A stretch of 64,000 nucleotides of DNA from Olsenella profusa (GTDB lineage Bacteria; Actinomycetota; Coriobacteriia; Coriobacteriales; Atopobiaceae), in assembly GCF_016900315.1 (NCBI RefSeq), contig NZ_JACSNQ010000004.1:1-64000 (forward strand), given 5' to 3'. The notes under the pieces were generated by a model. That model was not told the DNA's origin and did not search any database. It saw only the letters and a program-made list of their open reading frames with translations. Shown here piece by piece: positions 1 to 64,000 of the stretch. Made by a program: the position numbers and the translations under genes. Every line of letters begins with the position of its first letter. Position 1 is the first letter of the stretch.

Positions 1-1140
1 GGGAGGGGGAGGCGCGCCGCTGGCCCCGGCGCCCGTGGGCACGCCGCCCGCCGGGCCGCCCAGGCAAGGGCGCGGGGCGCCGCTGCGACCGCGGCCCGCT
101 CCGCGGCGAAGAAGGGGGCGGCGGCGAAGCTGGTCGCCGCCGTCGCGCCCGGGGCGCTGCCCGCGGGGGCGTGCGTCGCCGCGGCGCTCTCCTTCGTCGT
201 GTGCGTCCTAGCCGTCGCACAGCTCGTGTCGGCGCTCTTCGGGTTCTGGAGCCACGAGGAGTCGGCGGCGCGGGCGAGCGGGCTGCCGCCCTACGTGACC
301 AGGGAGATGGTCGTCACCGCCCTTGAGTGCCAGGAGGAGTACGGCCACCCGGCCGGCTGCACGATCGCCCAGATCATCTGCGAGTCGGGCGTCGGCGACT
401 CGCTGTCGGGCCTCGCCGAGCGCGACCGCAACCTCTTCGGCATCAAGTGGGCGGACTCCTTCGCGGGCTGCCCCGAGGTCGAGGGGTGGTCGAGCTGGCA
501 GACCGGCGAGGAGCTCGGCGGCCAGGACGTCCAGGTGCAGGCGCGCTTCACAGTCTTCTCGAGCCACCGGGACTGCATCGTCTTCCGCTCCCGTGTGCTC
601 CTGCAAGCCGAGCGCTACGCCGGCAACGCCCTCATACGCCGCGCCATCGAGGAGTGCGACTCGGACCTCATGGCGGAGGGCCTCAAGGACGCCGGCTACG
701 CGACCGACTCGTCCTACGTCGAGGCGCTCAAGTCCGCGATGGACGCCTACGGCCTCAGGCGCTTCGACGGCATGACGGTCGAGGAGTACGAGAGCGGGGA
801 GGCCGCCATGGCGGCGGTCCTCGAGGCCGCCCGCTCGCAGCTGGGGGTGCCCTACGTGTGGGGCGGCTCCACGCCGGGCGAGGCGCTCGACTGCTCGGGC
901 CTCACCCAGTGGTGCTACTCGCAGGCGGGGATCGCGATCCCGCGCACCGCGAACGAGCAGCACGAGGGGGGCGAGGAGGTGCCCCTCTCCGAGGCGAGGC
1001 CGGGCGACATCCTATGGCGCGACGGCCACGTCGCCATCTACGTCGGCGGCGACTCCTACATCCACGCGCCCAAGCCGGGCGACGTGGTCCGGGAGGCGAC
1101 CGGCGTCGCCTACTTCACCTGCGCGGTCAGGTACCGATAA
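1..1140 (+). CDS. Bifunctional peptidoglycan hydrolase (GH73-like + NlpC/P60) of conjugation apparatus, 5'-truncated by window
   Basis: The frame is open from base 1, so the gene starts upstream of the window; a GTG at 199 lies inside the transmembrane segment (about 145-236) and is not the real start. After an Ala/Arg/Lys-rich cytoplasmic stretch and one membrane helix comes a lysozyme/glucosaminidase-like domain (about 290-750) with a candidate catalytic Glu in the motif IICESGVG. The C-terminal NlpC/P60 domain (about 820-1140) has catalytic Cys in DCSGL (codon at 892) and His in DGHVAIY (codon at 1027). Such proteins open the cell wall locally for the mating channel, like Tn916 Orf14. A VirB6-like gene follows after 11 bases. 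Confidence 0.85.
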   Translation, partial: GRGRRAAGPGARGHAARRAAQARARGAAATAARSAAKKGAAAKLVAAVAPGALPAGACVAAALSFVVCVLAVAQLVSALFGFWSHEESAARASGLPPYVTREMVVTALECQEEYGHPAGCTIAQIICESGVGDSLSGLAERDRNLFGIKWADSFAGCPEVEGWSSWQTGEELGGQDVQVQARFTVFSSHRDCIVFRSRVLLQAERYAGNALIRRAIEECDSDLMAEGLKDAGYATDSSYVEALKSAMDAYGLRRFDGMTVEEYESGEAAMAAVLEAARSQLGVPYVWGGSTPGEALDCSGLTQWCYSQAGIAIPRTANEQHEGGEEVPLSEARPGDILWRDGHVAIYVGGDSYIHAPKPGDVVREATGVAYFTCAVRYR

Positions 1141-1151
1141 GAGGGGGAACC

Positions 1152-2156
1152 ATGGAAACCGGAACCGGGGCCGCCCGCGACGCGCGACGCGCCCCCGCCG
1201 CCGCGGCGGCGGGGCTGCTCGCGCTCGCGCTCTGCCTGCTCCTGCCGACGCCCGCCTACGCGGACATCGCCGGCGACATCAACTCGTGGCTCTGCGGCCT
1301 GCTGCGCGACCTGTGCAACTGGATCTTCGCCGCCCAGGTGGACGTGCTGTCGGGGATCGGCTACGACGGGGTGCTCTCGAGCGCCTTCGACTCGATGCTC
1401 GGCACCGCGGGCGACGTCACCATGCACGACGTGGCGCGCGGCGTCTGGGAGGCGGCGATACTGCCCATCGGCTGCGGGGTGCTCTCGCTGTCGTTCACGG
1501 TGCAGCTCATCCACGTCTCCCAGCGCATGGAGGGCGACGCCCGCGTCCCGGGCGTGCGCGAGGTGGTGTTCCTGCTCGTGTTCTTCGCCGTCTTCCTGTT
1601 CCTCGTCCAGCACAGCTTCGACCTCATGGGCTCGGTCTACGAGGTGGTCAGGCTCGCGATCCGCCGCGTCACGGACCTGTTCGGCGCGGGCGGCTCGCTC
1701 GACCTGACCGAGGTGAGCATCGTGACCACGGAGGACGACGTCGCGTCGCTCCTCGCCATGGTGGTCGTCGCGCTCGTGAGCTGGGTCGTCGTCATCGCCG
1801 CCTACGTCGTGGCGCTCGTGGTGTCGTGGGCGCGGGCCCTGCAGATCTACGTCATGGCGGCCGCGGCGCCGATACCGCTGTCGGTGATGGCCCTCGAGGA
1901 GGGTCGCCAGGTGGGCGTCGGGTACCTGCGAAACTTCGCCGCGGTGTGCCTGGCCGGCCTCGTCATCCTGGTCGTCCTGGTGTCGTTCCCCATCGTGCTC
2001 GGCGGCCTCAACGCCGCCTCCGCCGGAACCGGCACGCCCGTCGACTCGGTCGTGGGCGGCCTCTCCTACGCCCTCCAGTACCTCGCCATGTGCGTGCTGC
2101 TCATCCTCGCGCTCGTGAAGAGCGGGTCGTGGGCGCGCGACATCGTGGGCGGGTGA
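1152..2156 (+). CDS. VirB6/TrbL-like conjugative transfer membrane protein
   Basis: This 334-residue protein has an N-terminal hydrophobic signal ending in PAYA, a short Cys-containing loop, and about six further transmembrane helices, the pattern of VirB6/TrbL inner-membrane channel components. A central segment with SWARALQIYVMAAAAPIPLS resembles the conserved core of these proteins. The ATG has the purine-rich GAGGGGG eight to nine bases upstream. It lies between the wall hydrolase and an unknown ICE gene in one direction, consistent with a transfer operon. Family assignment rests on topology and context; no catalytic motif is expected. Confidence 0.72.
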   Translation: METGTGAARDARRAPAAAAAGLLALALCLLLPTPAYADIAGDINSWLCGLLRDLCNWIFAAQVDVLSGIGYDGVLSSAFDSMLGTAGDVTMHDVARGVWEAAILPIGCGVLSLSFTVQLIHVSQRMEGDARVPGVREVVFLLVFFAVFLFLVQHSFDLMGSVYEVVRLAIRRVTDLFGAGGSLDLTEVSIVTTEDDVASLLAMVVVALVSWVVVIAAYVVALVVSWARALQIYVMAAAAPIPLSVMALEEGRQVGVGYLRNFAAVCLAGLVILVVLVSFPIVLGGLNAASAGTGTPVDSVVGGLSYALQYLAMCVLLILALVKSGSWARDIVGG

Positions 2157-2230
2157 CGCGCGTGGGCGGCCGCGGGCGGGGCCCGCCCCGGGCGGGCGGC
2201 GAAGGAAGGAACCGAGCGATAGGAGGCAGA

Positions 2231-2749
2231 TTGGCCGAGAACGAGAGGCCCGAGGGGGCCCAGGGCGAGCGCAGGAACGTCTACATCACGCTCCACCGCA
2301 ACTTCGTGCGAGAGGGCATCGAGTACACCGACCGCAGGACCGGCGAGACGCGCACCTTCAACCAGGTGACGCTGCCGGCCGGGACCGTGATCGACGGCAG
2401 GGACGTCGGGGGCTACGAGTTCAGTCCCCTGTTCGTGAACCCCGCGCGGTTCCGCGACCCGGAGGCGTGGCGGGACATCCCGCTGCTCGCCGACCGCGAG
2501 GTGCGGCTCTCGCGCTCCGTGCTCGACGAGGAGGGCAACCCCGTCCTCGGCGCCGACGGGAGGCGCGAGAAGAACGTCGTCACGGTCACCCCGCAGCAGA
2601 TCAAGGACGCCCTCAAGGAGGCGCGGCGCGCCTACGCGGAGCGCATGCGCGAGCGCGAGGGGCTCGGCGAGCGCGCCGCCTCGGCGCGGGCGTGCTCGGA
2701 GGCCCTCGCCGGCAGGGAGGCGCCCGCCGCCGGCAGGGACGCCAGATAG
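2231..2749 (+). CDS. ICE-associated hypothetical protein
   Basis: I read a TTG start at 2231, four bases after a perfect AGGAGG, giving 172 residues. The N-terminal half (NVYITLHRNFVREG, then TFNQVTLPAGTVIDGRDVGG) looks like a compact beta-rich domain, and the C-terminal part is a charged helix (KDALKEARRAYAERMRE). No signal peptide or membrane helix is visible, so it is probably cytoplasmic. It sits between the VirB6-like gene and the surface-protein gene, nine bases before the latter. I do not recognise the family and assign no function beyond likely co-expression with the transfer genes. Confidence 0.65.
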   Translation: MAENERPEGAQGERRNVYITLHRNFVREGIEYTDRRTGETRTFNQVTLPAGTVIDGRDVGGYEFSPLFVNPARFRDPEAWRDIPLLADREVRLSRSVLDEEGNPVLGADGRREKNVVTVTPQQIKDALKEARRAYAERMREREGLGERAASARACSEALAGREAPAAGRDAR

Positions 2750-2757
2750 GAGGAGAG

Positions 2758-5544
2758 ATGGGGAATGAGGCGAAGGAATCACGCGGCCGCGCCCTGCGCG
2801 CGGCCCTCGTCGCGGCGCTCGCGCTCGCGGTGCTGGTCCAGGCACTCGTCGCGCCCGGCCAGGCGCAGGCCGCCGAGCGCGCGCCCGCGCTGTCCTCGGT
2901 CAGCTGGGCCGAGGCGAAGCCCAAGATCGAGTCGTACCTGGGGACGCCCTACGTGTGGGGCGGCAAGGACGACTCGGGGTGGGACTGCTCGGGGTTCGTC
3001 GGCTGGGTGATGGTCCACGTCTACGGGACCGAGTGGCCCGGCGGCTCGCCCGGCTACTGCGGCACCGACGCCATCAGGGAGTACGTCTCGGACGGCTGGG
3101 TGTACCACGGCGACTCGGCGCAGGGGTTCGACTCGGCCTTCGACGCCGGCACCGTGCGGCCCGGCGACGTCGTGGTGTTCTGCAACGCCTCGGGGTCGAC
3201 CGTGCACACCGCGATCGTCGGCGAGGACCGCACGCTCTACCACGCCCTGAACGAGCGGATGGGCACCTGCCACCAGGCGTTCGACGACGTGTGGGGCGTG
3301 AACGGCGGCCACGGCAAGGTCTACGCGAGCTTCGACGTGTACCGCGGGCTCGAGGACGCGGGGCGCATCCGGCTCCAGAAGTCCTCCGCGCAGCCCGCCG
3401 CCACGGAGGGCAACCCGAGCTACAGCCTCGCCGGGGCGAAGTACGCGGTCTATGACGACGCCGGCGCGCTGGTGGCCACGCTCGTCACCGACGAGTCCGG
3501 CGCGGCGGGCCCCACGGCGGACCTGCCCAGCGGCACCTACACCGTGAGGGAGACCAAGGCGCCCAAGGGCTTCTCGCTCGACCCGGGCACCTACACGGTC
3601 GAGCTCGGCAGCGGGACGTGGGACGAGAGCCGCGAGGTCCTCGTGACGCCCGACCCCGAGGCGCCGCTCATGGCGGCCTCCGTCGAGGTGCGGAAGCACG
3701 ACTCCGAGACCGGGGAGGGCTTGCCCCAGGGCGGCGCCTCGCTCGCCGGCGCGGAGCTCCTCGTCGAGCACTACGCCGTCGACCCCGCGTCCGTGGACGG
3801 CCCCGAGGACCTCGAGGGCCTCGAGCCCGACATGAGCGCCGTGGCGGTCACGGGCGAGGACGGCCGCGCGGAGGTCTCCTCCATGACGGCGGCCGACGGG
3901 GCCGAGGTGCCGGGCGTGCCGCTCGGCGTCCTGCTCGTGACGGAGCGGAAGGCCCCGGAGGGCTACCTCGCCTCCGGCGAGGAGTTCCTGCTCAAGGTGT
4001 CGTTCGAGGGCAACGCGTCGGCTGAGGTCTCCAATGAGGCCGACTTCGCCGAGGACGTCGTGCGCGGAGGGGTGCGCATCGAGAAGAACGACCTCGAGAC
4101 CGGCGAGAACGCGCCCCAGGGCGGGGCGTCGGTGGACGGCGCGGTCTTCGAGGTCGTGAACGCGTCCGCGAACCCCGTGCTCGTCGGCGGGGAGGAGGTC
4201 GCGCCCGGGGAGGTGGCGCTCACGCTCGAGACCGAGGGCGGGGCCGCGGAGTCCGCGCCCGACGCCCTGCCCTACGGCGACTACCTCGTGCGCGAGGTGG
4301 AGGCCCCGGAGGGCTACCTCGGCACCGACGCCGAGGTGCCGTTCTCGATCGAGAAGGACGGCGAGGTCGTGGAGCTCACGGGCGAGCGCGCGGTGGCCAA
4401 CCAGGTCAGGCGCGGCGACCTCGAGCTCGTGAAGGTCTCCGACGGCGACCTCTCCCGCATGGCGGGCGTGCCGTTCCGCATCACCAGCGCGACCACCGGC
4501 GAGTCCCACGTCGTCGTGACCGACGGCAACGGGTACGCCAGTACGGCGGCCTCGTGGAACCCGCACACAACGTCGACCAACGCCAACGACCAGGCGGCCG
4601 ACGGCTCCTGGGACCCCTCCGCCGGAGTGTGGTTCGGGTCCTCCGGGCCCGACGACTCCAAGGGGGCGCTGCCCTACGACACCTACGAGCTTACCGAGCT
4701 CCCCTGCTCGGCGAACGAGGGCAAGGAGCTCCTCGGCCCCATCGAGGTGAGGGTCTACCGCGACGGCGTGACCGTGGGCCTGGGAACGCTCACGAACGAC
4801 GACCTGCCCCGCACCGTGGTCTCCAAGAAGTCGGTGACGGGCGAGGACGAGCTGCCCGGGGCGACCCTGCGCGTCTACGACGCGGACGGCGAGCTCGTGG
4901 AGGAGTGGGTCTCCGGCGAGGAGCCCCACGAGCTCACGTTGCTCCCGGGCACCTACACGCTCCACGAGGAGGCGGCGCCCGAGGGCTACCTCGTCGCTAA
5001 TGATGTGGCGTTCGAGGTCGCCGAGGGCGTCCCGGTGACGAAGGTCGAGATGGTCGACGAGCCCACCAGGGTGGAGGCCGGGAAGGTCGACGCGGCCACG
5101 GGCGAGCCCCTCGCGGGCGCCACCATACAGGTCGTGGACGCAGAGGGGGAGGTCGTCGAGGAGTGGGTCTCCGACGGCGAGCCCCACCTCATCGAGGCGC
5201 TCGCCCCGGGCGACTACCTCCTCCGCGAGACCGAGGCTCCCGAGGGGTACGCGCTGGCCGAGGACGTCCCCTTCACCGTGGAGGGGACCGCCGACGTCCA
5301 GGCCGTGACCATGGCCGACGAGGCGCTGCCGGGGACCGCCCCGGGGACGACGCCCGGCGGCCTGCCCCAGACGGGCGACTGGTCCTGGCTCGTCCCCGCG
5401 GCGTGCGCGGCAGGCGCGGCCGCCTGCATCGGGGGCGCCATCGCCCTCGGCTCCCGCCGCCGCGCCAAGGCGGCCCCGGCCGCTCCCGGATTCCGGCTCG
5501 GCGCCAGGGCCAGCGCGAAGGGAGGCAAGCGATGGAGATCGTGA
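2758..5544 (+). CDS. Sortase-anchored NlpC/P60 endopeptidase with Cna-B/SpaA stalk repeats
   Basis: The 928-residue protein starts with a signal peptide (about 1-39, ending QAQAAE) and an NlpC/P60 domain (about 50-195) with Cys77 in DCSGF, His150 in VHTAIVG and a further His162. It continues with about six Cna-B/SpaA-type beta modules, each closing with an E-box-like motif such as YTVRETKAPKGF, YLVREVEAPEGY or LLRETEAPEGY. These modules commonly form internal isopeptide bonds. It ends in the sorting signal LPQTG (869-873), a membrane helix and an Arg cluster, followed by an unusually long tail of about 26 residues. The ATG lies just after GGAGGAGAG. It should be a wall-anchored hydrolase or adhesin acting in mating contact. 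Confidence 0.85.
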   Translation: MGNEAKESRGRALRAALVAALALAVLVQALVAPGQAQAAERAPALSSVSWAEAKPKIESYLGTPYVWGGKDDSGWDCSGFVGWVMVHVYGTEWPGGSPGYCGTDAIREYVSDGWVYHGDSAQGFDSAFDAGTVRPGDVVVFCNASGSTVHTAIVGEDRTLYHALNERMGTCHQAFDDVWGVNGGHGKVYASFDVYRGLEDAGRIRLQKSSAQPAATEGNPSYSLAGAKYAVYDDAGALVATLVTDESGAAGPTADLPSGTYTVRETKAPKGFSLDPGTYTVELGSGTWDESREVLVTPDPEAPLMAASVEVRKHDSETGEGLPQGGASLAGAELLVEHYAVDPASVDGPEDLEGLEPDMSAVAVTGEDGRAEVSSMTAADGAEVPGVPLGVLLVTERKAPEGYLASGEEFLLKVSFEGNASAEVSNEADFAEDVVRGGVRIEKNDLETGENAPQGGASVDGAVFEVVNASANPVLVGGEEVAPGEVALTLETEGGAAESAPDALPYGDYLVREVEAPEGYLGTDAEVPFSIEKDGEVVELTGERAVANQVRRGDLELVKVSDGDLSRMAGVPFRITSATTGESHVVVTDGNGYASTAASWNPHTTSTNANDQAADGSWDPSAGVWFGSSGPDDSKGALPYDTYELTELPCSANEGKELLGPIEVRVYRDGVTVGLGTLTNDDLPRTVVSKKSVTGEDELPGATLRVYDADGELVEEWVSGEEPHELTLLPGTYTLHEEAAPEGYLVANDVAFEVAEGVPVTKVEMVDEPTRVEAGKVDAATGEPLAGATIQVVDAEGEVVEEWVSDGEPHLIEALAPGDYLLRETEAPEGYALAEDVPFTVEGTADVQAVTMADEALPGTAPGTTPGGLPQTGDWSWLVPAACAAGAAACIGGAIALGSRRRAKAAPAAPGFRLGARASAKGGKRWRS

Positions 5545-5651
5545 TCGCCTGCGCCGTCACCGCGGTCCTCTCCTCGACGGTCACGCTCGTCGCCTACGCG
5601 TGCTGCGTGGCGGCGGGCAACGCGGATCGGATTGATGGGGAAGGCGAATAG
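5532..5651 (+). CDS. Small single-pass membrane protein
   Basis: This 39-residue reading frame overlaps the end of the surface-protein gene by 13 bases and starts seven bases after GGAGG. One hydrophobic helix (residues 3-28, IVIACAVTAVLSSTVTLVAY) is followed by an acidic tail. Its overlap and ribosome-binding site suggest translational coupling. The function is unknown; small membrane proteins at the end of transfer operons may assist sortase substrates or the mating pore, but nothing here proves that. Confidence 0.5.
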   Translation: MEIVIACAVTAVLSSTVTLVAYACCVAAGNADRIDGEGE

Positions 5652-5657
5652 ACACAT

Positions 5658-5715
5658 GCCATGACCAGACGTCATGGCTTGAAGCCCCGCGGAGGCGAAG
5701 TTGTCTCGGCGGGGC
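5658..5715 (+). terminator. Two consecutive hairpins after the transfer operon
   Basis: GCCATGAC (5658-5665) pairs perfectly with GTCATGGC (5671-5678) over a five-base loop. A second stem GCCCCGC (5684-5690) pairs with GCGGGGC (5709-5715). They begin six bases after the last stop of the transfer genes. There is no clear T-tract, so they may end transcription inefficiently or stabilise the 3' end. The next 230 bases, to about 5946, hold no convincing gene. Confidence 0.45.
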
Positions 5716-5946
5716 TCCTTCGTATGCTGGCAAGCCGGGCCCGTGGGGATTAACGGTTGGGGCCCGATTTATGTTATGTGGCCCTATTCAAGTGGCGCGG
5801 CGCTTACGATTTCGCTGCCGAAGTGCGAAACCGTCGTCGGGGAGGTGCCAGGCCTGTTGGACGCAAGGTGCCGTCCGGGCCTCGCCCGCCCATGTTTCAG
5901 CGTGAGGTATAGGGATGCGTCTCGGCTGCTTACTCGCTGAGACGGG

Positions 5947-5974
5947 AAGGCTGTCGTCTCGAGATGACAGCCTT
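5947..5974 (+). terminator. Rho-independent-like terminator before the immunity cassette
   Basis: AAGGCTGTC (5947-5955) pairs with GACAGCCTT (5966-5974), and the loop itself contains the palindrome TCTCGAGA. The tail is pyrimidine-rich (TCTCTGCTCTTGT). It isolates the transfer operon from the ABC cassette starting at 6085. The flanking DNA is clearly less GC-rich than the genes around it, which suggests a junction between modules of different origin. Confidence 0.5.
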
Positions 5975-6084
5975 TCTCTGCTCTTGTCACCCTGAGATGT
6001 CAATTCCCTCCGCGCTTCCGATTGAGCGTTTTCCCGTAGACAGAATGATTGCGTACTTGAAATCGACTGGAAAGGAGAACCGGA

Positions 6085-7116
6085 ATGTCAGACAACGTTA
6101 AATATCCTGCCGAACGGCTGAGTGTTGCGCTCAAGTCTCGGCAGGAGAGTCACGGGTCTTGCGAGCCCATGACTCAGGCATCGATGGGACATTGTGCTGT
6201 GCGCATGGCGGTGACCACGACTGGGCTCAGCAAGCGCTACGGCGACACGCGCGTGGTCGACAGCGTGGACCTCGCCGTGCCCGAGCACACGGTCTATGGC
6301 TTCCTCGGGCCCAACGGGGCCGGCAAGTCGACCACGATGAAGATGCTCCTCGGCCTCGTGCACCCCACGGAGGGCTCGGCCACGGTCCTGGGCACGCCCC
6401 TCACGCCGGAGAACCGCCTCGAGGTGCTGCGGCACGTGGGATCGCTCATCGAGAGCCCGAGCTGCTACCCGCATCTCACGGCGCGCGAGAACCTCGAAAT
6501 CGTGCGGCAGCTGCGCGGACTGCCCAAGTCCGAGATCGACGAGGTGCTGAAGATCGTCCGCCTCGACGACCCGTCCGTGCGCCGCAAGCGAGTCGGGAAC
6601 TTCTCGCTCGGCATGAAGCAGCGCCTCGGCATCGCCGCCGCGCTCATGGGCAGGCCGCCCTTGCTCCTGCTCGATGAGCCGACCAACGGCCTCGACCCGG
6701 CGGGCATACACGAGATCCGTGCCCTCGTGCGCGAGCTGCCGCGCATGTTCGACATGACGGTCGTCGTGTCGAGCCACCTGCTCTCCGAGGTCGACCAGAT
6801 GGCCGACCACGTCGGGATCATCCGCAAGGGCCGGATGGTGTGGCAGGGCCCGCTCGCGGCACTCCACGCGCGCGGCCGGCACTGGATCGGCCTCAAGACC
6901 ACGGACAACGCGCGGGCGCTCGAGCTCCTGCCCGGTGCGCAGACGGACCCGGACGATGCCGCCTACCTGCGCATCAAGGCGGTGGACGACGCCACGGCGG
7001 CGCGCCTCAGCCTGGGCCTCGCCGAGCGCGGCGTCGGCGTCGTCCGCATGGAGGAGCACGAGGACTCGCTCGAGGACATCTTCCTCGCGCTCACGGGGAT
7101 GGAGGAGACGCTATGA
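6085..7116 (+). CDS. ABC transporter ATP-binding protein, peptide/bacitracin immunity type (LanF/BcrA-like)
   Basis: The ATPase has Walker A GPNGAGKST, signature SLGMKQRLG, Walker B LLLLDEPT and the switch His in VVVSSHLL. A C-terminal extension of about 90 residues is typical of BcrA/LanF proteins that export or expel peptide antibiotics. The start at 6085 has an AAAGGAG site, but the first 40 residues (Ser/Cys-containing, richer in A/T codons) have no counterpart in the family, whose homologous part begins at a second Met at 6205 that lacks a ribosome-binding site. It overlaps the next permease gene by ATGA. It likely forms a self-protection transporter with the two following permeases. Confidence 0.85.
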   Translation: MSDNVKYPAERLSVALKSRQESHGSCEPMTQASMGHCAVRMAVTTTGLSKRYGDTRVVDSVDLAVPEHTVYGFLGPNGAGKSTTMKMLLGLVHPTEGSATVLGTPLTPENRLEVLRHVGSLIESPSCYPHLTARENLEIVRQLRGLPKSEIDEVLKIVRLDDPSVRRKRVGNFSLGMKQRLGIAAALMGRPPLLLLDEPTNGLDPAGIHEIRALVRELPRMFDMTVVVSSHLLSEVDQMADHVGIIRKGRMVWQGPLAALHARGRHWIGLKTTDNARALELLPGAQTDPDDAAYLRIKAVDDATAARLSLGLAERGVGVVRMEEHEDSLEDIFLALTGMEETL

Positions 7117-7904
7117 CAGCCAACGGGAAGGGGGCGACGGCCCCCGCGCGGCACCTCGGCATCGCGCGCCAGGTCGTCCTCGAGATCCAGAAGGGTAAGC
7201 GCAAGCACCTCTGGCTCATCTGCGCCGCCATGCTCGGCGTGCTCCTGCTGTGGTTCGGGTACCAGTCGGCGCGCCAGGTGGAGGTCACGTCGGACTACCG
7301 CGTTCTGCTCTACAGCCTGCCCACGGTCAACGCGGTCTTCCTCCCGCTGCTCTCCGCCGTGGTCGCCTCGACCGTCTGCGACGTCGAGAACCGGGCGAAC
7401 ATGTGGAAGCAGCTCCTCACGATGGAGCGGGCGGAGGACCTGTTCTGCTCGAAGTGGCTCACCTGCGCGCTCGTGCTCGCGGCGGTGGTGACCGTCGAGG
7501 TCGCGGGCGCCTCCGCCATCGGCGGCGCCCTCGGCTTCCAGTCGGTTCCCGCGTCCGAGAGCCTCGTGCTCTGGGTCTCGACGCTTGCCGTGTGCCTGTT
7601 CGTGGCGACGGTCGTTGAGTGTCTCTGCCTGTTCATCGCCAACCAGTTCGTGCCGCTCGTCGTGGGCGTGGCGCTGTCTTTCCTGGGGCTCTTCTCCATG
7701 TACCTGCCGGCGTATGTCTCCGTCTTCGTGCCGAGCTCCTACTTCGGGCTCCTGTCCACGGTGGGGATGAGCTACGACTACGCCACGGAGGTCATCACCT
7801 GGAGCACCGTCGCCTGGCCCGTGGGCTACTTCGCCGTCATCGTCCTCGTCACCGTCGCCGCGTTCGCGCTCTCCCTGCGCGCCTTCGCGAGAAAGGAGCT
7901 CTAG
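7113..7904 (+). CDS. ABC-2 type permease of immunity transporter (first subunit)
   Basis: The 263-residue protein has six predicted membrane helices and the short basic N-terminal region QKGKRKHLWL before helix 1, as in LanE/LanG and BcrB permeases. Its ATG overlaps the stop of the ATPase gene (ATGA), so the two are translationally coupled. The conserved segment CDVENRANMWKQLLTM resembles the loop after helix 2 in this family (typically E...W..LL..P). It should form the membrane part of a heteromeric exporter with the next gene. Confidence 0.8.
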   Translation: MTANGKGATAPARHLGIARQVVLEIQKGKRKHLWLICAAMLGVLLLWFGYQSARQVEVTSDYRVLLYSLPTVNAVFLPLLSAVVASTVCDVENRANMWKQLLTMERAEDLFCSKWLTCALVLAAVVTVEVAGASAIGGALGFQSVPASESLVLWVSTLAVCLFVATVVECLCLFIANQFVPLVVGVALSFLGLFSMYLPAYVSVFVPSSYFGLLSTVGMSYDYATEVITWSTVAWPVGYFAVIVLVTVAAFALSLRAFARKEL

Positions 7905-7905
7905 C

Positions 7906-8646
7906 ATGCTCGCCTCATGTGTCCGAGCGGAGCTGGTGAAGCTCCGCCGCTCTCCGATCTGGCTGGTGTTCGTGGCGCTGCCCGGCATCTCCGCCCTCAT
8001 CGGCTGCGCGAACTACCAGGGGAACCTCGGGGTCATCACGCCCGGCTGGTCGAACCTGTGGACCCAGCAGACGCTCTTCGTCTGTTACTTCTTCCTCCCG
8101 GCGCTCCTCGGCGCGGGGTGCTCGTTCCTGTGGCGCCAGGAGCACCAGGGCTCCAACTGGAACGAGCTCATGGTGCAGCCGGTCCCCATCCGCGACCTCG
8201 TGCTCGCCAAGTTCTGCGTGGGCGCGCTGATGTCCGCCCTCGCCTTCGCATCGATCCTGGCGTTCTACGTCGCGAGCGGCGTAGCCCTCGGGGTGCCCGG
8301 CGAGTTCCCGGCGGCGCGCATCGCCGAGTACGTGACGCTCGGGGTCCTGGGCTCGCTCGTGGTCGTGGCGATCCAGCTCGACATATCCATGGTGGTGCGC
8401 AACTTCGCCGCGCCGGTGGGCATAGCGCTCGCGGGAGGCGTGTCGGGCGTCATCGCCACCGTCGCCGGGTTCGGGAACGTCTGGCCCTACTCCCTGCTCC
8501 AGACCGGCATGAACTCGAACGAGCTCGTCGACCTGTCCGCCACCGGCGTCATCCAAGTCGTGGTCTTCTCGGTCGTGTACGCATCGCTCGCCATCGCGTG
8601 GGCGTGCCGATGGCTCTCGCGACGGGACGTCGTCGCGACGATGTGA
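7906..8646 (+). CDS. ABC-2 type permease of immunity transporter (second subunit)
   Basis: This 246-residue, roughly six-helix protein starts one base after the previous stop. The N-terminus (VRAELVKLRRSPIWLV) and the motif WRQEHQGSNWNELMVQPV after helix 2 match the family of lantibiotic-immunity and bacitracin permeases. Two adjacent, dissimilar permeases after one ATPase is the LanFEG layout. The substrate is not known from the sequence; cationic or lipid-II-binding peptides are the usual ones. Confidence 0.8.
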   Translation: MLASCVRAELVKLRRSPIWLVFVALPGISALIGCANYQGNLGVITPGWSNLWTQQTLFVCYFFLPALLGAGCSFLWRQEHQGSNWNELMVQPVPIRDLVLAKFCVGALMSALAFASILAFYVASGVALGVPGEFPAARIAEYVTLGVLGSLVVVAIQLDISMVVRNFAAPVGIALAGGVSGVIATVAGFGNVWPYSLLQTGMNSNELVDLSATGVIQVVVFSVVYASLAIAWACRWLSRRDVVATM

Positions 8647-8740
8647 GCTAGCCTGAGAACGGAGTCGGCCTGCACGGGTAGCACCGGTTTTCGCAGCTAA
8701 CCGCTTTGCCACGCCCGATAGTGAAAGGATGGCGCTTGAG

Positions 8741-9145
8741 ATGAAGAGGACCGTAGCCATGGTCATCGCGGCTATCGCCCTGTTTGCCGCCGCGTTCCTG
8801 GTCGTGCTCGCAGGGCCCCTCGGCGAGCTGGGCAGCAGGTTCGGCTGGAACTTCGGAACCTATTATGTCCAGGTTGACAACGACAAATGCGAGCCGACCA
8901 GCGAGGATGCCCGTCAGAGGTTCGGCGAGGAGATGACCTTCGAGTACAGGCTTGAGGGGGCGAGGGACGACGGCTCGACTGCGGACCTGAGTTTCCTCAC
9001 CTCGCGCGAACTGCGTGACGGGGCGTACATCAAGTGCGACGTGTGGCCCCTCTTGGGCGTCAGAAGCTGGGAGGAGGTCGCTTGGGAGGCCATTCCCGAA
9101 CCGGCGCGGGAGAACCTCCCCGAGGCGTTGCCAGTTGCCAGCTGA
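8741..9145 (+). CDS. YxeA family secreted/membrane-anchored protein
   Basis: The protein has an N-terminal hydrophobic anchor (MKRTVAMVIAAIALF) and a small extracytoplasmic domain containing YYVQVDN, an Asp/Ser-rich centre, and the C-terminal signature LRDGAYIKCDVWPLLGVRSWEEV, which fits the YxeA (DUF1093) family. Members often sit beside bacteriocin-immunity ABC genes. I prefer the ATG at 8741, because the AAAGG motif lies too close to the alternative ATG at 8729. It stands between the transporter and the two-component genes; a role in the same peptide response is inferred. Confidence 0.72.
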   Translation: MKRTVAMVIAAIALFAAAFLVVLAGPLGELGSRFGWNFGTYYVQVDNDKCEPTSEDARQRFGEEMTFEYRLEGARDDGSTADLSFLTSRELRDGAYIKCDVWPLLGVRSWEEVAWEAIPEPARENLPEALPVAS

Positions 9146-9238
9146 TACGCCGGCGCTGCCGTGTGGCTCCCCGGATAGCGGCGCTGCCTCGTCATCTTGA
9201 GGGAGGTATGGGAAAATGAAAAGAAGGAGGTGGCGGCC

Positions 9239-10459
9239 ATGAGGGATGCGGGCGAGCCGATGCGATCCGTCATTGGCCGGGCTATCGGGCGGTGGGATGA
9301 TTCGAGGGAGCTGGCGCTCGTCGCGCCTGCCGCCTGCGTGATCCTCGAGGCGGTCTTCCTCACAAGGTACATCTCCTTCCTGCCCCCCGAATACGACGCG
9401 GCATCCGTGTGGCTTCTCGTGGGATGCGTCGCGGCGATCCTCGCGTGCGTCTTCCTCCGGAGGCGCTATCCCCTCGCCGCGACGCTCGCGGCATGCGCCT
9501 GCGCGGCGGTGTCGTCCCCTGTCGACGAGGGCGCCTACACGGGCGTCCCGCTCCTGGTGCTGATGTACGGCCTGGTCGCTCGTCGGGACCACCTCAAGGC
9601 GGCCGCGTCGGTGCTCGCCGTCATCGCCGCGTTCTGGGTGCCCGTCCACCTTGCGGGGGATGAGAACCTCGCCCTCGTGCACCTCGAGTGGATTTTGGCC
9701 GTGGTCGTGGCGGCGCTCGTGTCCCGCGCCCTGTGGACCAGGCGCCGTGCAGATCAGGAGCTTGAAGATGAGCGCACTGCACGTGAGCAGATTGCCCGCG
9801 AGCGTGACGAGGCCGAGGCGCGCAGCCGCATCGCCGGAGAGCTGCACGATTCGGTGGGCCATGACCTCACGGCCATCATCGCGCTTTCCGAGGGGCTCAT
9901 GGGGGCGACCGGGGACGAGACGCTCGACGCAGCGGTAGCGAGCATCAACGATCTCGCGCGCGCGGGCCTCTCCGACACCCGACGTGCGGTCCGGCAGCTC
10001 TCGGCCCTTCACGGGGATGCCGCGGATGCGGGTCGCTCCGGCCTGCATACGTGGGACGACACCCGGCCCGTGCTCGAGCACGCGCGTTCCGCCGGCCTTG
10101 CGGTCGCGTTCACGGAGACCGGTTCCCGGTCGTCAGACCGCGCGCAGGCCGAGCTGGCTTTCTCCGTGACGCGCGAGGCGGTGACGAACGTCCTGCGCCA
10201 CGCGTGCGGTGCGCGGCGCGTAACGGTGGCGTGGGACCATGCGGGAGACGGCTCCTGCATGGTCACCGTCCGCGACGATGGCTCTCCGGTCGAGGGGACC
10301 GGTGATGCGGGGACGGGGCTCGCGCGCCTGGGCCGGCGCGTTGAGGAGGCCGGTGGCGACCTGAGCGCCGGACCGTCTCCCGACGGAGGCTGGGAGGTCC
10401 GGGCATCCATCCCGCACCTCGATCCAGCTCCAGATGCAGAGGAGGCCGAGAGCCTATGA
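9239..10459 (+). CDS. Sensor histidine kinase, NarL/DesK class (HisKA_3)
   Basis: The start at 9239 is chosen because AAGGAGG lies eight bases upstream. Four to six membrane helices (residues about 25-165) precede a charged coiled linker and the dimerisation motif ELHDSVGHDLTAI, with His203 as the likely phosphorylated residue. The ATPase domain shows REAVTNVLRHACG (N-box) and RDDGSP and GTGLARLG (G-boxes). It overlaps the response regulator gene by ATGA. It probably senses cell-envelope stress or the peptide that the neighbouring transporter removes, as in LiaRS- or LanRK-like systems. Confidence 0.87.
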   Translation: MRDAGEPMRSVIGRAIGRWDDSRELALVAPAACVILEAVFLTRYISFLPPEYDAASVWLLVGCVAAILACVFLRRRYPLAATLAACACAAVSSPVDEGAYTGVPLLVLMYGLVARRDHLKAAASVLAVIAAFWVPVHLAGDENLALVHLEWILAVVVAALVSRALWTRRRADQELEDERTAREQIARERDEAEARSRIAGELHDSVGHDLTAIIALSEGLMGATGDETLDAAVASINDLARAGLSDTRRAVRQLSALHGDAADAGRSGLHTWDDTRPVLEHARSAGLAVAFTETGSRSSDRAQAELAFSVTREAVTNVLRHACGARRVTVAWDHAGDGSCMVTVRDDGSPVEGTGDAGTGLARLGRRVEEAGGDLSAGPSPDGGWEVRASIPHLDPAPDAEEAESL

Positions 10460-11133
10460 GCGACCACTTTAACGTGATGATCGTGGACGACCAGGCCGAG
10501 ACCCGCCTGGGTTTTGCCCTGGTGCTCCGCCGTGATCCCTCGCTGCGCCTTTGGGGTCAGGCGGGCGACGGCAAGCAGGCGGTGGATGCCGTCGATCGGG
10601 CAGCCGAGGCAGGGCGGACGCTCCCGGACGTTGTGCTCATGGACGTGCGAATGCCCGTCATGGACGGCATCGACGCCTGCGCGCGCATCTGCGAGCGCCA
10701 CCCCGAGGTTCGCGTGCTCATCCTCACAACGTACGACGAGGACGACTACGCCTTCGGCGGGCTCGAGGCGGGCGCCTCCGGGTTTCTGCTCAAGGACGTC
10801 CGCTCCCGCGAGCTCATCGACGCGGTCCACGCCGTCGCGGAAGGGGACGCCGTGCTCACCCCGCGCATCACCCGGGCGGTTCTCGAGGTCAATGTCCCCA
10901 AGGTCGTCTCGGGTTCCGAGCGCGAGCGCCTGCGCCGCGCCTTCCGCCAGCTCACCGACCACGAGCGTGAGATCTGCTCGCTCATCGCCGACGGCCTCTC
11001 CAACGGCGAGATCGCCGAACGCCTGGTCATCCAGCCCGCCAGCGCGAAGCGTGCTGTGTCGCGGATCCTCTCCAAGTTGGGCATGCGCGACCGGACGCAG
11101 ATAGCCGTCTCCTGGTACCGGGCGGGGCTTTAG
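10456..11133 (+). CDS. NarL/LuxR-family response regulator
   Basis: The 225-residue protein has a receiver domain with acidic pocket VDD and phospho-acceptor Asp63 in VLMDVRMP, the switch region TTYDEDDYAF, conserved Lys in FLLKDVRS, and a C-terminal LuxR-type helix-turn-helix (LTDHEREICSLIADGLSNGEIAERL). The gene overlaps the kinase gene by four bases. Its likely target is the immunity ABC cassette starting at 6085. The three positions between the HTH helices (IQPASAKRAVSRIL) differ slightly from the usual VKxHV pattern. Confidence 0.87.
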   Translation: MSDHFNVMIVDDQAETRLGFALVLRRDPSLRLWGQAGDGKQAVDAVDRAAEAGRTLPDVVLMDVRMPVMDGIDACARICERHPEVRVLILTTYDEDDYAFGGLEAGASGFLLKDVRSRELIDAVHAVAEGDAVLTPRITRAVLEVNVPKVVSGSERERLRRAFRQLTDHEREICSLIADGLSNGEIAERLVIQPASAKRAVSRILSKLGMRDRTQIAVSWYRAGL

Positions 11134-11173
11134 GGCAGCGGCTCAAATCACATTGTCTCTTTCAAACGATTAC

Positions 11174-11218
11174 GGGAGGGGCCGCCCAACCGATCAATCC
11201 CCACGGACGGCCCCTCCC
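11174..11218 (-). terminator. Hairpin A of a three-copy GC-rich hairpin family
   Basis: GGGAGGGGCCG at 11174 pairs with CGGCCCCTCCC ending at 11218. The loop ends with TCCCCAC, the same heptamer found in hairpins B (11775-11811) and C (15661-15696). It lies downstream of the 19-residue peptide gene on the minus strand and also after the response regulator on the plus strand, so it may serve both directions. Confidence 0.5.
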
Positions 11219-11252
11219 ACCAGCTAATCATACCGTGGCGGAGGCGTGTTCA

Positions 11253-11312
11253 CTACATCCAGCGGAATGCGGCGCGGAACAGCCAGCGCGCCGCCCTAAG
11301 CAAGATTCTCAT
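11253..11312 (-). CDS. 19-residue aromatic/basic peptide, copy 1
   Basis: The frame encodes MRILLRAARWLFRAAFRWM and is preceded by GGGGAGGAGG three bases before the ATG. A near-identical peptide (MRVLMRAIRWLFRAVFRWM) is encoded at 15708-15767. A helical wheel would put Arg and Trp/Phe on different faces, so a membrane-active amphipathic helix is plausible. Hairpin A follows. Conservation of both peptide and ribosome-binding site argues that it is translated; the function is unknown. Confidence 0.45.
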   Translation of the reverse strand: MRILLRAARWLFRAAFRWM

Positions 11313-11787
11313 AGTCCTCCTCCCCGAGCACCTCGGCGGCGAGCGTCGAGGGGGTGCGCGACGAGAGCGCGAGCGTGAGGCACGAAAAGCCCAGGCACGC
11401 GGCGTACATGAGCCCCACGCACGCGAGCGCGGCCTGCCCCGCCGTGAGCGGGTAGGGCGAGGAGAGCGCCATGCTCTGGACCGAGAGCCCGAAGCCCTCC
11501 GCCCCGTAGAAGGCGAGCGAGACCCCGACGACGATGGCGGCGCAGAGGACGAAGTAGGCGGTGGCGTAGGCGAGCGCGGCCACGACCTTGGCCGCCACGA
11601 GCGTCGAGCGGCCGCGCCGGGTGGCGAGCACCACCGCGTCCGCGCCGGACTGGTACTCGAAGGAGAACGCGGGCGCAAGCGTCACGCATACCGCCAGGAT
11701 CGCGAAGACGAGGAAGGCCGCGCGGTCGCCCGCCGCGGGCTCCTGGGCCCCGGCTGGGGCGAGTGACGCCGGGCGAGGGGCCGCCAC
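11296..11787 (-). pseudogene. Inverted fragment of the ABC permease gene at 14376-15641
   Basis: Bases 11339-11723 read on the minus strand are identical, as far as I can compare, to 14998-15382 on the plus strand, which is the middle of the intact permease gene (from AAFLVFAILAVCVTL to SSRTPSTLA). The fragment lacks the N-terminal 200 residues and the C-terminal helices. It is flanked instead by an unrelated Pro/Ala-rich start and the tail AEVLGEEDYENLA. No good ribosome-binding site precedes a plausible ATG. It is best seen as a recent partial duplication. Confidence 0.75.
11339..11723 (-). repeat. 385-bp inverted repeat, copy 1
   Basis: This segment is the reverse complement of 14998-15382 with no mismatch found by eye. 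The copies are about 3.3 kb apart in opposite orientation and enclose the sigma factor, its membrane partner and the ABC ATPase gene. Such a repeat is long enough for homologous recombination. Confidence 0.85.
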
Positions 11788-11811
11788 GAGAAGTCCCCAC
11801 GGCGGCCCCTC
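11775..11811 (-). terminator. Hairpin B of the three-copy hairpin family
   Basis: GAGGGGCCGCC (11775-11785) pairs perfectly with GGCGGCCCCTC (11801-11811). The loop ends AAGTCCCCAC, nearly the same as in hairpin C. It lies 24 bases downstream of the small protein gene at 11836-11952 on the minus strand and probably terminates it. Confidence 0.55.
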
Positions 11812-11835
11812 CCCGGCACCTCCCGCCGCCGGCTC

Positions 11836-11952
11836 CTACCTCACGAAGAGGCCCCCACTCGTCACCCCGTAGGCCACCACCAGGGCGAAGAGCGCCAGGA
11901 CGACGCAGCCGAAGCGCTTGGTGAGCCCGCGCGTCTCGAGCATGTAGCCCAT
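11836..11952 (-). CDS. 38-residue small membrane protein with ABC-ATPase-like N-terminus
   Basis: The ATG at 11952 follows AGAAGGGA by eight bases. The first residues, MLETRGLTKRFG, look like the start of an ABC ATPase domain, but the sequence then turns into a membrane helix (CVVLALFALVVAYGV) and stops after SGGLFVR. Hairpin B follows. It may be a remnant of a rearranged ABC gene or a real small membrane protein; the intact ribosome-binding site and terminator favour expression. I know no function for it. Confidence 0.45.
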   Translation of the reverse strand: MGYMLETRGLTKRFGCVVLALFALVVAYGVTSGGLFVR

Positions 11953-12141
11953 GGGTTCGTCCCTTCTCTCCCGGGCGCGCGGACCGAGTCGCCGTGCCCG
12001 CGCGCCTCACCTTTCGGGTTCACCATCCATGGTGGGGCGCGTTTCTAACGAAGCCGTAACGGCCGATGGCGAAAGTTTTTTCAATCCGACCGCTCATCCG
12101 GGGCCGCCGCTGCGTTAATAGGGATAGAGGGAGGTGGCGCC

Positions 12142-12651
12142 GTGGGCGAGAGGAACGGGCGGGCGGAAGAGGCGGAGCGCCTGGTCGGCGAGCACTACGC
12201 CGACGTGCTGCGGTACTGCCGCAGGCACGCGCCGGCGGGGCTCGCCGAGGACGCCGCCCAGGAGACGTTCCTGCGCTTCGTCCGCGCCCGATCGCGCTAC
12301 CGGGAGCGGGGCCGCGCCCGCGCCTACCTCGTCACAATAGCCCGCAACGTCTGCGCCGACATGGCGCGCGACCGCGCCTCCTCGTGGGCCGATCTCCCGG
12401 AGGCGCTCCCCGGCGGGGGCGACCCGGGCGAGGCGGACGACCGCCGCGACCTGGCATCGGCCCTCGCGCGCCTGCCCCGCGCCCAGCGCGAGGCGCTCGA
12501 GCTCAGGTACGGGGAGGGCCTCACGGTCGGCGAGGTGGGCGCCGCGCTGGGCATGAGCAGGTTCGCCGCGGCGCGCGCCCTGTCGTCGGCGCTCGATGCG
12601 CTGCGGGCGGACCTGGACGTTTCGACGGACGAGTGGGGAGGCACACGATGA
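12142..12651 (+). CDS. ECF-type sigma-70 family RNA polymerase sigma factor
   Basis: The 169-residue protein starts with GTG at 12142 after GGGAGG. It has region 2 (LVGEHYADVLRYCRRHAPAGLAEDAAQETFLRF, where DAAQETF is the usual -10 recognition helix) and region 4 (LPRAQREALELRYGEGLTVGEVGAALGMS). It overlaps the next gene by ATGA. The next gene encodes a membrane protein that could be its anti-sigma factor, and an ABC transporter follows, so the sigma factor probably drives that transporter under envelope stress. The upstream intergenic segment (11953-12141) should hold its promoter. Confidence 0.87.
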   Translation: MGERNGRAEEAERLVGEHYADVLRYCRRHAPAGLAEDAAQETFLRFVRARSRYRERGRARAYLVTIARNVCADMARDRASSWADLPEALPGGGDPGEADDRRDLASALARLPRAQREALELRYGEGLTVGEVGAALGMSRFAAARALSSALDALRADLDVSTDEWGGTR

Positions 12652-13412
12652 GAAGGCGAGAAGAGCGTGCCCTCGAGGACGCGCTGCGAGAGCACTACCG
12701 GGCGGTGCCCGGCACCGACGCCGCCGCGCCCCGCGCGCTCGTGGAGGCGGTCGCGGCCGAGATGGCACGGCCCGCCCGGCCGCGCGCCGCGGAGGTCGTC
12801 GCCGGGCAGGCCCGTCGCGTCGGGGCGGGGGCGTGGGCGCTGCACGCGGCGCTCGCCCTCCTCGCCGTGCCGTGCGCCCTTTCCGGGGTCGGCGTCGGTA
12901 CGGTCGCGGCGGCTCTCGGGGCGGCGCTCGCGCTCGCCTCGCTCGCGGGCGTCACGCGCTCGCGCTCCTGCGGCATGGCCGAGCTCGAGGCCGCGTGCCC
13001 CGTGAACGCCCAGGCCGCGGCGTGCGCCCGGGGGCTCGTGCTCTGCTGCGCGGACGCCCTCGCGATCGCCCTCCTCGCCGCCCTCTCCGGCCCGGCGGGG
13101 GGCGCGCCCTGGGCCGTGCTCGCCCAGGGGCTCGCGCCCTACCTCGCCGCCCTCGGGGCGGGGCTCCTCGCCGCCCGCCGCGTGGCGAGCCCGGACGCGA
13201 CCGTCGCCGCCGTCGCCGCAGCGGCCGGGGTGTGCGCCGCCTGCGTCCTCGCGCGCACCGTCTGCCCGGCGGCCTTCGGCCCCGCGGCGGCGCTCGCCTG
13301 GTGGGCGGCCGCGGCGGCGGCCCTCGCCTTCGCCGCGGCGCAGGCCCGCGCGTGGCTGCGCGCGGCGGCGTCCGGCTTCGCCGACGCGCCCGCGTCCGCA
13401 GGCGCGCTCTAG
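12648..13412 (+). CDS. Membrane protein, putative anti-sigma factor partner
   Basis: The 254-residue protein has a cytoplasmic N-terminal helix-rich part (residues 1-60; EERALEDALREHYRAVPG) and then about six Ala/Leu-rich membrane helices. Start and stop are coupled to the sigma gene (ATGA). The Cys residues at CGMAELEAACPVNAQAAACARG fall between helices 2 and 3. Position and topology suggest control of the sigma factor, but no ZAS or other anti-sigma motif is evident, so this is inference. Confidence 0.6.
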   Translation: MRRREERALEDALREHYRAVPGTDAAAPRALVEAVAAEMARPARPRAAEVVAGQARRVGAGAWALHAALALLAVPCALSGVGVGTVAAALGAALALASLAGVTRSRSCGMAELEAACPVNAQAAACARGLVLCCADALAIALLAALSGPAGGAPWAVLAQGLAPYLAALGAGLLAARRVASPDATVAAVAAAAGVCAACVLARTVCPAAFGPAAALAWWAAAAAALAFAAAQARAWLRAAASGFADAPASAGAL

Positions 13413-13453
13413 CGACCCCACCGTAAGACCGACTACCAGAGAGGAAATCCAGC

Positions 13454-14383
13454 ATGGAACTGACGCTCGACCGGCTGACCCGGGAGTTCGGGTCCAAGAT
13501 CGCCGTGGACCGCGTGAGCGCGACGCTCGCCCCCGGCGTCTACGGCCTGCTCGGCGCCAACGGCGCCGGCAAGACCACGCTCATGAGGATGGTGTGCGGG
13601 GTGCTGCGCCCCACCTCGGGCGAGGTGCGCTACGACGGCGCGCCCGTCGCGCGCATGGGCGACGCCTACCGCGCCCTCCTCGGCTACCTGCCGCAGGACT
13701 TCGGCTACTACCCCGAGTTCACGGCGCTCGACTTCATGGAGTACATGGCCGCCCTCAAGGGCCTCGGCCGGCGCGACGCGCGCGACCGCTCGCTCGCCCT
13801 CCTCGAGCGCGTGGGGCTCGGCGGCGAGGAGCGCCGCCGCATCCGGACCTTCTCCGGCGGCATGCGCCAGCGCCTGGGCATCGCGCAGGCCGTCCTCAAC
13901 GACCCGGAGGTCCTCGTGCTCGACGAGCCCACGGCCGGGCTCGACCCCAAGGAGCGCGTGCGGTTCCGCAACCTCATCGCCGGCCTCGCGCGCGACAAGA
14001 TCGTCCTTCTCTCCACGCACATCGTCTCGGACGTGGAGCACATCGCGGACGAGATCCTCGTGATGCGGGCGGGGTCCGTGGTGCTCTCGGGGAGGCCCGA
14101 GGAGCTCGTCTCCAAGGCCGAGGGCAGGGTCTGGGAGGCCGCCGTCCCCGCCGGGCGTGCCGAGGCGCTCGAGGCCGCGCTCACGGTGGGCAACGTCCGC
14201 CACCTCGAGGGCGGGCGGGCGCTCCTGCGCTACGTTGCCGACGAGCCCAGGGTGCCGGGCTCCGCCCCCGCCGAGCCCACGCTCGAGGACCTGTACCTGT
14301 ACGTGTTCCGCGACGGCGCGACCGGGGCGGGATCGCCCCGCGCCGCCCGCGGGTCCCACTTCGAGGAGGGACGCCATGCCTAG
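13454..14383 (+). CDS. ABC transporter ATP-binding protein
   Basis: The ATPase shows Walker A GANGAGKTT, Q-loop LGYLPQDFGYYPEF, signature FSGGMRQRLG, Walker B VLVLDEPT and H-loop LLSTHIVSDVEH. The C-terminal extension (about residues 220-309) is variable. It starts 41 bases after the putative anti-sigma gene with a GAGAGGA site and overlaps the permease gene by eight bases. The set resembles sigma-controlled ABC-2 exporters of Firmicutes and Actinobacteria; the substrate is not evident. Confidence 0.87.
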   Translation: MELTLDRLTREFGSKIAVDRVSATLAPGVYGLLGANGAGKTTLMRMVCGVLRPTSGEVRYDGAPVARMGDAYRALLGYLPQDFGYYPEFTALDFMEYMAALKGLGRRDARDRSLALLERVGLGGEERRRIRTFSGGMRQRLGIAQAVLNDPEVLVLDEPTAGLDPKERVRFRNLIAGLARDKIVLLSTHIVSDVEHIADEILVMRAGSVVLSGRPEELVSKAEGRVWEAAVPAGRAEALEAALTVGNVRHLEGGRALLRYVADEPRVPGSAPAEPTLEDLYLYVFRDGATGAGSPRAARGSHFEEGRHA

Positions 14384-15641
14384 GCTCATCCTGTTCGAGC
14401 TCAAGAAGATGCTCTCCCGCCGCGTGGCGCTCGCGGCCAACGTCGGCGTCGTCGTATTCCTCGTCGCCATCATGGCGCTCAACGTGGTCCAGACCAAGAC
14501 GGCGAACGCCCGGGGCGAGATCGTCTCCGGCACCGAGGCTATCGCGCAGATGCGCGCCGACGCCGAGGAGCACGCGGGCACGATAACCGCCGAGCGCGCG
14601 GCTGCGGACATAGCCGCCTACCAGGAGACGGTCTTCTCGCGCATCGACCGCGACGCCGTGACCCAGATGACGGGCTCGGCCGTCTACGACCTCATGTTCC
14701 AGAGCTTCTCCGACGAGGAGGTCTACGAGCTCTACAACCCCTACTGGAGCTGGCTGCTGCGCCCCTGGCGGATCTCGGGCGAGGAGCCCGCGCAGACGGC
14801 CGCCCGCGTGACGCCCGAGATGGCGGCCGACTGGTACGGCGCCGCCGACGACCTGACCCAGGCGGCCCTCGACGACGGCCAGGGCGGCATGTGGGAGTAC
14901 TCCGAGGCGGAGCGCGCGTACTGGACGGAGATGCGCTCCTCCGTGCCCGAGCCCATCGAATACGGCTACTCGGGCGGCTGGGGCAACGTGGTCGACTGCG
15001 CGGCCTTCCTCGTCTTCGCGATCCTGGCGGTATGCGTGACGCTTGCGCCCGCGTTCTCCTTCGAGTACCAGTCCGGCGCGGACGCGGTGGTGCTCGCCAC
15101 CCGGCGCGGCCGCTCGACGCTCGTGGCGGCCAAGGTCGTGGCCGCGCTCGCCTACGCCACCGCCTACTTCGTCCTCTGCGCCGCCATCGTCGTCGGGGTC
15201 TCGCTCGCCTTCTACGGGGCGGAGGGCTTCGGGCTCTCGGTCCAGAGCATGGCGCTCTCCTCGCCCTACCCGCTCACGGCGGGGCAGGCCGCGCTCGCGT
15301 GCGTGGGGCTCATGTACGCCGCGTGCCTGGGCTTTTCGTGCCTCACGCTCGCGCTCTCGTCGCGCACCCCCTCGACGCTCGCGGTCTTCCTGACGGACGT
15401 GGTGCTCGTGCTGCTCACGGGGCTCGTCCCCTCGGCCGGCGTGGGCGCGCTCGAGCGCGTGCTTGCGCTCTTCCCGATCAACTTCGCCAACTTCAGCGTG
15501 CTCTACACGGCGCTCGAGTCCTACCCGCTCGGCCCGTTCGTGCTCGACCTCATCGGCATGGTGCTCCTCGTCTACGCAGCGCTTGCGCTCGTCTCGACCC
15601 CCGTGGCGGTGGTCTCCTTCAGGAGGCGCCAGGTGGCGTAG
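14376..15641 (+). CDS. ABC-2 type permease with large extracytoplasmic domain
   Basis: The 421-residue permease has one helix near the N-terminus (ALAANVGVVVFLVAIMALNV), a polar extracytoplasmic region of about 150 residues, and then five to six helices starting at FLVFAILAVCV. GAGGAGG lies just upstream of the ATG. It should pair with the ATPase of the overlapping gene. Bases 14998-15382 are duplicated in inverted orientation at 11339-11723, so recombination between the copies would exchange the C-terminal 86 codons of this protein. Confidence 0.82.
   Translation: MPRLILFELKKMLSRRVALAANVGVVVFLVAIMALNVVQTKTANARGEIVSGTEAIAQMRADAEEHAGTITAERAAADIAAYQETVFSRIDRDAVTQMTGSAVYDLMFQSFSDEEVYELYNPYWSWLLRPWRISGEEPAQTAARVTPEMAADWYGAADDLTQAALDDGQGGMWEYSEAERAYWTEMRSSVPEPIEYGYSGGWGNVVDCAAFLVFAILAVCVTLAPAFSFEYQSGADAVVLATRRGRSTLVAAKVVAALAYATAYFVLCAAIVVGVSLAFYGAEGFGLSVQSMALSSPYPLTAGQAALACVGLMYAACLGFSCLTLALSSRTPSTLAVFLTDVVLVLLTGLVPSAGVGALERVLALFPINFANFSVLYTALESYPLGPFVLDLIGMVLLVYAALALVSTPVAVVSFRRRQVA
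14998..15382 (+). repeat. 385-bp inverted repeat, copy 2 (inside permease gene)
   Basis: This is the copy located within the intact permease gene. It matches 11339-11723 in reverse complement. The match ends sharply on both sides (T/C difference at 14997; divergence after 15382). Confidence 0.85.
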
Positions 15642-15660
15642 CCGCCCCGCCCGACTCGCC

Positions 15661-15696
15661 GGGGCCGCCCAGAAGACAGTCCCCACGGGCGGCCCC
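15661..15696. terminator. Hairpin C of the three-copy hairpin family (convergent terminator)
   Basis: GGGGCCGCCC (15661-15670) pairs perfectly with GGGCGGCCCC (15687-15696). The loop ends ACAGTCCCCAC. It lies between the permease stop on the plus strand and the 19-residue peptide gene at the end of the relaxase operon on the minus strand, and can serve both. Confidence 0.6.
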
Positions 15697-15707
15697 GGCG
15701 GCGGGGC

Positions 15708-15767
15708 TCACATCCAGCGGAACACCGCGCGGAACAGCCACCTGATTGCCCTCATGAGGACCCTCAT
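15708..15767 (-). CDS. 19-residue aromatic/basic peptide, copy 2
   Basis: The frame encodes MRVLMRAIRWLFRAVFRWM and begins three bases after the stop of the preceding relaxase-operon gene, with a GGGGAGGGGG stretch nine bases before the ATG. It differs from copy 1 (11253-11312) at four of 19 residues, all conservative, while Arg and Trp positions are unchanged. Such conservation in a non-homologous context supports a real peptide. Function unknown; a membrane-binding helix is the simplest guess. Confidence 0.45.
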   Translation of the reverse strand: MRVLMRAIRWLFRAVFRWM

Positions 15768-15770
15768 CGC

Positions 15771-16271
15771 TCACACCCCCTCCCCGGCCGCCGAGACCGC
15801 CTCGGCGGCCTCCTCGCGCGCCGCGAGCGTGAACCCGTAGAGCGCGCACGCCTCCTCCGCGCCGAGGTCGGGCCTCGCCCGCGACACCGCGCCGTCGAGC
15901 CACAGCGCCCGCCGCAGGAGGCAGGCCCCGGGGTCGCCCTCGTAGAGGCGCTGCTCGGCGGCCGACAGCCGCCGGTCGTCGACGAGCGAGCCGCCGAGCC
16001 GCCAGTACCTGAGCCTCCCGTCCCTGCTCACGGACTCTATCGAGCGGACCTCCTCCGGCGAGGCGAGCATGAGCCGCCAGCCGCGCCTGCGCTCGGCGAC
16101 GCCCCCATCGCCCGGGCCGTAGCTGTTCGCCTCGACCCAGAGCCCGTCGCTCTCCATGCGGTCGAACCTCAGGCGGTACTCCGTGGCGAGCGGCTGGCCG
16201 CGCCCCTCGCAGAGCCGCTCGAGGTCGAAGACGTCCTCGCGCCCGTCGGCGTAGCTCACCTCGACGACCAT
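15771..16271 (-). CDS. Hypothetical protein of the mobilisation operon
   Basis: The 166-residue protein starts inside the end of the relaxase gene (16-base overlap), which indicates coupling. It begins MVVEVSYADGREDVFDLERL and contains a beta-rich domain with EYRLRFDRMESDGLWVEANS and a C-terminal helical part (LRRALWLDGAVSRARPDLG, ACALYGFTLAAREEAAEAV). I do not recognise the family. No membrane segment is visible, so it is probably a cytoplasmic accessory factor for DNA transfer. Confidence 0.65.
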   Translation of the reverse strand: MVVEVSYADGREDVFDLERLCEGRGQPLATEYRLRFDRMESDGLWVEANSYGPGDGGVAERRRGWRLMLASPEEVRSIESVSRDGRLRYWRLGGSLVDDRRLSAAEQRLYEGDPGACLLRRALWLDGAVSRARPDLGAEEACALYGFTLAAREEAAEAVSAAGEGV

Positions 16272-17506
16272 CGGCTCCCCCTCTCGCCCCTCTCTCCTCT
16301 CTCCGCGCGCCCGCGCCGGCCCGCGTCGCGCCCGCCGCCGGGCGCTGCGCCTGCCCGTCCGCCGCGCCCCGCGGGGCCCCGGCCGGGGGCGGGCTGCCGC
16401 GGGGGCCGCGGCGCGGCCTCCGGGAGGGCCACCCCCTTGCGCTCGAAGAGCTCGTGCGCGCCCCTCAGGGCCGCCGCGCCCGCGGCGTCCCCGCGGGCCT
16501 CCAGCGCCCCGGCCCGCCGCTCCAGGTCCGCCGCGCCGCGGACGCGGTATCGCTCCAGCGCGCCCACGGCCCGGGCGAGCTCGTCGAGCTCGGCGAGGTC
16601 CCCGACCTCCAGCGCGGAGCGCGCGACGCGCTCCACCTCCTCGCGGGGCAGCGCGGGCGGGGCCGACCCCGCCCAGCGGGCCTCGATGGCGGCGCGGCCG
16701 TACTCGAGCCCGAGCCCCTCTCCGCGCACCCTGCGCGAGGGCGTCCCGGCGAGCGAGTACACCCAGTCGCGCCTGCCGCCGCGCGGCGAGGCGTCTGAGA
16801 GCTCGACGCCCATGGCGGCGAGGGCCGAGCGGAACTCCCCCTCGCGGCGCGACACGGCGCGCGCCGCCTCCACCCTGCCGCGGATGTCGGCCACCCAGGA
16901 GCGCCCGCCCCTGGCGGCTATCTCGCGCTCCGCGCGCCTGACGTGGACGCGCTGAGCCGTGCGCGGCCTCCCGCGCCCCGACCCCGCGCGCTCGTTGGAG
17001 TAGCGGTGGGCGAAGCCCCGCTCCGCCTCCATGCGCTGCAGTGAGCGGTTGAGCTCGAGGGGGTCGGGCACCTGGAGGCGCCTGCCCGTCGAGAGAACGG
17101 TGTTGTTCACGACGACGTGCGCGTGGGGTATGCGCCCGGCGTTGTCGTCGTGGTAGACGACGGCCACCTCGCAGTCGGTGAACCAGCGCCTGGCCCACGC
17201 CGTCGCGAGCTCCCTGAGCTCGTCGAGCGACACGCCGTTGCGGGGGTCGGGCGAGATCACGTAGTGCTTCCAGGTCCTCGCCGCGCGCCCGCGCCAGGGC
17301 AGGTCGTTGCCCGCCGCCGCGCGCGTGGCGTCCATGGCGGCGGCCCAGTCGTAGGGGCCGTGCTCGGGCAGGCCGCCGGGGCCCTCTCCCGCGACGGGCG
17401 GGGCGAGGTTCAGGAAGTCGCGGGCGAGAGCGCGCCCGCCCCGCTCGAGGTAGCGCATGACGCCGCGCGCCGAGGTGTGGCCGGTTATCGCCTTGAGGTT
17501 CGCCAC
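16256..17506 (-). CDS. Relaxase / mobilisation nuclease (MobP-type)
   Basis: The 416-residue protein has the N-terminal relaxase fold with catalytic Tyr candidate in GVMRYLERGG, His81 (KHYVISP) and the metal-binding His triad VVYHDDNAGRIPHAHVVVNN (His119, His128, His130). The C-terminal third is Arg/Gly/Pro-rich and probably unstructured. It would nick oriT and pilot the strand during conjugation. The MobC-like gene ends 9 bases upstream, and the putative oriT lies beyond that gene. Confidence 0.87.
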   Translation of the reverse strand: MANLKAITGHTSARGVMRYLERGGRALARDFLNLAPPVAGEGPGGLPEHGPYDWAAAMDATRAAAGNDLPWRGRAARTWKHYVISPDPRNGVSLDELRELATAWARRWFTDCEVAVVYHDDNAGRIPHAHVVVNNTVLSTGRRLQVPDPLELNRSLQRMEAERGFAHRYSNERAGSGRGRPRTAQRVHVRRAEREIAARGGRSWVADIRGRVEAARAVSRREGEFRSALAAMGVELSDASPRGGRRDWVYSLAGTPSRRVRGEGLGLEYGRAAIEARWAGSAPPALPREEVERVARSALEVGDLAELDELARAVGALERYRVRGAADLERRAGALEARGDAAGAAALRGAHELFERKGVALPEAAPRPPRQPAPGRGPAGRGGRAGAAPGGGRDAGRRGRAERGERGERGSRWSSR

Positions 17507-17515
17507 GGCCGCCCC

Positions 17516-17938
17516 CTAGAGGAAGAGCGCGGCGCGCCCGGTGAGCGACGCCATCTCGCGGCAGAGGCCCCCGGCCGCCCCGTTCACCGCGGAGAGCTCC
17601 GCGCGGGCGTCGCGCAGGGCCTCGGTCATGTCGCCGTAGTCGCGCGAGCCGTGCCGCAGGTGGAACGCGACGGAGTTGAGCGCGTGGACGCCCTGGTTGT
17701 AGTGGTAACCCCAGCGCCTGAGCTCCCGCGCGATGCGCAGGCACGTCGCGGTGTCCAGCACGATCGGCCCGCCCTCCGAGGCCGCGCGGGCGGCGAGCCC
17801 CGGGTCCGCCGCGGCGAGGCGCACCATGAGGCGGACGAGGTCCGACAGGTTCAGCCCCATCGCCACGGCGACCTCCTGCGCGCGCTCCTTGTCCTCCCTC
17901 GCGAGCCTGACGTACAGGCGCTCGGGGTACCTCTCCAT
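17516..17938 (-). CDS. mobC: MobC-like relaxosome accessory protein
   Basis: The 140-residue protein starts with RYPERLYVRLAREDKERAQEVAVAMGLNLSDLVRLMVR, a ribbon-helix-helix-like DNA-binding segment. It continues with the mobilisation-protein signature ELRRWGYHYNQGVHALNSVA and a helical C-terminus. MobC-type proteins bind oriT and recruit the relaxase. A GGGAGGGAG site precedes the ATG. It is the first gene of the minus-strand operon mobC-relaxase-hypothetical-peptide. Confidence 0.82.
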   Translation of the reverse strand: MERYPERLYVRLAREDKERAQEVAVAMGLNLSDLVRLMVRLAAADPGLAARAASEGGPIVLDTATCLRIARELRRWGYHYNQGVHALNSVAFHLRHGSRDYGDMTEALRDARAELSAVNGAAGGLCREMASLTGRAALFL

Positions 17939-18243
17939 GGGCTCCCTCCCTCTCCGTCCCAGGGGCGCGGGGGCTCCCCCGCTGCGCGCCGCGAGCGCGG
18001 CGGCGATCGCGAAGCCATCGCCGCCGGGCCCCGGCCCGATCCCGATCCGCAGCCATCGGAATCGGGCCGGGGGGCGCCCGCACGGCGCCGCGGCGCGCTG
18101 CTCCGGGCGCCGTGCGCACGGAGCAGGCTACTTGCTGACCTGGGCGCCCCGTGCGCGCGAACCCAGCGTACTTCGCGCCGCCCCGGCGCGGTACCTGACG
18201 CGATGTCAGGGGGCGGCGGGCGCGCCCGCCGCCCCCTCGCCCC
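17939..18243. other. Gene-free region with strong inverted repeats; candidate oriT
   Basis: A pair of 16-base arms, CCGGCCCGATCCCGAT (18031-18046) and ATCGGAATCGGGCCGG (18055-18070), matches with one mismatch around an eight-base loop. A second pair, GCACGGCGCC and GGCGCCGTGC, follows at about 18081-18116. The region lies directly upstream of mobC, where oriT is found in MobP elements. The nic site is not identifiable by eye. The right part ends in the terminator palindrome at 18208-18237. Confidence 0.5.
18208..18237 (-). terminator. Perfect 30-bp GC-rich palindrome after accessory gene
   Basis: AGGGGGCGGCGGGCG (18208-18222) is followed directly by its reverse complement (18223-18237). It begins six bases past the stop of the minus-strand gene at 18244-18894 and probably terminates it, though no T-tract is present. 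Confidence 0.5.
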
Positions 18244-18894
18244 CTACGCGCTGCGCCACGGGTCGCGCACGCGCCGGACCGTCTCCTCCCTCAGGAAGTT
18301 GTTGCAGTTCTCCTGCCACCCGCCGTTCCAGAAGCGCGCGACGTAGGGGACGCCCCCGACGCTGACGCCGTTCACCACGCGGCCCTCGTCCCCGAGGCCC
18401 ACGACCGGGTAGGGGCGGAGCGACCCGCCGACCTCGCGCACGAACACGGTGTCGCCGGGGCGCACCTCGCCGACGGGCACCTCCTCGGCGTCGAGGTAGG
18501 CCCCGAGCCTCTGCACCTCGGGCTGCGCCCGGTTGATCTCGCGCAGCATCCCGTCGAGGTCGTACTCCCGCTGCTCCTCGAAGCCCTCCCACGGGAGGAC
18601 GCGCCCGACGACGCGCCAGCCCTCGGTCACGTAGACGCCGTTGTCGTCGCCCGCGGAGAGCGCCGCCTCGTCGGTGGTGTAGGGCCACACCCCGACGCTC
18701 AGCCCCTCGCCGCCCATGTAGTTGCAGACGACCTGGCAGAGCCTCGCCCAGCCGTAGTCGTCGGTCTCGGGGGCGCGGAAGCCGCGCAGCCTGCAGTACT
18801 CGAGGAACGCCTCGACCGAGTCCCGCCCGCCGTTCCAGTGGAGGTAGACGCCTAGGTCGCGCTTCCTCGTGGTGATGACCGCCCTGTTTCCCAT
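18244..18894 (-). CDS. ICE accessory hypothetical protein
   Basis: The ATG at 18894 follows GAAGGGACGAGAG and gives 216 residues beginning MGNRAVITTRKRDLGVYLHW. The protein has a globular, aromatic-rich composition (WNGGRDSVEAFLEYCRLRGFR, then NGVYVTEGWRVVGRVLPWEG) and no membrane segment. Similar small proteins are common as cargo of conjugative elements in gut bacteria, but I know no function. The leader carries the shared hairpin at 18924-18951, as do the two other accessory units. Confidence 0.65.
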   Translation of the reverse strand: MGNRAVITTRKRDLGVYLHWNGGRDSVEAFLEYCRLRGFRAPETDDYGWARLCQVVCNYMGGEGLSVGVWPYTTDEAALSAGDDNGVYVTEGWRVVGRVLPWEGFEEQREYDLDGMLREINRAQPEVQRLGAYLDAEEVPVGEVRPGDTVFVREVGGSLRPYPVVGLGDEGRVVNGVSVGGVPYVARFWNGGWQENCNNFLREETVRRVRDPWRSA

Positions 18895-19200
18895 CTCTCG
18901 TCCCTTCTCTCGGGTTCGCGCCGGCCGAACGCAAGCGCGCTTGCCTTCGGCTTGCCTGCCGCGTGCCCGGCGCCGAGGGCGGGTCAACGAGCTGCGGGAA
19001 GGCCTCCGGCCGGTCCCTGCACCGATGCCGCGCAGCGGGATCTGTGGAGGGATCCTGCGGCGACATTGACGCGGGCGAGGCGCCGGGCACAGCCCCCGCG
19101 GCGCCTGAGCGGGCGTGGCCGTGCGGGAGACGGGGGTTCAGGGGGACCGGTCCCCCTGGCGCGGGGCGCGGGGGCGCGCAGCCCCCGCCGGGGCCCGGGC
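18895..19200 (-). repeat. Intergenic module 1 (leader + upstream region shared by three accessory units)
   Basis: From the start codon outwards the module contains a 29-base spacer with the ribosome-binding site, the hairpin 18924-18951, a conserved block containing GATCCCTCCACAGATCCCGC on the minus strand, a block with CGCCGCGGGGGCTGTG, the palindrome AGGGGGACCGGTCCCCCT near 19139, and a GCGGGGGC/GCCCCCGC hairpin. The same order occurs at 19770-20098; the part nearest the gene also occurs at 20759-20970. I see no gene in it. Confidence 0.7.
18924..18951 (-). promoter_or_regulatory. Conserved leader hairpin, copy 1
   Basis: GCCGAACGCAAGCG (18924-18937) pairs with CGCTTGCCTTCGGC (18938-18951) with one mismatch. 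It ends 29 bases before the start codon of the gene at 18894. Compared with copies 2 and 3, an A:T pair replaces a G:C pair at the same place in the stem, so the pairing is kept. Confidence 0.65.
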
Positions 19201-19221
19201 CGGACGGGCCCGGGCGGCGCC

Positions 19222-19473
19222 TCACCCGGCGGAGAAGGCGCACTCGGCGGTCTCGCAGTTCACCTCCTCGAGGTCGCCCTCGCCCACGAACACCGACGCC
19301 CAGCCCCCGCCCTCGGCGAGCGAGGCGGCCTCCTCGGACGCCCGCGCGACGGCGGCGGCGAGCTCGGCCGAGCCCGCGGGCGCCCTGCCCTCCTCGGACG
19401 CCCCGCCGCCCTCGCCGTCGTCCCACTCGAGCACGACGGTGAGCACGGGGAGGGCCGCCGCCCGCGCGCTCAC
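19222..19473 (-). CDS. Small acidic hypothetical protein
   Basis: The GTG at 19473 overlaps the stop of the DUF2958-like gene (GTGA), giving 83 residues. It begins MSARAAALPVLTVVLEWDDG, has an Ala/Glu-rich helix (AELAAAVARASEEAASLAEGG) and ends with two Cys (VNCETAECAF). The overlap points to coupled translation with the gene before it. No family recognised. Confidence 0.55.
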   Translation of the reverse strand: MSARAAALPVLTVVLEWDDGEGGGASEEGRAPAGSAELAAAVARASEEAASLAEGGGWASVFVGEGDLEEVNCETAECAFSAG

Positions 19474-19769
19474 TCGAACTCCCTCGCGGGGCGCGGCGCG
19501 AAGTGGAGGTCGCGCTCGACGAGCGAGGCGCCCCTCGAGCGGTTGAGCCCCTCCATCTCGCTCACCGAGAAGTAGCCCCACTCGGTCTCGATGCCGCGCA
19601 CGAGCCCGAACGCCTCGCCGGTCTCGGGGTCGTACTCGGTCAGGTACCAGTCCCAGCCGCCCGCCGGGGTGAACAGGTGGACGGCGGCGAGCGGCGCCTC
19701 GCACTCCTCCGTCGCGCCCAGCGCGGGGATGGTCGCCGCCACCTCGTCGGGGATGAGCCTCTCCTGCAT
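19470..19769 (-). CDS. DUF2958-like accessory protein
   Basis: The 99-residue protein (MQERLIPDEVAATIPALG..., then VHLFTPAGGWDWYLTEYDPETGEAFGLVRG and EWGYFSVSEME) fits the DUF2958 family, which is widespread on plasmids and conjugative elements and of unknown function. A GAGAGGAGAGCGAG site precedes the ATG at 19769. The shared leader hairpin ends 28 bases upstream. It forms a two-gene unit with 19222-19473. Confidence 0.72.
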   Translation of the reverse strand: MQERLIPDEVAATIPALGATEECEAPLAAVHLFTPAGGWDWYLTEYDPETGEAFGLVRGIETEWGYFSVSEMEGLNRSRGASLVERDLHFAPRPAREFE

Positions 19770-20098
19770 CTCGCTCTCCTCTCTCGCGTCCGCGCCCGCC
19801 GGATGCAAGCGCGCTTGCCTCCGGCCTTCCTGCCGCCGGGCCCGCGCGACCGCCGGCGTCAGCGGCCTGCGGGAAGGCCCCGGCCGGTCCCTGCACCGAT
19901 GCCGCGCAGCGGGATCTGTGGAGGGATCCTGCGGGCCGTTTACGGCGGCGGGGGCGCGGGCCACAGCCCCCGCGGCGCGTGAGCGGGCGTGGCGGTGCCG
20001 GTACGGGGGTGCAGGGGGACCGGTCCCCCTGGCGCGGGGCGCGGGGGCGCGCAGCCCCCGCGGGCGAGGGCGGGCCCCGGTCGCCCGGGGCCCCACCG
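19770..20098 (-). repeat. Intergenic module 2 of the accessory-unit repeat
   Basis: This gene-free stretch repeats module 1 in the same order: spacer with ribosome-binding site, hairpin (19798-19825), the GATCCCTCCACAGATCCCGC block, the CGCCGCGGGGGCTGTG-like block, the palindrome AGGGGGACCGGTCCCCCT near 20015, and a GCGGGGGC/GCCCCCGC hairpin next to the preceding gene. The long identical stretches between modules suggest recent copying. Confidence 0.7.
19798..19825 (-). promoter_or_regulatory. Conserved leader hairpin, copy 2
   Basis: GCCGGATGCAAGCG (19798-19811) pairs with CGCTTGCCTCCGGC (19812-19825) with one mismatch, 28 bases before the start codon at 19769. Confidence 0.65.
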
Positions 20099-20758
20099 CT
20101 AGATGTGGCAGTCGACCACCGTCGCGGTCCAGTCGGGGTCCGCCGTGTCGAGGAACCTCCCCCTGAAGCCGCGCAGCCAGCCGAGGGCCTCCTCGTCGGT
20201 CTCGGAGCTCAGGCCCCACCAGCCCATCTCGCCCTGCTCGTGCCACTCGCCGTCCGGCGTCACGACCGCCCACGTGCTGAACGCCGACTCGAGCTCGGCG
20301 AACGTGGCGGCGTCGCCGTACCTGCGCAGGTAGAACTCCGGAGAGCGGAGGGTGAGCGGCGCCCCGTCGCCCGCGCCCTCGACCGCCTGCGCCCAGAACT
20401 CCTCCGCGGCGGCGCGGGCCGCCTCGTCGGTGCCGAAGTCGCAGTCCCCCACGCGGGCGGAGTCGTAGCGCCCCTCGGGGTAGCGCCCGCCCAGCTGCTC
20501 GGGCACCGCGCGCGAGCCGCGGGACGCCCTGAGCATGCCGCGGAACCTGCCGCCGACCTCGTACCAGTCCCAGCGGGCGTTGGGGTTCTGCCAGTAGCCG
20601 CGGCGCCCGGTCTCCTCGTCCACCTCGCACTCCTCGTCCTCGAAGAACTCCATGTACTCGCGCGGCGGCTCGCCGCAGCAGTTCTCCATGTACGGGAGCA
20701 GGAGCCCCTCGACGTCCTGCCCCTCCCCCGTCAGCACCAGAACTGAGAAGTGGCTCAT
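20099..20758 (-). CDS. ICE accessory hypothetical protein (MSHFSVLV type)
   Basis: The 219-residue protein begins MSHFSVLVLTGEGQDVEGLLLPYMENC and contains WDWYEVGGRFRGML, ERDY-like aromatic patches and the C-terminal WWGLSSETDEEALGWLRGFRG. Proteins with this start are frequent cargo of conjugative elements and phages; their function is not known to me. GAAGGGAAGG lies a few bases before the ATG. The shared leader hairpin ends 30 bases upstream. Confidence 0.68.
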   Translation of the reverse strand: MSHFSVLVLTGEGQDVEGLLLPYMENCCGEPPREYMEFFEDEECEVDEETGRRGYWQNPNARWDWYEVGGRFRGMLRASRGSRAVPEQLGGRYPEGRYDSARVGDCDFGTDEAARAAAEEFWAQAVEGAGDGAPLTLRSPEFYLRRYGDAATFAELESAFSTWAVVTPDGEWHEQGEMGWWGLSSETDEEALGWLRGFRGRFLDTADPDWTATVVDCHI

Positions 20759-20788
20759 GATTGCCTTCCCTTCCTCGGGTCCGCGCCC

Positions 20789-20816
20789 GCCGGATGCAAG
20801 CGCGCTTGCCTCCGGC
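20789..20816 (-). promoter_or_regulatory. Conserved leader hairpin, copy 3 (with upstream module to about 20970)
   Basis: GCCGGATGCAAGCG (20789-20802) pairs with CGCTTGCCTCCGGC (20803-20816), 30 bases before the start codon at 20758. The upstream block (about 20830-20970) is a more diverged form of modules 1 and 2 and again includes CGCCGCGGGGGCTGTC. Confidence 0.65.
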
Positions 20817-20990
20817 CTGCCTGCCGGGAGAGCGCCGAGGAGGGGCGCGTCAAGGAGCCTGCGAAAAGGCCCCGGCCGCTCCCTCCACCGGCCCCGCGCG
20901 CGGGGGCTGTGGAGGGATTTTGCGGGCCCTTTACGCGCCGCCGACCGGCGCGACAGCCCCCGCGGCGCCTGAGCGGGCATGGGGACGCGA

Positions 20991-21017
20991 TTGGACGGAC
21001 TTCGCACGTGGAATAAT
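20991..21017 (+). promoter_or_regulatory. Possible promoter of the HEPN gene
   Basis: TTGGAC (20991-20996) and AATAAT (21012-21017) resemble -35 and -10 boxes, with a short 15-base spacer. The gene starts at 21048. The segment is distinctly more A/T-rich than its left flank. Confidence 0.35.
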
Positions 21018-21047
21018 CGGGCTAACACCTTTGATCGGAGGCTCAGG

Positions 21048-22454
21048 ATGCTCTACCTCGGCGACACGAACTACAAGGGCACCGACTTCTCGTACGGCTT
21101 CGACGGGGAGCGGCTCGAGCTCGTTCCCCGGCCCGGCGAATGGGACAAGGCCCAGGCGCTCGAGCCCGGATTTCGCCAGAATGGCGTCCGGTATTTCACG
21201 GGGGAGGGGGCGCCCATCGAGTCCGACTACTTCGAGCTGAGCCCGAGCAACGCCCCCGAGAAGCTCGTCGTCTTCCCTGAGTCGGACGCCTTCGCCCCGG
21301 AACCCATTCTCTTCAGGTCCCTTCGCGTCGGGGCGAGGGCGTTTTTCGAGCTCGACCGTCGCCTCCCGGTCGTCGGCCTTCGGTTCCACTCCCCCCACCT
21401 CTCGAAGTGCTACGACGACAAGGCCGCCCTCGACATGCGGTGTGAAAGAGAGGCGGCGAGATTCTCCGTGAGCACGAAGAGGCCCAAGCCCCTCTCCTGC
21501 GACTTCACGTTCGAGGGGAGGCCGGTCAGGGCCACCCTCTTCTACATCGAGAAGATGAAGCACGGTTCCGGGGAACCTCCCCTCACCGTGGAGTCGGCCC
21601 TCGACCTCAGCTTCGGCGCCGAGGACGACTTCTCCTTCGTCTTCGACCTCGCGATGGTTGCCCGCGACTTTCTGGCCTTCTGCCTCCAGGCCTCCGGCGC
21701 GGAGTTCGACGCGGTCGAGGTCCTCGTGGAGAAGCCGGCGAACGGCTGGTACCGGGAGCGCACAGGGAAGGACCGCGTCGTCTCCCCCGGGGGGAGCCTC
21801 ACGCTGAGCAAACGCCCGGTTGGGTGTGCCGGGGAGGTCAAGTATCACATCCCCCTCGGGATCGTTGACGGATTCGAGGGCGCGCTCTTCCAGAAGATCG
21901 CCGACGGGAAGCTGTCGCTCAGGCACCTCCCGTCCCCCGGCCGCGTCGGCGTCTGGGACGACGCCCGCATAATCCTCCTCGCGGCGTCGTTCGACCAGGA
22001 GGCGACCCTGCTCTACCCCGAGGGCATCCCCCACAAGGAGTCGACCATGGAGGCCCGGTCGATCGTCGTCGGCACCCTGGGGAAAGCCGAGGGGGAGGCC
22101 CGGAATAAGAAGATCAGGAAGAAGGTCATAAAGCTGGTGAAGCGGCTCACCAGGGTCGCGGAAGAGGGCGAGCCCTTCTCCTCTAGGATGGTTCAGGTCT
22201 ACAAGGATCATTCCAGCTTAATCGAGGGTCTTTGCCCCTGCCTCGACTCAAGGGAGTCGTTCACCGAGCTCGCTGAGAGGATCCAGGCCCTCCGCAACTC
22301 CCTCGCGCACGGCCATCTCGAGGTCGCCTACGGCGACAGCATCGTGGACGACGTGCTGGCCCTCGAGAAGGTCGTTCTCGCCATCCAGATGCTCCGGCTC
22401 GGGCTGAAGGACGAGGACGTCGCCCGAATGGTCGATATTGCACAGAGGGGATAG
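21048..22454 (+). CDS. ApeA-like HEPN domain protein, probable anti-phage (abortive infection) RNase
   Basis: The ATG at 21048 is chosen because CGGAGG lies six bases upstream; an in-frame ATG at 20979 lacks such a site. The 468-residue protein has a beta-rich N-terminal half (to about 330) with GDTNYKGTDFSYGFDG and FRSLRVGARAFFELDRRLPV, and a helical C-terminus with the HEPN motif RNSLAH (Arg416, His421), the RNase active site of this superfamily. The arrangement resembles ApeA proteins, which stop phage growth by RNA cleavage. It stands next to an AlbA-type regulator at the integrase end of the ICE, a usual place for defence cargo. The ApeA label is tentative; HEPN is more secure. Confidence 0.68.
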   Translation: MLYLGDTNYKGTDFSYGFDGERLELVPRPGEWDKAQALEPGFRQNGVRYFTGEGAPIESDYFELSPSNAPEKLVVFPESDAFAPEPILFRSLRVGARAFFELDRRLPVVGLRFHSPHLSKCYDDKAALDMRCEREAARFSVSTKRPKPLSCDFTFEGRPVRATLFYIEKMKHGSGEPPLTVESALDLSFGAEDDFSFVFDLAMVARDFLAFCLQASGAEFDAVEVLVEKPANGWYRERTGKDRVVSPGGSLTLSKRPVGCAGEVKYHIPLGIVDGFEGALFQKIADGKLSLRHLPSPGRVGVWDDARIILLAASFDQEATLLYPEGIPHKESTMEARSIVVGTLGKAEGEARNKKIRKKVIKLVKRLTRVAEEGEPFSSRMVQVYKDHSSLIEGLCPCLDSRESFTELAERIQALRNSLAHGHLEVAYGDSIVDDVLALEKVVLAIQMLRLGLKDEDVARMVDIAQRG

Positions 22455-22549
22455 CCCGCCCCTCCAGCAGGGGCCGACGGCGACCGCTGGTATCATGTCC
22501 TCAGAACAACCGCGGCCGCCGCGCCGCAGAGCAGCCGGGGGGTGGACGG

Positions 22550-23989
22550 ATGCAGAGCCCCGTCGTCACGAACAACATAGAGACGCTCTCCTCCACGCGG
22601 GAGAACCACTACTTCGACCGCAAGAGCGCGAGGATCAAGCCGGAGGACCTCGCCCGGCACGTCGTGGCCCTCGCCAACGCGTCGGGCGGGAAGGTCGTCG
22701 TGGGCATAGAGGACGACGGGACCGTGACCGGCTTCGCCCGCCAGGGCGCCCGCGACCCCGAGCGCTTCGAGCAGTGCGCCATCACCGACTGCTCCCCGGC
22801 GCCCGACGTCTCCTGCACGCGCGTGCCCGCCACCAACGCCTCCGGCGAGGAAGACTTCGTGCTCGTCATGGACGTCGAGCCGTCGACCAACCGCGTCATC
22901 ACGCGGCGCAAGGACGGCGCGGTGTTCCTGCGGCAGGGCGACCAGAGCAAGACGCTCGGCTACGAGCAGATACGCGCCCTCGAGTACGACAAGAACCAGC
23001 GCGTCTTCGAGGACGAGCTCGTCGAGGACTCCGGGATCGGGGACGTGGACCGCGAGGTCCTCGCCCGCTACAAGGAGATCCTCGGCACGGACGCCCCCGA
23101 CGAGCAGGTCCTCCGCGCGAGGCGCTTCATGCGCGACGGGCGCCTCACCGTGGCGGGGCTCCTGCTCTTCGGCGAGTGCCCGGCCGCCTTCCTCCCGCAG
23201 GCGCGCGTGCGCGTGCTCCGCTTCGACGGGACCAAGATGGAGACCGGCGAGCGGCTGAACACGACCAAGGACGTCACGTTCGACGGGCCCATCCCCAAGG
23301 TCGTCGACGGGGCCTTCTCCCTCATCTCCGGGATGCTGAGGGAGTTCCAGTTCCTCGGGGACGACGGCAGGTTCCAGACCGTGCCGGAGTACCCCGAGTT
23401 CGCCTGGTTCGAGGGCCTGGTCAACGCCGTCACCCACCGCGACTACGCCTACGCGGGGGACTACATCCGGGTCTCCATGTACGACGACAGGCTCGAGATC
23501 CTGAGCCCGGGCAGGCTCCCCAACACGGTCACGCTCGACAACATGCGCGAGACGCGCTACTCGAGGAACCCCAGGATCGCACGCACCCTCGTGGAGTTCG
23601 GCTGGGTCCGGGAGCTCAACGAGGGCGTGAAGCGCATCTACACCGAGATGCAGAGGCTCCTGCTCAACGACCCGGTCTTCAGCGAGCCGGACGGGACGAA
23701 GGTCCAGCTCACGCTGGAGAACAACATCGTCGCGAGGACCCTCAGGCAGCGGGACGCCCTCGAGGACAGGATCTCACGGGAGGTCCTGGACGGCCTCGGC
23801 GAGTACGAGATCGTCGCGGTCCAGGCAGCCTACGCGAGGGGCCGCGTGACCCCGAGGGAGCTCTCCTCGCTCATCAACAGGAGCCAGCGCTCCGCCACGC
23901 GCGTGCTCAAGGGGCTCTCGAACCGAGGGGTCCTTGAATGGCACGGGACTTCGACCAACGACCCCATGCAGTACTACACAGTCGCGTAG
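22550..23989 (+). CDS. AlbA_2/Schlafen-type ATP-binding transcriptional regulator
   Basis: The 479-residue protein has an N-terminal AlbA_2 domain (YFDRKSARIKPEDLARHVVALANASGGKVVVGIEDDG), a linker, an ATPase-like C-domain (EFAWFEGLVNAVTHRDY, DRLEILSPGRLP, RNPRIARTL), and a C-terminal winged helix (VTPRELSSLINRSQRSATRVLKGLSNRGVLEW). Such proteins act as DNA-binding regulators or take part in phage defence. The gene begins 95 bases after the HEPN gene. A phased repeat array follows its stop and could be its binding region, though that is only a guess. Confidence 0.8.
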   Translation: MQSPVVTNNIETLSSTRENHYFDRKSARIKPEDLARHVVALANASGGKVVVGIEDDGTVTGFARQGARDPERFEQCAITDCSPAPDVSCTRVPATNASGEEDFVLVMDVEPSTNRVITRRKDGAVFLRQGDQSKTLGYEQIRALEYDKNQRVFEDELVEDSGIGDVDREVLARYKEILGTDAPDEQVLRARRFMRDGRLTVAGLLLFGECPAAFLPQARVRVLRFDGTKMETGERLNTTKDVTFDGPIPKVVDGAFSLISGMLREFQFLGDDGRFQTVPEYPEFAWFEGLVNAVTHRDYAYAGDYIRVSMYDDRLEILSPGRLPNTVTLDNMRETRYSRNPRIARTLVEFGWVRELNEGVKRIYTEMQRLLLNDPVFSEPDGTKVQLTLENNIVARTLRQRDALEDRISREVLDGLGEYEIVAVQAAYARGRVTPRELSSLINRSQRSATRVLKGLSNRGVLEWHGTSTNDPMQYYTVA

Positions 23990-24004
23990 CTTGCCCCCGG
24001 CTCT

Positions 24005-24263
24005 GTCGGACCTCTGTCGGACCTCCGTCGGACCTCGGCCGCCGGGGCGCCCCCTGCACGCGCCCCTCCCGGCTCGAGATCTTGTCGGACCTCTGTCGGA
24101 CCTTGTCGGACCTCGGCCGCCGGCGTGCCCCACAAGTGCGCCTCCCGGCTCGAGATCTTGTCGGACCTCTGTCGGACCTTGTCGGACCTCGGGTGCCGGG
24201 GTCACCAGAGAGGCTCGTCTTGGTCCTCAGGGCTGTCGAACCTCTGTCGGACCTTGTCAGACC
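24005..24263. repeat. Array of four triplets of the repeat TGTCGGACCT
   Basis: GTCGGACC occurs at 24005, 24016, 24027; 24084, 24095, 24105; 24160, 24171, 24181; and 24246, with one-base variants at 24235 and 24256. Within each triplet the copies are 10-11 bases apart, and the triplets start 75-79 bases apart. The spacers between triplets 2 and 3 share CTCCCGGCTCGAGATCT. No gene is seen here. Confidence 0.85.
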
Positions 24264-24311
24264 CGGGCGACCAGTCACACGGAGCTTGAATTCGAAGCCT
24301 TCCCAACAGAT

Positions 24312-24357
24312 TGCATAGTCTCCCCGAGCGGCGAGCCGCGCCGGGGAGACTACGCAA
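24312..24357. terminator. Convergent terminator between regulator and integrase genes
   Basis: TTGCATAGTCTCCCCG (24312-24327) pairs with CGGGGAGACTACGCAA (24342-24357) with one mismatch across a 14-base GC-rich loop. It lies between two converging genes and is flanked by A/T-rich bases, so it can terminate in either direction. Confidence 0.65.
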
Positions 24358-24363
24358 TATCAT

Positions 24364-25863
24364 TCACGCGCCCTCCGCCATCACCGTGAGGCGTCCGCCC
24401 TCGAGCAGGACGGGCGCGCCGAGGCCGCTCTGGAGCTCGAGGAGCTCGCCGACCGAGGAGAGCGTGACCCTCCACTCCTCTACCCAGACGGTGCGCCCGT
24501 CGCGGACGACCTCGCGCTCGACGAGCCTCGCCCCCGGGCACGGCCGGGAGTCGGGGTCGGGGCCGACGACGGTGAGCCTCACCGGCTCGGCCCCGGCGGC
24601 AGCGGGCGCGGCGGGCGCCCCCTCGGGCTCCCCGGCGTCGTCCGCCTCCCCCGGGGCGTCGCCGGCGCCCTCGCCGCCCGTCATCAGCAGCCTGCCCATG
24701 AGGTCGGCGGCCTCGCGGTCGTTCCCGCCGATGGTGTGGGCGTAGACGTCCATCGTCATGCTCGACACCTCGTGGCCGAGGCGCCCCTGCACGCTCTTGG
24801 GGTCGATGCCGTTGCCGATCAGGAAGGTCGCCTGCGTGTGCCTCAGCTCGTGGAAGTCGTAGCCCACGTAGCGCCTCCGCTTGCGCCCGCCCTCCTCGGG
24901 CTCCTCGATCCTGCCGAGACCGTGCTCGACGAAGTAGCCGCGCTGCCACGCCGAGAAGTTGTCCGGGTCGTGGAGCCCGAAGGCGTCGTCGGAGCACACC
25001 GGGGTGTCGGGCGCCTGGGCGAGCCCCTGGACCTGCATCCTGCGGGCCTGCACCGCCCTCCAGGTCCTCAGGTAGGCGACCGTCCCGTCGTCGACGGCGA
25101 TCCACCTCGACCGCTTGTTCTTGGTCTCGCGCAGCTTCTTGTCGCGCGTGTACTGGTACTTGATGTAGATGCGGCGGTTCTCGAAGTCGACGTAGCGCCA
25201 CGTGAGGCCGAGCGCCTCGCCGCGCCTCACCCCGGTCGCGAGCGCGAGCCACACGGCGACGCGGCGGCCGTCGAAGCCCTCGGACCTGAGCGCCTGGCAC
25301 AGCGCTATGGCCTCGTCGAGCGTGAGGGGAGTGCGCTCGGCGGAGCGCGGGCGCGACGCGTCCACGTCGCGGCACGGGTTGTGCTTGACGAGGCGCTCCT
25401 TCACGGCGAGGTCCATGACCTGGCTGAGGACGGCGTTGAGCTTGTGGACGCCGCGCTGCGACACGCCGTGGTCCTCGCGCATGCTCGAGTAGACCATGTT
25501 GAGCAGCGAGAGCGAGAGGTCCGAGACGAGGATCCCGCCGAACCAGCGCTCCACCTTCCTGAGCTCGCACTCGTCGGTCGCGTGCGTGAGGGGCGAGAGG
25601 TCCTTGAGGAGCTTGCGCTGCTCGTGCCACCTCCACCCGAGCTCGGGCACCGTCAGGTTCTCGGGGTTCGCGAACCCCTCCTCGAGCTCGCGCCGGTACT
25701 CCTCGAGCGCCCTCCTCGCGTCCGACTTCGTTCCGTGCACCGTCCTCTTGGGGGACCTCAGGTACCTCCCGGTCTCGGGGTCCCTCCCGAGGTGGTGCCT
25801 GATGCGGTAGACCTTGCCGCGCTCGATCTCCTCGATCTCGCCGCAGCCCGTCACCTTCGGCAT
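24364..25863 (-). CDS. Tyrosine recombinase / ICE integrase
   Basis: The start at 25863 follows AAGGGAGG and gives 499 residues. An arm-binding domain (about 15-60) and a SAM-like core-binding domain (70-165) precede the catalytic domain with Arg213 (TGVRRGE), His338 and Arg341 (HELRH), His364 (LGH) and nucleophile Tyr374 (MDVYAHT). A Pro/Ala/Glu-rich extension of about 100 residues follows the catalytic Tyr, which is longer than usual. It catalyses insertion and excision at the adjacent tRNA-Met site. No excisionase gene is recognisable in the window. Confidence 0.92.
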   Translation of the reverse strand: MPKVTGCGEIEEIERGKVYRIRHHLGRDPETGRYLRSPKRTVHGTKSDARRALEEYRRELEEGFANPENLTVPELGWRWHEQRKLLKDLSPLTHATDECELRKVERWFGGILVSDLSLSLLNMVYSSMREDHGVSQRGVHKLNAVLSQVMDLAVKERLVKHNPCRDVDASRPRSAERTPLTLDEAIALCQALRSEGFDGRRVAVWLALATGVRRGEALGLTWRYVDFENRRIYIKYQYTRDKKLRETKNKRSRWIAVDDGTVAYLRTWRAVQARRMQVQGLAQAPDTPVCSDDAFGLHDPDNFSAWQRGYFVEHGLGRIEEPEEGGRKRRRYVGYDFHELRHTQATFLIGNGIDPKSVQGRLGHEVSSMTMDVYAHTIGGNDREAADLMGRLLMTGGEGAGDAPGEADDAGEPEGAPAAPAAAGAEPVRLTVVGPDPDSRPCPGARLVEREVVRDGRTVWVEEWRVTLSSVGELLELQSGLGAPVLLEGGRLTVMAEGA

Positions 25864-26003
25864 GGCCGCCTCCCTTGTGCTCTCGGCGGCCCATGGTGTG
25901 GAAGAGGGGCCGCCTGGTTCGTCCGGAGACGCGGAGCGCCCCCTCGAGGGAGGGACGAGTCGCCCGCCCTCCCTCGCGGCGAATTCTAGCAAGGGGGGAA
26001 TAT

Positions 26004-26019
26004 GTTAGATGTAGCTAAC
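26004..26019. promoter_or_regulatory. Inverted repeat in the integrase upstream region
   Basis: GTTAG (26004-26008) and CTAAC (26015-26019) form a short inverted repeat in an A/T-rich patch 140 bases upstream of the integrase start; GGGGGGAATCG is directly repeated just beyond (26025-26046). These could be operator or recombinase arm sites. The remaining gene-free sequence to 26170 shows a GATAAC/GTTATAC inverted repeat near 26134-26150 and nothing else I can name. Confidence 0.35.
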
Positions 26020-26170
26020 TGATTTGGGGGGAATCGGGGGGAATCGAGCAAGGTACGCCGTTTTTCGCCGTTGCGCGAGAGATAACGAGATTGACTCAAA
26101 ACCGCAGGTAGACGGTACAAAAGAAACACAATCCGATAACATGGTTATACGTCGTTGAGAGCTCGGTCTT

Positions 26171-26218
<48 letters not shown>

Positions 26219-26227
26219 TACATGCTC

Positions 26228-26260
26228 AGGTCGGAGGCCTCAGGGCCTCCGACCTTTTTT
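26228..26260 (+). terminator. Strong Rho-independent terminator of the tRNA locus
   Basis: AGGTCGGAGGCC (26228-26239) pairs perfectly with GGCCTCCGACCT (26244-26255) over a TCAG loop and is followed by a T-run. It lies ten bases after the CCA end and is the original host terminator of the tRNA gene. Confidence 0.88.
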
Positions 26261-26333
26261 GTTACGCACCGGTGGCGCGAGCGCGGCTTCGGCGCAAGCG
26301 CGGTTTCGGCGCGAACGCAGCAGTCCGCAGACC

Positions 26334-27335
26334 CTAGCCCTCAAACGGGACGACGCCCTCCACGGCGTCAGCCGCGGTGATGCGCGCCCCGCCGTTGTCC
26401 AGGTCGAGCAGGGCGTAGCGCCAGTTGCCCATCCCGAGCTCGCGCATGTAGGTGAGCTGCCTGAGGCCGTGGCGCGTCTCGATGCGCTCCACGAGGTCGT
26501 GGTGGTCCTGCTCGCCCATGGCGTAGACGGCGTCGATGCACGCCTGGTCAAGGGCGAGGATGTCCGTCGAGGCCATGATGCCCACGTTCGGCGTCACCAC
26601 GGGAGCGGCGGCCGTGCCCTCGCAGTCGCACGACACGCTCATATTGCGCATCACGTTCACGAAGGTGATCTTCCTGCCAAAGTGGTCGCACACCGCCTTG
26701 GCGCTCTCCATCATGCGCTCCATGAACTCCTCGCGCGCGATGTCCCACATGTCCTCCGAGCCCGGCGTGGTGTGGATCTCCTTCTTCCCCACGCGCCCGT
26801 CCGCGCAGCCGATGCCGATGTTCTTGGCCGAGCCGCCAAAGCCGCCCTGCGTGTGGCCCTTGAAGTGCGTGAGCACCACGAGCGAGTCGTAGTCGGCCAG
26901 GTGGGAGCCCATGTGGACCGCGTCGAACCACTTGCCGCCCGCCACGGGGAAGGGCGTGCAGCCGTCCTCGTCCATGATGTCGACCGGCGCGAAGGTCCAG
27001 CCGTTGACGCGCAGGGTCTCGCGGTGCTGCCCGGTGGTGTAGCGGTCGCCCTCGTAGTAGGTGTTGGTCTCCACGATGGCGGCGCCGGGCAGGTCGGCGG
27101 CCATGAGCTCGGCCACCCAGTCGCGCGGGAGGATGTTGGGGCCGTGCTGCTCGCCAGTATGGAGCTTCACGCCCACCTTGCCGGAGATGTTGCCGCTCAC
27201 CTGCTCGTAGGCGCGGCGCAGGCCGGCCGCGGAGAGGTCGCGCGTGAAGTAGACGATCGACTCGTTGCCGTCACGGTCCTCGTAGGGAACGTACACGTCT
27301 CCGCCGGTTCCGGGAACGGGGTTCTTCTCGGCCAT
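26334..27335 (-). CDS. DUF362 domain-containing protein
   Basis: The ATG at 27335 follows AAGGAGG and gives 333 residues. The DUF362 pattern is clear: VGVKLHTGEQHGPNILPRDWV, AAIVETNTYYEGDRYTTGQH, a central THFKGHTQGGFGGSAKNIGIGCADG and the Cys-containing region VSCDCEG. DUF362 proteins are often linked to Fe-S cluster or redox functions, but the biochemical role is not settled. The gene is the first intact one outside the ICE. Confidence 0.82.
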   Translation of the reverse strand: MAEKNPVPGTGGDVYVPYEDRDGNESIVYFTRDLSAAGLRRAYEQVSGNISGKVGVKLHTGEQHGPNILPRDWVAELMAADLPGAAIVETNTYYEGDRYTTGQHRETLRVNGWTFAPVDIMDEDGCTPFPVAGGKWFDAVHMGSHLADYDSLVVLTHFKGHTQGGFGGSAKNIGIGCADGRVGKKEIHTTPGSEDMWDIAREEFMERMMESAKAVCDHFGRKITFVNVMRNMSVSCDCEGTAAAPVVTPNVGIMASTDILALDQACIDAVYAMGEQDHHDLVERIETRHGLRQLTYMRELGMGNWRYALLDLDNGGARITAADAVEGVVPFEG

Positions 27336-27475
27336 GCTGCCTCCTTGTCCGCGGGCTTTCCCTGTGCTCATTGTACCCTTTAGAGACGCGACGTCACTTG
27401 TTTTTCTTGTCCCGGCGGCGGTCGTGGCGTACCATTGATAACTCGAAATTCTTGCGAATCGGCAGGAGAAGCGCC

Positions 27476-29629
27476 ATGGCAGACGATACCCTCAACGCCT
27501 CGAACGACACCCAGCGAGAAGACCCCGTCTTCCAGGCGGAGCAGGCTCACCTCAGCGAGCTCTACGCCAAGCTGAGGGAGATCCGCGACGACCTCACGTC
27601 CACGCTTGACGCCATGCACGTCACCTCGGTCAAGGACCTCATCGAGATGAGCGAGGAGGTCAACGTCGACGTCCTGGACGTGGACGACCCCAACTACGAC
27701 GACCTCGCCGAGGCGGCCGCCTCCATCGAGGCCCTGAACTCCATCATCGACGCCTACAACCAGCACCATGACGCCAACGTGGACAAGCTGCGCCGCGTGA
27801 TGATGCTCCTGCTGCAGCCCTACTTCGCCAAGGTCACGCTTGAGATGCGCCCCGGCCGGCCGCCGCGCGACGTCTACATCGGTACCGCCGGCATGACCGA
27901 CGAGCACAGCCGCCCGCTCGTGGTGGACTGGCGCAGCCCCGTGGCCGAGACCTACTACAACCAGGAGATGGGCCCCACCAGCTACGAGGCCGCGGGTAAG
28001 CGGCGCACCGTCAACCTCCTGCTGCGCCGCCAGTTCGACATCGTGGGCGACCGGCTCAACTCCTACTTCGACACCACGGTGGCGATCCAGGACTCGCTGC
28101 TGCTCGGCGCGCTCAAGAAGCACCACTCGGAGAAGCTCAAGGCCATCACGGCCACCATCCAGCGCGAGCAGAACGAGGTGGTCCGCCACGAGGACGTCCC
28201 CGTGCTGCTGGTGAACGGCATCGCGGGCTCGGGCAAGACGAGCGTGCTGCTGCAGCGCATCGCGTACCTGCTCTACCGCGAGCGCAAGACCCTGCGCCCG
28301 GACCAGGTGTGGCTCTTCACGCCCAACAGCGTCTTTGAGAGCTACATCGACACCGTGCTGCCCTCGATGGGCGAGGCCAACCCGCAGACGTTCACGTGGC
28401 GCGCCTTTGTGAGCGAGCAGGGCGCCGGCGAGAGGGACCTCGGCCTGTCCACCTCCCCCGAGACGCTGCGCCGTATGGAGCGCGCGGCCCACGGGCTCGT
28501 AATCGAGCCGGACGACCTGCGCGAGATTCGTTTTGACGGCGAGGTGCTGCTCAAGCAGGGGCAGGTCAAGGGCGCCGTAGAGAAGTACGCCGACTTCGAG
28601 GTGGGCCCGCGCTTCACGGCGCTCGTCAAGGAGGAGCTGCACGACCGGCTCAACCGCCGCCTCGCCCAGATGGCCAAGAGCGAGGAGCTCCAGGAGGAGC
28701 TGCTCGAGATGGACGTGGAGCAGCAGGTGGAGGTCTTCGGCGAGACGATCTCCCCGGACGACGACAATGAGACGCTCGAGTACGCACGGCGCTACGTGGA
28801 GGCGCGCTATGCCGGCGCCCACGACGAGATCGAGCGCCTGGCGTGGCTGCGACTCGACCGCATCGGCATGCGCCTCCTCGGCCAGGGCGCGCTCTCGGCC
28901 ACCGAGTGGCTGTGGCTGCGGCTGCTCTTCACCGGCGTGGGCAGCCGTGACGCGCGCTACGTCATGGTCGACGAGGTGCAGGACTACACCGAGGCCCAGC
29001 TCATGGTACTTGCACGGTTCTTCTCGCGCGCTCACTTCCTGCTGCTGGGAGACGAGCACCAGGCCATCTACGAGGGGACGGCGAGCTTTGCGCAGATCGC
29101 CGACATCTTCCGCACCACGCACGGCAGCGTGGACGAGTGCCGCCTGCTCACGAGCTACCGCTCCTCCCCGGAGATCACGGCGCTCTTCACCGGGCTCCTG
29201 GATCCGGACGAGCAGCTGCGCCTGACCTCGGTGCAGCGCGCCGGCGTGGAGCCCGTGATCCGCTCATTCGACGACCGCGACGACTACCTCACGGCGCTGC
29301 GGGCGGCCGTGGCCGACCCGGGCGAGGGCCTCACGGCCGTGGTGGCCGAGAGCGACGCACGCGTGAACTGGCTCTCCAAGCAGCTCGGCGACGCGGCCCC
29401 CGTGGTGCGCGGCGACAAGAACCTACCGGCCAGCGGCGTGATCCTGCTGCCGCTGCGCACGGCCAAGGGCCTCGAGTTCGACCACGTGATCGTGCCCGAC
29501 GCCCAGGCCGAGGTCTACCCGGACACCCCGCTCGCGCGCCGGCGCCTCTACACCGCGCTCTCCCGCGCCATGCACCGCGTGACCGTCCTCGCGCAGGGCG
29601 AGCTCACCCCGCTGCTGGCGGAGCGGTAG
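27476..29629 (+). CDS. HelD-like UvrD-family helicase (RNA polymerase recycling factor)
   Basis: The 717-residue protein starts after GGCAGGAG. It has an N-terminal coiled coil (about 15-110), Walker A GIAGSGKTS (248-256), a long insertion within domain 1A, the Walker B-like motif VMVDEVQDYTEAQ, SF1 motif III (LLGDEHQAIYEG), and C-terminal motifs LRTAKGLEFDHVIVPD and RRLYTALSRAMHRV. This matches HelD proteins, which remove stalled or idle RNA polymerase from DNA, sometimes giving rifamycin tolerance. UvrD-type repair helicase is the alternative; the coiled-coil N-terminus favours HelD. A copy of GGTTCTTCTCGCC (29654-29666) lies 25 bases after the stop. Confidence 0.82.
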   Translation: MADDTLNASNDTQREDPVFQAEQAHLSELYAKLREIRDDLTSTLDAMHVTSVKDLIEMSEEVNVDVLDVDDPNYDDLAEAAASIEALNSIIDAYNQHHDANVDKLRRVMMLLLQPYFAKVTLEMRPGRPPRDVYIGTAGMTDEHSRPLVVDWRSPVAETYYNQEMGPTSYEAAGKRRTVNLLLRRQFDIVGDRLNSYFDTTVAIQDSLLLGALKKHHSEKLKAITATIQREQNEVVRHEDVPVLLVNGIAGSGKTSVLLQRIAYLLYRERKTLRPDQVWLFTPNSVFESYIDTVLPSMGEANPQTFTWRAFVSEQGAGERDLGLSTSPETLRRMERAAHGLVIEPDDLREIRFDGEVLLKQGQVKGAVEKYADFEVGPRFTALVKEELHDRLNRRLAQMAKSEELQEELLEMDVEQQVEVFGETISPDDDNETLEYARRYVEARYAGAHDEIERLAWLRLDRIGMRLLGQGALSATEWLWLRLLFTGVGSRDARYVMVDEVQDYTEAQLMVLARFFSRAHFLLLGDEHQAIYEGTASFAQIADIFRTTHGSVDECRLLTSYRSSPEITALFTGLLDPDEQLRLTSVQRAGVEPVIRSFDDRDDYLTALRAAVADPGEGLTAVVAESDARVNWLSKQLGDAAPVVRGDKNLPASGVILLPLRTAKGLEFDHVIVPDAQAEVYPDTPLARRRLYTALSRAMHRVTVLAQGELTPLLAER

Positions 29630-29788
29630 CGAGGGCGGGGAGCCGGGGCAGGAGGTTCTTCTCGCCGGCGTTGTTGTGCGAGACTTGTTGCGGGTGCGCC
29701 CTGGATTGCCTTGCGTCCCGCGGCGGCCCGTCACGACCGGCTCCGCGGGTATACTGCGGGAAAGGGAGACGACCGAGGGGAGACCCGC

Positions 29789-31039
29789 ATGTTCAGCCCC
29801 TTCCACGACGAGCAGGGCACGCCCAAGACGCTTGCGGACGTCGCGTTTGCCGACCTCGCCCAGCTGCGCGAGCTCGAGGAGGGCTTTGCCCTCGAGTTCA
29901 AGCAGACCTTCTCGGCCAGCGTGAGGCGCAAGATCCCCAAGATCGTGGCGTCGTTTGCCAACTCGCGCGGCGGCTGGCTCGTGATCGGTCTGTCCGATGC
30001 CGAGAAGGACGTCTGCCCGGTGCCGCGCCCCGTCGCCGACGTGAGTCAGACCATCGGCGAGCTCTGCCGGCGCCACGTCTCCCCCGCCCCGCGCTTCGAC
30101 GCGCGCTTCCTTTCCGACCCCACCACACCTGAACAGGGCGTCATTCTGGTTCAGGTCTACGAGGGGGACTTCCCGCCCTACGTGGCGGACGGCGTGGTGG
30201 AGATTCGCGAGGGCTCCACGTCCGGCCCCGCGGCGGGGACCGCCCTCGTCGACCTCTACGACAAGGCCACGCGCCGCCGGCTTGAGGTGCGCGCCTTCTG
30301 CCGGCGCACCGTCCACTACCCGATGGCCGCGGCCTCCCCCGGCGAGCTGCCGCTCTTCAACCTCTACCTCTTCCGCATGGGTCGCGAGGCCGAGGACGCC
30401 CATGCCCGCGAGCACACCAACGCCTGCGCGGCGGCCATGCGCGAGGCGTTCTCCCAGCAGGGGCTTTCCTGCCGCGTGCAGCACGCCCACGACAGCCTGG
30501 TCTTCCGCATGCCCGCGCGCAACGAGACGGTGGTGCCGCACTCGGCCATCGAGCTCTTTGACGACGAGTCCATGAAGCTCTCCGTGCCCGCCGTCCTGCT
30601 TGAGGGGGACGAGCGCGACCGCGCGCTGGACACGATGACGCAGCGCGCGCTCTTTCCGCCAGCCGAGGGCGCGCGCCTCATCGACGCGCCGGCCACGATG
30701 CGCCGCGTGACGCGGATGGCCTCCCTGCTCGACCGCTATGTGCGCGTCCGGGGGATCCCGTGGACGGAGTACGCCGTTGCCTACGAGCTGGAGAACATGG
30801 CCGGCGTGACCCTCTGGTCAGACGACGAGACCTACCTCGCCTACGCCGAGCGCCACGGGGTCCTCTACTGCGCCACCACCGACTGCCTCTCGCGCGTGCG
30901 CTACCTCGACGACGGCGCGCACGACACGTTCCGCGCGCGGCAGTTTGCCGGCAGCCACTTCTTCGAGGCCTGCGGGCTGCCCCTCGGCTCGCCCGATCCA
31001 GAGGACAATCGCCTCGTCGACGCCCTGCTGCACACGTAG
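29789..31039 (+). CDS. AlbA_2 domain ATP-binding protein
   Basis: The 416-residue protein begins MFSPFHDEQGTPKTLADVAFADL and has the AlbA_2 core EEGFALEFKQTFSASVRRKIPKIVASFANSRGGWLVIGLSD. The rest (residues 150-416) lacks the C-terminal ATPase and winged helix seen in the ICE protein at 22550 and is not recognised. GGGGAGACC precedes the start. Its role is unknown; it may be a nucleic-acid-binding regulator. The following 700 bases hold the GTGCAC array. Confidence 0.75.
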   Translation: MFSPFHDEQGTPKTLADVAFADLAQLRELEEGFALEFKQTFSASVRRKIPKIVASFANSRGGWLVIGLSDAEKDVCPVPRPVADVSQTIGELCRRHVSPAPRFDARFLSDPTTPEQGVILVQVYEGDFPPYVADGVVEIREGSTSGPAAGTALVDLYDKATRRRLEVRAFCRRTVHYPMAAASPGELPLFNLYLFRMGREAEDAHAREHTNACAAAMREAFSQQGLSCRVQHAHDSLVFRMPARNETVVPHSAIELFDDESMKLSVPAVLLEGDERDRALDTMTQRALFPPAEGARLIDAPATMRRVTRMASLLDRYVRVRGIPWTEYAVAYELENMAGVTLWSDDETYLAYAERHGVLYCATTDCLSRVRYLDDGAHDTFRARQFAGSHFFEACGLPLGSPDPEDNRLVDALLHT

Positions 31040-31083
31040 GGGCCGTCGCCGGCAACGCGGCCGGGCTTCGGTGCAGGCTTCAG

Positions 31084-31610
31084 GTGCACCCTGCTGGTGC
31101 GCTCCGCTGGCGCGCTCTGCTGGCGCGCCATATCAGCCGCCCCCGGTCAGCCCGGTCGGCCCCGGCTGACCCCGGCCGACCCCGGCCGGCCCACAAGTGC
31201 ACCCGCTACGTGCACCGCTTGGCACGACCCGCAGCCACATCTCGTAGGTGCACCAGCTAAGTGCACCGCCGACGCGTCTTTCGGGTACACCTGACGGCCA
31301 TTCGCCAAGTGCACCCGCTAAGTGCACTGCGAGGTCAGTGCACTTGAAGGTATTTCTCGCCAAATCGGTGCACTTGAGCGATAAATCGCCTCCTCCCGGG
31401 TGCACTTGAGGAGTGCACCTGACAGATGGGTGCACTTGATGAGTGCACCCAGCGGACAGGCGCGCACGAGGAGTGCACTTGGTGAGTGCGCATGGCAGAT
31501 GGGTGCACCTGACGGGTACACCCAACGTACGGGCGTGCCCGGCGGGTGCACTTGATAGAGGCGCACGGCGAGCGGGTGCACTTGACGGAGGCACCTCGGC
31601 CCGGGAGCAC
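31084..31610. repeat. Degenerate GTGCAC array
   Basis: About 17 exact GTGCAC words occur, at 31084, 31197, 31210, 31248, 31261, 31309, 31322, 31338, 31368, 31400, 31413, 31430, 31443, 31473, 31503, 31546 and 31576. In the right half spacings cluster at 13-17, about 30 and 43 bases, suggesting a 15-base period. Left copies tend to read AAGTGCACC and right copies GGTGCACTTGA, so the array is loosely inverted-symmetric. A copy of GGCGAGAAGAACC follows at 31655. Short frames here look like by-products of the repeats. Confidence 0.8.
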
Positions 31611-31695
31611 TTGATGGGACGTCACGGCAGCCGAACGCACGCCGCAAAAGACCTGGCGAGAAGAACCTGCGGCCCGCCACCCCGCGCACAAAGAA

Positions 31696-31720
31696 ACCGG
31701 CCCGCGCGCGGCGGGCCGGT
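31696..31720 (-). terminator. Rho-independent terminator of the GH3 gene
   Basis: ACCGGCCCGC (31696-31705) pairs perfectly with GCGGGCCGGT (31711-31720) over GCGCG. On the minus strand the stem is followed by TTCTTTGTG. It lies 44 bases after the stop of the glycosidase at 31764-34724. Confidence 0.75.
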
Positions 31721-31763
31721 CCCGGGAGGAAGGTCAGCGTCGTAGCGCGCAGCTTCCGGCGCG

Positions 31764-34724
31764 TTACTTCTTGTCAGCGGCCTGGCCCTTCTTGGCCTCG
31801 GCGGCATCGATCTCCTTGTTGCGACGCGACCCGAGGTAGCAGCGCGCGCCGAGCGCGGCGGCGCCCACGAGCATGACGGCGCTCGCGCCCCAGACACCGT
31901 ACTGCCACGGCGACGGCGAGGTGCTGATGGTGGAGCCGGGGGCCATGCCCTGCATCGCGTTGGAGTTCACCACGGTGTAGAGCACGCGGTGGGACGCCTC
32001 GCGCAGGCGCGCGACGACGCTCGCCTCGTTGGTGCCCTGGAACGCGGGCGTCATGGCAGCGTAGGTGAGGTGCATGTCCGTGCCGCCGTCGAGGCCCCAG
32101 TTCTTGTCCATGTAGCCGTAGAGGTTGAAGTCCGTGATGATGCAGCCCGTGAAGCCCCACTCGCCGCGCGGGATCTCCGTGCAGAGGGCGTGGTTGCCGC
32201 CGGACCACTGGGAGCCCACGTAGTTGAAGGAGCTCATGAGCGCGGTGCAGCCCGGCATGGTGACCGTCTCGACGGTGCCCTGGTCGTCGGCGATGTACTT
32301 CATCTCGTTCGAGGACTCCTTGATGGTGATCTCGAACGGGCGCAGGTAGATCTCGCGCGCGGTCTGCTCGGTCGCCCAGGTGCAGAGGTGCTGGACGCGG
32401 TAGGACTCCTGGTCGTTGAGCGCGTAGTGCTTGACCATCGCGTAGACGCCGTTGCTCGCCGCGCCGGAGACCACCGCGGCGCCGATCTTACCGGCGAGCA
32501 GCGGGTCCTCGGAGTAGTACTCGAAGTTGCGGCCGGCAAACGGGCTGCGGTGCGTGTTCATGGCAGGCGCGTACCAGCCGTTGTAGCCGGACGCGAGCGC
32601 CTCCTGACCAACCATCTGGCCGGTGCGGTACATGAGCTCGGTGTTCCAGGTCTGGGCCATGATGAACTCGGAGCAGTACGCGCAGTTGCCGGTGGCGCCG
32701 GTGAGCGAGGTGAAGCCGGCCGGGCCGTCAGGCTCGGAGGTGGCGGGCTTGCCGATGTGCGCGATGGCGGGCGTGTTGTAGGCGCAGTCGTTAAGCATCG
32801 TGGTCATGTCGTCCACGGTCAGCTCGTCGAGCAGCTGATCCCACATCTCGTCGTCAAAGGCCTTGCCGCGCAGGTCGATGAGGGAGATCCCGTTATCGGC
32901 GCCGGTGGTGGGCATGGGCTCGTCGCCAAGGTGGTCGGCGTAGTTGTACTCTGCGAGCGTGATGCCGCAGTCGGCCGTGGTCTTGTCCTCGGCCGGCTCG
33001 GGCCAGCTGCCCGCGAAGTTCTCGCGCGTGAAGTGCCCGCAGTTGGCCTCCATGTACTCGTCCATGTCCGCGAAGCGCGCGGCAAGCTCGTTGCCGGTGG
33101 CGGAGTCGGTGGTGTAGACCTGCTCCTCCAGGGTCACGGCCTGCTCGGCAATGACGTTGTGGGAGTCGGAGCGCAGGGAGATCACGTAGTCGCCCGCGTC
33201 GAGGACGTAGCCGCCCTGCTCGGAGCTCCAGGACGCCATCTCGCGCACGGGGAAGGAGAGCTCGACGGTCTCGGAGGCACCCGGCTCAAGCAGCTGCGTC
33301 TTGCCGAAGGCGCCCAGGACCACGGCGCTCTTCTCGATGCCGCCCGGGGTGTAGGGCGCGGAGTAGTAGAGCTCCACGACGCACTTGCCGGCCACGGAGC
33401 CGGTGTTGGTCACGGTGACCGAGGCATTCACGGAGTCGTCCACGACCTCGCAGGAGTCAAGCGTCTGGTCGAAGGTGGTATAGCTGAGGCCGTAGCCAAA
33501 CGGGTAGACGACCGCCTCGTCGTAGTTGAAGCCGGAGTAGTTGCCCGCCTCGGCCTCGGCCGCCGCCGTCTCGTAGAAGCGGTAGCCGTAGTAGATGCCC
33601 TCCTTGTACTCCACGAAGTACGCCGTACCGTTGGAGGGGGTGCTGGTGTAGTTGGTGGGATAGTAGTCGGAGACGTCGGTGTACTGCTTGCCGCCAAAGT
33701 TGCCGAACGTGGGGTCGGCCGTGAAGTCTGCGGCCCAGATGTCGGTGGTCTTGCCGGACGGGTTGACGGCACCGGTGAGGACCTGGCCCACGGCGGCCGC
33801 ACCGGAGGCGCCGAGCGAGCCGATGCTCAGGATGGCGTCGACCGCGAGGTCACCGGACATGAGCGGGCCCATCTCCATCGGCGTGGAGCCGTTGTAGAGC
33901 ACGATGACCTTGTCGCAGGCCGCCTTGGCAGCTGAGATGAGGTCGCGCTCCTCCTTGGAGAGCTCGAGCTCGTGCTGGCCCTCGACGTAGTTGGCGGTCT
34001 CGTCGTTGGCCGTGAAGTTCTCAGACACGCCCGAGTTCACGTCGCCGATGAGGTCACGGCTGAGGTCGCCGCCCTCGCCGCCGCCACGCCCGATGACCAC
34101 GAGGGCCGTGGTGCCCGAGATCGAGTTCTTGGCCTCGTCGCTGTAGGCGTCCCAGGGAATCTCGCCGATGTAGTAGCTTGCCGTGGAGGGGCTGTCCATC
34201 GTGATGTTGGCCTTGGGGTAGTTGGAGTAGTTCTCCGCGATCCAGTTGTAGGCCGTGTCGTTGACCACAAGGCCGGCTCCCGCGACGCCGTCATAGAGCG
34301 TGGTGCAGTCGTTGGGGTCGACGGTGCCGGAGCCCGCGCCGCCGTAGACGGGGTCTGCGGCATAGCGGCCGATTAGCGAGACCTCGGTGCCCGAGGCCAG
34401 CGGCAGGGCGTTGTTGTCGTTCTTGAGCAGGACGATGCCCTCGCCCTCGATCTCGATGACGATGTTCTTGGCGTCCTCGGCCGCGGCTCCCTTGCCTCGA
34501 TACTGCCGGTCATAGTAGGCCGTGTCCCAGTTCTCGGAACCAGGCGCGTTGGTGATGGTGGTCGTGCCGGCACCGACGTAGTGGTCCAGGGCGGACTTGA
34601 ACATGTTGGTGCCCACGTTGGCGGCAACGGTCACGCCCACGAGCGCGCCGGCCCCCACGCCGCTTGCCACGAAGGCGCGCCGCGACATCTTCTTGGGCTG
34701 CTTCTTTGGCTTCTTATCAGCCAT
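31764..34724 (-). CDS. GH3 beta-glucosidase-like protein with permuted domains and C-terminal membrane anchor
   Basis: The start at 34724 follows GAAGGAG. The 986-residue protein has a twin-arginine motif SRRAFVASG followed by a hydrophobic stretch. The GH3 C-type domain (IVLLKNDNNALPL, then GRYAADPVYGGAGSG) comes first, then an Fn3-like domain (VTVTNTGSVAGKCVVELYY), and only then the TIM-barrel N-type domain (PDGPAGFTS, MNTHRSPFAGRNFEYYSEDP, VKHYALNDQE, nucleophile Asp in ITDFNLYG). This order is known from some ruminal GH3 enzymes. A last helix (WGASAVMLVGAAALGA) and a charged tail anchor it, so the enzyme acts outside the cell on beta-glycosides. Confidence 0.85.
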   Translation of the reverse strand: MADKKPKKQPKKMSRRAFVASGVGAGALVGVTVAANVGTNMFKSALDHYVGAGTTTITNAPGSENWDTAYYDRQYRGKGAAAEDAKNIVIEIEGEGIVLLKNDNNALPLASGTEVSLIGRYAADPVYGGAGSGTVDPNDCTTLYDGVAGAGLVVNDTAYNWIAENYSNYPKANITMDSPSTASYYIGEIPWDAYSDEAKNSISGTTALVVIGRGGGEGGDLSRDLIGDVNSGVSENFTANDETANYVEGQHELELSKEERDLISAAKAACDKVIVLYNGSTPMEMGPLMSGDLAVDAILSIGSLGASGAAAVGQVLTGAVNPSGKTTDIWAADFTADPTFGNFGGKQYTDVSDYYPTNYTSTPSNGTAYFVEYKEGIYYGYRFYETAAAEAEAGNYSGFNYDEAVVYPFGYGLSYTTFDQTLDSCEVVDDSVNASVTVTNTGSVAGKCVVELYYSAPYTPGGIEKSAVVLGAFGKTQLLEPGASETVELSFPVREMASWSSEQGGYVLDAGDYVISLRSDSHNVIAEQAVTLEEQVYTTDSATGNELAARFADMDEYMEANCGHFTRENFAGSWPEPAEDKTTADCGITLAEYNYADHLGDEPMPTTGADNGISLIDLRGKAFDDEMWDQLLDELTVDDMTTMLNDCAYNTPAIAHIGKPATSEPDGPAGFTSLTGATGNCAYCSEFIMAQTWNTELMYRTGQMVGQEALASGYNGWYAPAMNTHRSPFAGRNFEYYSEDPLLAGKIGAAVVSGAASNGVYAMVKHYALNDQESYRVQHLCTWATEQTAREIYLRPFEITIKESSNEMKYIADDQGTVETVTMPGCTALMSSFNYVGSQWSGGNHALCTEIPRGEWGFTGCIITDFNLYGYMDKNWGLDGGTDMHLTYAAMTPAFQGTNEASVVARLREASHRVLYTVVNSNAMQGMAPGSTISTSPSPWQYGVWGASAVMLVGAAALGARCYLGSRRNKEIDAAEAKKGQAADKK

Positions 34725-34876
34725 ACTGACTCCTTCTGGTTGGTGCTTCGACCCTCTCATCTAACGAGAAGGACCGTGTGTGAGGAGCGCTTTTCTCGCA
34801 ACCTGTCGGTTTGGCGACGCGAAGCGCATGCGAGGCATGCGGGCGGCCACGGACAAAAGTGCCCCTCTAGCAAGAA

Positions 34877-34910
34877 GGGCGCGCCGCCCTCGGGGTGGGA
34901 CGGCGCGCCC
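34877..34910 (-). terminator. Terminator of the second GH3 gene
   Basis: GGGCGCGCCG (34877-34886) pairs perfectly with CGGCGCGCCC (34901-34910); on the minus strand CTTCTTGC follows. It starts 16 bases after the stop at 34926. Confidence 0.65.
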
Positions 34911-34925
34911 GCTGGGAGGCGAATG

Positions 34926-37376
34926 CTACTCGCTTACAGTTACCTCGGTCTCCGGCTCGGTGAGCGGGTTGGCCTTGTAGGTCTGGGTGCGCTCGTCGTC
35001 GATGACGCCGGACCAGTTGAGGCCGTAGGCGAAGTCGTAGGTGTTGCCCTCGGAGTCGGTGTAGCACTCCATGTCGCGCGGGACGTCCTCCTCGTTGGCC
35101 TCGACGGTGTCCATGTCCTTGGGCATCTGGAACGGAAGAAGGCCGGAGGGCTCAACCGAACCGGTGATGATGTGGGCGAACGCCTCGTCGATGATGCCGT
35201 TGAAGCCCATAAGAATCGCGTCGGCAGAGGGCTCGATCTCGGAGAAGACCATCGGGCGGTCAGCGTCGACGATGAGGATGAGCTTGGCACCCTCCGGGAG
35301 CCTGGACTTGACGTCGAGGACCAGGTCAAGGTCGCTCTCGTTGGTGGCGTAGGTGGACTCGCCGTAGTAGGCACGGTTGATGTACTCGCCGTACTCGTCC
35401 TCGGGGTTCAGAGACTCCTTGCGGACGTTGGGGCCGTCCGCAGTGTACGGACGATACTGGAGCGAGATGGGCTTCCAGTAGGGGCCGGGCTCGGGCTCGG
35501 TGCCCATGATGATGGAGGCGAAGCTCGGGCCACCCTGAACGCCCTGGTAGGCATCCTGCGGGTTGTTCACCTTCACGATGGCGTACTGGACGTCGGCGAG
35601 CTCCTCCGCGGTGAGGCGCGTGATATCGCCCTCGGCCGGGTTCTCGGAATCGGCAGAGTTGACCGCATCAGTCACGACGTCGAGACCCTCGAAGATGGCG
35701 GGGTCGATGACCGGGGCGATCGTGGCCGGAGAGGTCCCGAAGGCGCTCGCGGAACCAGCTGTGAACTTCTGGGGGATGTACACCTTTCCGCTCAGGCCAG
35801 ACTCGGAGATGACGTTGCCGGCGTTCTTGAGCATGATGACGCACTTCTCGGAAGCCTCCATGCCGAACTGGGCGGGAGCCTCGTTGTCAAAGACGGCCTT
35901 GGCCACGGTGCGGTCCGAGTAGGGCTGGTCGAAGAGCTCGACGTCGACCATGAGCTTAAAGATGCGGCGGGCGTTCTCGCGGAGCGTGGAGAGGGCCTCA
36001 TCCTCTCCGAGCTGCTCGACCATGAGGTCGTAGGCAGACTTGGCAACGTCAGGCTCGAAGGTGCCACCGTGCTGGGAGATCGTGTTCTCCATGAGCTTCG
36101 CGTAGCGCTCCTCGGTGGTGAGGTCGGTGCAGCCGTGGGCGATGGCGTCGAGAATCATCCAGTCGGTGCAGAGCATGCCGTCCCAGCCGGCGTTGCGCAG
36201 AATCGAGATGTTGTGCTTGGAATAGGCGCTGCCAACGTGCTCGCCGAGGCCCTCGGGGTCGTTGGGGTCGTAGGCGATGCCATAGCACGGCATCATGGCC
36301 GCCACCTGCTCGGTCGAGGAGTCGAGGTGCATGCCGCCGTCGAGGAACGGAACGAGGTGGGCGTTGAAGTTGGAGCCCGGGAAGACGTTCCACTTGCCGG
36401 AGTCGGAGTGGTCGTCACGGCCGCCCTCGTTGGAACCCTCGCCCACGAAGTGCTTGAGCATGACGCCGCAGGACTCGGAGCCCCAGCCCTGGTCGTCAGT
36501 GGCCTCGTCGTCGCCCCACGTGGACTGCATGCCGCCGCCAAATGCCCTGGCAAAGTCACGGTTCAGAGCGGGGTCCTCGGACACGGAACCGGACAGACGC
36601 GTGCCGCGCGGCTGAGAGTAGACGTCGATCTGAGGACCAAGCTCGCAACGCACACCCGTGGCGCGCCAGGCACGAGCCTGCCACATGCCGGCCTTACGCC
36701 AGAGGTCCTTGTCCATAGCCGCGGCAAGGCCGTTGCTCGACGGAACGTTGAAGAGAACGTAGGGATCGGAGTAGTTCAGGTACGGGATGCCGTTGGCACC
36801 CTCCTCGCAGATCTGCTGAATCGTGTTGATCCAGCTGACGGCGGAGGCGTAGGACTCCTCGTTTGCGGAGAGACGGGAGACGCCCGCACGCGAACCGGCC
36901 TCGATCCAGTCGTTAGACTCGGAGTCGCCGCCCGGCACGGCGGATCCGGAGGTGTTTCCGCCCGCCCACAGCAGCGGGAAGATGTCCTCAGCGCTCAGGG
37001 AGTCGGCAAGGGCCTTGGCGCGATCGTCAGCAGTCTGACGCCAGTCCTCCCACATATCGAGCTTGCCGTTACCGTTCATGTCACGGAAGGCGTAGCCGTT
37101 GACCTGAATGATCTTGTCAGGGTTCATGGTACCAATCTCGGCACCACCCTCCTGGGTGACCTTGGTCCAACCGTCACGCACCTCCTCAGAGGTCCACTTG
37201 GCCTCGACGTCGTCACCGTCAGGGTCGATGGGATAGGCATCGGCCGCGGGAGCGGCGAGGGCGTCGTCGCCACCGGAGGGCGTGGTGGTAGCGCTGTTAT
37301 CGCAGCCGGCAAGGCCCACCAAGCCAGCCGTCACCGCAGAAGCCGCGAGGAAGTTCCTGCGCGAGATGTTGCTCAT
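34926..37376 (-). CDS. Tat-exported GH3 glycosidase lipoprotein
   Basis: The 816-residue protein starts MSNISRRNFLAASAVTAG and has a twin-arginine signal with a lipobox LAGC (Cys25), so it is exported folded and lipid-anchored. A short DMNGNGKLDMWEDWR dockerin/EF-hand-like loop precedes the GH3 N-domain, in usual order, with EDPALNRDFARAFGGGMQ, VMLKHFVGEG and the nucleophile region GMLCTDWMI; the C-domain follows (CVIMLKNAGNV, later ADRPMVFSEIEPSADAILMGF and FQMPKDMDTVEAN). It is paralogous to 40362-42776. The sugar substrate cannot be read from the sequence. Confidence 0.87.
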   Translation of the reverse strand: MSNISRRNFLAASAVTAGLVGLAGCDNSATTTPSGGDDALAAPAADAYPIDPDGDDVEAKWTSEEVRDGWTKVTQEGGAEIGTMNPDKIIQVNGYAFRDMNGNGKLDMWEDWRQTADDRAKALADSLSAEDIFPLLWAGGNTSGSAVPGGDSESNDWIEAGSRAGVSRLSANEESYASAVSWINTIQQICEEGANGIPYLNYSDPYVLFNVPSSNGLAAAMDKDLWRKAGMWQARAWRATGVRCELGPQIDVYSQPRGTRLSGSVSEDPALNRDFARAFGGGMQSTWGDDEATDDQGWGSESCGVMLKHFVGEGSNEGGRDDHSDSGKWNVFPGSNFNAHLVPFLDGGMHLDSSTEQVAAMMPCYGIAYDPNDPEGLGEHVGSAYSKHNISILRNAGWDGMLCTDWMILDAIAHGCTDLTTEERYAKLMENTISQHGGTFEPDVAKSAYDLMVEQLGEDEALSTLRENARRIFKLMVDVELFDQPYSDRTVAKAVFDNEAPAQFGMEASEKCVIMLKNAGNVISESGLSGKVYIPQKFTAGSASAFGTSPATIAPVIDPAIFEGLDVVTDAVNSADSENPAEGDITRLTAEELADVQYAIVKVNNPQDAYQGVQGGPSFASIIMGTEPEPGPYWKPISLQYRPYTADGPNVRKESLNPEDEYGEYINRAYYGESTYATNESDLDLVLDVKSRLPEGAKLILIVDADRPMVFSEIEPSADAILMGFNGIIDEAFAHIITGSVEPSGLLPFQMPKDMDTVEANEEDVPRDMECYTDSEGNTYDFAYGLNWSGVIDDERTQTYKANPLTEPETEVTVSE

Positions 37377-37439
37377 CTTGTCTCCTCTGTGCGTTTTCTA
37401 CCAATACGTCCCAGCTCAGCTGGGTTGCTTCCTGATGGT

Positions 37440-37907
37440 TTAGCCGTAGAAGTCGAAGTTGATGGTGTCGAAGTCGGCGATGCCGAAGGCGTGGGCGTCG
37501 CCCTCGCAGGTGACGTCGTCGACGACGGTGAGCGTCACGTCGCCGGCGGTATCCAGGTGCAGCGTGATCTCGCTCTCGGTGCCGTCCCAGGTGCCGGAGT
37601 CGGTCGGCAGGTCGGCGTGGGCCTCGAGCGGCGTCACCTCGCAGGTGCCGTCCTCGTTGAGCTGGAGGTCGAGCATCTGCTCGGAGCCGCCCGCGGTGCC
37701 GTAGACGGTGGTGCCGGTGATCTCCACCGAGCCCCTCCACTGGCCCCAGTAGGTGGCGTGGGCGTCGAAGTCGCCGCCCTGCTCGGCGGCCGGGGCGTCG
37801 CCGGAGCCGCCGTCGCCCGTGGTGGCGGCGGGCTGGCTGCCGCAGGCCGCCAGCGGCAGCGCGAGCGTGGCCGCGAGGGCGCCTGCCAGAAGCACGTTCT
37901 TCTTCAT
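37440..37907 (-). CDS. Small lipoprotein of unknown function
   Basis: The 155-residue protein has a Sec/lipoprotein signal with PLAAC (Cys22), an acidic Gly/Ala-rich linker, and a beta-rich domain (ATYWGQWRGSVEITGTTVYG, ADLPTDSGTWDGTESEITLHL). The ATG is preceded by GGAGG. It ends with an aromatic strand (DTINFDFYG). It lies 63 bases upstream of the GH3 lipoprotein gene in the same direction, so the two may be co-transcribed. A substrate-binding or inhibitor-like role is possible but unproven. Confidence 0.7.
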   Translation of the reverse strand: MKKNVLLAGALAATLALPLAACGSQPAATTGDGGSGDAPAAEQGGDFDAHATYWGQWRGSVEITGTTVYGTAGGSEQMLDLQLNEDGTCEVTPLEAHADLPTDSGTWDGTESEITLHLDTAGDVTLTVVDDVTCEGDAHAFGIADFDTINFDFYG

Positions 37908-38155
37908 GGGTTCTCCTCCCTTGTTTGCCGTCAGGCGCCTTCCCTTCCCTTTGTCAGACGCGCCTGACGTTTCCTTAACGTTTCAGTCCCATTCAAATCC
38001 GAGCCAGCTCACAAAAAGTGCTTCTGGCATGAACCGCGCGTTTTCTGGCGTGTCGGTCGCGCAGACCCGTCAAACGGCAACGTAATTCGCCGTTCACGCC
38101 AGGCAAGCGGTACCATTTTGTCGATGAACGTAAAACGGTATGCTTTAACAGGGAC

Positions 38156-38177
38156 GGATATGACATCGTTCATATCC
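38156..38177 (+). promoter_or_regulatory. Inverted repeat in leader of LytTR regulator gene
   Basis: GGATATGA (38156-38163) and TCATATCC (38170-38177) form a perfect eight-base inverted repeat, directly followed by the GAAAGGGAG ribosome-binding site. A TATGCT -10-like box lies upstream at 38139-38144. A hairpin here could control access to the ribosome-binding site, or the repeat could bind a regulator. Confidence 0.4.
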
Positions 38178-38192
38178 GGGGAAAGGGAGCAC

Positions 38193-38903
38193 ATGTATAG
38201 AACGCTCATCGTCGAGGATGAGCCGGACGAGGCGAGCCGGCTCACCGAATACGTGCATCGCTACGGCAAGGCCCATGGCGAGCAGTTCCAGATTACCTGG
38301 CTCAAGTCGGCCATGGACATGCTCTCCGACAAGAGCCACTACGACCTCGTTCTTCTCGACATTGACCTGCCGGGGATCAACGGCATGGAGGCGGCGCAGC
38401 TCATGCGCGTCTACGACGAGGAGACACCTATCATCTTTGTGACCAACCTCGCCAAGTACGCCGTCAAGGGCTACGAGGTGGGCGCCACGGGCTTCATCAT
38501 CAAGCCCGTCAACTGGGGCAACCTCTCCATGAACCTGGACCGTGCCCTTCGCGCCATCAAGAAGAGCTCCGGTCGCTCCGTAATCGTGCCCACCGAGGAG
38601 GGAATGCGCGTGGTGCCGCTGAGCGCCATCGTCTACGTGGAGGTCACGGGGCACCGACTCTCCTACCACCTGGAGAGCGGGGAGGTCATCGAGACGCGCG
38701 GCTCGCTTTCGCAGGTGGAGGAGGAGCTCGCCGGCGCGCCCGTCATCCGCATCGCAAAGAGCTGCCTGGCGAACATGGACAAGATCCAGATCCTGCGCCC
38801 GCAGTCGCTCCAGATGGTGACCGGCGAGCAGCTGAGCATCTCGCGCACCCGCAAGTGCGAGGTGACCGACGCGGTGACCGACTACCTCGGCGGGCGTCGA
38901 TGA
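38193..38903 (+). CDS. LytTR-family response regulator, copy 1
   Basis: The 236-residue protein begins MYRTLIVEDEPDEASRL. The receiver domain has Asp56 (LVLLDIDLPG), Thr/Lys switch residues (IIFVTNLAKYAVKGYEVGATGFIIKPV) and is followed by a LytTR DNA-binding domain (VIVPTEEGMRVVPLSAIVYVEVTGHRLSYHLESG, VIRIAKSCLANMDKIQIL). LytTR proteins usually bind imperfect direct repeats and control secreted or peptide-responsive genes. The gene overlaps the kinase gene by ATGA. It stands divergent from the lipoprotein/GH3 pair, the probable targets. Confidence 0.87.
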   Translation: MYRTLIVEDEPDEASRLTEYVHRYGKAHGEQFQITWLKSAMDMLSDKSHYDLVLLDIDLPGINGMEAAQLMRVYDEETPIIFVTNLAKYAVKGYEVGATGFIIKPVNWGNLSMNLDRALRAIKKSSGRSVIVPTEEGMRVVPLSAIVYVEVTGHRLSYHLESGEVIETRGSLSQVEEELAGAPVIRIAKSCLANMDKIQILRPQSLQMVTGEQLSISRTRKCEVTDAVTDYLGGRR

Positions 38904-40219
38904 GGGAGTTCCTTGACACCTGGTGGTCCCTTGAGCCGCTCGCGCAGCTCTTCGTGCCCGTGTTCCTGATGGCGTTTCATCTGCCAAGACGGTCGCATGG
39001 CGTGCTGCGAGGGGCAGCTGTGGTCGCAGCGCTCCTGTGCCTGGCCATCGTCCCCTTGGCCACGGGGACCGTCCGAGGGCTCGACGTCACGCAGTCGTTC
39101 GTGGTGTTCAGCGCGCTTCTCGCCGTGTTTGTGGTGGCGGTCCTCGCGGTCTATGACGTGAGCCCGTGGACGGCCCTCTTCTGCGCGACGGCCGGCTACA
39201 CGCTGCAGAACATCTCGAGCGGCCTCTCGCTGCTGGTCCAGATGCTCGTCACGGGGCGCACGAGCGCCCAGCTGCCCGACGTCCCCGACGCCCTGGTCTC
39301 CCTGGGCGTCCCTATAGCCGTGTACGTGGTCGGCTACCTACTGTTCATCCGGCGCGTCAACATGAAGGGCCTCATGGAGGTCCAGAACAGCCTCATGCTG
39401 CTGATGTTTGCCATCGTGGTGATCACCGTCATCGGACTTGACCTCATCATCAAGGGGCTGAGCATCGTCGGCGCACCCTTCCGCTACCTCGTGCTGCTGA
39501 GGCTCATCCACCCGCTGGTCTGCGTGTTCGTGCTCTTTGCCGAGTACGAGCTGCTCTACGCCAAGCGCGCCGACGAGGAGCGCGCCGAGACCGAGCGCCT
39601 GCTTGCCGAGCGCGAGCGCCAGTACCGCCTCAGCAGGGAGAACATCGAGGCCATCAACATCAAGTGCCACGACATCCGCCACCAGATCCGCCACCTCGCC
39701 GACAGCGGCGTCGTGGTGGACGGCTCCGCCCTCGCGGACATCGCGCGCGAGGTCAACGTCTACGACTCCGTGGTGGAGACCGGCAACGAGGCCCTGGACA
39801 CCATCCTCACCGAGAAGAGCCTCACCTGCTCCGGCGAGGGCATCGTGCTCACGGTCATGGCCGAGGGCTCGGCGCTCGACTTCATGGCGCCCGCGGACAT
39901 CTACTCCCTCTTCGGCAACGCGCTCGACAACGCCATCGAGGCGGTGCGCGCCGTGGAGGGCGCCGAGCGCCGCGCGATCACCGTCTCCGTCCAGCGCAGA
40001 CGGCGCATGGTCGCGGTGAGCGTCGAGAACTGCTGTGCCTCCACGCCGCGCTTCGCCACAGACGGCCTCCCCCTCACCACCAAGCACGACAGCACCAACC
40101 ACGGCTTCGGCATGCGCTCCATGCGCGCGATCGCAGAGCGCTACGGCGGCTCGCTCCACGCCGGCTTCGAGGGCGGGGTCTTCTACCTCAACGTCCTTCT
40201 CGCCATGCCGGAGGCATAG
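38900..40219 (+). CDS. GHKL sensor histidine kinase (AgrC-like), copy 1
   Basis: The 439-residue kinase has about six membrane helices in residues 10-215, a coiled linker (AKRADEERAETERLLAERERQYRL) and the motif AINIKCHDIRHQIRHL with His257, typical of AgrC-type GHKL kinases. The ATPase domain has FGNALDNAIEAV and NHGFGMRSMRAIAERYGGSL. The membrane domain presumably senses a small ligand or peptide. A GGCGAGAAGAACC word lies 30 bases after the stop, then the convergent terminator. Confidence 0.85.
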   Translation: MREFLDTWWSLEPLAQLFVPVFLMAFHLPRRSHGVLRGAAVVAALLCLAIVPLATGTVRGLDVTQSFVVFSALLAVFVVAVLAVYDVSPWTALFCATAGYTLQNISSGLSLLVQMLVTGRTSAQLPDVPDALVSLGVPIAVYVVGYLLFIRRVNMKGLMEVQNSLMLLMFAIVVITVIGLDLIIKGLSIVGAPFRYLVLLRLIHPLVCVFVLFAEYELLYAKRADEERAETERLLAERERQYRLSRENIEAINIKCHDIRHQIRHLADSGVVVDGSALADIAREVNVYDSVVETGNEALDTILTEKSLTCSGEGIVLTVMAEGSALDFMAPADIYSLFGNALDNAIEAVRAVEGAERRAITVSVQRRRRMVAVSVENCCASTPRFATDGLPLTTKHDSTNHGFGMRSMRAIAERYGGSLHAGFEGGVFYLNVLLAMPEA

Positions 40220-40287
40220 GCGGGGCTGGCAGGACGGGGCAACGCCCTGGCGAGAAGAACCACGAGGCTGGCACGACACAAAAAGCG

Positions 40288-40324
40288 GCGGGGCGCCGGG
40301 TGAGGTGACCACCCGACGCCCCGC
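40288..40324. terminator. Convergent terminator between kinase and third GH3 gene
   Basis: GCGGGGCGCCGGGTG (40288-40302) pairs with CACCCGACGCCCCGC (40310-40324) with one mismatch. AAAAA precedes it and GTTCTTATAA follows, so it has suitable tails on both strands. Confidence 0.8.
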
Positions 40325-40361
40325 GTTCTTATAACCTGAGGGGAGCTCTGAGAGGGCTGAG

Positions 40362-42776
40362 CTAGAGCTCGATGTTCTCCGGAGTCGTGAGCGGCTCGGC
40401 GGAGTAGGTCTGCACGCGCTCGTCGTCGATGACACCGGACCAGTTGAGACCGTAGGCGAAGTCGTACTCGTTGCCCTCGGAGTCGACGTAGCACTCCAGG
40501 TCGCGCGGGACGTCCTCCTGGTTGGCCTCGACGGTGTCCATGTTGGCCGGCATCTGGAGCGGCAGCAGGGCGGTCGGCTCGACGGCGCCCGCTAGGACGT
40601 TGAGGTAGTCGTCGCCGGGGGCGTTGAAGCCCATCAGGATGGCGTCGGCAAGCGGCTCGACCTCGGAGAAGACCATCGGACGGTCGGCGTTGACGCACAG
40701 GACCAGCGGCACGTCGCCGGAGAGGTCGGCCATCTCCTGGACGAAGGTGGCCTCGGAGGCGTTGGCGGCCGTCGTAGACTTGCCCACGTAGCTGCGGTTC
40801 TCCTTGACGCCGTCAACCACGTCGCCGGCGATGGAGGTCTCGCGGACGTTGGGGCCGTCGGCCACGTACTCGCCGTACTGCAGCGTGATGGGCACGTAGG
40901 TCTGCGCCTCGTCGTCAAAGCCCATGCCGGCGGTCGGGTTCTTGATGAAAGCGGCGACCAGGTCGCAGCCGGCGACCTCGTCGGCCGTGGCGCGGGTGAG
41001 GTCGCTCTCGAGGTAGGTGGGGTTGCCGTCCTCGTCCGCAGGGCCGGTGGGTTCGCCCAGGGTGTCGGTCACGATGTCGATGACCTCGGAGGCCGTCTCC
41101 TCGGTTACGGGCAGCGTCCAGGCGCTCGCCTCGAACTTCATCGGGACGTAGACCTTGGGCTTGGAGCCGGAGCGGTCCTTGATCGCGCCGCCCGCGTTCT
41201 TGAGCATGACGATGGACTTGTCGACGGCCTCGGTGGCAAGGGAGGTGAGCTCGTCGCTCTCGACGATCTTGTCCGCCTGAGAGGAGTCGACGTAGGGGCA
41301 GTCGGCGAGGCCGATGACGTAGAAGGTGCGCAGCGCGCGGCGGGCGGAGGTGCGGGCACGCGCAAGGGCCTCGTCCTCGCTCGTCTCGGAGGCAATCTTG
41401 TCGTAGGCAGCCTTGAGGGTCACAAGGTCGAAGCCGCCGCCGATCTGGTCGACGCCCGCCTCGACGATCTTCTTGAAGCGGTCGACCTTCGGCGCGTCCT
41501 CCATGCCCCACGGCGTGGAGACCATGGCGCCGGGGTCGTCGGTGACGCCCCAGTCGGAGCAGATGAGCCCGTCATAGCCGCACTTCTCGCGCAGCAGGTC
41601 GTTCTTCCACTTTGAGAACGCGGAGCCCACGAGCTCGCCGTACTCCTCGTCGTCCGAGTAGGCGATGGAGTAGGAGTCCATGTAGGCGGCCGTCTGCTCG
41701 GTCTTGGTGTCGAGGTGCAGGCCGCCGTCGACAAACGGGATGAGGTGGGCGGCAAAGTTGCTGCCCGGGTAGACGCAGAACTTGCCGTAGTTGTTGTGCG
41801 CCTCGCGACCCTGCTCGCCGCAGCCGTCTCCGGGGAAGTGCTTGAGCATGTTGATGACCGACTCGCTGCCCCAGCCCTGGTCCTCGCCGTCGGCGAAGGT
41901 CGACTGCAGGCCGCCGGCAAAGGCACGGGACATGTCGCGCGTGAGGGCGGGGTCCTCGCCGAAGGTGTCGGGGATGCGGCTCCAGCGCGGCTCGCTCGTG
42001 ACGTCCATCTGGACGCCGAGCAGGGTGGAGACGCCCTCGGCGCGGTAGGCGCGCGCCTCCTCGTTGGCGACGCGCTGCACGAAGGCGGGGTCGAAGCTCG
42101 CGGCGAGGCCGAGCGTGCTCGGGAAGCCGTAGTCCTTGGGGTTGTTGGAGATGTTCACCGGGATGCCGTAGGTCTGGCCCTCGGCGTACTCCTGGAGGGC
42201 GTTGGTCCAGCGGGCGAGGACGGGCGCGCCGTTGGCGTTGCCGAAGTTGAGCATCGTACGGATGCCGTGGTCGAGGACCTCCTGCATCGTGGGGTCGGTG
42301 TTGTCGCCCTCGACGGGGCCGACGCCGGGGAGCACGTCGGTGATCTCGCCGGCGTTGAAGACCGAGCCGTGCAGCATCAGCGCGAGCGCCTCGTCGGCCG
42401 TGAGCTGCTCGGCAAGGGCGGCGGCGCGGTCCTCGGCGCTCTGGCGCCAGTCCTCCCAGAGGTCGAGCTTGCCGTTGCCGTTGAGGTCCTTGAAGGCGAA
42501 GCCGCCCACCTGGATGAGCTTGCCAGTGTCGGCCACGCCCAGCGTGACGCCGCCCTCGTTGGTGACGCGCGTCCAGCCGTCGCGGGTCTCTTCCTCGCTG
42601 TGCTTGGGCGTGCCGGAGCCCCACTCCTCGGCGTCGATGGGATAGGCGTCGGCGGCCGGGACCTCAGAGGTCTGCCCGGCACCTTCGGTAGCGTTGTCGC
42701 AGCCGGCGAGCGTCACGGCAGCGCCCGCGACCGCCGCGGCGCGCAGGAAGTTGCGACGAGTCAGGTTGTCTTTCAC
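40362..42776 (-). CDS. Tat-exported GH3 glycosidase lipoprotein, paralogue
   Basis: The GTG at 42776 follows AAGGAGGAGACT and gives 804 residues. The signal has LTRRNFLRAAA (twin-arginine) and LAGC (Cys26). The mature protein parallels 34926-37376: DLNGNGKLDLWEDWR loop, GEDPALTRDMSRAFAGGLQ, MLKHFPGDG, nucleophile Asp in GLICSDWGV, KSIVMLKNAGG, NADRPMVFSEVEPLADAILMGF and the same ending (LECYVDSEGNEYDFAYGLNWSGVIDDERVQTY). It lies divergent from the second LytTR/GHKL pair, the same layout as the first module. Confidence 0.87.
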   Translation of the reverse strand: MKDNLTRRNFLRAAAVAGAAVTLAGCDNATEGAGQTSEVPAADAYPIDAEEWGSGTPKHSEEETRDGWTRVTNEGGVTLGVADTGKLIQVGGFAFKDLNGNGKLDLWEDWRQSAEDRAAALAEQLTADEALALMLHGSVFNAGEITDVLPGVGPVEGDNTDPTMQEVLDHGIRTMLNFGNANGAPVLARWTNALQEYAEGQTYGIPVNISNNPKDYGFPSTLGLAASFDPAFVQRVANEEARAYRAEGVSTLLGVQMDVTSEPRWSRIPDTFGEDPALTRDMSRAFAGGLQSTFADGEDQGWGSESVINMLKHFPGDGCGEQGREAHNNYGKFCVYPGSNFAAHLIPFVDGGLHLDTKTEQTAAYMDSYSIAYSDDEEYGELVGSAFSKWKNDLLREKCGYDGLICSDWGVTDDPGAMVSTPWGMEDAPKVDRFKKIVEAGVDQIGGGFDLVTLKAAYDKIASETSEDEALARARTSARRALRTFYVIGLADCPYVDSSQADKIVESDELTSLATEAVDKSIVMLKNAGGAIKDRSGSKPKVYVPMKFEASAWTLPVTEETASEVIDIVTDTLGEPTGPADEDGNPTYLESDLTRATADEVAGCDLVAAFIKNPTAGMGFDDEAQTYVPITLQYGEYVADGPNVRETSIAGDVVDGVKENRSYVGKSTTAANASEATFVQEMADLSGDVPLVLCVNADRPMVFSEVEPLADAILMGFNAPGDDYLNVLAGAVEPTALLPLQMPANMDTVEANQEDVPRDLECYVDSEGNEYDFAYGLNWSGVIDDERVQTYSAEPLTTPENIEL

Positions 42777-43045
42777 AGTCTCCTCCTTCGTTCGTGCGGG
42801 CGGCACCCCGCCCGCGGCTGCCCGGCCCCCTGGGCCCGGCCCCCTTTGTATGCATGGCTCACTATCCGTGCGCGGGTCCTCGGCCCCACGGTGAGGTCGA
42901 GAACGGTACCTCTCGCGTCGCGTAATGCACGCTCGCACGCACGAACGGCACGCCGGTCGATGCCCGGCCCGTCCGCAGGTGCGGCACTACTATCCTGAAA
43001 ACGGGGCGTGGTTCTGGAGCGCTGGGGCCACGGCGAAGGAGGGCA
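42777..43045. promoter_or_regulatory. Divergent control region between GH3 gene and second LytTR gene
   Basis: This 269-base gene-free stretch separates the GH3 lipoprotein gene (minus) and the LytTR regulator gene (plus) and must hold both promoters. I see no clear -35/-10 pair or repeated operator by eye. A GGCCCGGCC-rich patch occurs near 42820-42845. Confidence 0.35.
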
Positions 43046-43756
43046 ATGTACCGGGTTCTTATCGTTGAGGACGAGGCTGACGCCGCCGAGACGCTGCGCG
43101 GTCACCTCGAGCGCTTTGGCGCGGCGCACGGCGTCGAGTTCTCCGTGCGCTGGCTCAAGACCGCCTTTGACTTCATCTCGGAGGGCGGCAAGTTTGACCT
43201 GGTGTTTCTCGACATTGACCTGCCCGGCATCAACGGGATGGAAGCCGCCCAGCTCATGCGCACCTACGACGAGGTGACGCCGATCATCTTTGTCACCAAC
43301 CTGGCACAGTACGCGGTGCGCGGCTACGAGGTAGACGCCCTTGACTTCATGGTCAAGCCGGTCGGCTACTACGACTTCTCCCTGCGCATGGAGAAGGCCC
43401 TGCGCAAGCTCAGGGCAAACGTGGGCAGGACCATCCCCGTCTCCACGGCCGACGGCGTGCGCGTGGTGCCGCTTGCCCGGCTCGACTACGTCGAGGTACG
43501 CAACCACGAGCTCATCTTCCACATAGCCGACGAGGAGCCGCTGCGCGTCCGCGGCAACCTGAGCGCCTTCGAGCGCGAGAACGCCGGCGGGCCGCTGCTG
43601 CGCATCTCCAAGAGCGTGCTCGTCAACATGGAGCGCATCGACTGGGTCCGCGGCTATGACCTGCGCACCCTCTCCGGGGACATGCTGCGCATCAGCCGGT
43701 CGCTCAAGCGCAGCGCCACCGACCAAATCACCACCTACCTCGGGGGCAGCCGGTGA
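43046..43756 (+). CDS. LytTR-family response regulator, copy 2
   Basis: The 236-residue regulator is a close paralogue of copy 1: MYRVLIVEDEADAAETL, Asp56 in LVFLDIDLPG, IIFVTNLAQYAVRGYEVDALDFMVKPV and the LytTR domain (IPVSTADGVRVVPLARLDYVEVRNHELIFHI, LLRISKSVLVNMERIDWV). AAGGAGG precedes the ATG. It overlaps the kinase gene by GTGA. Identical length and layout show duplication of a whole module, followed by divergence. Confidence 0.87.
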   Translation: MYRVLIVEDEADAAETLRGHLERFGAAHGVEFSVRWLKTAFDFISEGGKFDLVFLDIDLPGINGMEAAQLMRTYDEVTPIIFVTNLAQYAVRGYEVDALDFMVKPVGYYDFSLRMEKALRKLRANVGRTIPVSTADGVRVVPLARLDYVEVRNHELIFHIADEEPLRVRGNLSAFERENAGGPLLRISKSVLVNMERIDWVRGYDLRTLSGDMLRISRSLKRSATDQITTYLGGSR

Positions 43757-45072
43757 GCGGGGCCTGGGGCAGCTGGCCCGTCCTGCTGGCAATCCAGCTC
43801 GTGGTAGCGACGCTCATGTGGGGCTCGCGCCTGGAGGCGCGCGAGCACTTTGCCCGGCGGCTCGCGCTCGTCCTGGTGCTCGTCGCCGCTGTGGCGCTCC
43901 TCCCCAGCGTCACCGGGCTCCTTGCGCAGCTGAGCGACACGGAGGACTACCTCAACCAGTTCCTCATGTTCAGCTGCATACTCGCAGTGCTGGTCATGGC
44001 CGTGCGCTACCTCTTCGAGGCGAACCCGTGGGCCTCGCTGTTCTGCGCGACGGCCGCCTACGCCACGCAGAACCTCGGGAGCAGCGCCGAGCAGCTCGCG
44101 CGCATGCTCTTCCTGGGGCGGCCCGCGGAGCTTGGCGCGCCCGAGGCCAACGCGGCAGGGCTGCTTGCCGTCGTTGTCGCCTACGTGCTCTGCTACGTCG
44201 TCCTTGTCAGGAGGATCGAGCGCTCCTCCCTCGAGCGCATGCGCAGCCGTGCCATGATCGCCGTCTTTGTGATCGTGGCCTTTGCGGTCATCGGCTTTGA
44301 CCTGGTGGTCAAGAGCGCGTGCAACGACGGCCTCTCGCTCGGCAACGCGCTGCTGCTCCGCGTGACCCACATCCTCGTATGCGTCTTCGTGCTGCTCTCC
44401 GAGTACGAAATCCTCTACGTCCAGCAGCTGCGCGTGGAGAAGGCCACCGCCGACCAGCTCCTCGCCGCGCGCGAGCGCCAGTACGAGCTCGCTCGCGGCA
44501 ACATCGAGGCCATCAACGTCAAGTGCCACGACCTGCGCCACCAGATCCGCGCGCTCGCCGGGGGCGGGGCGGCCGTGGACCGGGGCGCCCTCGACGACCT
44601 GGCGCGCGAGGTCTCCATCTACGACTCGGCGGTCAAGACGGGAAACGACGCCCTCGACACGATCCTCACCGAGAAGAGCCTCGTGTGCGAGCGGCGCGGG
44701 ATCACGCTCTCCCGCATCGTGGACGGGGCGTCGCTCGACTTCGTGGCGCCAAGCGACCTCTACGCGTTCTTCGGCAACCTGCTCGACAACGCGATCGAGG
44801 CGGTCTCGAGCCTCGACGACCTCGACCGCCGCAGCATCTCCCTCGTCGTGAAGCGCCACGGCACCATGGTGACGATCCACGAGGAGAACTACTACGAGGG
44901 AGAGCTCTCCTTCCTGGACGGCCTGCCCCGCACCACCAAGGGCGACGAGCTCAACCACGGCTTCGGCACCCGCTCGATGCGCCTCATCGCCGAGAAGTAC
45001 GAGGGCTCGCTCGTCATCGGGGCGCAGCGTCACATCTTCCGTCTCGACGCCGTGATCCCGCTGCCGGCGTAG
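43753..45072 (+). CDS. GHKL sensor histidine kinase (AgrC-like), copy 2
   Basis: The GTG at 43753 overlaps the regulator stop (GTGA). The 439-residue protein has about six membrane helices, then AINVKCHDLRHQIRAL with His259 and an ATPase domain with FGNLLDNAIEAV and NHGFGTRSMRLIAEKYEGSL. It has the same length as copy 1. The membrane halves are more diverged than the kinase halves, so the two probably sense different signals. Two GGTTCTTCTCGCC words follow the stop (45107 and 45140). Confidence 0.85.
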   Translation: MSGAWGSWPVLLAIQLVVATLMWGSRLEAREHFARRLALVLVLVAAVALLPSVTGLLAQLSDTEDYLNQFLMFSCILAVLVMAVRYLFEANPWASLFCATAAYATQNLGSSAEQLARMLFLGRPAELGAPEANAAGLLAVVVAYVLCYVVLVRRIERSSLERMRSRAMIAVFVIVAFAVIGFDLVVKSACNDGLSLGNALLLRVTHILVCVFVLLSEYEILYVQQLRVEKATADQLLAARERQYELARGNIEAINVKCHDLRHQIRALAGGGAAVDRGALDDLAREVSIYDSAVKTGNDALDTILTEKSLVCERRGITLSRIVDGASLDFVAPSDLYAFFGNLLDNAIEAVSSLDDLDRRSISLVVKRHGTMVTIHEENYYEGELSFLDGLPRTTKGDELNHGFGTRSMRLIAEKYEGSLVIGAQRHIFRLDAVIPLPA

Positions 45073-45229
45073 GGCGGCGAGCGGCCGGCTGCGAGGCGCG
45101 GCCGCGGGTTCTTCTCGCCGGGCGTAGGAACCAGGCGACGGTTCTTCTCGCCGGGGCGTGGGCTGCGCCTGGCATGCGGCCACGTCTATAATGGGTGGCC
45201 CCGGACGCACGCGCGAGAAAGGCCCCGCC

Positions 45230-46594
45230 TTGGACATCACCCCGCAGGAAGTTGCCGAGACCCTCTCGATGGTCTCCGAGCAGAACCTCGACCTCCGCAC
45301 CATCACGATGGGCATCTCACTGGCGGGCTGCGCCGACGAGGACATGGGCCGCCTGTGCGACAAGGTCTACGACCGCATCACGCGCACGGCCGAGCACCTG
45401 GTGGAGACCGCCGACGACCTCCAGAGCGAGTACGGCATCCCCATCGCCAACAAGCGCGTCTCGGTGACGCCGGTGGCCCAGATCGCAGCCGGCTGCCCCG
45501 ACGAGGACCTCTCCCCCATCGCCCACGCCATGAACCGCGCGGCGGAGACCCTGGGCATCGACTTCATGGGCGGCTTCTCGGCGCTGGTGCAGAAGGGCAT
45601 GGGCGCCACCGACCGCCGCCTCATCGCGAGCATCCCCGAGGCGCTGGCCACCACCGAGCGTGTGTGCTCCTCGCTCAACATCGCGTCCACGCGCGCGGGC
45701 ATCAACATGGACGCCGTGCTGCTCTCCGCCCAGACCATCCTGGAGTGCGCGCGCCGCACGGTAGACATCGACTGCTACGGCGCCGCTAAGTTCGTGGTGT
45801 TTGCCAACATGGTGGAGGACTCGCCGTTCATGGCGGGCGCGGTGCACGGCTCCGGCGAGGCCGACGCGGTCATCAACGTGGGCGTCTCCGGCCCCGGCGT
45901 CATGGCGGCGGCGCTTGAGGAGCTGCCGGACTCCGCGAGCCTCATGGAGGTGGCCGAGAAGATCAAGCAGACCGCCTTCAAGATCACGCGCGCGGGCGAG
46001 CTCATGAGCCGCGAGGCGTCGCGGCGTCTGGGCGTCGAGAAGGGCATCGTGGACCTGTCGCTGGCGCCGACGCCGGCCGCGGGCGACTCCGTGGCGCGCA
46101 TCCTGGAGATCATCGGCGTGGGCGAGTGCGGCGGCCCGGGCACCACGTGCGCCCTGGCGCTGCTGAACGACGCCGTCAAGAAGGGCGGCGTGATGGCGTC
46201 GAGCTCGGTGGGCGGGCTCTCCGGCGCGTTCATCCCCGTCTCAGAGGACGCCGGCATGATCCGCGCCGCCATGGACGGCGCGCTCACGATCGAGAAGCTC
46301 GAGGCCATGACCTGCGTGTGCTCGGTAGGGCTGGACATGATCGCCGTGCCCGGGGACACCTCGGTGGAGGCCATCGCGGGCATCATCGCGGACGAGATGG
46401 CCATCGGCGTGATCAACACCAAGACCACGGCGGTGAGGCTGATCCCGGCGATCGGCAAGTCCGAGGGCGACATGCTCGAGTTTGGCGGGCTCTTCGGCTC
46501 CGCGCCGGTCATGCCGGTCAACCGGTTTGCCGGCAGCGTGCTCGCACACCGCGGCGGGCGCTTCCCGGCGCCGCTCAACTCGCTGAAGAACTAG
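45230..46594 (+). CDS. PFL family protein (UPF0210/DUF711)
   Basis: I choose the TTG at 45230, seven bases after GAGAAAGG, giving 454 residues starting [15 protein letters not shown]. The conserved family features are [93 protein letters not shown] and [10 protein letters not shown]. The family resembles pyruvate formate-lyase-like folds but has no proven reaction. The length fits the family. Confidence 0.87.
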
Positions 46595-46711
46595 GGGCGG
46601 GGGATTCTCGCTCGCGAGGTTCTTCTCGCCGGGGCGGCTTCTGCGCGCTGGCTGCGCGTTGCCGTATGATTGACGCTACGTCAGCGTCACCGCGTTTCTG
46701 TTGGAGGTCCC

Positions 46712-46966
46712 ATGGACATCCTGTCTATCGTGCTCGGAGTCCTCTCGCTTGCCACGGCGTTCACGCCGTTCATCTGGCTGCAGGTCGTGGGCGGCTTCGT
46801 GGGCATCGCGGGCATCGTGCTGGCGCGGCGGGCCAAGAGGGCCGACTACCGCAAGAGCCTCACCACCGCCATCGGGATGCTCTGCTCGGTCACGGGGACG
46901 CTTCTGTGCTTCGTGGCGCCGGTGCTGTCCCTGCTCAGCAACATCGCGCTGTTCTTCATGACGTAA
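46712..46966 (+). CDS. Small two- to three-helix membrane protein
   Basis: The 84-residue protein starts after TTGGAGG. Two hydrophobic segments (DILSIVLGVLSLATAFTPFIWL and GGFVGIAGIVLA), a basic loop (RRAKRADYRKS) and a C-terminal hydrophobic stretch (LLCFVAPVLSLLSNIALFFM) are visible. It resembles short DUF4190-like membrane proteins. Function unknown. Confidence 0.62.
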   Translation: MDILSIVLGVLSLATAFTPFIWLQVVGGFVGIAGIVLARRAKRADYRKSLTTAIGMLCSVTGTLLCFVAPVLSLLSNIALFFMT

Positions 46967-46979
46967 GGCAAGAGGACGG

Positions 46980-47483
46980 CTATCCCGCCAGTGCGCGCAG
47001 ACTGTCGGCGGCACCCTCGGCGGCATCAAGGTTGAGGCTGAGGCCGATGGGGCTCACCTCGAGCGTCACGACGGAAGAGCCCCGGTAGGTGGTGAGCTCG
47101 AGCACCTTGACCTCGTCGGTGCTGCCCTCGCCCTGCCCGAGCTTCACCGTCTCCGGCTGCCATACTTCGAAGGCATACTCGGCTGGGGCGTCCGGCGCCC
47201 CGGCGAGCCCGTTGGCCCCTGAGAGCGTGGAGATGGCTTGCTCGATCTCCGCCTGGTCGGTCAGCTCCCGCAGCGCCTCTCCTGTTGCGGCGTCCTTCAC
47301 GATGAGACGGCTCTCCTTGGTGAAGTCAATGCTTGAGAGCGCGTCGGCTGCGTCCTGCGCGCTGCTTGCGAGGCTCTCCGCCTGGTCGACCACGTCGCTT
47401 ACGACGGGCAGACCGAAGCATCCCGGCAGCGTGAGCGAGGCCGCGAGGGCGGCGAGAAGGGCGGCTGCTTTCAGGTTCCTCAT
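46980..47483 (-). CDS. Lipoprotein of unknown function
   Basis: The 167-residue protein has a signal with LTLPGC (Cys22), an Ala/Ser-rich helix (VVDQAESLASSAQDAADALSS) and a domain with SRLIVKDAATGEALRELTDQAEIEQAISTL and VLELTTYRGSSVVTLEVSP, which may resemble YPEB/FixH-like beta domains but is not recognised. GGAGCC precedes the ATG. It converges on the small membrane protein gene. Confidence 0.68.
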   Translation of the reverse strand: MRNLKAAALLAALAASLTLPGCFGLPVVSDVVDQAESLASSAQDAADALSSIDFTKESRLIVKDAATGEALRELTDQAEIEQAISTLSGANGLAGAPDAPAEYAFEVWQPETVKLGQGEGSTDEVKVLELTTYRGSSVVTLEVSPIGLSLNLDAAEGAADSLRALAG

Positions 47484-47615
47484 GCGGGGCTCCTTTGGCT
47501 CGGCAGTCTGCTGCTTGGGATACTACCAGAGCGGGTTGCGGGGCTTGGGCGGGGGCGCGAGCGCTTCGGTAAGGCCGGGGAGCGGCGTCTGAGAGAACGG
47601 ACCGAGAAACGCCTC

Positions 47616-47644
47616 TTGTCAAATCAGAACATATGTTCTATACT
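47616..47644 (+). promoter_or_regulatory. higBA promoter with a LexA-like (SOS) box in the spacer
   Basis: TTGTCA (47616-47621) and TATACT (47639-47644) are separated by exactly 17 bases. The spacer holds the perfect palindrome AGAACATATGTTCT (47626-47639), whose core GAACATATGTTC matches the LexA box of Bacillus-type and actinobacterial SOS systems. A second inverted repeat, TAACG-TAAGG-CGTTA (47665-47679), lies just before the higB start and could bind HigA. Confidence 0.72.
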
Positions 47645-47681
47645 TTGACATACATTGACAGTAATAACGTAAGGCGTTACT

Positions 47682-47960
47682 ATGATACGGTCATTTAGAG
47701 ACGAGGATACGGAGCGGTTGGCCACAGGGTTTCGCGTTGCTCGTTTTGTGTCCTTCGAGCGTGTTGCCCTGCGCAAGCTGCGGCAGCTGCAGGTGGCTGC
47801 GACGCTGGATGACCTACGCGTTCCGCCGGGAAACCGGCTTGAGGCGCTTAAAGGGGATCGGGTCGGAACGTATAGCATCCGCATCAATGACCAGTTCCGT
47901 CTCTGTTTTCGCTGGGTTGAGGAAGGTGCCGAGGATGTCGAAATCGTCGACTATCACTGA
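47682..47960 (+). CDS. higB: HigB-type toxin (RelE superfamily mRNA interferase)
   Basis: The 92-residue protein (MIRSFRDEDTERLATG..., ALRKLRQLQVAATLDDLRVPPGNRLEALKGDRVGTYSIRINDQFRLCFRW) has the HigB/RelE fold signature, with the basic residues and final YSIRINDQFRLCF strand that form the RNase site. TAAGG lies seven bases before the ATG. The toxin gene comes first and overlaps the antitoxin gene by 26 bases, as is usual for higBA. It would cleave mRNA on the ribosome when HigA is degraded. Confidence 0.9.
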   Translation: MIRSFRDEDTERLATGFRVARFVSFERVALRKLRQLQVAATLDDLRVPPGNRLEALKGDRVGTYSIRINDQFRLCFRWVEEGAEDVEIVDYH

Positions 47961-48279
47961 GACGGCCGACCGTACAAACCTGGTTGACCCTGTAACGCCA
48001 GGGGAGTTGCTCAAGGAGGAGTTTCTTGAGCCGCTGGGAATCTCTCAGTACCGCTTGGCCAAGGAGACGGGCATTCCCGCTCAGCGCATCGGACAGATTG
48101 TGCTGGGTCGTCGTTCGGTCACGGCGGATACCGATCTGAGGCTCTGTCGGTTCTTCGGCCTTTCCGATGGCTACTGGCTGCGTACTCAGGCGGCCTATGA
48201 CATTGAGGTGGCCCGCCGCAAGCTGGAGCCAGAGCTCAAGAAGATTACGCCGCTTGCCAGGATTGCCGCGGCGCTGTAA
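47935..48279 (+). CDS. higA: HigA-type antitoxin (XRE family)
   Basis: The ATG at 47935 is preceded by GAGGAAGG and lies inside the higB end. The 114-residue protein has the HigA HTH signature (VDPVTPGELLKEEFLEPLGISQYRLAKETGIPAQRIGQIVLGRRSVTADTDLRL) and a C-terminal helix (YDIEVARRKLEPELKKI). It neutralises HigB and represses the operon. Confidence 0.9.
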   Translation: MSKSSTITETADRTNLVDPVTPGELLKEEFLEPLGISQYRLAKETGIPAQRIGQIVLGRRSVTADTDLRLCRFFGLSDGYWLRTQAAYDIEVARRKLEPELKKITPLARIAAAL

Positions 48280-48363
48280 CGCTGTTCCGTAGGTGACTGT
48301 CCCCGCGCTCGCACGTGCGACATGCCTGCTCGTTGGGGTCGGACCATATGGTTTCGCCTAACT

Positions 48364-48380
48364 ATTGACCAATGTTCAAT
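48364..48380 (+). promoter_or_regulatory. Candidate TetR operator, site 1
   Basis: ATTGACCAATGTTCAAT is a near-perfect palindrome 35 bases before the TetR gene start. The related sequence ATTGAACAATGCTCAAC is found at 49050-49066 upstream of the methyltransferase gene. Confidence 0.6.
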
Positions 48381-48414
48381 ACTGCGATACCCTCATCACG
48401 AGGAGGTGGTACCC

Positions 48415-49005
48415 ATGCCCAGAACCGTGAAGGACCCCGAGGAGCGCCGCCGCGAGCTCCTGGCCTGCGCCATGCGGCTCTTTGCCGAGGAGGGCTACGA
48501 CAACGTTTCCGTGCGCGCCGTCGCGCGCGCGGCGGGCGTGGCGCCGGGCCTGGCCTATCACTACTTCGACTCCAAGGAGCGCATGTTCTCCGAGGCCATC
48601 TCGGACTACGCCCGTCGCTGCGCCGAGGGCATCAACGCCGCGCTCGACGAGAGGGGCGTGCCGCTTGACCAGAAGCTCGAGCGTGCCGTGGCCGTGGCGA
48701 CCGACCACGACTCCTTCCCGTACGCCGCCTACTTTCACGCCGAGGAGACGGGCGCCCTGCACGACCGGCTCTCCCTCGCCCTGTGCGAGGCCGTGCGCCC
48801 CCACCTCCGCACGGCGCTCGAGCAGGATGCCGCCGAGCGAGGGGAATCCGCGTCAGACGCCGACGAGCTCGCCGCGATCATGACCTACGGCTGCGCGGGC
48901 CTCGCCTCCGGCCCGGGCATGCCGGACGAGGCGGCGGTCTCCGCAGCCCGCCGCTACCTCCGCGTTCTTCTCGCCGAGTTCCGCGCGGGAGGATCCCCCA
49001 GATAG
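48415..49005 (+). CDS. TetR/AcrR family transcriptional regulator
   Basis: The ATG at 48415 follows GAGGAGG and gives 196 residues. The N-terminal HTH is clear (LLACAMRLFAEEGYDNVSVRAVARAAGVAPGLAYHYFDSKERMF); the C-terminal ligand domain is helical. Paired operator-like palindromes lie before this gene and before the methyltransferase gene. The natural ligand is unknown. The regulator probably represses itself and its neighbour. Confidence 0.87.
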   Translation: MPRTVKDPEERRRELLACAMRLFAEEGYDNVSVRAVARAAGVAPGLAYHYFDSKERMFSEAISDYARRCAEGINAALDERGVPLDQKLERAVAVATDHDSFPYAAYFHAEETGALHDRLSLALCEAVRPHLRTALEQDAAERGESASDADELAAIMTYGCAGLASGPGMPDEAAVSAARRYLRVLLAEFRAGGSPR

Positions 49006-49049
49006 GAGACTCGCCCCGGCCGTGGCCGGGGCTTTTCTCGACGCCTTGT

Positions 49050-49066
49050 ATTGAACAATGCTCAAC
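49050..49066 (+). promoter_or_regulatory. Candidate TetR operator, site 2
   Basis: ATTGAACAATGCTCAAC matches site 1 at 14 of 17 positions. It ends 14 bases before the start of the methyltransferase gene, where binding would block transcription. Confidence 0.6.
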
Positions 49067-49080
49067 AGAAAGGAAGGTTC

Positions 49081-49722
49081 ATGGACGAGAAGAACGCGGA
49101 GCTGCTCAAGGCTCGCTCTCGCGCCGCCTTTGACGCGCAGGCGGCGACCTACGACGAGGGCAGGGAGGGCGCGCGCACGCGGCTGCTCTACCCCTACGTT
49201 GTGCGAGAGGTGGCCCGCGCCGTCGCCGGCAGGGACGCCCCGCGCCTGCTCGACCTGGGATGCGGGACAGGCGCGCTTGCGGAGCGGGTGTTCGCCGAGG
49301 TCCCGGGCGCCCGGGTCACGGGCATCGACCTGGCGCCCGGGATGGTCGGGGCGGCGCGGTCCCGTCTGGGGGACCGGGCCGAGATCCGGCTTGGCGACGC
49401 GGAGCGGCTGCCCTTCCACGAGGCGAGCTTTGATGCCGTCTGGTGCAACGACTCCTTCCATCACTACCCGGACCCCGACCGTGCCGCCTTCCAGGCGTGG
49501 CGCGTGCTCGCGCCGGGCGGCGTGCTGGTGATCGGGGACACGTGGCAGCCGGCGCCGGCCCGCGCGGTCATGAACGCATGGATGGCGCGCTCGCGGGAGG
49601 GGGACGTTCACATGTATTCCGAGTCCGAGCTCAGGGGGATTCTCGGGGCGTGGTTCGACGAGGTCTCGTGGCGGCGGGTCGGAACGACCGCGTGCGTTGC
49701 CGTGGCCCGGAAGGGACGTTAA
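49081..49722 (+). CDS. Class I SAM-dependent methyltransferase
   Basis: The ATG at 49081 follows AAAGGAAGG. The 213-residue protein has SAM-binding motif I LLDLGCGTGALAERV, the acidic end of strand 2 (VTGIDLAPGMV), motif II-like (IRLGDAERLPFHEASFDAVWCND) and motif III (VLAPGGVLVIGDT). It belongs to the Ubi/COQ5-like small-molecule methyltransferases; the substrate is unknown. Control by the upstream TetR protein suggests a detoxification or signalling substrate. Confidence 0.85.
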   Translation: MDEKNAELLKARSRAAFDAQAATYDEGREGARTRLLYPYVVREVARAVAGRDAPRLLDLGCGTGALAERVFAEVPGARVTGIDLAPGMVGAARSRLGDRAEIRLGDAERLPFHEASFDAVWCNDSFHHYPDPDRAAFQAWRVLAPGGVLVIGDTWQPAPARAVMNAWMARSREGDVHMYSESELRGILGAWFDEVSWRRVGTTACVAVARKGR

Positions 49723-49758
49723 AGCTGAACCGCTAGTCAGCCGGACGTGACCATGCGG

Positions 49759-50142
49759 TCACCTTCCGACAAGCTCCCGTTGCACGCGTTTGGGCAACCG
49801 GGCAAAGACGAGCTCGTAGCTCAGGTCGCAGAGGGAGAGCAGCAGCTCCTCGGGGAGGTCACCATCGAGGTCGACGGAGATCCACGTGCGACCGTCGGAG
49901 TAGTAGCCTGGCAGCACCGTGTCCGGCCACTCGGCACGCAGCTCCAGGATGCGGTCGGGGTCGCACTTGAGCGAAAGCAGGTGCCGTCCCGCATAGGGCG
50001 CCTTGGCACCTGGCCCGGCAACAAGCTCGCAGGCGAACTGCCGGCCGCCCACCCACCAGACCATCCAGCCCCACGTCTCGTGGAGTGCCCTCGTGGTGCC
50101 GGGGTGCGCGAGCAGCCGGGCGTCTATGGCCGAGAAGTCCAT
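49759..50142 (-). CDS. MmcQ/YjbR family DNA-binding-like protein
   Basis: The 127-residue protein has the family pattern: a helical start, ETWGWMVWWVGGRQFACEL, LLSLKCDPDRILELRAEWPDTVLPGYYSDGRTWISVDLDGDLPEELLLSLCDLSYELVFARLP. The double-wing fold resembles CyaY; biochemical function is unknown. It converges on the methyltransferase gene. Confidence 0.85.
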   Translation of the reverse strand: MDFSAIDARLLAHPGTTRALHETWGWMVWWVGGRQFACELVAGPGAKAPYAGRHLLSLKCDPDRILELRAEWPDTVLPGYYSDGRTWISVDLDGDLPEELLLSLCDLSYELVFARLPKRVQRELVGR

Positions 50143-50282
50143 GGTGCTGCCGCCGTTCTCTTGCCGCGGGCATTGCTGTTTCGGTAATTGTCGTTCTTCT
50201 CGCCGAGGTGTGCTGGGGTGGGGACGGAGAATCGGCCACTGGTGCGTTACGGGGGGCTGCTGGGGGCTGCGCGGGGCCGCGC

Positions 50283-50684
50283 GCTTAGGGAATCGCGGCT
50301 GTTGCGGCTTCTGCGGTGCTGCGTGCTTAGGAAATGATGACCGTTGCAGTTCCGTCTTGTCGTGCGCTTAGAGAATGAGAGCTGTTGCGGCTTGCGGCCG
50401 TCTGGTTGCTTTGAAAACGGAGGTTGTTGCGCTTGTCGGGTGCCTGTGAGGCGTGCCAGCCGCGTGTTTCTAAGCACGCGGCTGGCACGGGGCTGCAACG
50501 GCCGCGGTTTCGCAAGCGGCCGACAACACGAGAGTGTAACAGCCGCGGTTTCGCAAGCGGCCACCCAAGCCGGGAGTGCAACAGCCGCGGTTTCGTAAGC
50601 GGCCACCCGAGTCGGGGCTGCAACTGCCGCGATTCCCTAAGCCGCGCCCCGTCGCCGCTCGCAACAACCGCGGTTTTGTAAGCG
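50283..50684. repeat. Inverted-symmetric array with 41-42 base units and a central hairpin
   Basis: Units with GCTTAG or a variant start at 50283, 50325, 50366 and 50408. The complementary units with GTAAGCG or a variant occur at 50512, 50553, 50595, 50637 and 50678, following CCGCGGTTTC. Between the halves lies a perfect hairpin, GTGCCAGCCGCGTG (50453-50466) with CACGCGGCTGGCAC (50475-50488). A CGTTCTTCTCGCC word lies to the left (50192-50204). No gene fits. The segment 50685-50895 only contains the promoter of the next operon. Confidence 0.85.
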
Positions 50685-50732
50685 TCCCTGCTCCGCCCCC
50701 GCGCCGCTCGCACTCCACATCCAAAAAACCTC

Positions 50733-50760
50733 TTGCACTGTGTATATGTGAGTATATACT
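50733..50760 (+). promoter_or_regulatory. Promoter of the YtrA-ABC operon with palindromic -10 region
   Basis: TTGCAC (50733-50738) and TATACT (50755-50760) are separated by 16 bases. The -10 box is part of the palindrome AGTATATACT (50751-50760), and a related GGGTATACAC follows at about 50770. YtrA-type regulators bind such A/T-rich palindromes, so autoregulation is likely. Confidence 0.6.
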
Positions 50761-50895
50761 GTGCTTATCGGGTATACACGCTATACTCGGCGGAGAGGCG
50801 CGAAGACGTCCGCGGCTCCCCGGTCGCCCAGGGGGACGCCCCGAGGCGGCACACCCCGCGGGGACGCCCAAGGGGCCGGCAGGAAGGACTCGAAC

Positions 50896-51264
50896 TTGGA
50901 CATCATCATCTCAAGCTCTAGCGGCAAGCCCATCTACGAGCAGATCACCGACCAGATCAAGGCGGCGATTGTGCGCGGCGAGCTTGCGGAGGGCGAGCAG
51001 CTCCCCAGCATCAGAGCCCTGGCCAACAGCCTGCGCGTGAGCGCGATCACCACCAAGCGCGCCTACGCGGACCTGGAGGCGGCCGGCCTCATCGAGACGG
51101 TGCAGGGCAAGGGCAGCTTCGTCGCCGGCGGAAACGCCGAGCTCATCCGCGAGGAGCAGCTGCGCGAGGTCGAGGCCCTCATGGCCAAGGCCGTCGAGAG
51201 GGGCCGCTCGGTCGGCCTCACCAACGACGAGCTCGCGGAGATGCTTGCCCTGGTACTGGAGTAG
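50896..51264 (+). CDS. GntR family regulator, YtrA subfamily
   Basis: I read a TTG start at 50896 after AGGAAGGA. The 122-residue protein has the GntR winged helix (PIYEQITDQIKAAIVRGELAEGEQLPSIRALANSLRVSAITTKRAYADLEAAGLIETVQGKGSFVA) and a short helical tail, as in YtrA. It is the first gene of an operon with an ABC ATPase and a permease, the usual YtrA layout that responds to cell-wall-active peptides. A hairpin TGCGCGAG/CTCGCGCA directly follows its stop. Confidence 0.88.
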   Translation: MDIIISSSSGKPIYEQITDQIKAAIVRGELAEGEQLPSIRALANSLRVSAITTKRAYADLEAAGLIETVQGKGSFVAGGNAELIREEQLREVEALMAKAVERGRSVGLTNDELAEMLALVLE

Positions 51265-51300
51265 TGCGCGAGAAGAACCTCGCGCAGAAAGGACGTCAGC

Positions 51301-52206
51301 ATGAGCGCAGACATCGCCGGCGGCACCCTCGTCGAGGCCCGCGGGCTCACCAAGCACTACGACGGCTTCTCCCTGCAGGGCGTTGACCTCGCCGTGAGCG
51401 AGGGCGAGGTCGTGGGGTTTGTCGGGCAGAACGGCGCCGGCAAGTCAACCACCATCAAGGCACTGCTCGGCCTCTTTCCCACCGACGGCGGCACCTCCAG
51501 CGTGCTCGGGACCCCGAGCGAGGAGCTCTCCCGCCCCTCGGGGGCGGCGGTCAAGGAGCAGATCGGCGTGGTCTTTGACGCGATCTCCCTGCCCGAGCAC
51601 CTCAGGGTGGCGGACGTGGGCCGCATCTACGCCCGCTCATACGCCACGTGGGACGCCCACCGCTTCGTGCGCCTCACGGCCGAACTTGGCCTGGACGCAA
51701 AAAAGACGGTCAAGGAGCTCTCCCGCGGCATGGGCATGAAGCTCAGCCTGGCCTGCGCGTTCTCGCACGACGCACGGCTGCTCATCCTCGACGAGGCCAC
51801 GGCCGGGCTCGACCCGATGGCGCGTGACGAGGTGCTGGACCGTCTGCGGGACTTCGTGGCCGAGCCGGGCCGCGCCATCCTCATGAGCAGCCACATCACG
51901 AGCGACCTCGAGCGCATCGCCGACCGCATCGTGTGCATCGACGCAGGGCGCATCGTCTTCGACCTGCCCAAGGACGTCATCACCGACGAGATGGGCATCG
52001 CGCGCTGCCGGGTGGCCGACCTCGAGCGTGTGGCGGCCTCAGGTGTCATCCCGGACGCCGAGCTGCGCTACCTGCGCCACGACTACGGCATCGACGTGCT
52101 CGTGCCCGACCGCTTTGCCTTTGCGGAGAACTTCCCCGAGATTCCCTGCGACCACATGACCATCGACGACTACCTGGCTCTCACCCTGAAGGGCGGTGTC
52201 CGATAA
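51301..52206 (+). CDS. ABC transporter ATP-binding protein, YtrB-like
   Basis: The 301-residue ATPase has Walker A GQNGAGKST, Q-loop GVVFDAISLPE, signature ELSRGMGMKLSLA, Walker B LLILDEAT and H-loop ILMSSHITSD. The Gln-like change in the signature (SRGMGMK) is typical of YtrB/YhcG ATPases. AGAAAGGA precedes the ATG. It overlaps the permease gene by one base. It likely takes part in envelope protection under control of the upstream GntR protein. Confidence 0.88.
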   Translation: MSADIAGGTLVEARGLTKHYDGFSLQGVDLAVSEGEVVGFVGQNGAGKSTTIKALLGLFPTDGGTSSVLGTPSEELSRPSGAAVKEQIGVVFDAISLPEHLRVADVGRIYARSYATWDAHRFVRLTAELGLDAKKTVKELSRGMGMKLSLACAFSHDARLLILDEATAGLDPMARDEVLDRLRDFVAEPGRAILMSSHITSDLERIADRIVCIDAGRIVFDLPKDVITDEMGIARCRVADLERVAASGVIPDAELRYLRHDYGIDVLVPDRFAFAENFPEIPCDHMTIDDYLALTLKGGVR

Positions 52207-52931
52207 TGAAGCGCGCCTACCTGATTGAGATGACGATCTTCCGCGACTACGCACGGCAGCTCCTGGGCCTGGGGCTTCTGGTGAGTCTATGCATAGGCCT
52301 CGGCATGCAGACCCCACTTGCCATGCCCGCAACGCTGACCTGCATGTTCTTTATGATGGGCTCCATGGGCCTTGCTGCCTACGACGAGCTCAACCACTGG
52401 GGGCTCTTTAGGCTCACCCTCCCGCTCTCCCGGCGCGACGTGGTGCTCGGCCGCTACGGGGCCATCGTGACGCTGGGGCTCATGGGCATGGTCGTGGGCC
52501 TGGCCGGCGCGCTCGTCGCCGTGGCCGTGGTCTCAGCGCTGGGCATCGGCGGCGAAGTGGGCGAGGCGTTCTCCTTTGGAGCGGACCTGCTGGGGCCGAT
52601 GGCCTTCGTGACCAGCTTCTGCCTGCTCATCGGTGCCGTGGTGGCAAGCGTGGTCACGCCGATCTACTTCCGCCTGGGCCAGACCCGCGCCACGCAGATC
52701 CTGCCCACCGTGATTGTGCTGCTCTTCGTGGTGCCGGTGGCGGTGCTCGGCAACAGCGGCATGCTCGACGGCGGCATCCCCGGCCTCGACCTGGTGTCGG
52801 GCGTGCTCGCAGCGCTGGAGACGCCGGGCGGGATGGTGGCCGGCGTGGCGGCGTGCGTGGCGCTGTCCGCCGCGGCGCTGGCCGTCTCCGCCGCAATCTC
52901 CCTCAAGCTCTACGAGCGGCGCGAGCTGTAG
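52206..52931 (+). CDS. ABC-2 type permease
   Basis: The 241-residue protein has six membrane helices and the conserved loop MGLAAYDELNHWGLFRLTLPLSRRDVVLGRY, as in DUF4052/ABC-2 permeases of YtrA-YhcG operons. The start overlaps the stop of the ATPase gene. It forms the transporter with that ATPase. A symmetric repeat array begins 60 bases after its stop. Confidence 0.83.
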   Translation: MKRAYLIEMTIFRDYARQLLGLGLLVSLCIGLGMQTPLAMPATLTCMFFMMGSMGLAAYDELNHWGLFRLTLPLSRRDVVLGRYGAIVTLGLMGMVVGLAGALVAVAVVSALGIGGEVGEAFSFGADLLGPMAFVTSFCLLIGAVVASVVTPIYFRLGQTRATQILPTVIVLLFVVPVAVLGNSGMLDGGIPGLDLVSGVLAALETPGGMVAGVAACVALSAAALAVSAAISLKLYERREL

Positions 52932-52991
52932 GGGGCGGGCGCCGGCGAGCAGAACGTGCGGGGTGCGGCTTAGCGCGGCGCGCGGGATGCG

Positions 52992-53433
52992 GCTTACGAT
53001 AGCGCGCCCCCTCCCCGTGCTTCTCCGTCGTCGATTACAAATTCGAGCCCGTTGCGTCCCGTGCTGCCGACGGCGCTTGCAAATTCGAGCCCGTTGCGCT
53101 CCGCTCCGCCGTTGCTGCTTACAAAACCAAGCCCGTTGTACCTCTCACCCCGACGCCGCTTACATAATCGCAGCTATTGCAGGCGCTCGACCCCGATTTG
53201 CTTACGAATCGACAACCGTTGCAGGCGAGAAGAACCTGACTGGTGCAACGACCGGCAAAGCCTAAGCGCCAAGGTTCTTCTCACCCGAAAGGGGCTCGAT
53301 TTTGTAAGCGCGCAGAGAACGCAAGATGCACTACCCGTACTTCTGTAAGCGCACGGAGACCGCAGCGCTGCACTACCCGCGATTTCGTAAGCGCAGAGGA
53401 GGCCAGCTTGCAGCGTCCGAGCTTTCGTAAGCC
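52992..53433. repeat. Second inverted-symmetric array with 41-42 base units
   Basis: Left units with GCTTAC or a variant start at 52992, 53033, 53074, 53117, 53158 and 53200. Right units with GTAAGCG or GTAAGCC start at 53304, 53345, 53387 and 53427. All neighbouring units are 40-43 bases apart. The centre holds GGCGAGAAGAACCT (53224) and its inverted copy AAGGTTCTTCTCACC (53271-53285). The consensus resembles that of the array at 50283-50684, so the two arrays frame the YtrA-ABC operon. No gene is present. Confidence 0.85.
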
Positions 53434-53489
53434 CGCCCTGCGCCCCGCCCCGCGCCCCGCCCTGCGCCCACCGGCCCCGGACAACCGGA

Positions 53490-53522
53490 GTTGAGGGTTT
53501 GTTGACATCGCCCGGATAGCAT
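53490..53522 (+). promoter_or_regulatory. Candidate response-regulator operator/promoter, site 1
   Basis: GTTGAGGGTTTGTTGAC (53490-53506) contains two TTGA half-sites 11 bases apart, the spacing of OmpR/PhoB boxes. TAGCAT (53517-53522) is a -10-like box 20 bases after TTGAGG. The same layout is found at 55794-55826. Confidence 0.6.
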
Positions 53523-53559
53523 GGGCAGGATTGGCTTCTTTGACGGAAGGGGGCAGGCC

Positions 53560-54246
53560 GTGCCCGCACGCCACGACCAGCCGCTCGTCCTGATCGTGGA
53601 CGACGAGCGCGACATCGCCGACATGCTCGAGTCGTACTTCGGGCTCGAGGGCTACCGCACCCTCGTGGCGCGCGACGCCGCGGGTGCCCTTGTCGCCGCA
53701 CACCGGGCCCCTGACGTCATCCTGCTTGACGTGAACCTGCCCGACGCCGACGGCTTCTCCGTCTGCCGCCAGATTCGCGACCTCGTGACCTGTCCCATCG
53801 TCTTCCTCACCGCACGGGTAGAGGACGCGGGCGCGCTCGAGGGCTTCGCCGCGGGAGGGGACGACTACGTGACCAAGCCCTTCTCGCTGGAGGTGCTCGG
53901 CGCCCGGGTGCGCGCCCAGCTCGCACGTGACCGTCGCTCGCTCGACCGGGCGACGGTCCGCTTTGCGGGCGACGTCTCCGTGGACTTTGCCCGCCGCGAG
54001 GTCCGCGTGGGCGAGAAGGACGTGCGGCTTGCGCGGAAGGACTTCGACATCGTGGCGCTTCTCGCCGGCCGGCCCGGCCAGGTCTACGGGCGCGACATGA
54101 TCTACGAGCGCGTGTGGGGCGAGCCCGGGGACTCCTCCGTGGTGACCGAGCACGTGCGTCGCATCCGTCGCGCCCTCGCCGAGGCGGGGTGCACGACGGA
54201 ACCGCTCGTTACCGTGTGGGGCGTGGGGTACTCGTGGCGCGCGTGA
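53560..54246 (+). CDS. OmpR/PhoB-family response regulator
   Basis: I prefer the GTG at 53560, which follows GAAGGGGG, over an ATG at 53521 that overlaps the promoter. The receiver domain has VDD, Asp57 (VILLDVNLPD), FLTARVED and Lys in DDYVTKPF; the winged-helix domain follows (DVRLARKDFDIVALLAGRPGQVYGRDMIYERVWG, SVVTEHVRRIRRAL). It is followed by a cognate kinase and appears to share an operator with the TVP38-like gene at 55858. Confidence 0.88.
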   Translation: MPARHDQPLVLIVDDERDIADMLESYFGLEGYRTLVARDAAGALVAAHRAPDVILLDVNLPDADGFSVCRQIRDLVTCPIVFLTARVEDAGALEGFAAGGDDYVTKPFSLEVLGARVRAQLARDRRSLDRATVRFAGDVSVDFARREVRVGEKDVRLARKDFDIVALLAGRPGQVYGRDMIYERVWGEPGDSSVVTEHVRRIRRALAEAGCTTEPLVTVWGVGYSWRA

Positions 54247-55775
54247 GGGCGGCGCTGCGGAAGCTACGCGGGCGGGTTGCCGACTGCTCGCTCAAGGCGG
54301 CCTTCGCCCTCTACGCCTCCGTCGCCCTTCTCGCCGCGCTCGTGCTGTCGTTTGTCTCCACCGGGCTCCTGGGGCTTCTTGCCGAGTCGACGCTGCCCGA
54401 GGACCCCTACGCGCACTCTGGCACCTACGTCTACGACGCGCGGGAGGACGCGCTGGTGCCGGCTGAGGCGCTCTCGTGGTACGAGGCCCCCGCCTACGAG
54501 GTGGTCGCCGAGGAGGGTGCGGCGGAGGGGGCCGTCGTCCTCTACGTGGAGTCGGCCGAGCCTGCCGACAGGCTGCCGGTCTCCCTGGACGACCCGCCCG
54601 CTGACGTGACCGACGACGAGATGAGCGACCTCGCGTGGTCCCTCTCTGACGAGACGGCCGCCTCCGGACGCCCGCTCACCCTTGCCGACCTTGCCGCCTA
54701 CGACGCGGAGGCATCCTCGGCGCGTCCCGGCGCCAGGGAGGCCGCCGAGCTTGCGGCCGCGCTGCCCGCCAACGCGGACGGAGAGCGGCCCGTCGTCTCA
54801 AACGTGGGCTACTACCTCCCGTACCCGGGCAATCCGCAGCCCTACCGCGCCACCGCGTGGCTGGCTATAGCCTCAGTGCCGGCGATCTTCGTCGCCAGCC
54901 TCGTGGTGGCGGGACGGCGCTTCTACCGCGACCGTCTCTGCGGCCCGCTGGCAGACATGGACGAGGCGGCGCGGCGCATCGCGGCTAACGACCTCGACTT
55001 CCACGTGGAGCCCCGGCGCGCCGACGAGCTGGGGCGGCTCTGCGGGCAGCTCGAGGCCATGCGCCTTGAGCTCGAGCGGACCGAGGGGGAGCTCTGGCGC
55101 GCGGCGGAGGGTCGCCGGCAGGTGAACGCCGCCTTCGCGCACGACCTGCGGACGCCGCTCACCGTGGTGCGCGGCCAGGCGGAGCTCATCGGGCGGGTGG
55201 CCGAGAAGGACGACGTGCGTGCCGCCTCCGCGGTAATCGTCCGCCAGGCCGAGCGGCTCTCCGACCTCGCCGAATCCATGAGCGGGCTCGACGCGCTCGA
55301 GGTGGCGGAGGTGAGCCCGGGGCCGCTTGACCCGGGAGCGTGGCTTGACGGAGCGCTTCTCGACGCCCGCGAGGTGGCGCGTTCGTGCGACGTGGACGTG
55401 CGCGCCACGCACGGAGAGCTGCCCGCGCTCGTCCGTGCGGACGCCCGGGCGCTCTCGCGTATTGCGGACAACCTCGTGGCCAACGCGGCCCGCTACGCGC
55501 GAGCCGAGATAAGCCTGGCGCTCTCGTGGGCGGACGGGACGCTCGAGCTCGACGTTGCCGACGACGGCCCGGGGTTTGCCGAGGCCGCCCTCGACCGCGC
55601 GGCCGAGCCGTTCTGGGGGGAGTCTAAGGGCACGGGCGGACACATGGGGCTGGGACTCTACGTTGCGCGAACCCTCGCCGAGCGGCACGGCGGCTCGCTC
55701 GAGCTGGCAAACGGACCGCACGGTGGCGCGGTTGTGAGCGTGCGCGTGGCGGCACCCGGGGTCGGCGAGGCGTGA
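54243..55775 (+). CDS. Sensor histidine kinase (HisKA/HATPase)
   Basis: I read the GTG at 54243, which overlaps the regulator stop (GTGA), giving 510 residues; a GTG at 54234 is an alternative. One helix near the N-terminus, an acidic extracytoplasmic sensor domain of about 150 residues, a second helix (AWLAIASVPAIFVASLVV), a HAMP-like segment, the His motif FAHDLRTPLTVVRG and ATPase motifs DNLVANAARYAR, VADDGPGF and GLGLYVARTLAERHGG are visible. The sensor domain composition gives no hint of the signal. Confidence 0.87.
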   Translation: MRAALRKLRGRVADCSLKAAFALYASVALLAALVLSFVSTGLLGLLAESTLPEDPYAHSGTYVYDAREDALVPAEALSWYEAPAYEVVAEEGAAEGAVVLYVESAEPADRLPVSLDDPPADVTDDEMSDLAWSLSDETAASGRPLTLADLAAYDAEASSARPGAREAAELAAALPANADGERPVVSNVGYYLPYPGNPQPYRATAWLAIASVPAIFVASLVVAGRRFYRDRLCGPLADMDEAARRIAANDLDFHVEPRRADELGRLCGQLEAMRLELERTEGELWRAAEGRRQVNAAFAHDLRTPLTVVRGQAELIGRVAEKDDVRAASAVIVRQAERLSDLAESMSGLDALEVAEVSPGPLDPGAWLDGALLDAREVARSCDVDVRATHGELPALVRADARALSRIADNLVANAARYARAEISLALSWADGTLELDVADDGPGFAEAALDRAAEPFWGESKGTGGHMGLGLYVARTLAERHGGSLELANGPHGGAVVSVRVAAPGVGEA

Positions 55776-55793
55776 CAAAGTGCGGTGCCCACC

Positions 55794-55826
55794 GTTGAGG
55801 GTTTCTTGACCTTCGTCCCCTAGGCT
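55794..55826 (+). promoter_or_regulatory. Candidate response-regulator operator/promoter, site 2
   Basis: GTTGAGGGTTTCTTGAC (55794-55810) differs at one position from the site at 53490, and TAGGCT (55821-55826) takes the place of the -10 box at the same distance of 20 bases. It lies 50 bases before the TVP38-like gene. Confidence 0.6.
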
Positions 55827-55857
55827 TGCGAGACAGGAAAGCGAGACAGGAGGCCGC

Positions 55858-56601
55858 ATGGCTGGCATGGAGAACACGGCGCAGGGCGCACCGGCGAGAA
55901 GGACCTCGGGCGTGAGGGGCCGCCGCGAGCACCGTGTGGTGCGCCCGATCTACGTTGCCGTGGCGGCGGCCGTGGTTCTTCTCGCCGCCTTGGGGGTCGC
56001 CGCGTTTGGGCCGCGGCTGTGGTCGTTCTTCACGGACGGTGAGGCCGTGCGGGCGTGGGTCGACGCACAGGGGGCGCTCGCTCCCGTTGCCATGGGGGCG
56101 CTCGTGGTTGCGCAGGTCGTGGTTGCGGTGCTTCCCGGAGAGCCGATCGAGCTTGCCGCGGGATACCTGTTTGGGTTCTGGGAGGGAACGGTCATCTGCC
56201 TTGCGGGAGGCCTCGTGGGGACGCTCGCGGTGACGGCGGTGGTGCGCGCGCTGGGCATGCGCGTCGTGCGGGCGCTCTTCACGGCCGAGCAGATCGAGGA
56301 TGTCTCGTGGCTGCGCGACTCGGCGCGCTTCGAGCTGCTCATGTTCGTGGTGTTTCTCGTCCCGGGCACGCCGAAGGACGCCCTCACCTACGTGGCTGGG
56401 CTCACCGACTGCCCTTGGTGGCGCATCGCCCTGATTGCTACGGTCGGGCGGATTCCCTCCGTCGTGACCTCGACCCTTGCCGCGGGCTTTGCGTCCACGG
56501 GCGACTGGGTCGCCGCCGGCGTCACGGTTGCCGTCACCCTTGCGCTCGTGGCGGTGGGGGCGGGCGCCTATGCCCTCGCACGCCGGAGGCAGGTTGCCTG
56601 A
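55858..56601 (+). CDS. TVP38/TMEM64 (DedA-like) family membrane protein
   Basis: The 247-residue protein has a basic N-terminus, four to five membrane helices and the family motifs VVVAVLPGEPIELAAGYLFGFWEGTVICLAGGLVG and FLVPGTPKDALTYVAGLT. These proteins are lipid scramblase-like and are linked to envelope homeostasis. CAGGAGG precedes the ATG. The shared operator suggests it is a target of the OmpR-type system just upstream. Confidence 0.85.
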   Translation: MAGMENTAQGAPARRTSGVRGRREHRVVRPIYVAVAAAVVLLAALGVAAFGPRLWSFFTDGEAVRAWVDAQGALAPVAMGALVVAQVVVAVLPGEPIELAAGYLFGFWEGTVICLAGGLVGTLAVTAVVRALGMRVVRALFTAEQIEDVSWLRDSARFELLMFVVFLVPGTPKDALTYVAGLTDCPWWRIALIATVGRIPSVVTSTLAAGFASTGDWVAAGVTVAVTLALVAVGAGAYALARRRQVA

Positions 56602-56635
56602 CGACACAGAGCCGGCTCACATCCTCTTCAAAATC

Positions 56636-56664
56636 GTTTGTATACTAACTATTGCTATCCAAAC
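56636..56664 (+). promoter_or_regulatory. Candidate MarR operator
   Basis: GTTTGTATA (56636-56644) and TATCCAAAC (56656-56664) form an inverted repeat with one mismatch and overlap a TATACT -10-like box (56641-56646). The A/T-rich patch lies 22 bases before the MarR gene. Confidence 0.5.
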
Positions 56665-56685
56665 AATCGGACCGCGGAGGCGCGT

Positions 56686-57129
56686 GTGGAGGCAGACACG
56701 ATCCACCACCTGCTGCTCGTGACGTTTGGCCGCTCCAACCACGCAATGACGTCGCGAACGCGCAGGTACGGCCTCATGCCCGGACAGCCCAAGGTGCTCG
56801 AGTTCGTGGCGGACAACGAGGGCTGCCTGCAGCGCGACATCGCCAACGCGTGCGCGATGGACCGGGCCACGGTGACCGGGGTGCTCGGGCGCATGGAGGA
56901 GGCGGGCCTCATCGAGCGTCGCCCCAAGGAGGGCGACCGGCGCGCGCTGGAGGTTCGCCTCACCGACGCCGGCTGGGAGGCCGCGGAGCACGTGGCCATC
57001 TGCGGGGCCGAAGTCGACGAGATAGCGTGCGCGGACATGACCGCCGACGAGCGCGACGAGCTCGCACGGCTGCTGGCCCGCGTGAACGAGAACTTTGAGC
57101 AGGAGGAAGGAAAGGGCACGCATGAGTGA
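56686..57129 (+). CDS. MarR family transcriptional regulator
   Basis: I choose the GTG at 56686, five bases after GCGGAGG, giving 147 residues. The winged helix is typical (LMPGQPKVLEFVADNEGCLQRDIANACAMDRATVTGVLGRMEEAGLIERRPKEGDRRALEVRLTDAG). The gene overlaps the following membrane protein gene by eight bases, so it probably controls that gene together with itself. Confidence 0.86.
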   Translation: MEADTIHHLLLVTFGRSNHAMTSRTRRYGLMPGQPKVLEFVADNEGCLQRDIANACAMDRATVTGVLGRMEEAGLIERRPKEGDRRALEVRLTDAGWEAAEHVAICGAEVDEIACADMTADERDELARLLARVNENFEQEEGKGTHE

Positions 57130-57838
57130 GCTGGTTGCCAAGCTGCGCTGGTCGGGAGTCTTTGGGGAGAGCGTCCGCACGGGCAACATCGTCCCGCGCT
57201 ATCTCTGCTTTGTGGCGGGTCTGCTCATCAACTCCTTCGGCGTGGCCTTCATCACCAAGGCGGCGCTCGGCACCTCCCCCATCTCCAGCATCCCCTACGT
57301 GCTTGACCTCGAGTTCTGGCCCACGTTTGGCGAGACCACCTTCGTGATCAACATGCTCTACATCATCGCCCAGATCGTGCTGCTGCGCCGCGACTTCAAG
57401 CCGGTGCAGTTCCTGCAGATCGTGGCGAACCTCATCTTCAGCGCGTTCATCGACGTGAGCATGGGCCTGCTCTGGTGGCTGAGCCCGCATGGGCTCCCTG
57501 CGGAGATCCTCTCCCTTGCCGTCGGCTGCTGCATCCTCGCGTTCGGAATCGCCGTCGAGGTGGCGCCGGACGTCATCGTGGTTCCGGGCGAGGGCATCGT
57601 GCGCGCGATCGCCGGCAAGCTCGGCCGCCCGTTCGGCACCTGCAAGCTCTGCTTTGACACCACGCTCGTCGTCATCGCGTGTTGCCTCTCCATCGCGTTC
57701 TTCGGCTACCTCAACGGCCTCGGCGCCGGCACGATCGCGTCCGCACTCGTCGTGGGCCCCATCTGCAACGTCATCAACGCGCACGTGCCGCTCATCGAGA
57801 AGATCCGCGGCCTCGTGCCGGAAGGCGCGGAGGAGTAG
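57122..57838 (+). CDS. YczE/YitT-like membrane protein (DUF6198 type)
   Basis: The 238-residue protein has about five membrane helices and the family-typical segments INSFGVAFITKAALGTSPISSIPYVL, QIVANLIFSAFIDVSMGL, VAPDVIVVPGEGIVRAIAG and LGRPFGTCKLCFDTTLVVIA. GGAAAGG precedes the ATG, which lies within the end of the MarR gene. Transport or efflux is likely, with unknown substrate. A symmetric GTACGTAC element follows its stop. Confidence 0.82.
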   Translation: MSELVAKLRWSGVFGESVRTGNIVPRYLCFVAGLLINSFGVAFITKAALGTSPISSIPYVLDLEFWPTFGETTFVINMLYIIAQIVLLRRDFKPVQFLQIVANLIFSAFIDVSMGLLWWLSPHGLPAEILSLAVGCCILAFGIAVEVAPDVIVVPGEGIVRAIAGKLGRPFGTCKLCFDTTLVVIACCLSIAFFGYLNGLGAGTIASALVVGPICNVINAHVPLIEKIRGLVPEGAEE

Positions 57839-57872
57839 CCCTTCTCGCCTCTTCACGAGTCACGAAACCAAG

Positions 57873-58017
57873 GGTACGTACACCGATGTTTCTGGTACGT
57901 ACACTGCTGCGGCTTTAACGTCCTTCTCGCCAGCCTCTCTACCTGCAGAAACGTCAGATAAGCTGGCGAGAAGGACACAGCGGAGTGTACGTACCCTATT
58001 GCGGGGGTGTACGTACC
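57873..58017. repeat. Inverted-symmetric element: GGTACGTACAC arms around a TTCTCGCC hairpin
   Basis: GGTACGTACAC occurs at 57873 and 57894 and inverted as GTGTACGTACC at 57985 and 58007. Between them GTCCTTCTCGCCAGC (57920-57934) is perfectly complementary to GCTGGCGAGAAGGAC (57962-57976). The central stem is a variant of the dispersed GGTTCTTCTCGCC word. It lies between two convergent genes. Confidence 0.8.
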
Positions 58018-58069
58018 CTGACGCGAGACGAGGCTCCGCGAGGCCAGGCCGCGCCGCCGCGCGGGCCCG

Positions 58070-59104
58070 CTACCAGATGCCGAGCACGTGCTGCATCCCC
58101 AGGCTCACGCACGCGATGGCAACCCAGCAGCAGAACCCCATGAGGATGGGCTTTCCGCCCGTGCGCACCAGCTTCACGACGTCCGTGTTGAGGCCGATGG
58201 CCGCCATCGCCATGACGATGAGGAACTTGGAGAGCTCCTTGACGGGCGCCGTGACCGTCGCGGGCAGGGCAAGGACCGTGGTCATCACGCTTGCCAGCAC
58301 AAAGAACAGGATGAAGGCGGGAAACGCGCGGCGCAGGCTGAACGTGCTCTGGCCCTCGCCGCCGGCGCGGCGCTCCTTGCGGACGCCCCACAGCGCAAGC
58401 GCCAGCGTGATGGGGATGATGGCCAGCGTGCGCGTGAGCTTCACGATGGTGGCCGCGTCGAGCGTGTTGGCGCCCGGGTGCATGCCGTCCCAGGCAGCGG
58501 CGGCCGCCGTGACGGAGGACGTGTCGTTGACCGCCGTCCCCGCGAAGAGGCCAAAGCCCTCGTTGGAGAGGCCGAGCACGCCGCCGAGCGTGGGGAACAC
58601 GAGCGCGGCGATCACGTTGAAGAGGAAGATGACGCTGATGGCCTGGGCCACCTCCTCGTCGTCCGCCTTGATGACGGGCGCGGTGGCCGCAATGGCAGAG
58701 CCGCCGCAGATCGAGGAGCCCACGCCCACCAGCGTGGAGATCTTGCCGGGAATCTTGAGCGCACGGCACAGGACGAACGCCACCACGAGCGACGTGGTGA
58801 TCGTCGCCACGATGATCGGCAGCGAGGTGGCACCCACCTGCGCGATCTGCGCGAGGTTGAGGCCAAAGCCCAGAAGGACGACCGCCCACTGGAGCACCTT
58901 CTTGGAGGTGAACCGCACACCCGGCTCGATCGCGGAGGTGTCGCGCCCCCGCAGCGCCACGGCGAGAGCCATGCCGATGAGGATGGCAAAGACCGGGCCG
59001 CCCACCACCTCGAGCTGCCTGCCCAGCAGCCAGGCCGGCACCGCAATGACCAGCGCCAGCAGCACGCCCCTCCACGTCTTGTCAAAGTCCCTGATGAGCT
59101 CCAC
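58070..59104 (-). CDS. YeiH-family putative sulfate exporter
   Basis: I prefer the GTG at 59104, which follows GAGAAGGGCGGGG, giving 344 residues starting [16 protein letters not shown]. About ten membrane helices and the family motifs [72 protein letters not shown] and [15 protein letters not shown] are visible. The family (UPF0324/YeiH) is annotated as sulfate or cysteine-linked exporter on limited evidence. Confidence 0.87.
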
Positions 59105-59213
59105 GTCCCCGCCCTTCTCCACGTCGACCCAGCAAGCTGAGTAGCCTACCGCATATGGAGAGAGATTGCGAGCGCGGTCCCGCAACAGCCCCGAAACATT
59201 TGGGTTTACCTAC

Positions 59214-59304
59214 ACTAACCCCACACCTAGTTTGTCTTTCTCGGCGCATTTGGAAGAAATCCCCAGATGCGCAAGATAAAAGACAGCCTAGGTGTGGGAT
59301 TAGT
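59214..59304. repeat. Long imperfect inverted repeat (about 38-base arms)
   Basis: The left arm (59214-59249, starting ACTAACCCCACACCTAG) matches the reverse complement of the right arm (59267-59304, ending CTAGGTGTGGGATTAGT) apart from small gaps and a few mismatches. The loop is about 17 bases and A/G-rich. A GGCGAGAAGAAC word follows at 59339. It lies in the 336-base gap between a YeiH gene and a glycosidase gene, where I see no coding sequence. Confidence 0.7.
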
Positions 59305-59440
59305 TCGGGCTAACTTGCAAGAAGCAAGGGGCAGCGCCGGCGAGAAGAACGCCCTCCTCGCCCGCACCGACGCCCGCGGACTGCAGGCCACCGAGGTCCT
59401 CGCCGCCATGCCGAGGGCGGTGACGGACGGGCAGGCAGCC

Positions 59441-61003
59441 CTAGGCCAGCTCGATGAAGGTCACGCTCTCCGTGGGAACGCGCAGGACGCCGCCCGACAG
59501 CTCCGCCTCGCCACCGAGCGCATAGAGCGTGCGCCCGGGCACGCACTCGCACGGAACCTCGGTCGCACGGCCGGAGGGGTTGAGCGCGCACAGCACGCGT
59601 TGCCCGCCCTTCTCGCGAACGGAGCGCAGGTAGACCAGCGGGTACGCGTTCTTCTCGCAGTACAGGAACTCGATCGCGGCGCCCGTCCCAAGGGCCGGCG
59701 TCGCACGGCGCAGCGCGATGAGCCGCTGGACCTCGCGCCAGAGCGAGGCGTCGTCCGCCATCTCCGCCGCCACCGTGGGCGCGTCGTCGCTCGCGTCCTG
59801 GGGGATGTAGAGCCGCTCGGCGGGCGCGTCCGAGAAGCCGTAGTTGGGCAGCGCCGCGTCCCACTGCATCGGGGAGCGCGCGCCCGTGCGCCGGTAGCCG
59901 CCCTCGACCGAGGTCACGTCCAGGTTCCGCATGCCGATTTCGTCGCCCGCGTAGACGAAGGGGCACCCCGGCATGGACATGATGAAGGCAAAGGCCAGCC
60001 TCATCTCCCCCGGGTCCAGGAAGGCGCGCAGACGGTCCATGTCGTGGTTGCCCGAGGGGATGCACATGAGGCCGCGGCCGTCCGTGAGCTCCAGGTTGCG
60101 GCGGTACGTGGCCACGAACTCGCTCGCGTCGCCCACGCCCTCGCGGCCGAACCACGGGTGCTCGCAGCGGAAGAGGTCCATGTAGTGCGAGGTGCCAAAC
60201 TGCAGCAGGAAGTCCATGTGGAAGCCCGCGCGGATGGTCTTGTCCGGCTCGCCCCACTCCGAGATCAGGACGGCCTCGGGGAAGCGCTCGTCCAGAAAGG
60301 CGCGCATGTCCTGCCAGAGGGCGATCGTGCCCTCCTGGTCGGGGTCGTCCTTCACGAGCGAGCCGGCCATGTCCACACGGAAGCCGTCGCAGCCATGCTC
60401 GAGCCAGAACGCCATGACGTCCTTCATGGCCTGGCGCGTGGCCAGGGCCTCGGGCGAGTCCATCGGGCTCTGCCAGGGCTCCGTCACGCGATAGAAGCCG
60501 TAGTTGAGCGCCGGCTGGAAGGCGAAGAAGTTGACGGCCACCGCGCCGTTGCGCTCGGCGATGCCCCGCAGCACGCCGTTCACGCCCGGGACGTCGCCCA
60601 CGGGCGTCCAGACGTCGTCGGTCCAGACGTAGCGCCCGGTGAACTGGTTGGGTTCGGCGCGGCAGGACTCCTTGAACCAGGGGTGCTCGATCGAGGTGTG
60701 CCCCGGCACGAGGTCGAGAAGGACGTGCATGCCGCGGGCGTGCGCCTCGGCGAAGAGTCGCTCGAGGTCGGCGTTGGTCCCGTAGCGCGGGGCCACCCGG
60801 CAGTAGTCGGCCACGTCGTAGCCCGCGTCACCGAAGGGCGAGACGAAGCACGGGTTGAGCCAGAGCGCGTTGCACCCCAGCTCGCGCACGTAGTCGAGCT
60901 TCTCGATGACGCCGGGCAGGTCACCGATGCCGTCGGCGTTGGTGTCGTTGAAGCTCTGGGGGTAGACCTCGTAGAAGACGGCGTCTCCGAGCCACGCGCT
61001 CAT
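59441..61003 (-). CDS. GH13 alpha-glucosidase / alpha-amylase family enzyme
   Basis: The 520-residue protein starts MSAWLGDAVFYEVYPQSFNDTNADGIGDLPGV, the typical GH13 opening. The four conserved regions are present: LLDLVPGHTSIEHPWF, DGFRVDMAG (nucleophile Asp), VLISEWGEP (acid/base Glu) and SGNHDMDRL. No signal peptide is visible, so it acts in the cytoplasm on imported oligosaccharides. The ERV/EWG detail is more like oligo-1,6- or trehalose-type glucosidases, but specificity is open. GAGAGGAG precedes the ATG, which overlaps the end of rsmJ by four bases. Confidence 0.88.
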   Translation of the reverse strand: MSAWLGDAVFYEVYPQSFNDTNADGIGDLPGVIEKLDYVRELGCNALWLNPCFVSPFGDAGYDVADYCRVAPRYGTNADLERLFAEAHARGMHVLLDLVPGHTSIEHPWFKESCRAEPNQFTGRYVWTDDVWTPVGDVPGVNGVLRGIAERNGAVAVNFFAFQPALNYGFYRVTEPWQSPMDSPEALATRQAMKDVMAFWLEHGCDGFRVDMAGSLVKDDPDQEGTIALWQDMRAFLDERFPEAVLISEWGEPDKTIRAGFHMDFLLQFGTSHYMDLFRCEHPWFGREGVGDASEFVATYRRNLELTDGRGLMCIPSGNHDMDRLRAFLDPGEMRLAFAFIMSMPGCPFVYAGDEIGMRNLDVTSVEGGYRRTGARSPMQWDAALPNYGFSDAPAERLYIPQDASDDAPTVAAEMADDASLWREVQRLIALRRATPALGTGAAIEFLYCEKNAYPLVYLRSVREKGGQRVLCALNPSGRATEVPCECVPGRTLYALGGEAELSGGVLRVPTESVTFIELA

Positions 61004-61734
61004 GGGCGCTCCTCTCTTGCCCCCGGTTGCCCCGGGGCCGCGTCGGGGGCCGCCTGCCTCGGGGGCGGCACGATGACATCATAGCGGACGGCCTTGCCGG
61101 TGAACTCGTAGGACGGCTTGACCCCTGCGAGGTGCGGACCCTTGGGCGGGCGCTTGACCACCACCTTGCGCGGGTGCGCCGCGAGCGCCGCGTCCAGCAG
61201 CGCGGCCTCGTCCTCGCACGGGCGCTCCAGGTGGTGCAGGAGCTGAAACTTCTTCTTCACCGCCGCGCTCTTGCGGCGCTCGGGGAACATGGGGTCGAGA
61301 AACACCACGTCGGGAGCGACGCCTAGGGCACGCAGGGCCTCGGTGCTGTCCCCCTCCACGAGCTCCATGCGCGCGACCGGGCCGGCAAGCGCCGGCACGT
61401 CCGCGGCGCGGGCGAGGGCGTCGCGCAGCAGCGCGGCGATCACCGGGTCCCTCTCGTACAGCGTGACGGTGAAGCCGGCGGCGGCCAGCAGCAGCGCGTC
61501 CTCCCCCAGGCCCGCCGTGGCGTCGACCGCCGTGGGGGACTCGACGCCCCGCACGCGCGCGGCGCGCACGAGCAGCTCGCGGCCGAGGCGGTCGGGACGG
61601 AGACGCGGCAGCATCCGCGTGAGGTCGGCCATGAGCTCCATGCCGTCCCCCACGAGCGCAAGGCCGTCCGCGCGCCGTACGAGCTCGACGTCCCCCGCCC
61701 GGGGCGCTCCCGTCCGTTTTCCTTCTGTGCCCAT
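61000..61734 (-). CDS. rsmJ: 16S rRNA (guanine1516-N2)-methyltransferase RsmJ-like
   Basis: The 244-residue protein has the RsmJ signature VDATAGLGEDALLLAAAGFTVTLYERDPVIAALLRDAL, the catalytic-region motif VVFLDPMFPERRKSAAVKKKFQLLHHL and VVVKRPPKGPHLAG. The N-terminal domain is shorter than in E. coli RsmJ. It would methylate G1516 of 16S rRNA with SAM. It ends within the start of the GH13 gene and begins ten bases after the LysO-type gene, so a single transcript is likely. Confidence 0.83.
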   Translation of the reverse strand: MGTEGKRTGAPRAGDVELVRRADGLALVGDGMELMADLTRMLPRLRPDRLGRELLVRAARVRGVESPTAVDATAGLGEDALLLAAAGFTVTLYERDPVIAALLRDALARAADVPALAGPVARMELVEGDSTEALRALGVAPDVVFLDPMFPERRKSAAVKKKFQLLHHLERPCEDEAALLDAALAAHPRKVVVKRPPKGPHLAGVKPSYEFTGKAVRYDVIVPPPRQAAPDAAPGQPGAREERP

Positions 61735-61743
61735 CGACGGCCC

Positions 61744-62349
61744 CTAGGCGCCAAGCAGCTGGTAGCAGACGGAGATGATGATGGGGACAAGCGCCGAGCA
61801 GATGGCCCCGTTGACCACCGAGAGCACCACGTTCTCCTCGCCGGCATACTTGACCATCATCGGAAGCGTGGTGTCCTCGCTCGTGGCGCCCGCGGCGGCG
61901 ATGCACGCCGCCGGGTTGAGGTGCCGCGACAGGAAGGGGATGCAGAAGAACGAGAGAATCTCACGCATGAGGCTGCTCAGAAAGGCAACGCCTCCGTACG
62001 CGCCTCCGGAAAGCGCGCCGATTGTGGCGCCGCCCAGGCTGTACCACCCCATGCAGCCCGCGATAGAGACGCCCTCGGTGAACGGGTAGCCCGTCACGAT
62101 CGAGCAGACCACGCCGCCCGCAAGCGACCCCACGGTCACGCCCACGGGAATGACGAGCGCATGGGCTCGATGCTCGCGGAGCCGGCCCAGGATTCCCCGC
62201 TGAAGGCCGATGCTGATGCCCACCGAGATCATGAGCAGGTTGAGGATGAGGTCGCTCGAGGAGAGCAGTGCGTCAAGCGCCGGCAGGCCGGCTCCCAGCC
62301 GACCGAAGAGGACGCCCACGAGCAGGGCGACGAGGGCAATCACCACCAC
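61744..62349 (-). CDS. LysO family transporter, C-terminal membrane subunit
   Basis: The GTG at 62349 follows GGAGGGGGA and lies two bases after the stop of the preceding gene. The 201-residue protein has six helices with DLILNLLMISVGISIGLQRG, VIPVGVTVGSLAGGVVCSIV, EGVSIAGCMGWYSLGGATI and GATSEDTTLPMMVKYAG, matching the C-terminal part of lysine exporter LysO (YbjE). LysO of E. coli is one chain; here it is divided into two adjacent genes. Lysine export is inferred from the family. Confidence 0.8.
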   Translation of the reverse strand: MVVIALVALLVGVLFGRLGAGLPALDALLSSSDLILNLLMISVGISIGLQRGILGRLREHRAHALVIPVGVTVGSLAGGVVCSIVTGYPFTEGVSIAGCMGWYSLGGATIGALSGGAYGGVAFLSSLMREILSFFCIPFLSRHLNPAACIAAAGATSEDTTLPMMVKYAGEENVVLSVVNGAICSALVPIIISVCYQLLGA

Positions 62350-62351
62350 GG

Positions 62352-62627
62352 CTACTCCCCCTCCCGCCGAGACGCCGACCCTCGCGTGAGCGCGTAGACA
62401 AGGGCCACGGACAGCGCCGTCGGGACCAGGCAGAACAGCGCGCTCTCCAGCCCAAAGCTCCCCAGGTTGCCGAGAAGCTCGTCGTTGGAGCCGATGGTGA
62501 CGCCCATCGTGAAGATGAGCAGCGCGGTCAGAACCGTCTGCGTCCGAGCGTTCGCGCGCGCCCACCCACGCGGGAAGGCCCACCGCCCCACGACGGCGCC
62601 CACGCACATCAGTGCAATCGTCAGCAT
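62352..62627 (-). CDS. LysO family transporter, N-terminal membrane subunit
   Basis: The 91-residue protein starts MLTIALMCVGAVVGRWAFPRG at 62627 after GGAACGAGGG. It has three helices (LTALLIFTMGVTIGSNDELLGNLGSFGLESALFCLVPTALSVALVYAL), which correspond to the N-terminal DUF340 half of LysO. The two genes are separated by two bases and must be co-translated. Confidence 0.78.
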   Translation of the reverse strand: MLTIALMCVGAVVGRWAFPRGWARANARTQTVLTALLIFTMGVTIGSNDELLGNLGSFGLESALFCLVPTALSVALVYALTRGSASRREGE

Positions 62628-62779
62628 CCCTCGTTCCCTTCGATCGTCGTTCCCACAGAGGTTTACCGGGTTACGGCACGTGGCGCAAGTCGCGGGCAGG
62701 GGATGACCCCTTCTCCACACCCGGGCCCGCCTGTACTAGGATTGCACCCGACCATTACGGGAAAGAGGGGGGACATACG

Positions 62780-63487
62780 ATGGGACAGGCTCAGCGGACA
62801 AAAACGAAGGTCCCCGTGAGGCTCGGCCTCACGGTGATCTGCGCAGGCGGCCTCATGGACGCCTACTCGTACCTGGTGCACGGCCACGTCTTCGCCACGG
62901 GACAGACCGGCAACATCGTGCTGCTCACCGTGCGCTCCGCCGGGGGCGACTGGCTCGGGGCGCTGGGGTGTCTGGTGTCGGTGCTCTCGTGCGCGCTTGG
63001 CATCTTCTTCTCGATGCACCTGCTGCACGGCGTGCACGGAGGCAACCGCTACCGCACGCAGCGCTGGGTCGCGGCGCTGGAGGCCGTGGTGTTCGCCGCA
63101 CTGGCCCTCGTGCCCGACGGCGTGCCCGACCTGCCCGTCAACTGCGTCATCTCGTTCTGCGCGGCCCTGGCCTTCGAGAACTTCCGTTCCTTCGGCACCA
63201 AGTCCACCTACGCGAGCGTCTTCTGCACCGGCAACCTACGCTCCTTTGCCGAGACCCTCTACCAGGGCCTCGTTGGCGGCGACCGGCACGAGCTGCACCG
63301 CGCGGAGCGCTACGCGGCGCTGATCGGGGCCTTCGTGGTGGGCGCGCTCGCCGGCGTGCTGCTCATCGGCGCGGTGGGGCGGCTCGCCTGCCTGGCCATC
63401 AGCGCGCTGTTCGTGGCGGTCTCGATTCACCTGGCCCTGCTGGACGAGGACCCCGACCGCGGCGGCGTCGTGATTCTCGACGACTAG
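62780..63487 (+). CDS. DUF1275 (YoaK family) membrane protein
   Basis: The 235-residue protein starts after AAGAGGGGGGA. It shows the family pattern GGLMDAYSYLVHGHVFATGQTGNIVLL, MHLLHGVHG, NCVISFCAALAFENFRSFG and STYASVFCTGNLRSFAETLYQGL with six helices. The function of the family is not established. It stands alone between the divergent LysO genes and the bile salt hydrolase. Confidence 0.85.
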   Translation: MGQAQRTKTKVPVRLGLTVICAGGLMDAYSYLVHGHVFATGQTGNIVLLTVRSAGGDWLGALGCLVSVLSCALGIFFSMHLLHGVHGGNRYRTQRWVAALEAVVFAALALVPDGVPDLPVNCVISFCAALAFENFRSFGTKSTYASVFCTGNLRSFAETLYQGLVGGDRHELHRAERYAALIGAFVVGALAGVLLIGAVGRLACLAISALFVAVSIHLALLDEDPDRGGVVILDD

Positions 63488-63512
63488 GGCTCGGACGGCT
63501 CGGCTCGCGCAT

Positions 63513-63541
63513 GAGACAAATGAACCTGTCCCCATTGTCTC
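63513..63541. repeat. REP-like short inverted repeat
   Basis: GAGACAA (63513-63519) and TTGTCTC (63535-63541) flank TGAACCTGTCCCC. Sequences of the kind GGGGACAGGTTCA inside short palindromes are typical of REP elements in many bacteria. A related GACTGTCCCC occurs near 48295. Confidence 0.45.
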
Positions 63542-63686
63542 CCGGGTACCCGCTGGCGACCATTTATCCCCCGTCCGCCTACCTGACGCGCCATCTACCG
63601 AATTTTGAGCTCCATTTCAGCTACAACGGCTCCAACTTCCCCACGCGCGCCTGCGGCCCCGCCGCCGACGAGAAGGGAGCGGCCCC

Positions 63687-64000
63687 ATGTGCACCGCCAT
63701 CCGCTTCACCGACAAGACCGGCGCCATGTTCTTCGGACGAAACCTGGACTGGACCCAGGGCTACGGGGAGAAGGTGGTCGCGACGCCCCCGGCGGCCCAG
63801 GTCCCGGCGGCCTTCGAGCGCCCCGGGGACCCCGCGCGCGGGCACGCCGTGATTGGCATGGGCATCGTCGTGGCGGGCGTCCCGCTCTACTTCGACTGCG
63901 GCAACGACGCGGGGCTCGCCGTCGCGGGACTCAACTTCCCGCAGAGCGCGCGCTACGCCGCCGCGGCCGTGGACGGCACCACCAACGTAGCGGCCTACGA
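63687..64000 (+). CDS. bsh: Choloylglycine (bile salt) hydrolase, N-terminal part cut by window end
   Basis: The frame begins MCTAIRFTDKTGAMFFGRNLDW; Cys2 becomes the N-terminal nucleophile after Met removal, and Arg18 and Asp21 (FGRNLDW) are the expected active-site residues. LAVAGLNFP contains the conserved Asn of Ntn-hydrolases. AGAAGGGAG lies eight bases before the ATG. The enzyme deconjugates bile acids in the cytoplasm, which fits an intestinal host. Penicillin V acylase is the alternative within the family; only about 104 residues are visible. Confidence 0.85.
   Translation, partial: MCTAIRFTDKTGAMFFGRNLDWTQGYGEKVVATPPAAQVPAAFERPGDPARGHAVIGMGIVVAGVPLYFDCGNDAGLAVAGLNFPQSARYAAAAVDGTTNVAAY

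Follow-up and report, generated by a model that had tools for sequence, protein, structure and literature searches.

Three genes near the predicted transfer origin of a mobile element in Olsenella profusa are each preceded by a copy of the same intergenic module, which combines a covarying structure biased toward the predicted transferred strand (T-strand), constant spacing and a variety of cargo genes. This module probably acts as a single-stranded DNA (ssDNA) promoter in the manner of Frpo and ssi, which drive genes of the leading region from ssDNA (PMC9849209, PMC11541004), joined to a hairpin at the 5' end of the mRNA, and would thereby serve an integrative mobilizable element as a cassette for early expression. 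The window referred to below is the whole stretch of 64,000 nucleotides that was analyzed.

The mobile element and its predicted transfer origin

The element contains a MOBP-type relaxase gene (16256-17506, minus strand; Pfam Relaxase PF03432, E 2.9e-9) and, beside it, a NikA/RelB-like gene (17516-17938, minus strand), which presumably codes for an oriT-binding accessory protein; its match to the Pfam NikA-like family is weak and below the cut-off, and homologues of the protein adjoin relaxases in other genomes. The predicted oriT core (18098-18136, plus strand) is composed of an inverted repeat, CTGCTCCG...CGGAGCAG, followed by the motif GCTACTTGCT, with the predicted nic at about CTTG|CT (18134/18135) on the plus strand. 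This putative nic site resembles the IncP/IncI nic motif, YATCCTG|Y. The same arrangement is found upstream of NikA genes at about ten Coriobacteriia loci (eight further ones and two close relatives of the window's element), among which the arms of the inverted repeat differ in sequence and the motif GCTACTTGCT is conserved; in three elements that were compared, conservation ends at this motif. On the strand that leads away from nikA and the relaxase gene, the inverted repeat stands on the 5' side of the motif, as expected for a nic on the plus strand. The region has the layout of a MOBP-type oriT, in which an inverted repeat precedes a conserved nic motif beside nikA and relaxase genes. With this predicted oriT, the plus strand would be the T-strand and the three units would form the start of the leading region, assignments that have good support. 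The units (18244-20939) follow the predicted nic (about 18134, plus strand), and all three genes are on the minus strand and thus oriented toward the predicted oriT.

The gene of unit 1 (18244-18894, minus strand; MGNRAVITT..., 216 aa) has no match in Pfam, NCBIfam or PHROG, and a fold search with its protein returned no known function. Homologues are located behind the same module at four other loci (L018, L019, L020 and L106), and the protein family is also present in phages. Directly past this gene there is a perfect, terminator-like 28-nt inverted repeat (18209-18236). Unit 2 contains a DUF2958 gene (19470-19769, minus strand; 99 aa; Pfam PF11171, E 1.2e-9), the end of which is overlapped by a small ORF without family match (19222-19476, minus strand; 84 aa), and unit 3 a gene for a protein of 219 aa (20099-20758, minus strand; MSHFSVLV...) that belongs to PHROG 10079 (function unknown; E 6.6e-28). 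None of the three units' proteins was assigned to a functional family by Pfam, NCBIfam or PHROG, the fold search having covered unit 1. The earlier note had described a palindrome, AGGGGGACCGGTCCCCCT, as part of the repeated flanks; it is terminator-like and indeed repeated, although only in two of the three units, past the stop codon of the upstream gene in each case (19140-19157, past the unit 2 genes, and 20013-20030, past the unit 3 gene).

The element ends with a tyrosine integrase gene (24364-25992, minus strand; Pfam Phage_integrase, E 6.6e-20), adjoined by the 3' part of a tRNA-Met-like sequence (26172-26218, plus strand; not called by ARAGORN), the presumed right attachment site. This sequence is present in a single copy in the draft genome, suggesting that the assembly lacks an intact tRNA and the element's left end, or has them elsewhere; a search for the left end did not find it. 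The units had been described as accessory units of an ICE, a designation that is doubtful since the 134-kb contig of the window carries no gene for a coupling protein, matches to such proteins in the draft genome being confined to contig C3. The element is therefore probably an integrative mobilizable element.

Several other features were noted in this region. Beyond unit 3 (21048-23989, plus strand), a weakly HEPN_Apea-like gene and a gene with Schlafen AlbA_2 and HATPase_c_4 domains possibly represent defence-type cargo, and between the AlbA-domain gene and the integrase gene there is an array of TGTCGGACCT-type repeats (TTGTCGGACCTCTGTCGGACC...; 24000-24270), possibly iterons or binding sites of an integrase or excisionase. 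An irregular non-coding array of GGTGCACTTGA and GTGCACC repeats (31190-31620) does not, as far as could be judged, belong to the mobile element. Part of a gene for an ABC-type membrane protein occurs twice in opposite orientation (11250-12010, minus strand, and 14890-15400, plus strand), with the shared translation FLVFAILAVCVTLAPAFSFEYQSGADAVV, which suggests an inverted duplication.

Two hairpins in a repeated module

The starts of the three genes (CAT on the plus strand) end at 18894, 19769 and 20758, and the 28-nt inverted repeats that the earlier note had placed 28-30 nt ahead of them are found at 18924-18951, 19798-19825 and 20789-20816 (all minus strand), at distances of 29, 28 and 30 nt. 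The common core also holds, the 14-mer GCAAGCGCGCTTGC being contained in all three hairpins and occurring at just these three sites in the 2.07-Mb genome, as does the described change of one stem pair from A:T to G:C. They are inverted repeats, though not perfect palindromes, because each has one central unpaired position (purine opposite purine on the gene strand). Inverted repeats that follow their exact scheme occur five times in the window, three of these being the hairpins themselves. Exact matches to the 14-mer in relatives mostly lack the outer stem, are often in coding sequence and look like chance, and the same applies to pattern matches in IMG/VR, Acidobacteriota and Rhizobium. Rfam gave no match above the gathering score and nothing relevant at a relaxed threshold.

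The covariation that had been proposed as a check of these hairpins is present. Since MAFFT did not give a sensible alignment, a hand alignment was scored, in which 93% of the cells are paired and both partners have changed in 9 of the 12 pairs, giving a covariation score of 0.482, against 0.159 for shuffled alignments. This covariation makes a structured leader plausible. In the region that extends from the large hairpin described below to the start codon, the mRNA strand folds slightly better in 16 of 19 cases. A role of the outer leader helix in sequestering the ribosome site was considered and rejected, because this site lies outside the helix in several members.

As the earlier note had claimed, repetition goes beyond the 28-nt hairpins and extends to whole intergenic regions; the largest part of the module had been overlooked, however. 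About 36 nt upstream of each 28-nt hairpin there is an imperfect three-way hairpin of about 95 nt (94-95 nt in the window), which lies on the plus strand at 18980-19074 in unit 1, 19855-19948 in unit 2 and 20846-20939 in unit 3, with covariance model scores of 107.5, 100.4 and 91.9 bits. Folded as ssDNA, these segments have z-scores of -3.5, -4.4 and -3.7 on the plus strand, compared with -0.4, -1.3 and -2.0 on the minus strand. The fold has a base stem (GTCAA:TTKAC), a side stem and a main arm; mismatches interrupt the main arm at regular intervals, and one of them, C·T in CACC/TGTG, is nearly invariant. Past the large hairpin of unit 1 there is a conserved block, GCCCCCGCGGCGCCTGAGCGGGCG (19092-19115; repeat family D9, with related blocks in other families), and the repeat comparison gave corresponding blocks in unit 2 (GCCCCCGCGGCGCGTGAGCGGGCG, 19966-19989) and unit 3 (GCCCCCGCGGCGCCTGAGCGGGCA, 20956-20979).

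Conservation of this structure was followed in two sets of copies. In an ordinary alignment of seven copies, 6 of 26 pairs have changed on both sides and almost none is broken. In 18 copies (alignment A4), 97.9% of the cells are paired and both partners have changed in 18 of 26 pairs, with a covariation score of 0.456, against 0.143 in shuffled and at most 0.111 in slid alignments, figures that lean toward the model because A4 was aligned and fitted to it. When the elements were folded one by one, independently, most gave closely similar topologies. The strand opposite to the gene folds better in all 16 elements examined (in G122b by a margin of just 0.1 kcal/mol) and its non-Watson-Crick cells include 32 G·T and one A·C, both counts being biased in the same direction by covariance models that were built on that strand. 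The plain alignment of the seven copies provides a less biased test, and here the consensus has -35.5 kcal/mol compared with -27.7 for the complement, which also contains more broken pairs. The large hairpin is thus stronger on the gene-opposite strand and the leader slightly so on the mRNA strand, which suggests that the former works as ssDNA and hints that the 28-nt hairpin works as RNA. Of the RNA- or operator-based control that had been proposed, the structured RNA leader is plausible, but the dominant conserved structure is the larger hairpin, and its conservation on the predicted T-strand points to control through ssDNA.

A covariance model of the seven copies (R1) found the large hairpin in other families of Coriobacteriia, and a second model (R2) added 5 further genomes, none of which had been used in building it; carriers with names include Thermophilibacter provencensis and Collinsella sp. 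An7. The same module, with the same spacing, is placed ahead of many unrelated small genes in these bacteria, among them genes of the MGNRAVITT, DUF2958, DUF3846, helix-turn-helix and J-domain-like families and others, and this distribution gives good support to the idea of a plug-in cassette whose genes are controlled in common. Copies in Enorma massiliensis, Collinsella ihumii and C. massiliensis, which keep the 28-nt hairpin and seem to have lost the large one, are probably remnants. Decayed copies with diverged hairpins and no obvious intact gene behind them were observed in two genomes of the same genus (L093:7196-7297 and L028 near 1516, in G016 and G029). In T. provencensis (G023; L018:9624-10147), unit 1 is present in two copies that are inverted relative to each other and meet at AGGGGGACCGGTCCCCCT beside a run of N, probably an assembly artefact, or perhaps a real inversion.

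The strand that forms the hairpin is opposite to the coding strand of the relaxase gene in five independent lineages (G000/G023/G132, G138, G122, G268 and G329/G331). In G138 and for one copy in G268 the element is located beyond the relaxase gene, where the strand fits and the position fits only in a circular form. The strand also agrees in G374, at a distance of 36 kb, and G357 is an exception, in which it disagrees with the nearest relaxase gene, 13 kb away. In the out-of-sample genome G291 (found only with R2), a nic motif is located upstream of the relaxase gene and the element about 2 kb further, on the predicted T-strand; the scan that located this motif also gave many chance sites (33 in the reversed sequence), so that the weight of this case is carried by position and strand. 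Separately, G122 has an ssb gene (L088:11318-11806, minus strand) near large hairpins and on the strand expected for a leading-region gene, and no hairpin was detected directly upstream of it.

Comparison with known ssDNA promoters

Like Frpo1 and Frpo2 of plasmid F, the modules are dispersed repeats located before (predicted) leading-region genes, with predicted transcription toward oriT and the predicted T-strand as the template, and like Frpo they contain an imperfect hairpin that is more stable on the T-strand. As a control, the two Frpo regions of F (repeats that are 89% identical) were folded, and for them as well the T-strand gives the more stable structure, by about 3-4 kcal/mol. The two systems differ in size and layout, because the Frpo repeats of F extend over about 460 bp and their strongest hairpin is about 330 nt away from the gene, whereas the large hairpin described here has 95 nt and lies 82-93 nt from the start codon. 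Moreover, Frpo of F contains canonical -35 and -10 boxes in the stem (PMC9849209), whereas the present module is GC-rich, lacks a -10 box and has the 28-nt hairpin at the presumed transcript start. No match to the module was obtained by blastn against 72,556 plasmids, which include carriers of F-type Frpo, nor by BLAST against phages. The ssi copies of ColIb-P9 are ssi1 to ssi3. In this plasmid, repeats homologous to Frpo are located in the leading region before early genes such as ssb, psiB and ardA (PMC9849209), and the modules resemble them, by description, in being several repeats in the predicted leading region before genes that would be expressed early.

Further candidates, predicted ssDNA promoters before leading-region genes, were reported by Samuel et al. 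in 2024, who found them by BLAST with known Frpo and ssi sequences together with a -35/-10 consensus (PMC11541004); GC-rich sets without such boxes would be missed by a search on this basis, and the string "Actino" is absent from that paper. The nearest Gram-positive parallel is provided by the EGeRS1 regions of the pLS20 family (400-600 bp), which, like the modules, are repeated between genes, contain inverted repeats, lack a strong ordinary promoter and precede variable genes of a mobile element, in pLS20 plasmids genes for establishment; their authors held ssDNA promoters to be highly unlikely, owing to the strand and to the lack of a promoter in the fold (PMC8708921). No report of such modules in Actinobacteria was found in a literature search that covered few subscription journals. 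Location in the leading region (with respect to the predicted oriT), the predicted T-strand as template and an imperfect T-strand hairpin are common to the modules and Frpo/ssi, and sequence homology is not, so that the best reading is that of a module that would work like Frpo/ssi, without detectable sequence homology, and not of a homologous member.

Proposed mechanism and its alternatives

Spacing within the module is constant. In all 17 elements compared, the sequence TTGAC (first T or C) occurs 36-39 nt ahead of the first base of the 28-nt hairpin (in the window, minus strand, at 18983-18987 in unit 1 and 20849-20853 in unit 3), which is the spacing expected of a -35 box to a transcript start and would make the 28-nt hairpin the 5' end of the mRNA. 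The distance that separates the edge of the large hairpin and the start codon is 82-93 nt in 15 of 17 elements (116 nt in An7b and 127 nt in G329). A TTGAC:GTCAA duplex is present at constant spacing in the hairpin base, with no convincing -10 box in the stem; a sigma-70 scan recognized no -10 box in double-stranded DNA (dsDNA) and none in the folded form is convincing. Sigma-70 and terminator scans gave nothing else of use.

As to the use of RNA polymerase, the start site, the role of the 28-nt hairpin and silence in dsDNA, we infer the following course of events. The plus strand would enter the recipient 5' end first, from the nic at about 18134, and each segment of about 95 nt on the incoming strand would fold into an imperfect hairpin, long and bearing a side stem, whose base forms a duplex with the -35-like TTGAC facing the gene. 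This duplex would be the binding site of host RNA polymerase, which would then use the single-stranded T-strand as template in the direction of oriT, the transcript starting just ahead of the 28-nt hairpin; the latter would become a 5'-terminal stem-loop, with a purine-rich ribosome site and then the start codon behind it. In dsDNA the expected -10 region is GC-rich and unlike TATAAT, suggesting that the promoter should be nearly silent there until the next transfer. The cargo genes would have establishment or anti-defence roles.

The large hairpins could instead be priming sites of the sso/ssi type for second-strand synthesis, with transcription of the genes as a by-product or from another promoter. 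The same strand and folding would be equally expected in this case, and Frpo itself is described as both promoter and primer site in work cited by PMC9849209 and PMC11541004; priming, however, requires neither one copy per gene at a fixed distance from the start codon nor a constant spacing from TTGAC to the 28-nt hairpin, and this explanation is rather unlikely. About the same low probability is given to an ordinary dsDNA promoter followed by an RNA leader, in which the 28-nt hairpin and the outer helix would regulate mRNA stability or translation and the large hairpin would be a side feature. The covariation of the 28-nt hairpin and the slightly better folding of the leader region on the mRNA strand are in its favour, but dsDNA contains no -10 box and the conserved large structure on the opposite strand would be left unexplained.

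A dsDNA operator, that is, a dimeric regulator bound to a near-palindromic 28-bp site and controlling the three units, is suggested by the near-perfect inverted repeat in three copies. Relatives keep the pairing while the sequence changes, whereas a DNA-binding protein would conserve sequence and not pairing, and one central position is usually asymmetrical; this alternative is therefore improbable. It is slightly less probable still that the large hairpin represents a plus-strand transcript, a structured non-coding RNA that would be antisense to the leaders of the genes, since no promoter for such an RNA was seen and the fixed spacing of the hairpin to a gene of the other strand would have no reason, even if G-U pairs favour the folding of a plus-strand RNA as well. 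Least credible is an ssDNA-folded recombination site, similar to integron attC, that exchanges single-gene cassettes, which would account for different single genes in tandem behind the same imperfect, strand-biased hairpin, but the site is upstream of the start codon at a fixed distance instead of past the stop codon, the folded segment forms a three-way junction that includes a side stem, and the sole recombinase annotated in the element (Pfam) is the integrase at its end.

A more far-reaching proposal can be made tentatively, with odds somewhat against it: elements of Coriobacteriia may have evolved a strand-gated cassette of their own, unrelated to Frpo, in which the upstream half of the promoter has given way to a three-way ssDNA hairpin that covaries, melting of a -10 region is dispensed with because the template is already single-stranded, a 5' mRNA hairpin completes the module, and the swapping of genes provides every element with establishment or anti-defence genes of its own.

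To our knowledge, proven ssDNA promoters come from a few enterobacterial plasmids. If a separate version, GC-rich and without a -10 box, exists in integrative elements of gut actinobacteria, this would suggest that gene expression from incoming single strands is general, that it has arisen more than once and that sequence searches miss it. The structure model offers a way to find leading-region genes, mostly uncharacterized, in a group that is poor in genetic tools, and the directly testable question arises of how RNA polymerase initiates on folded ssDNA that has no -10 element.
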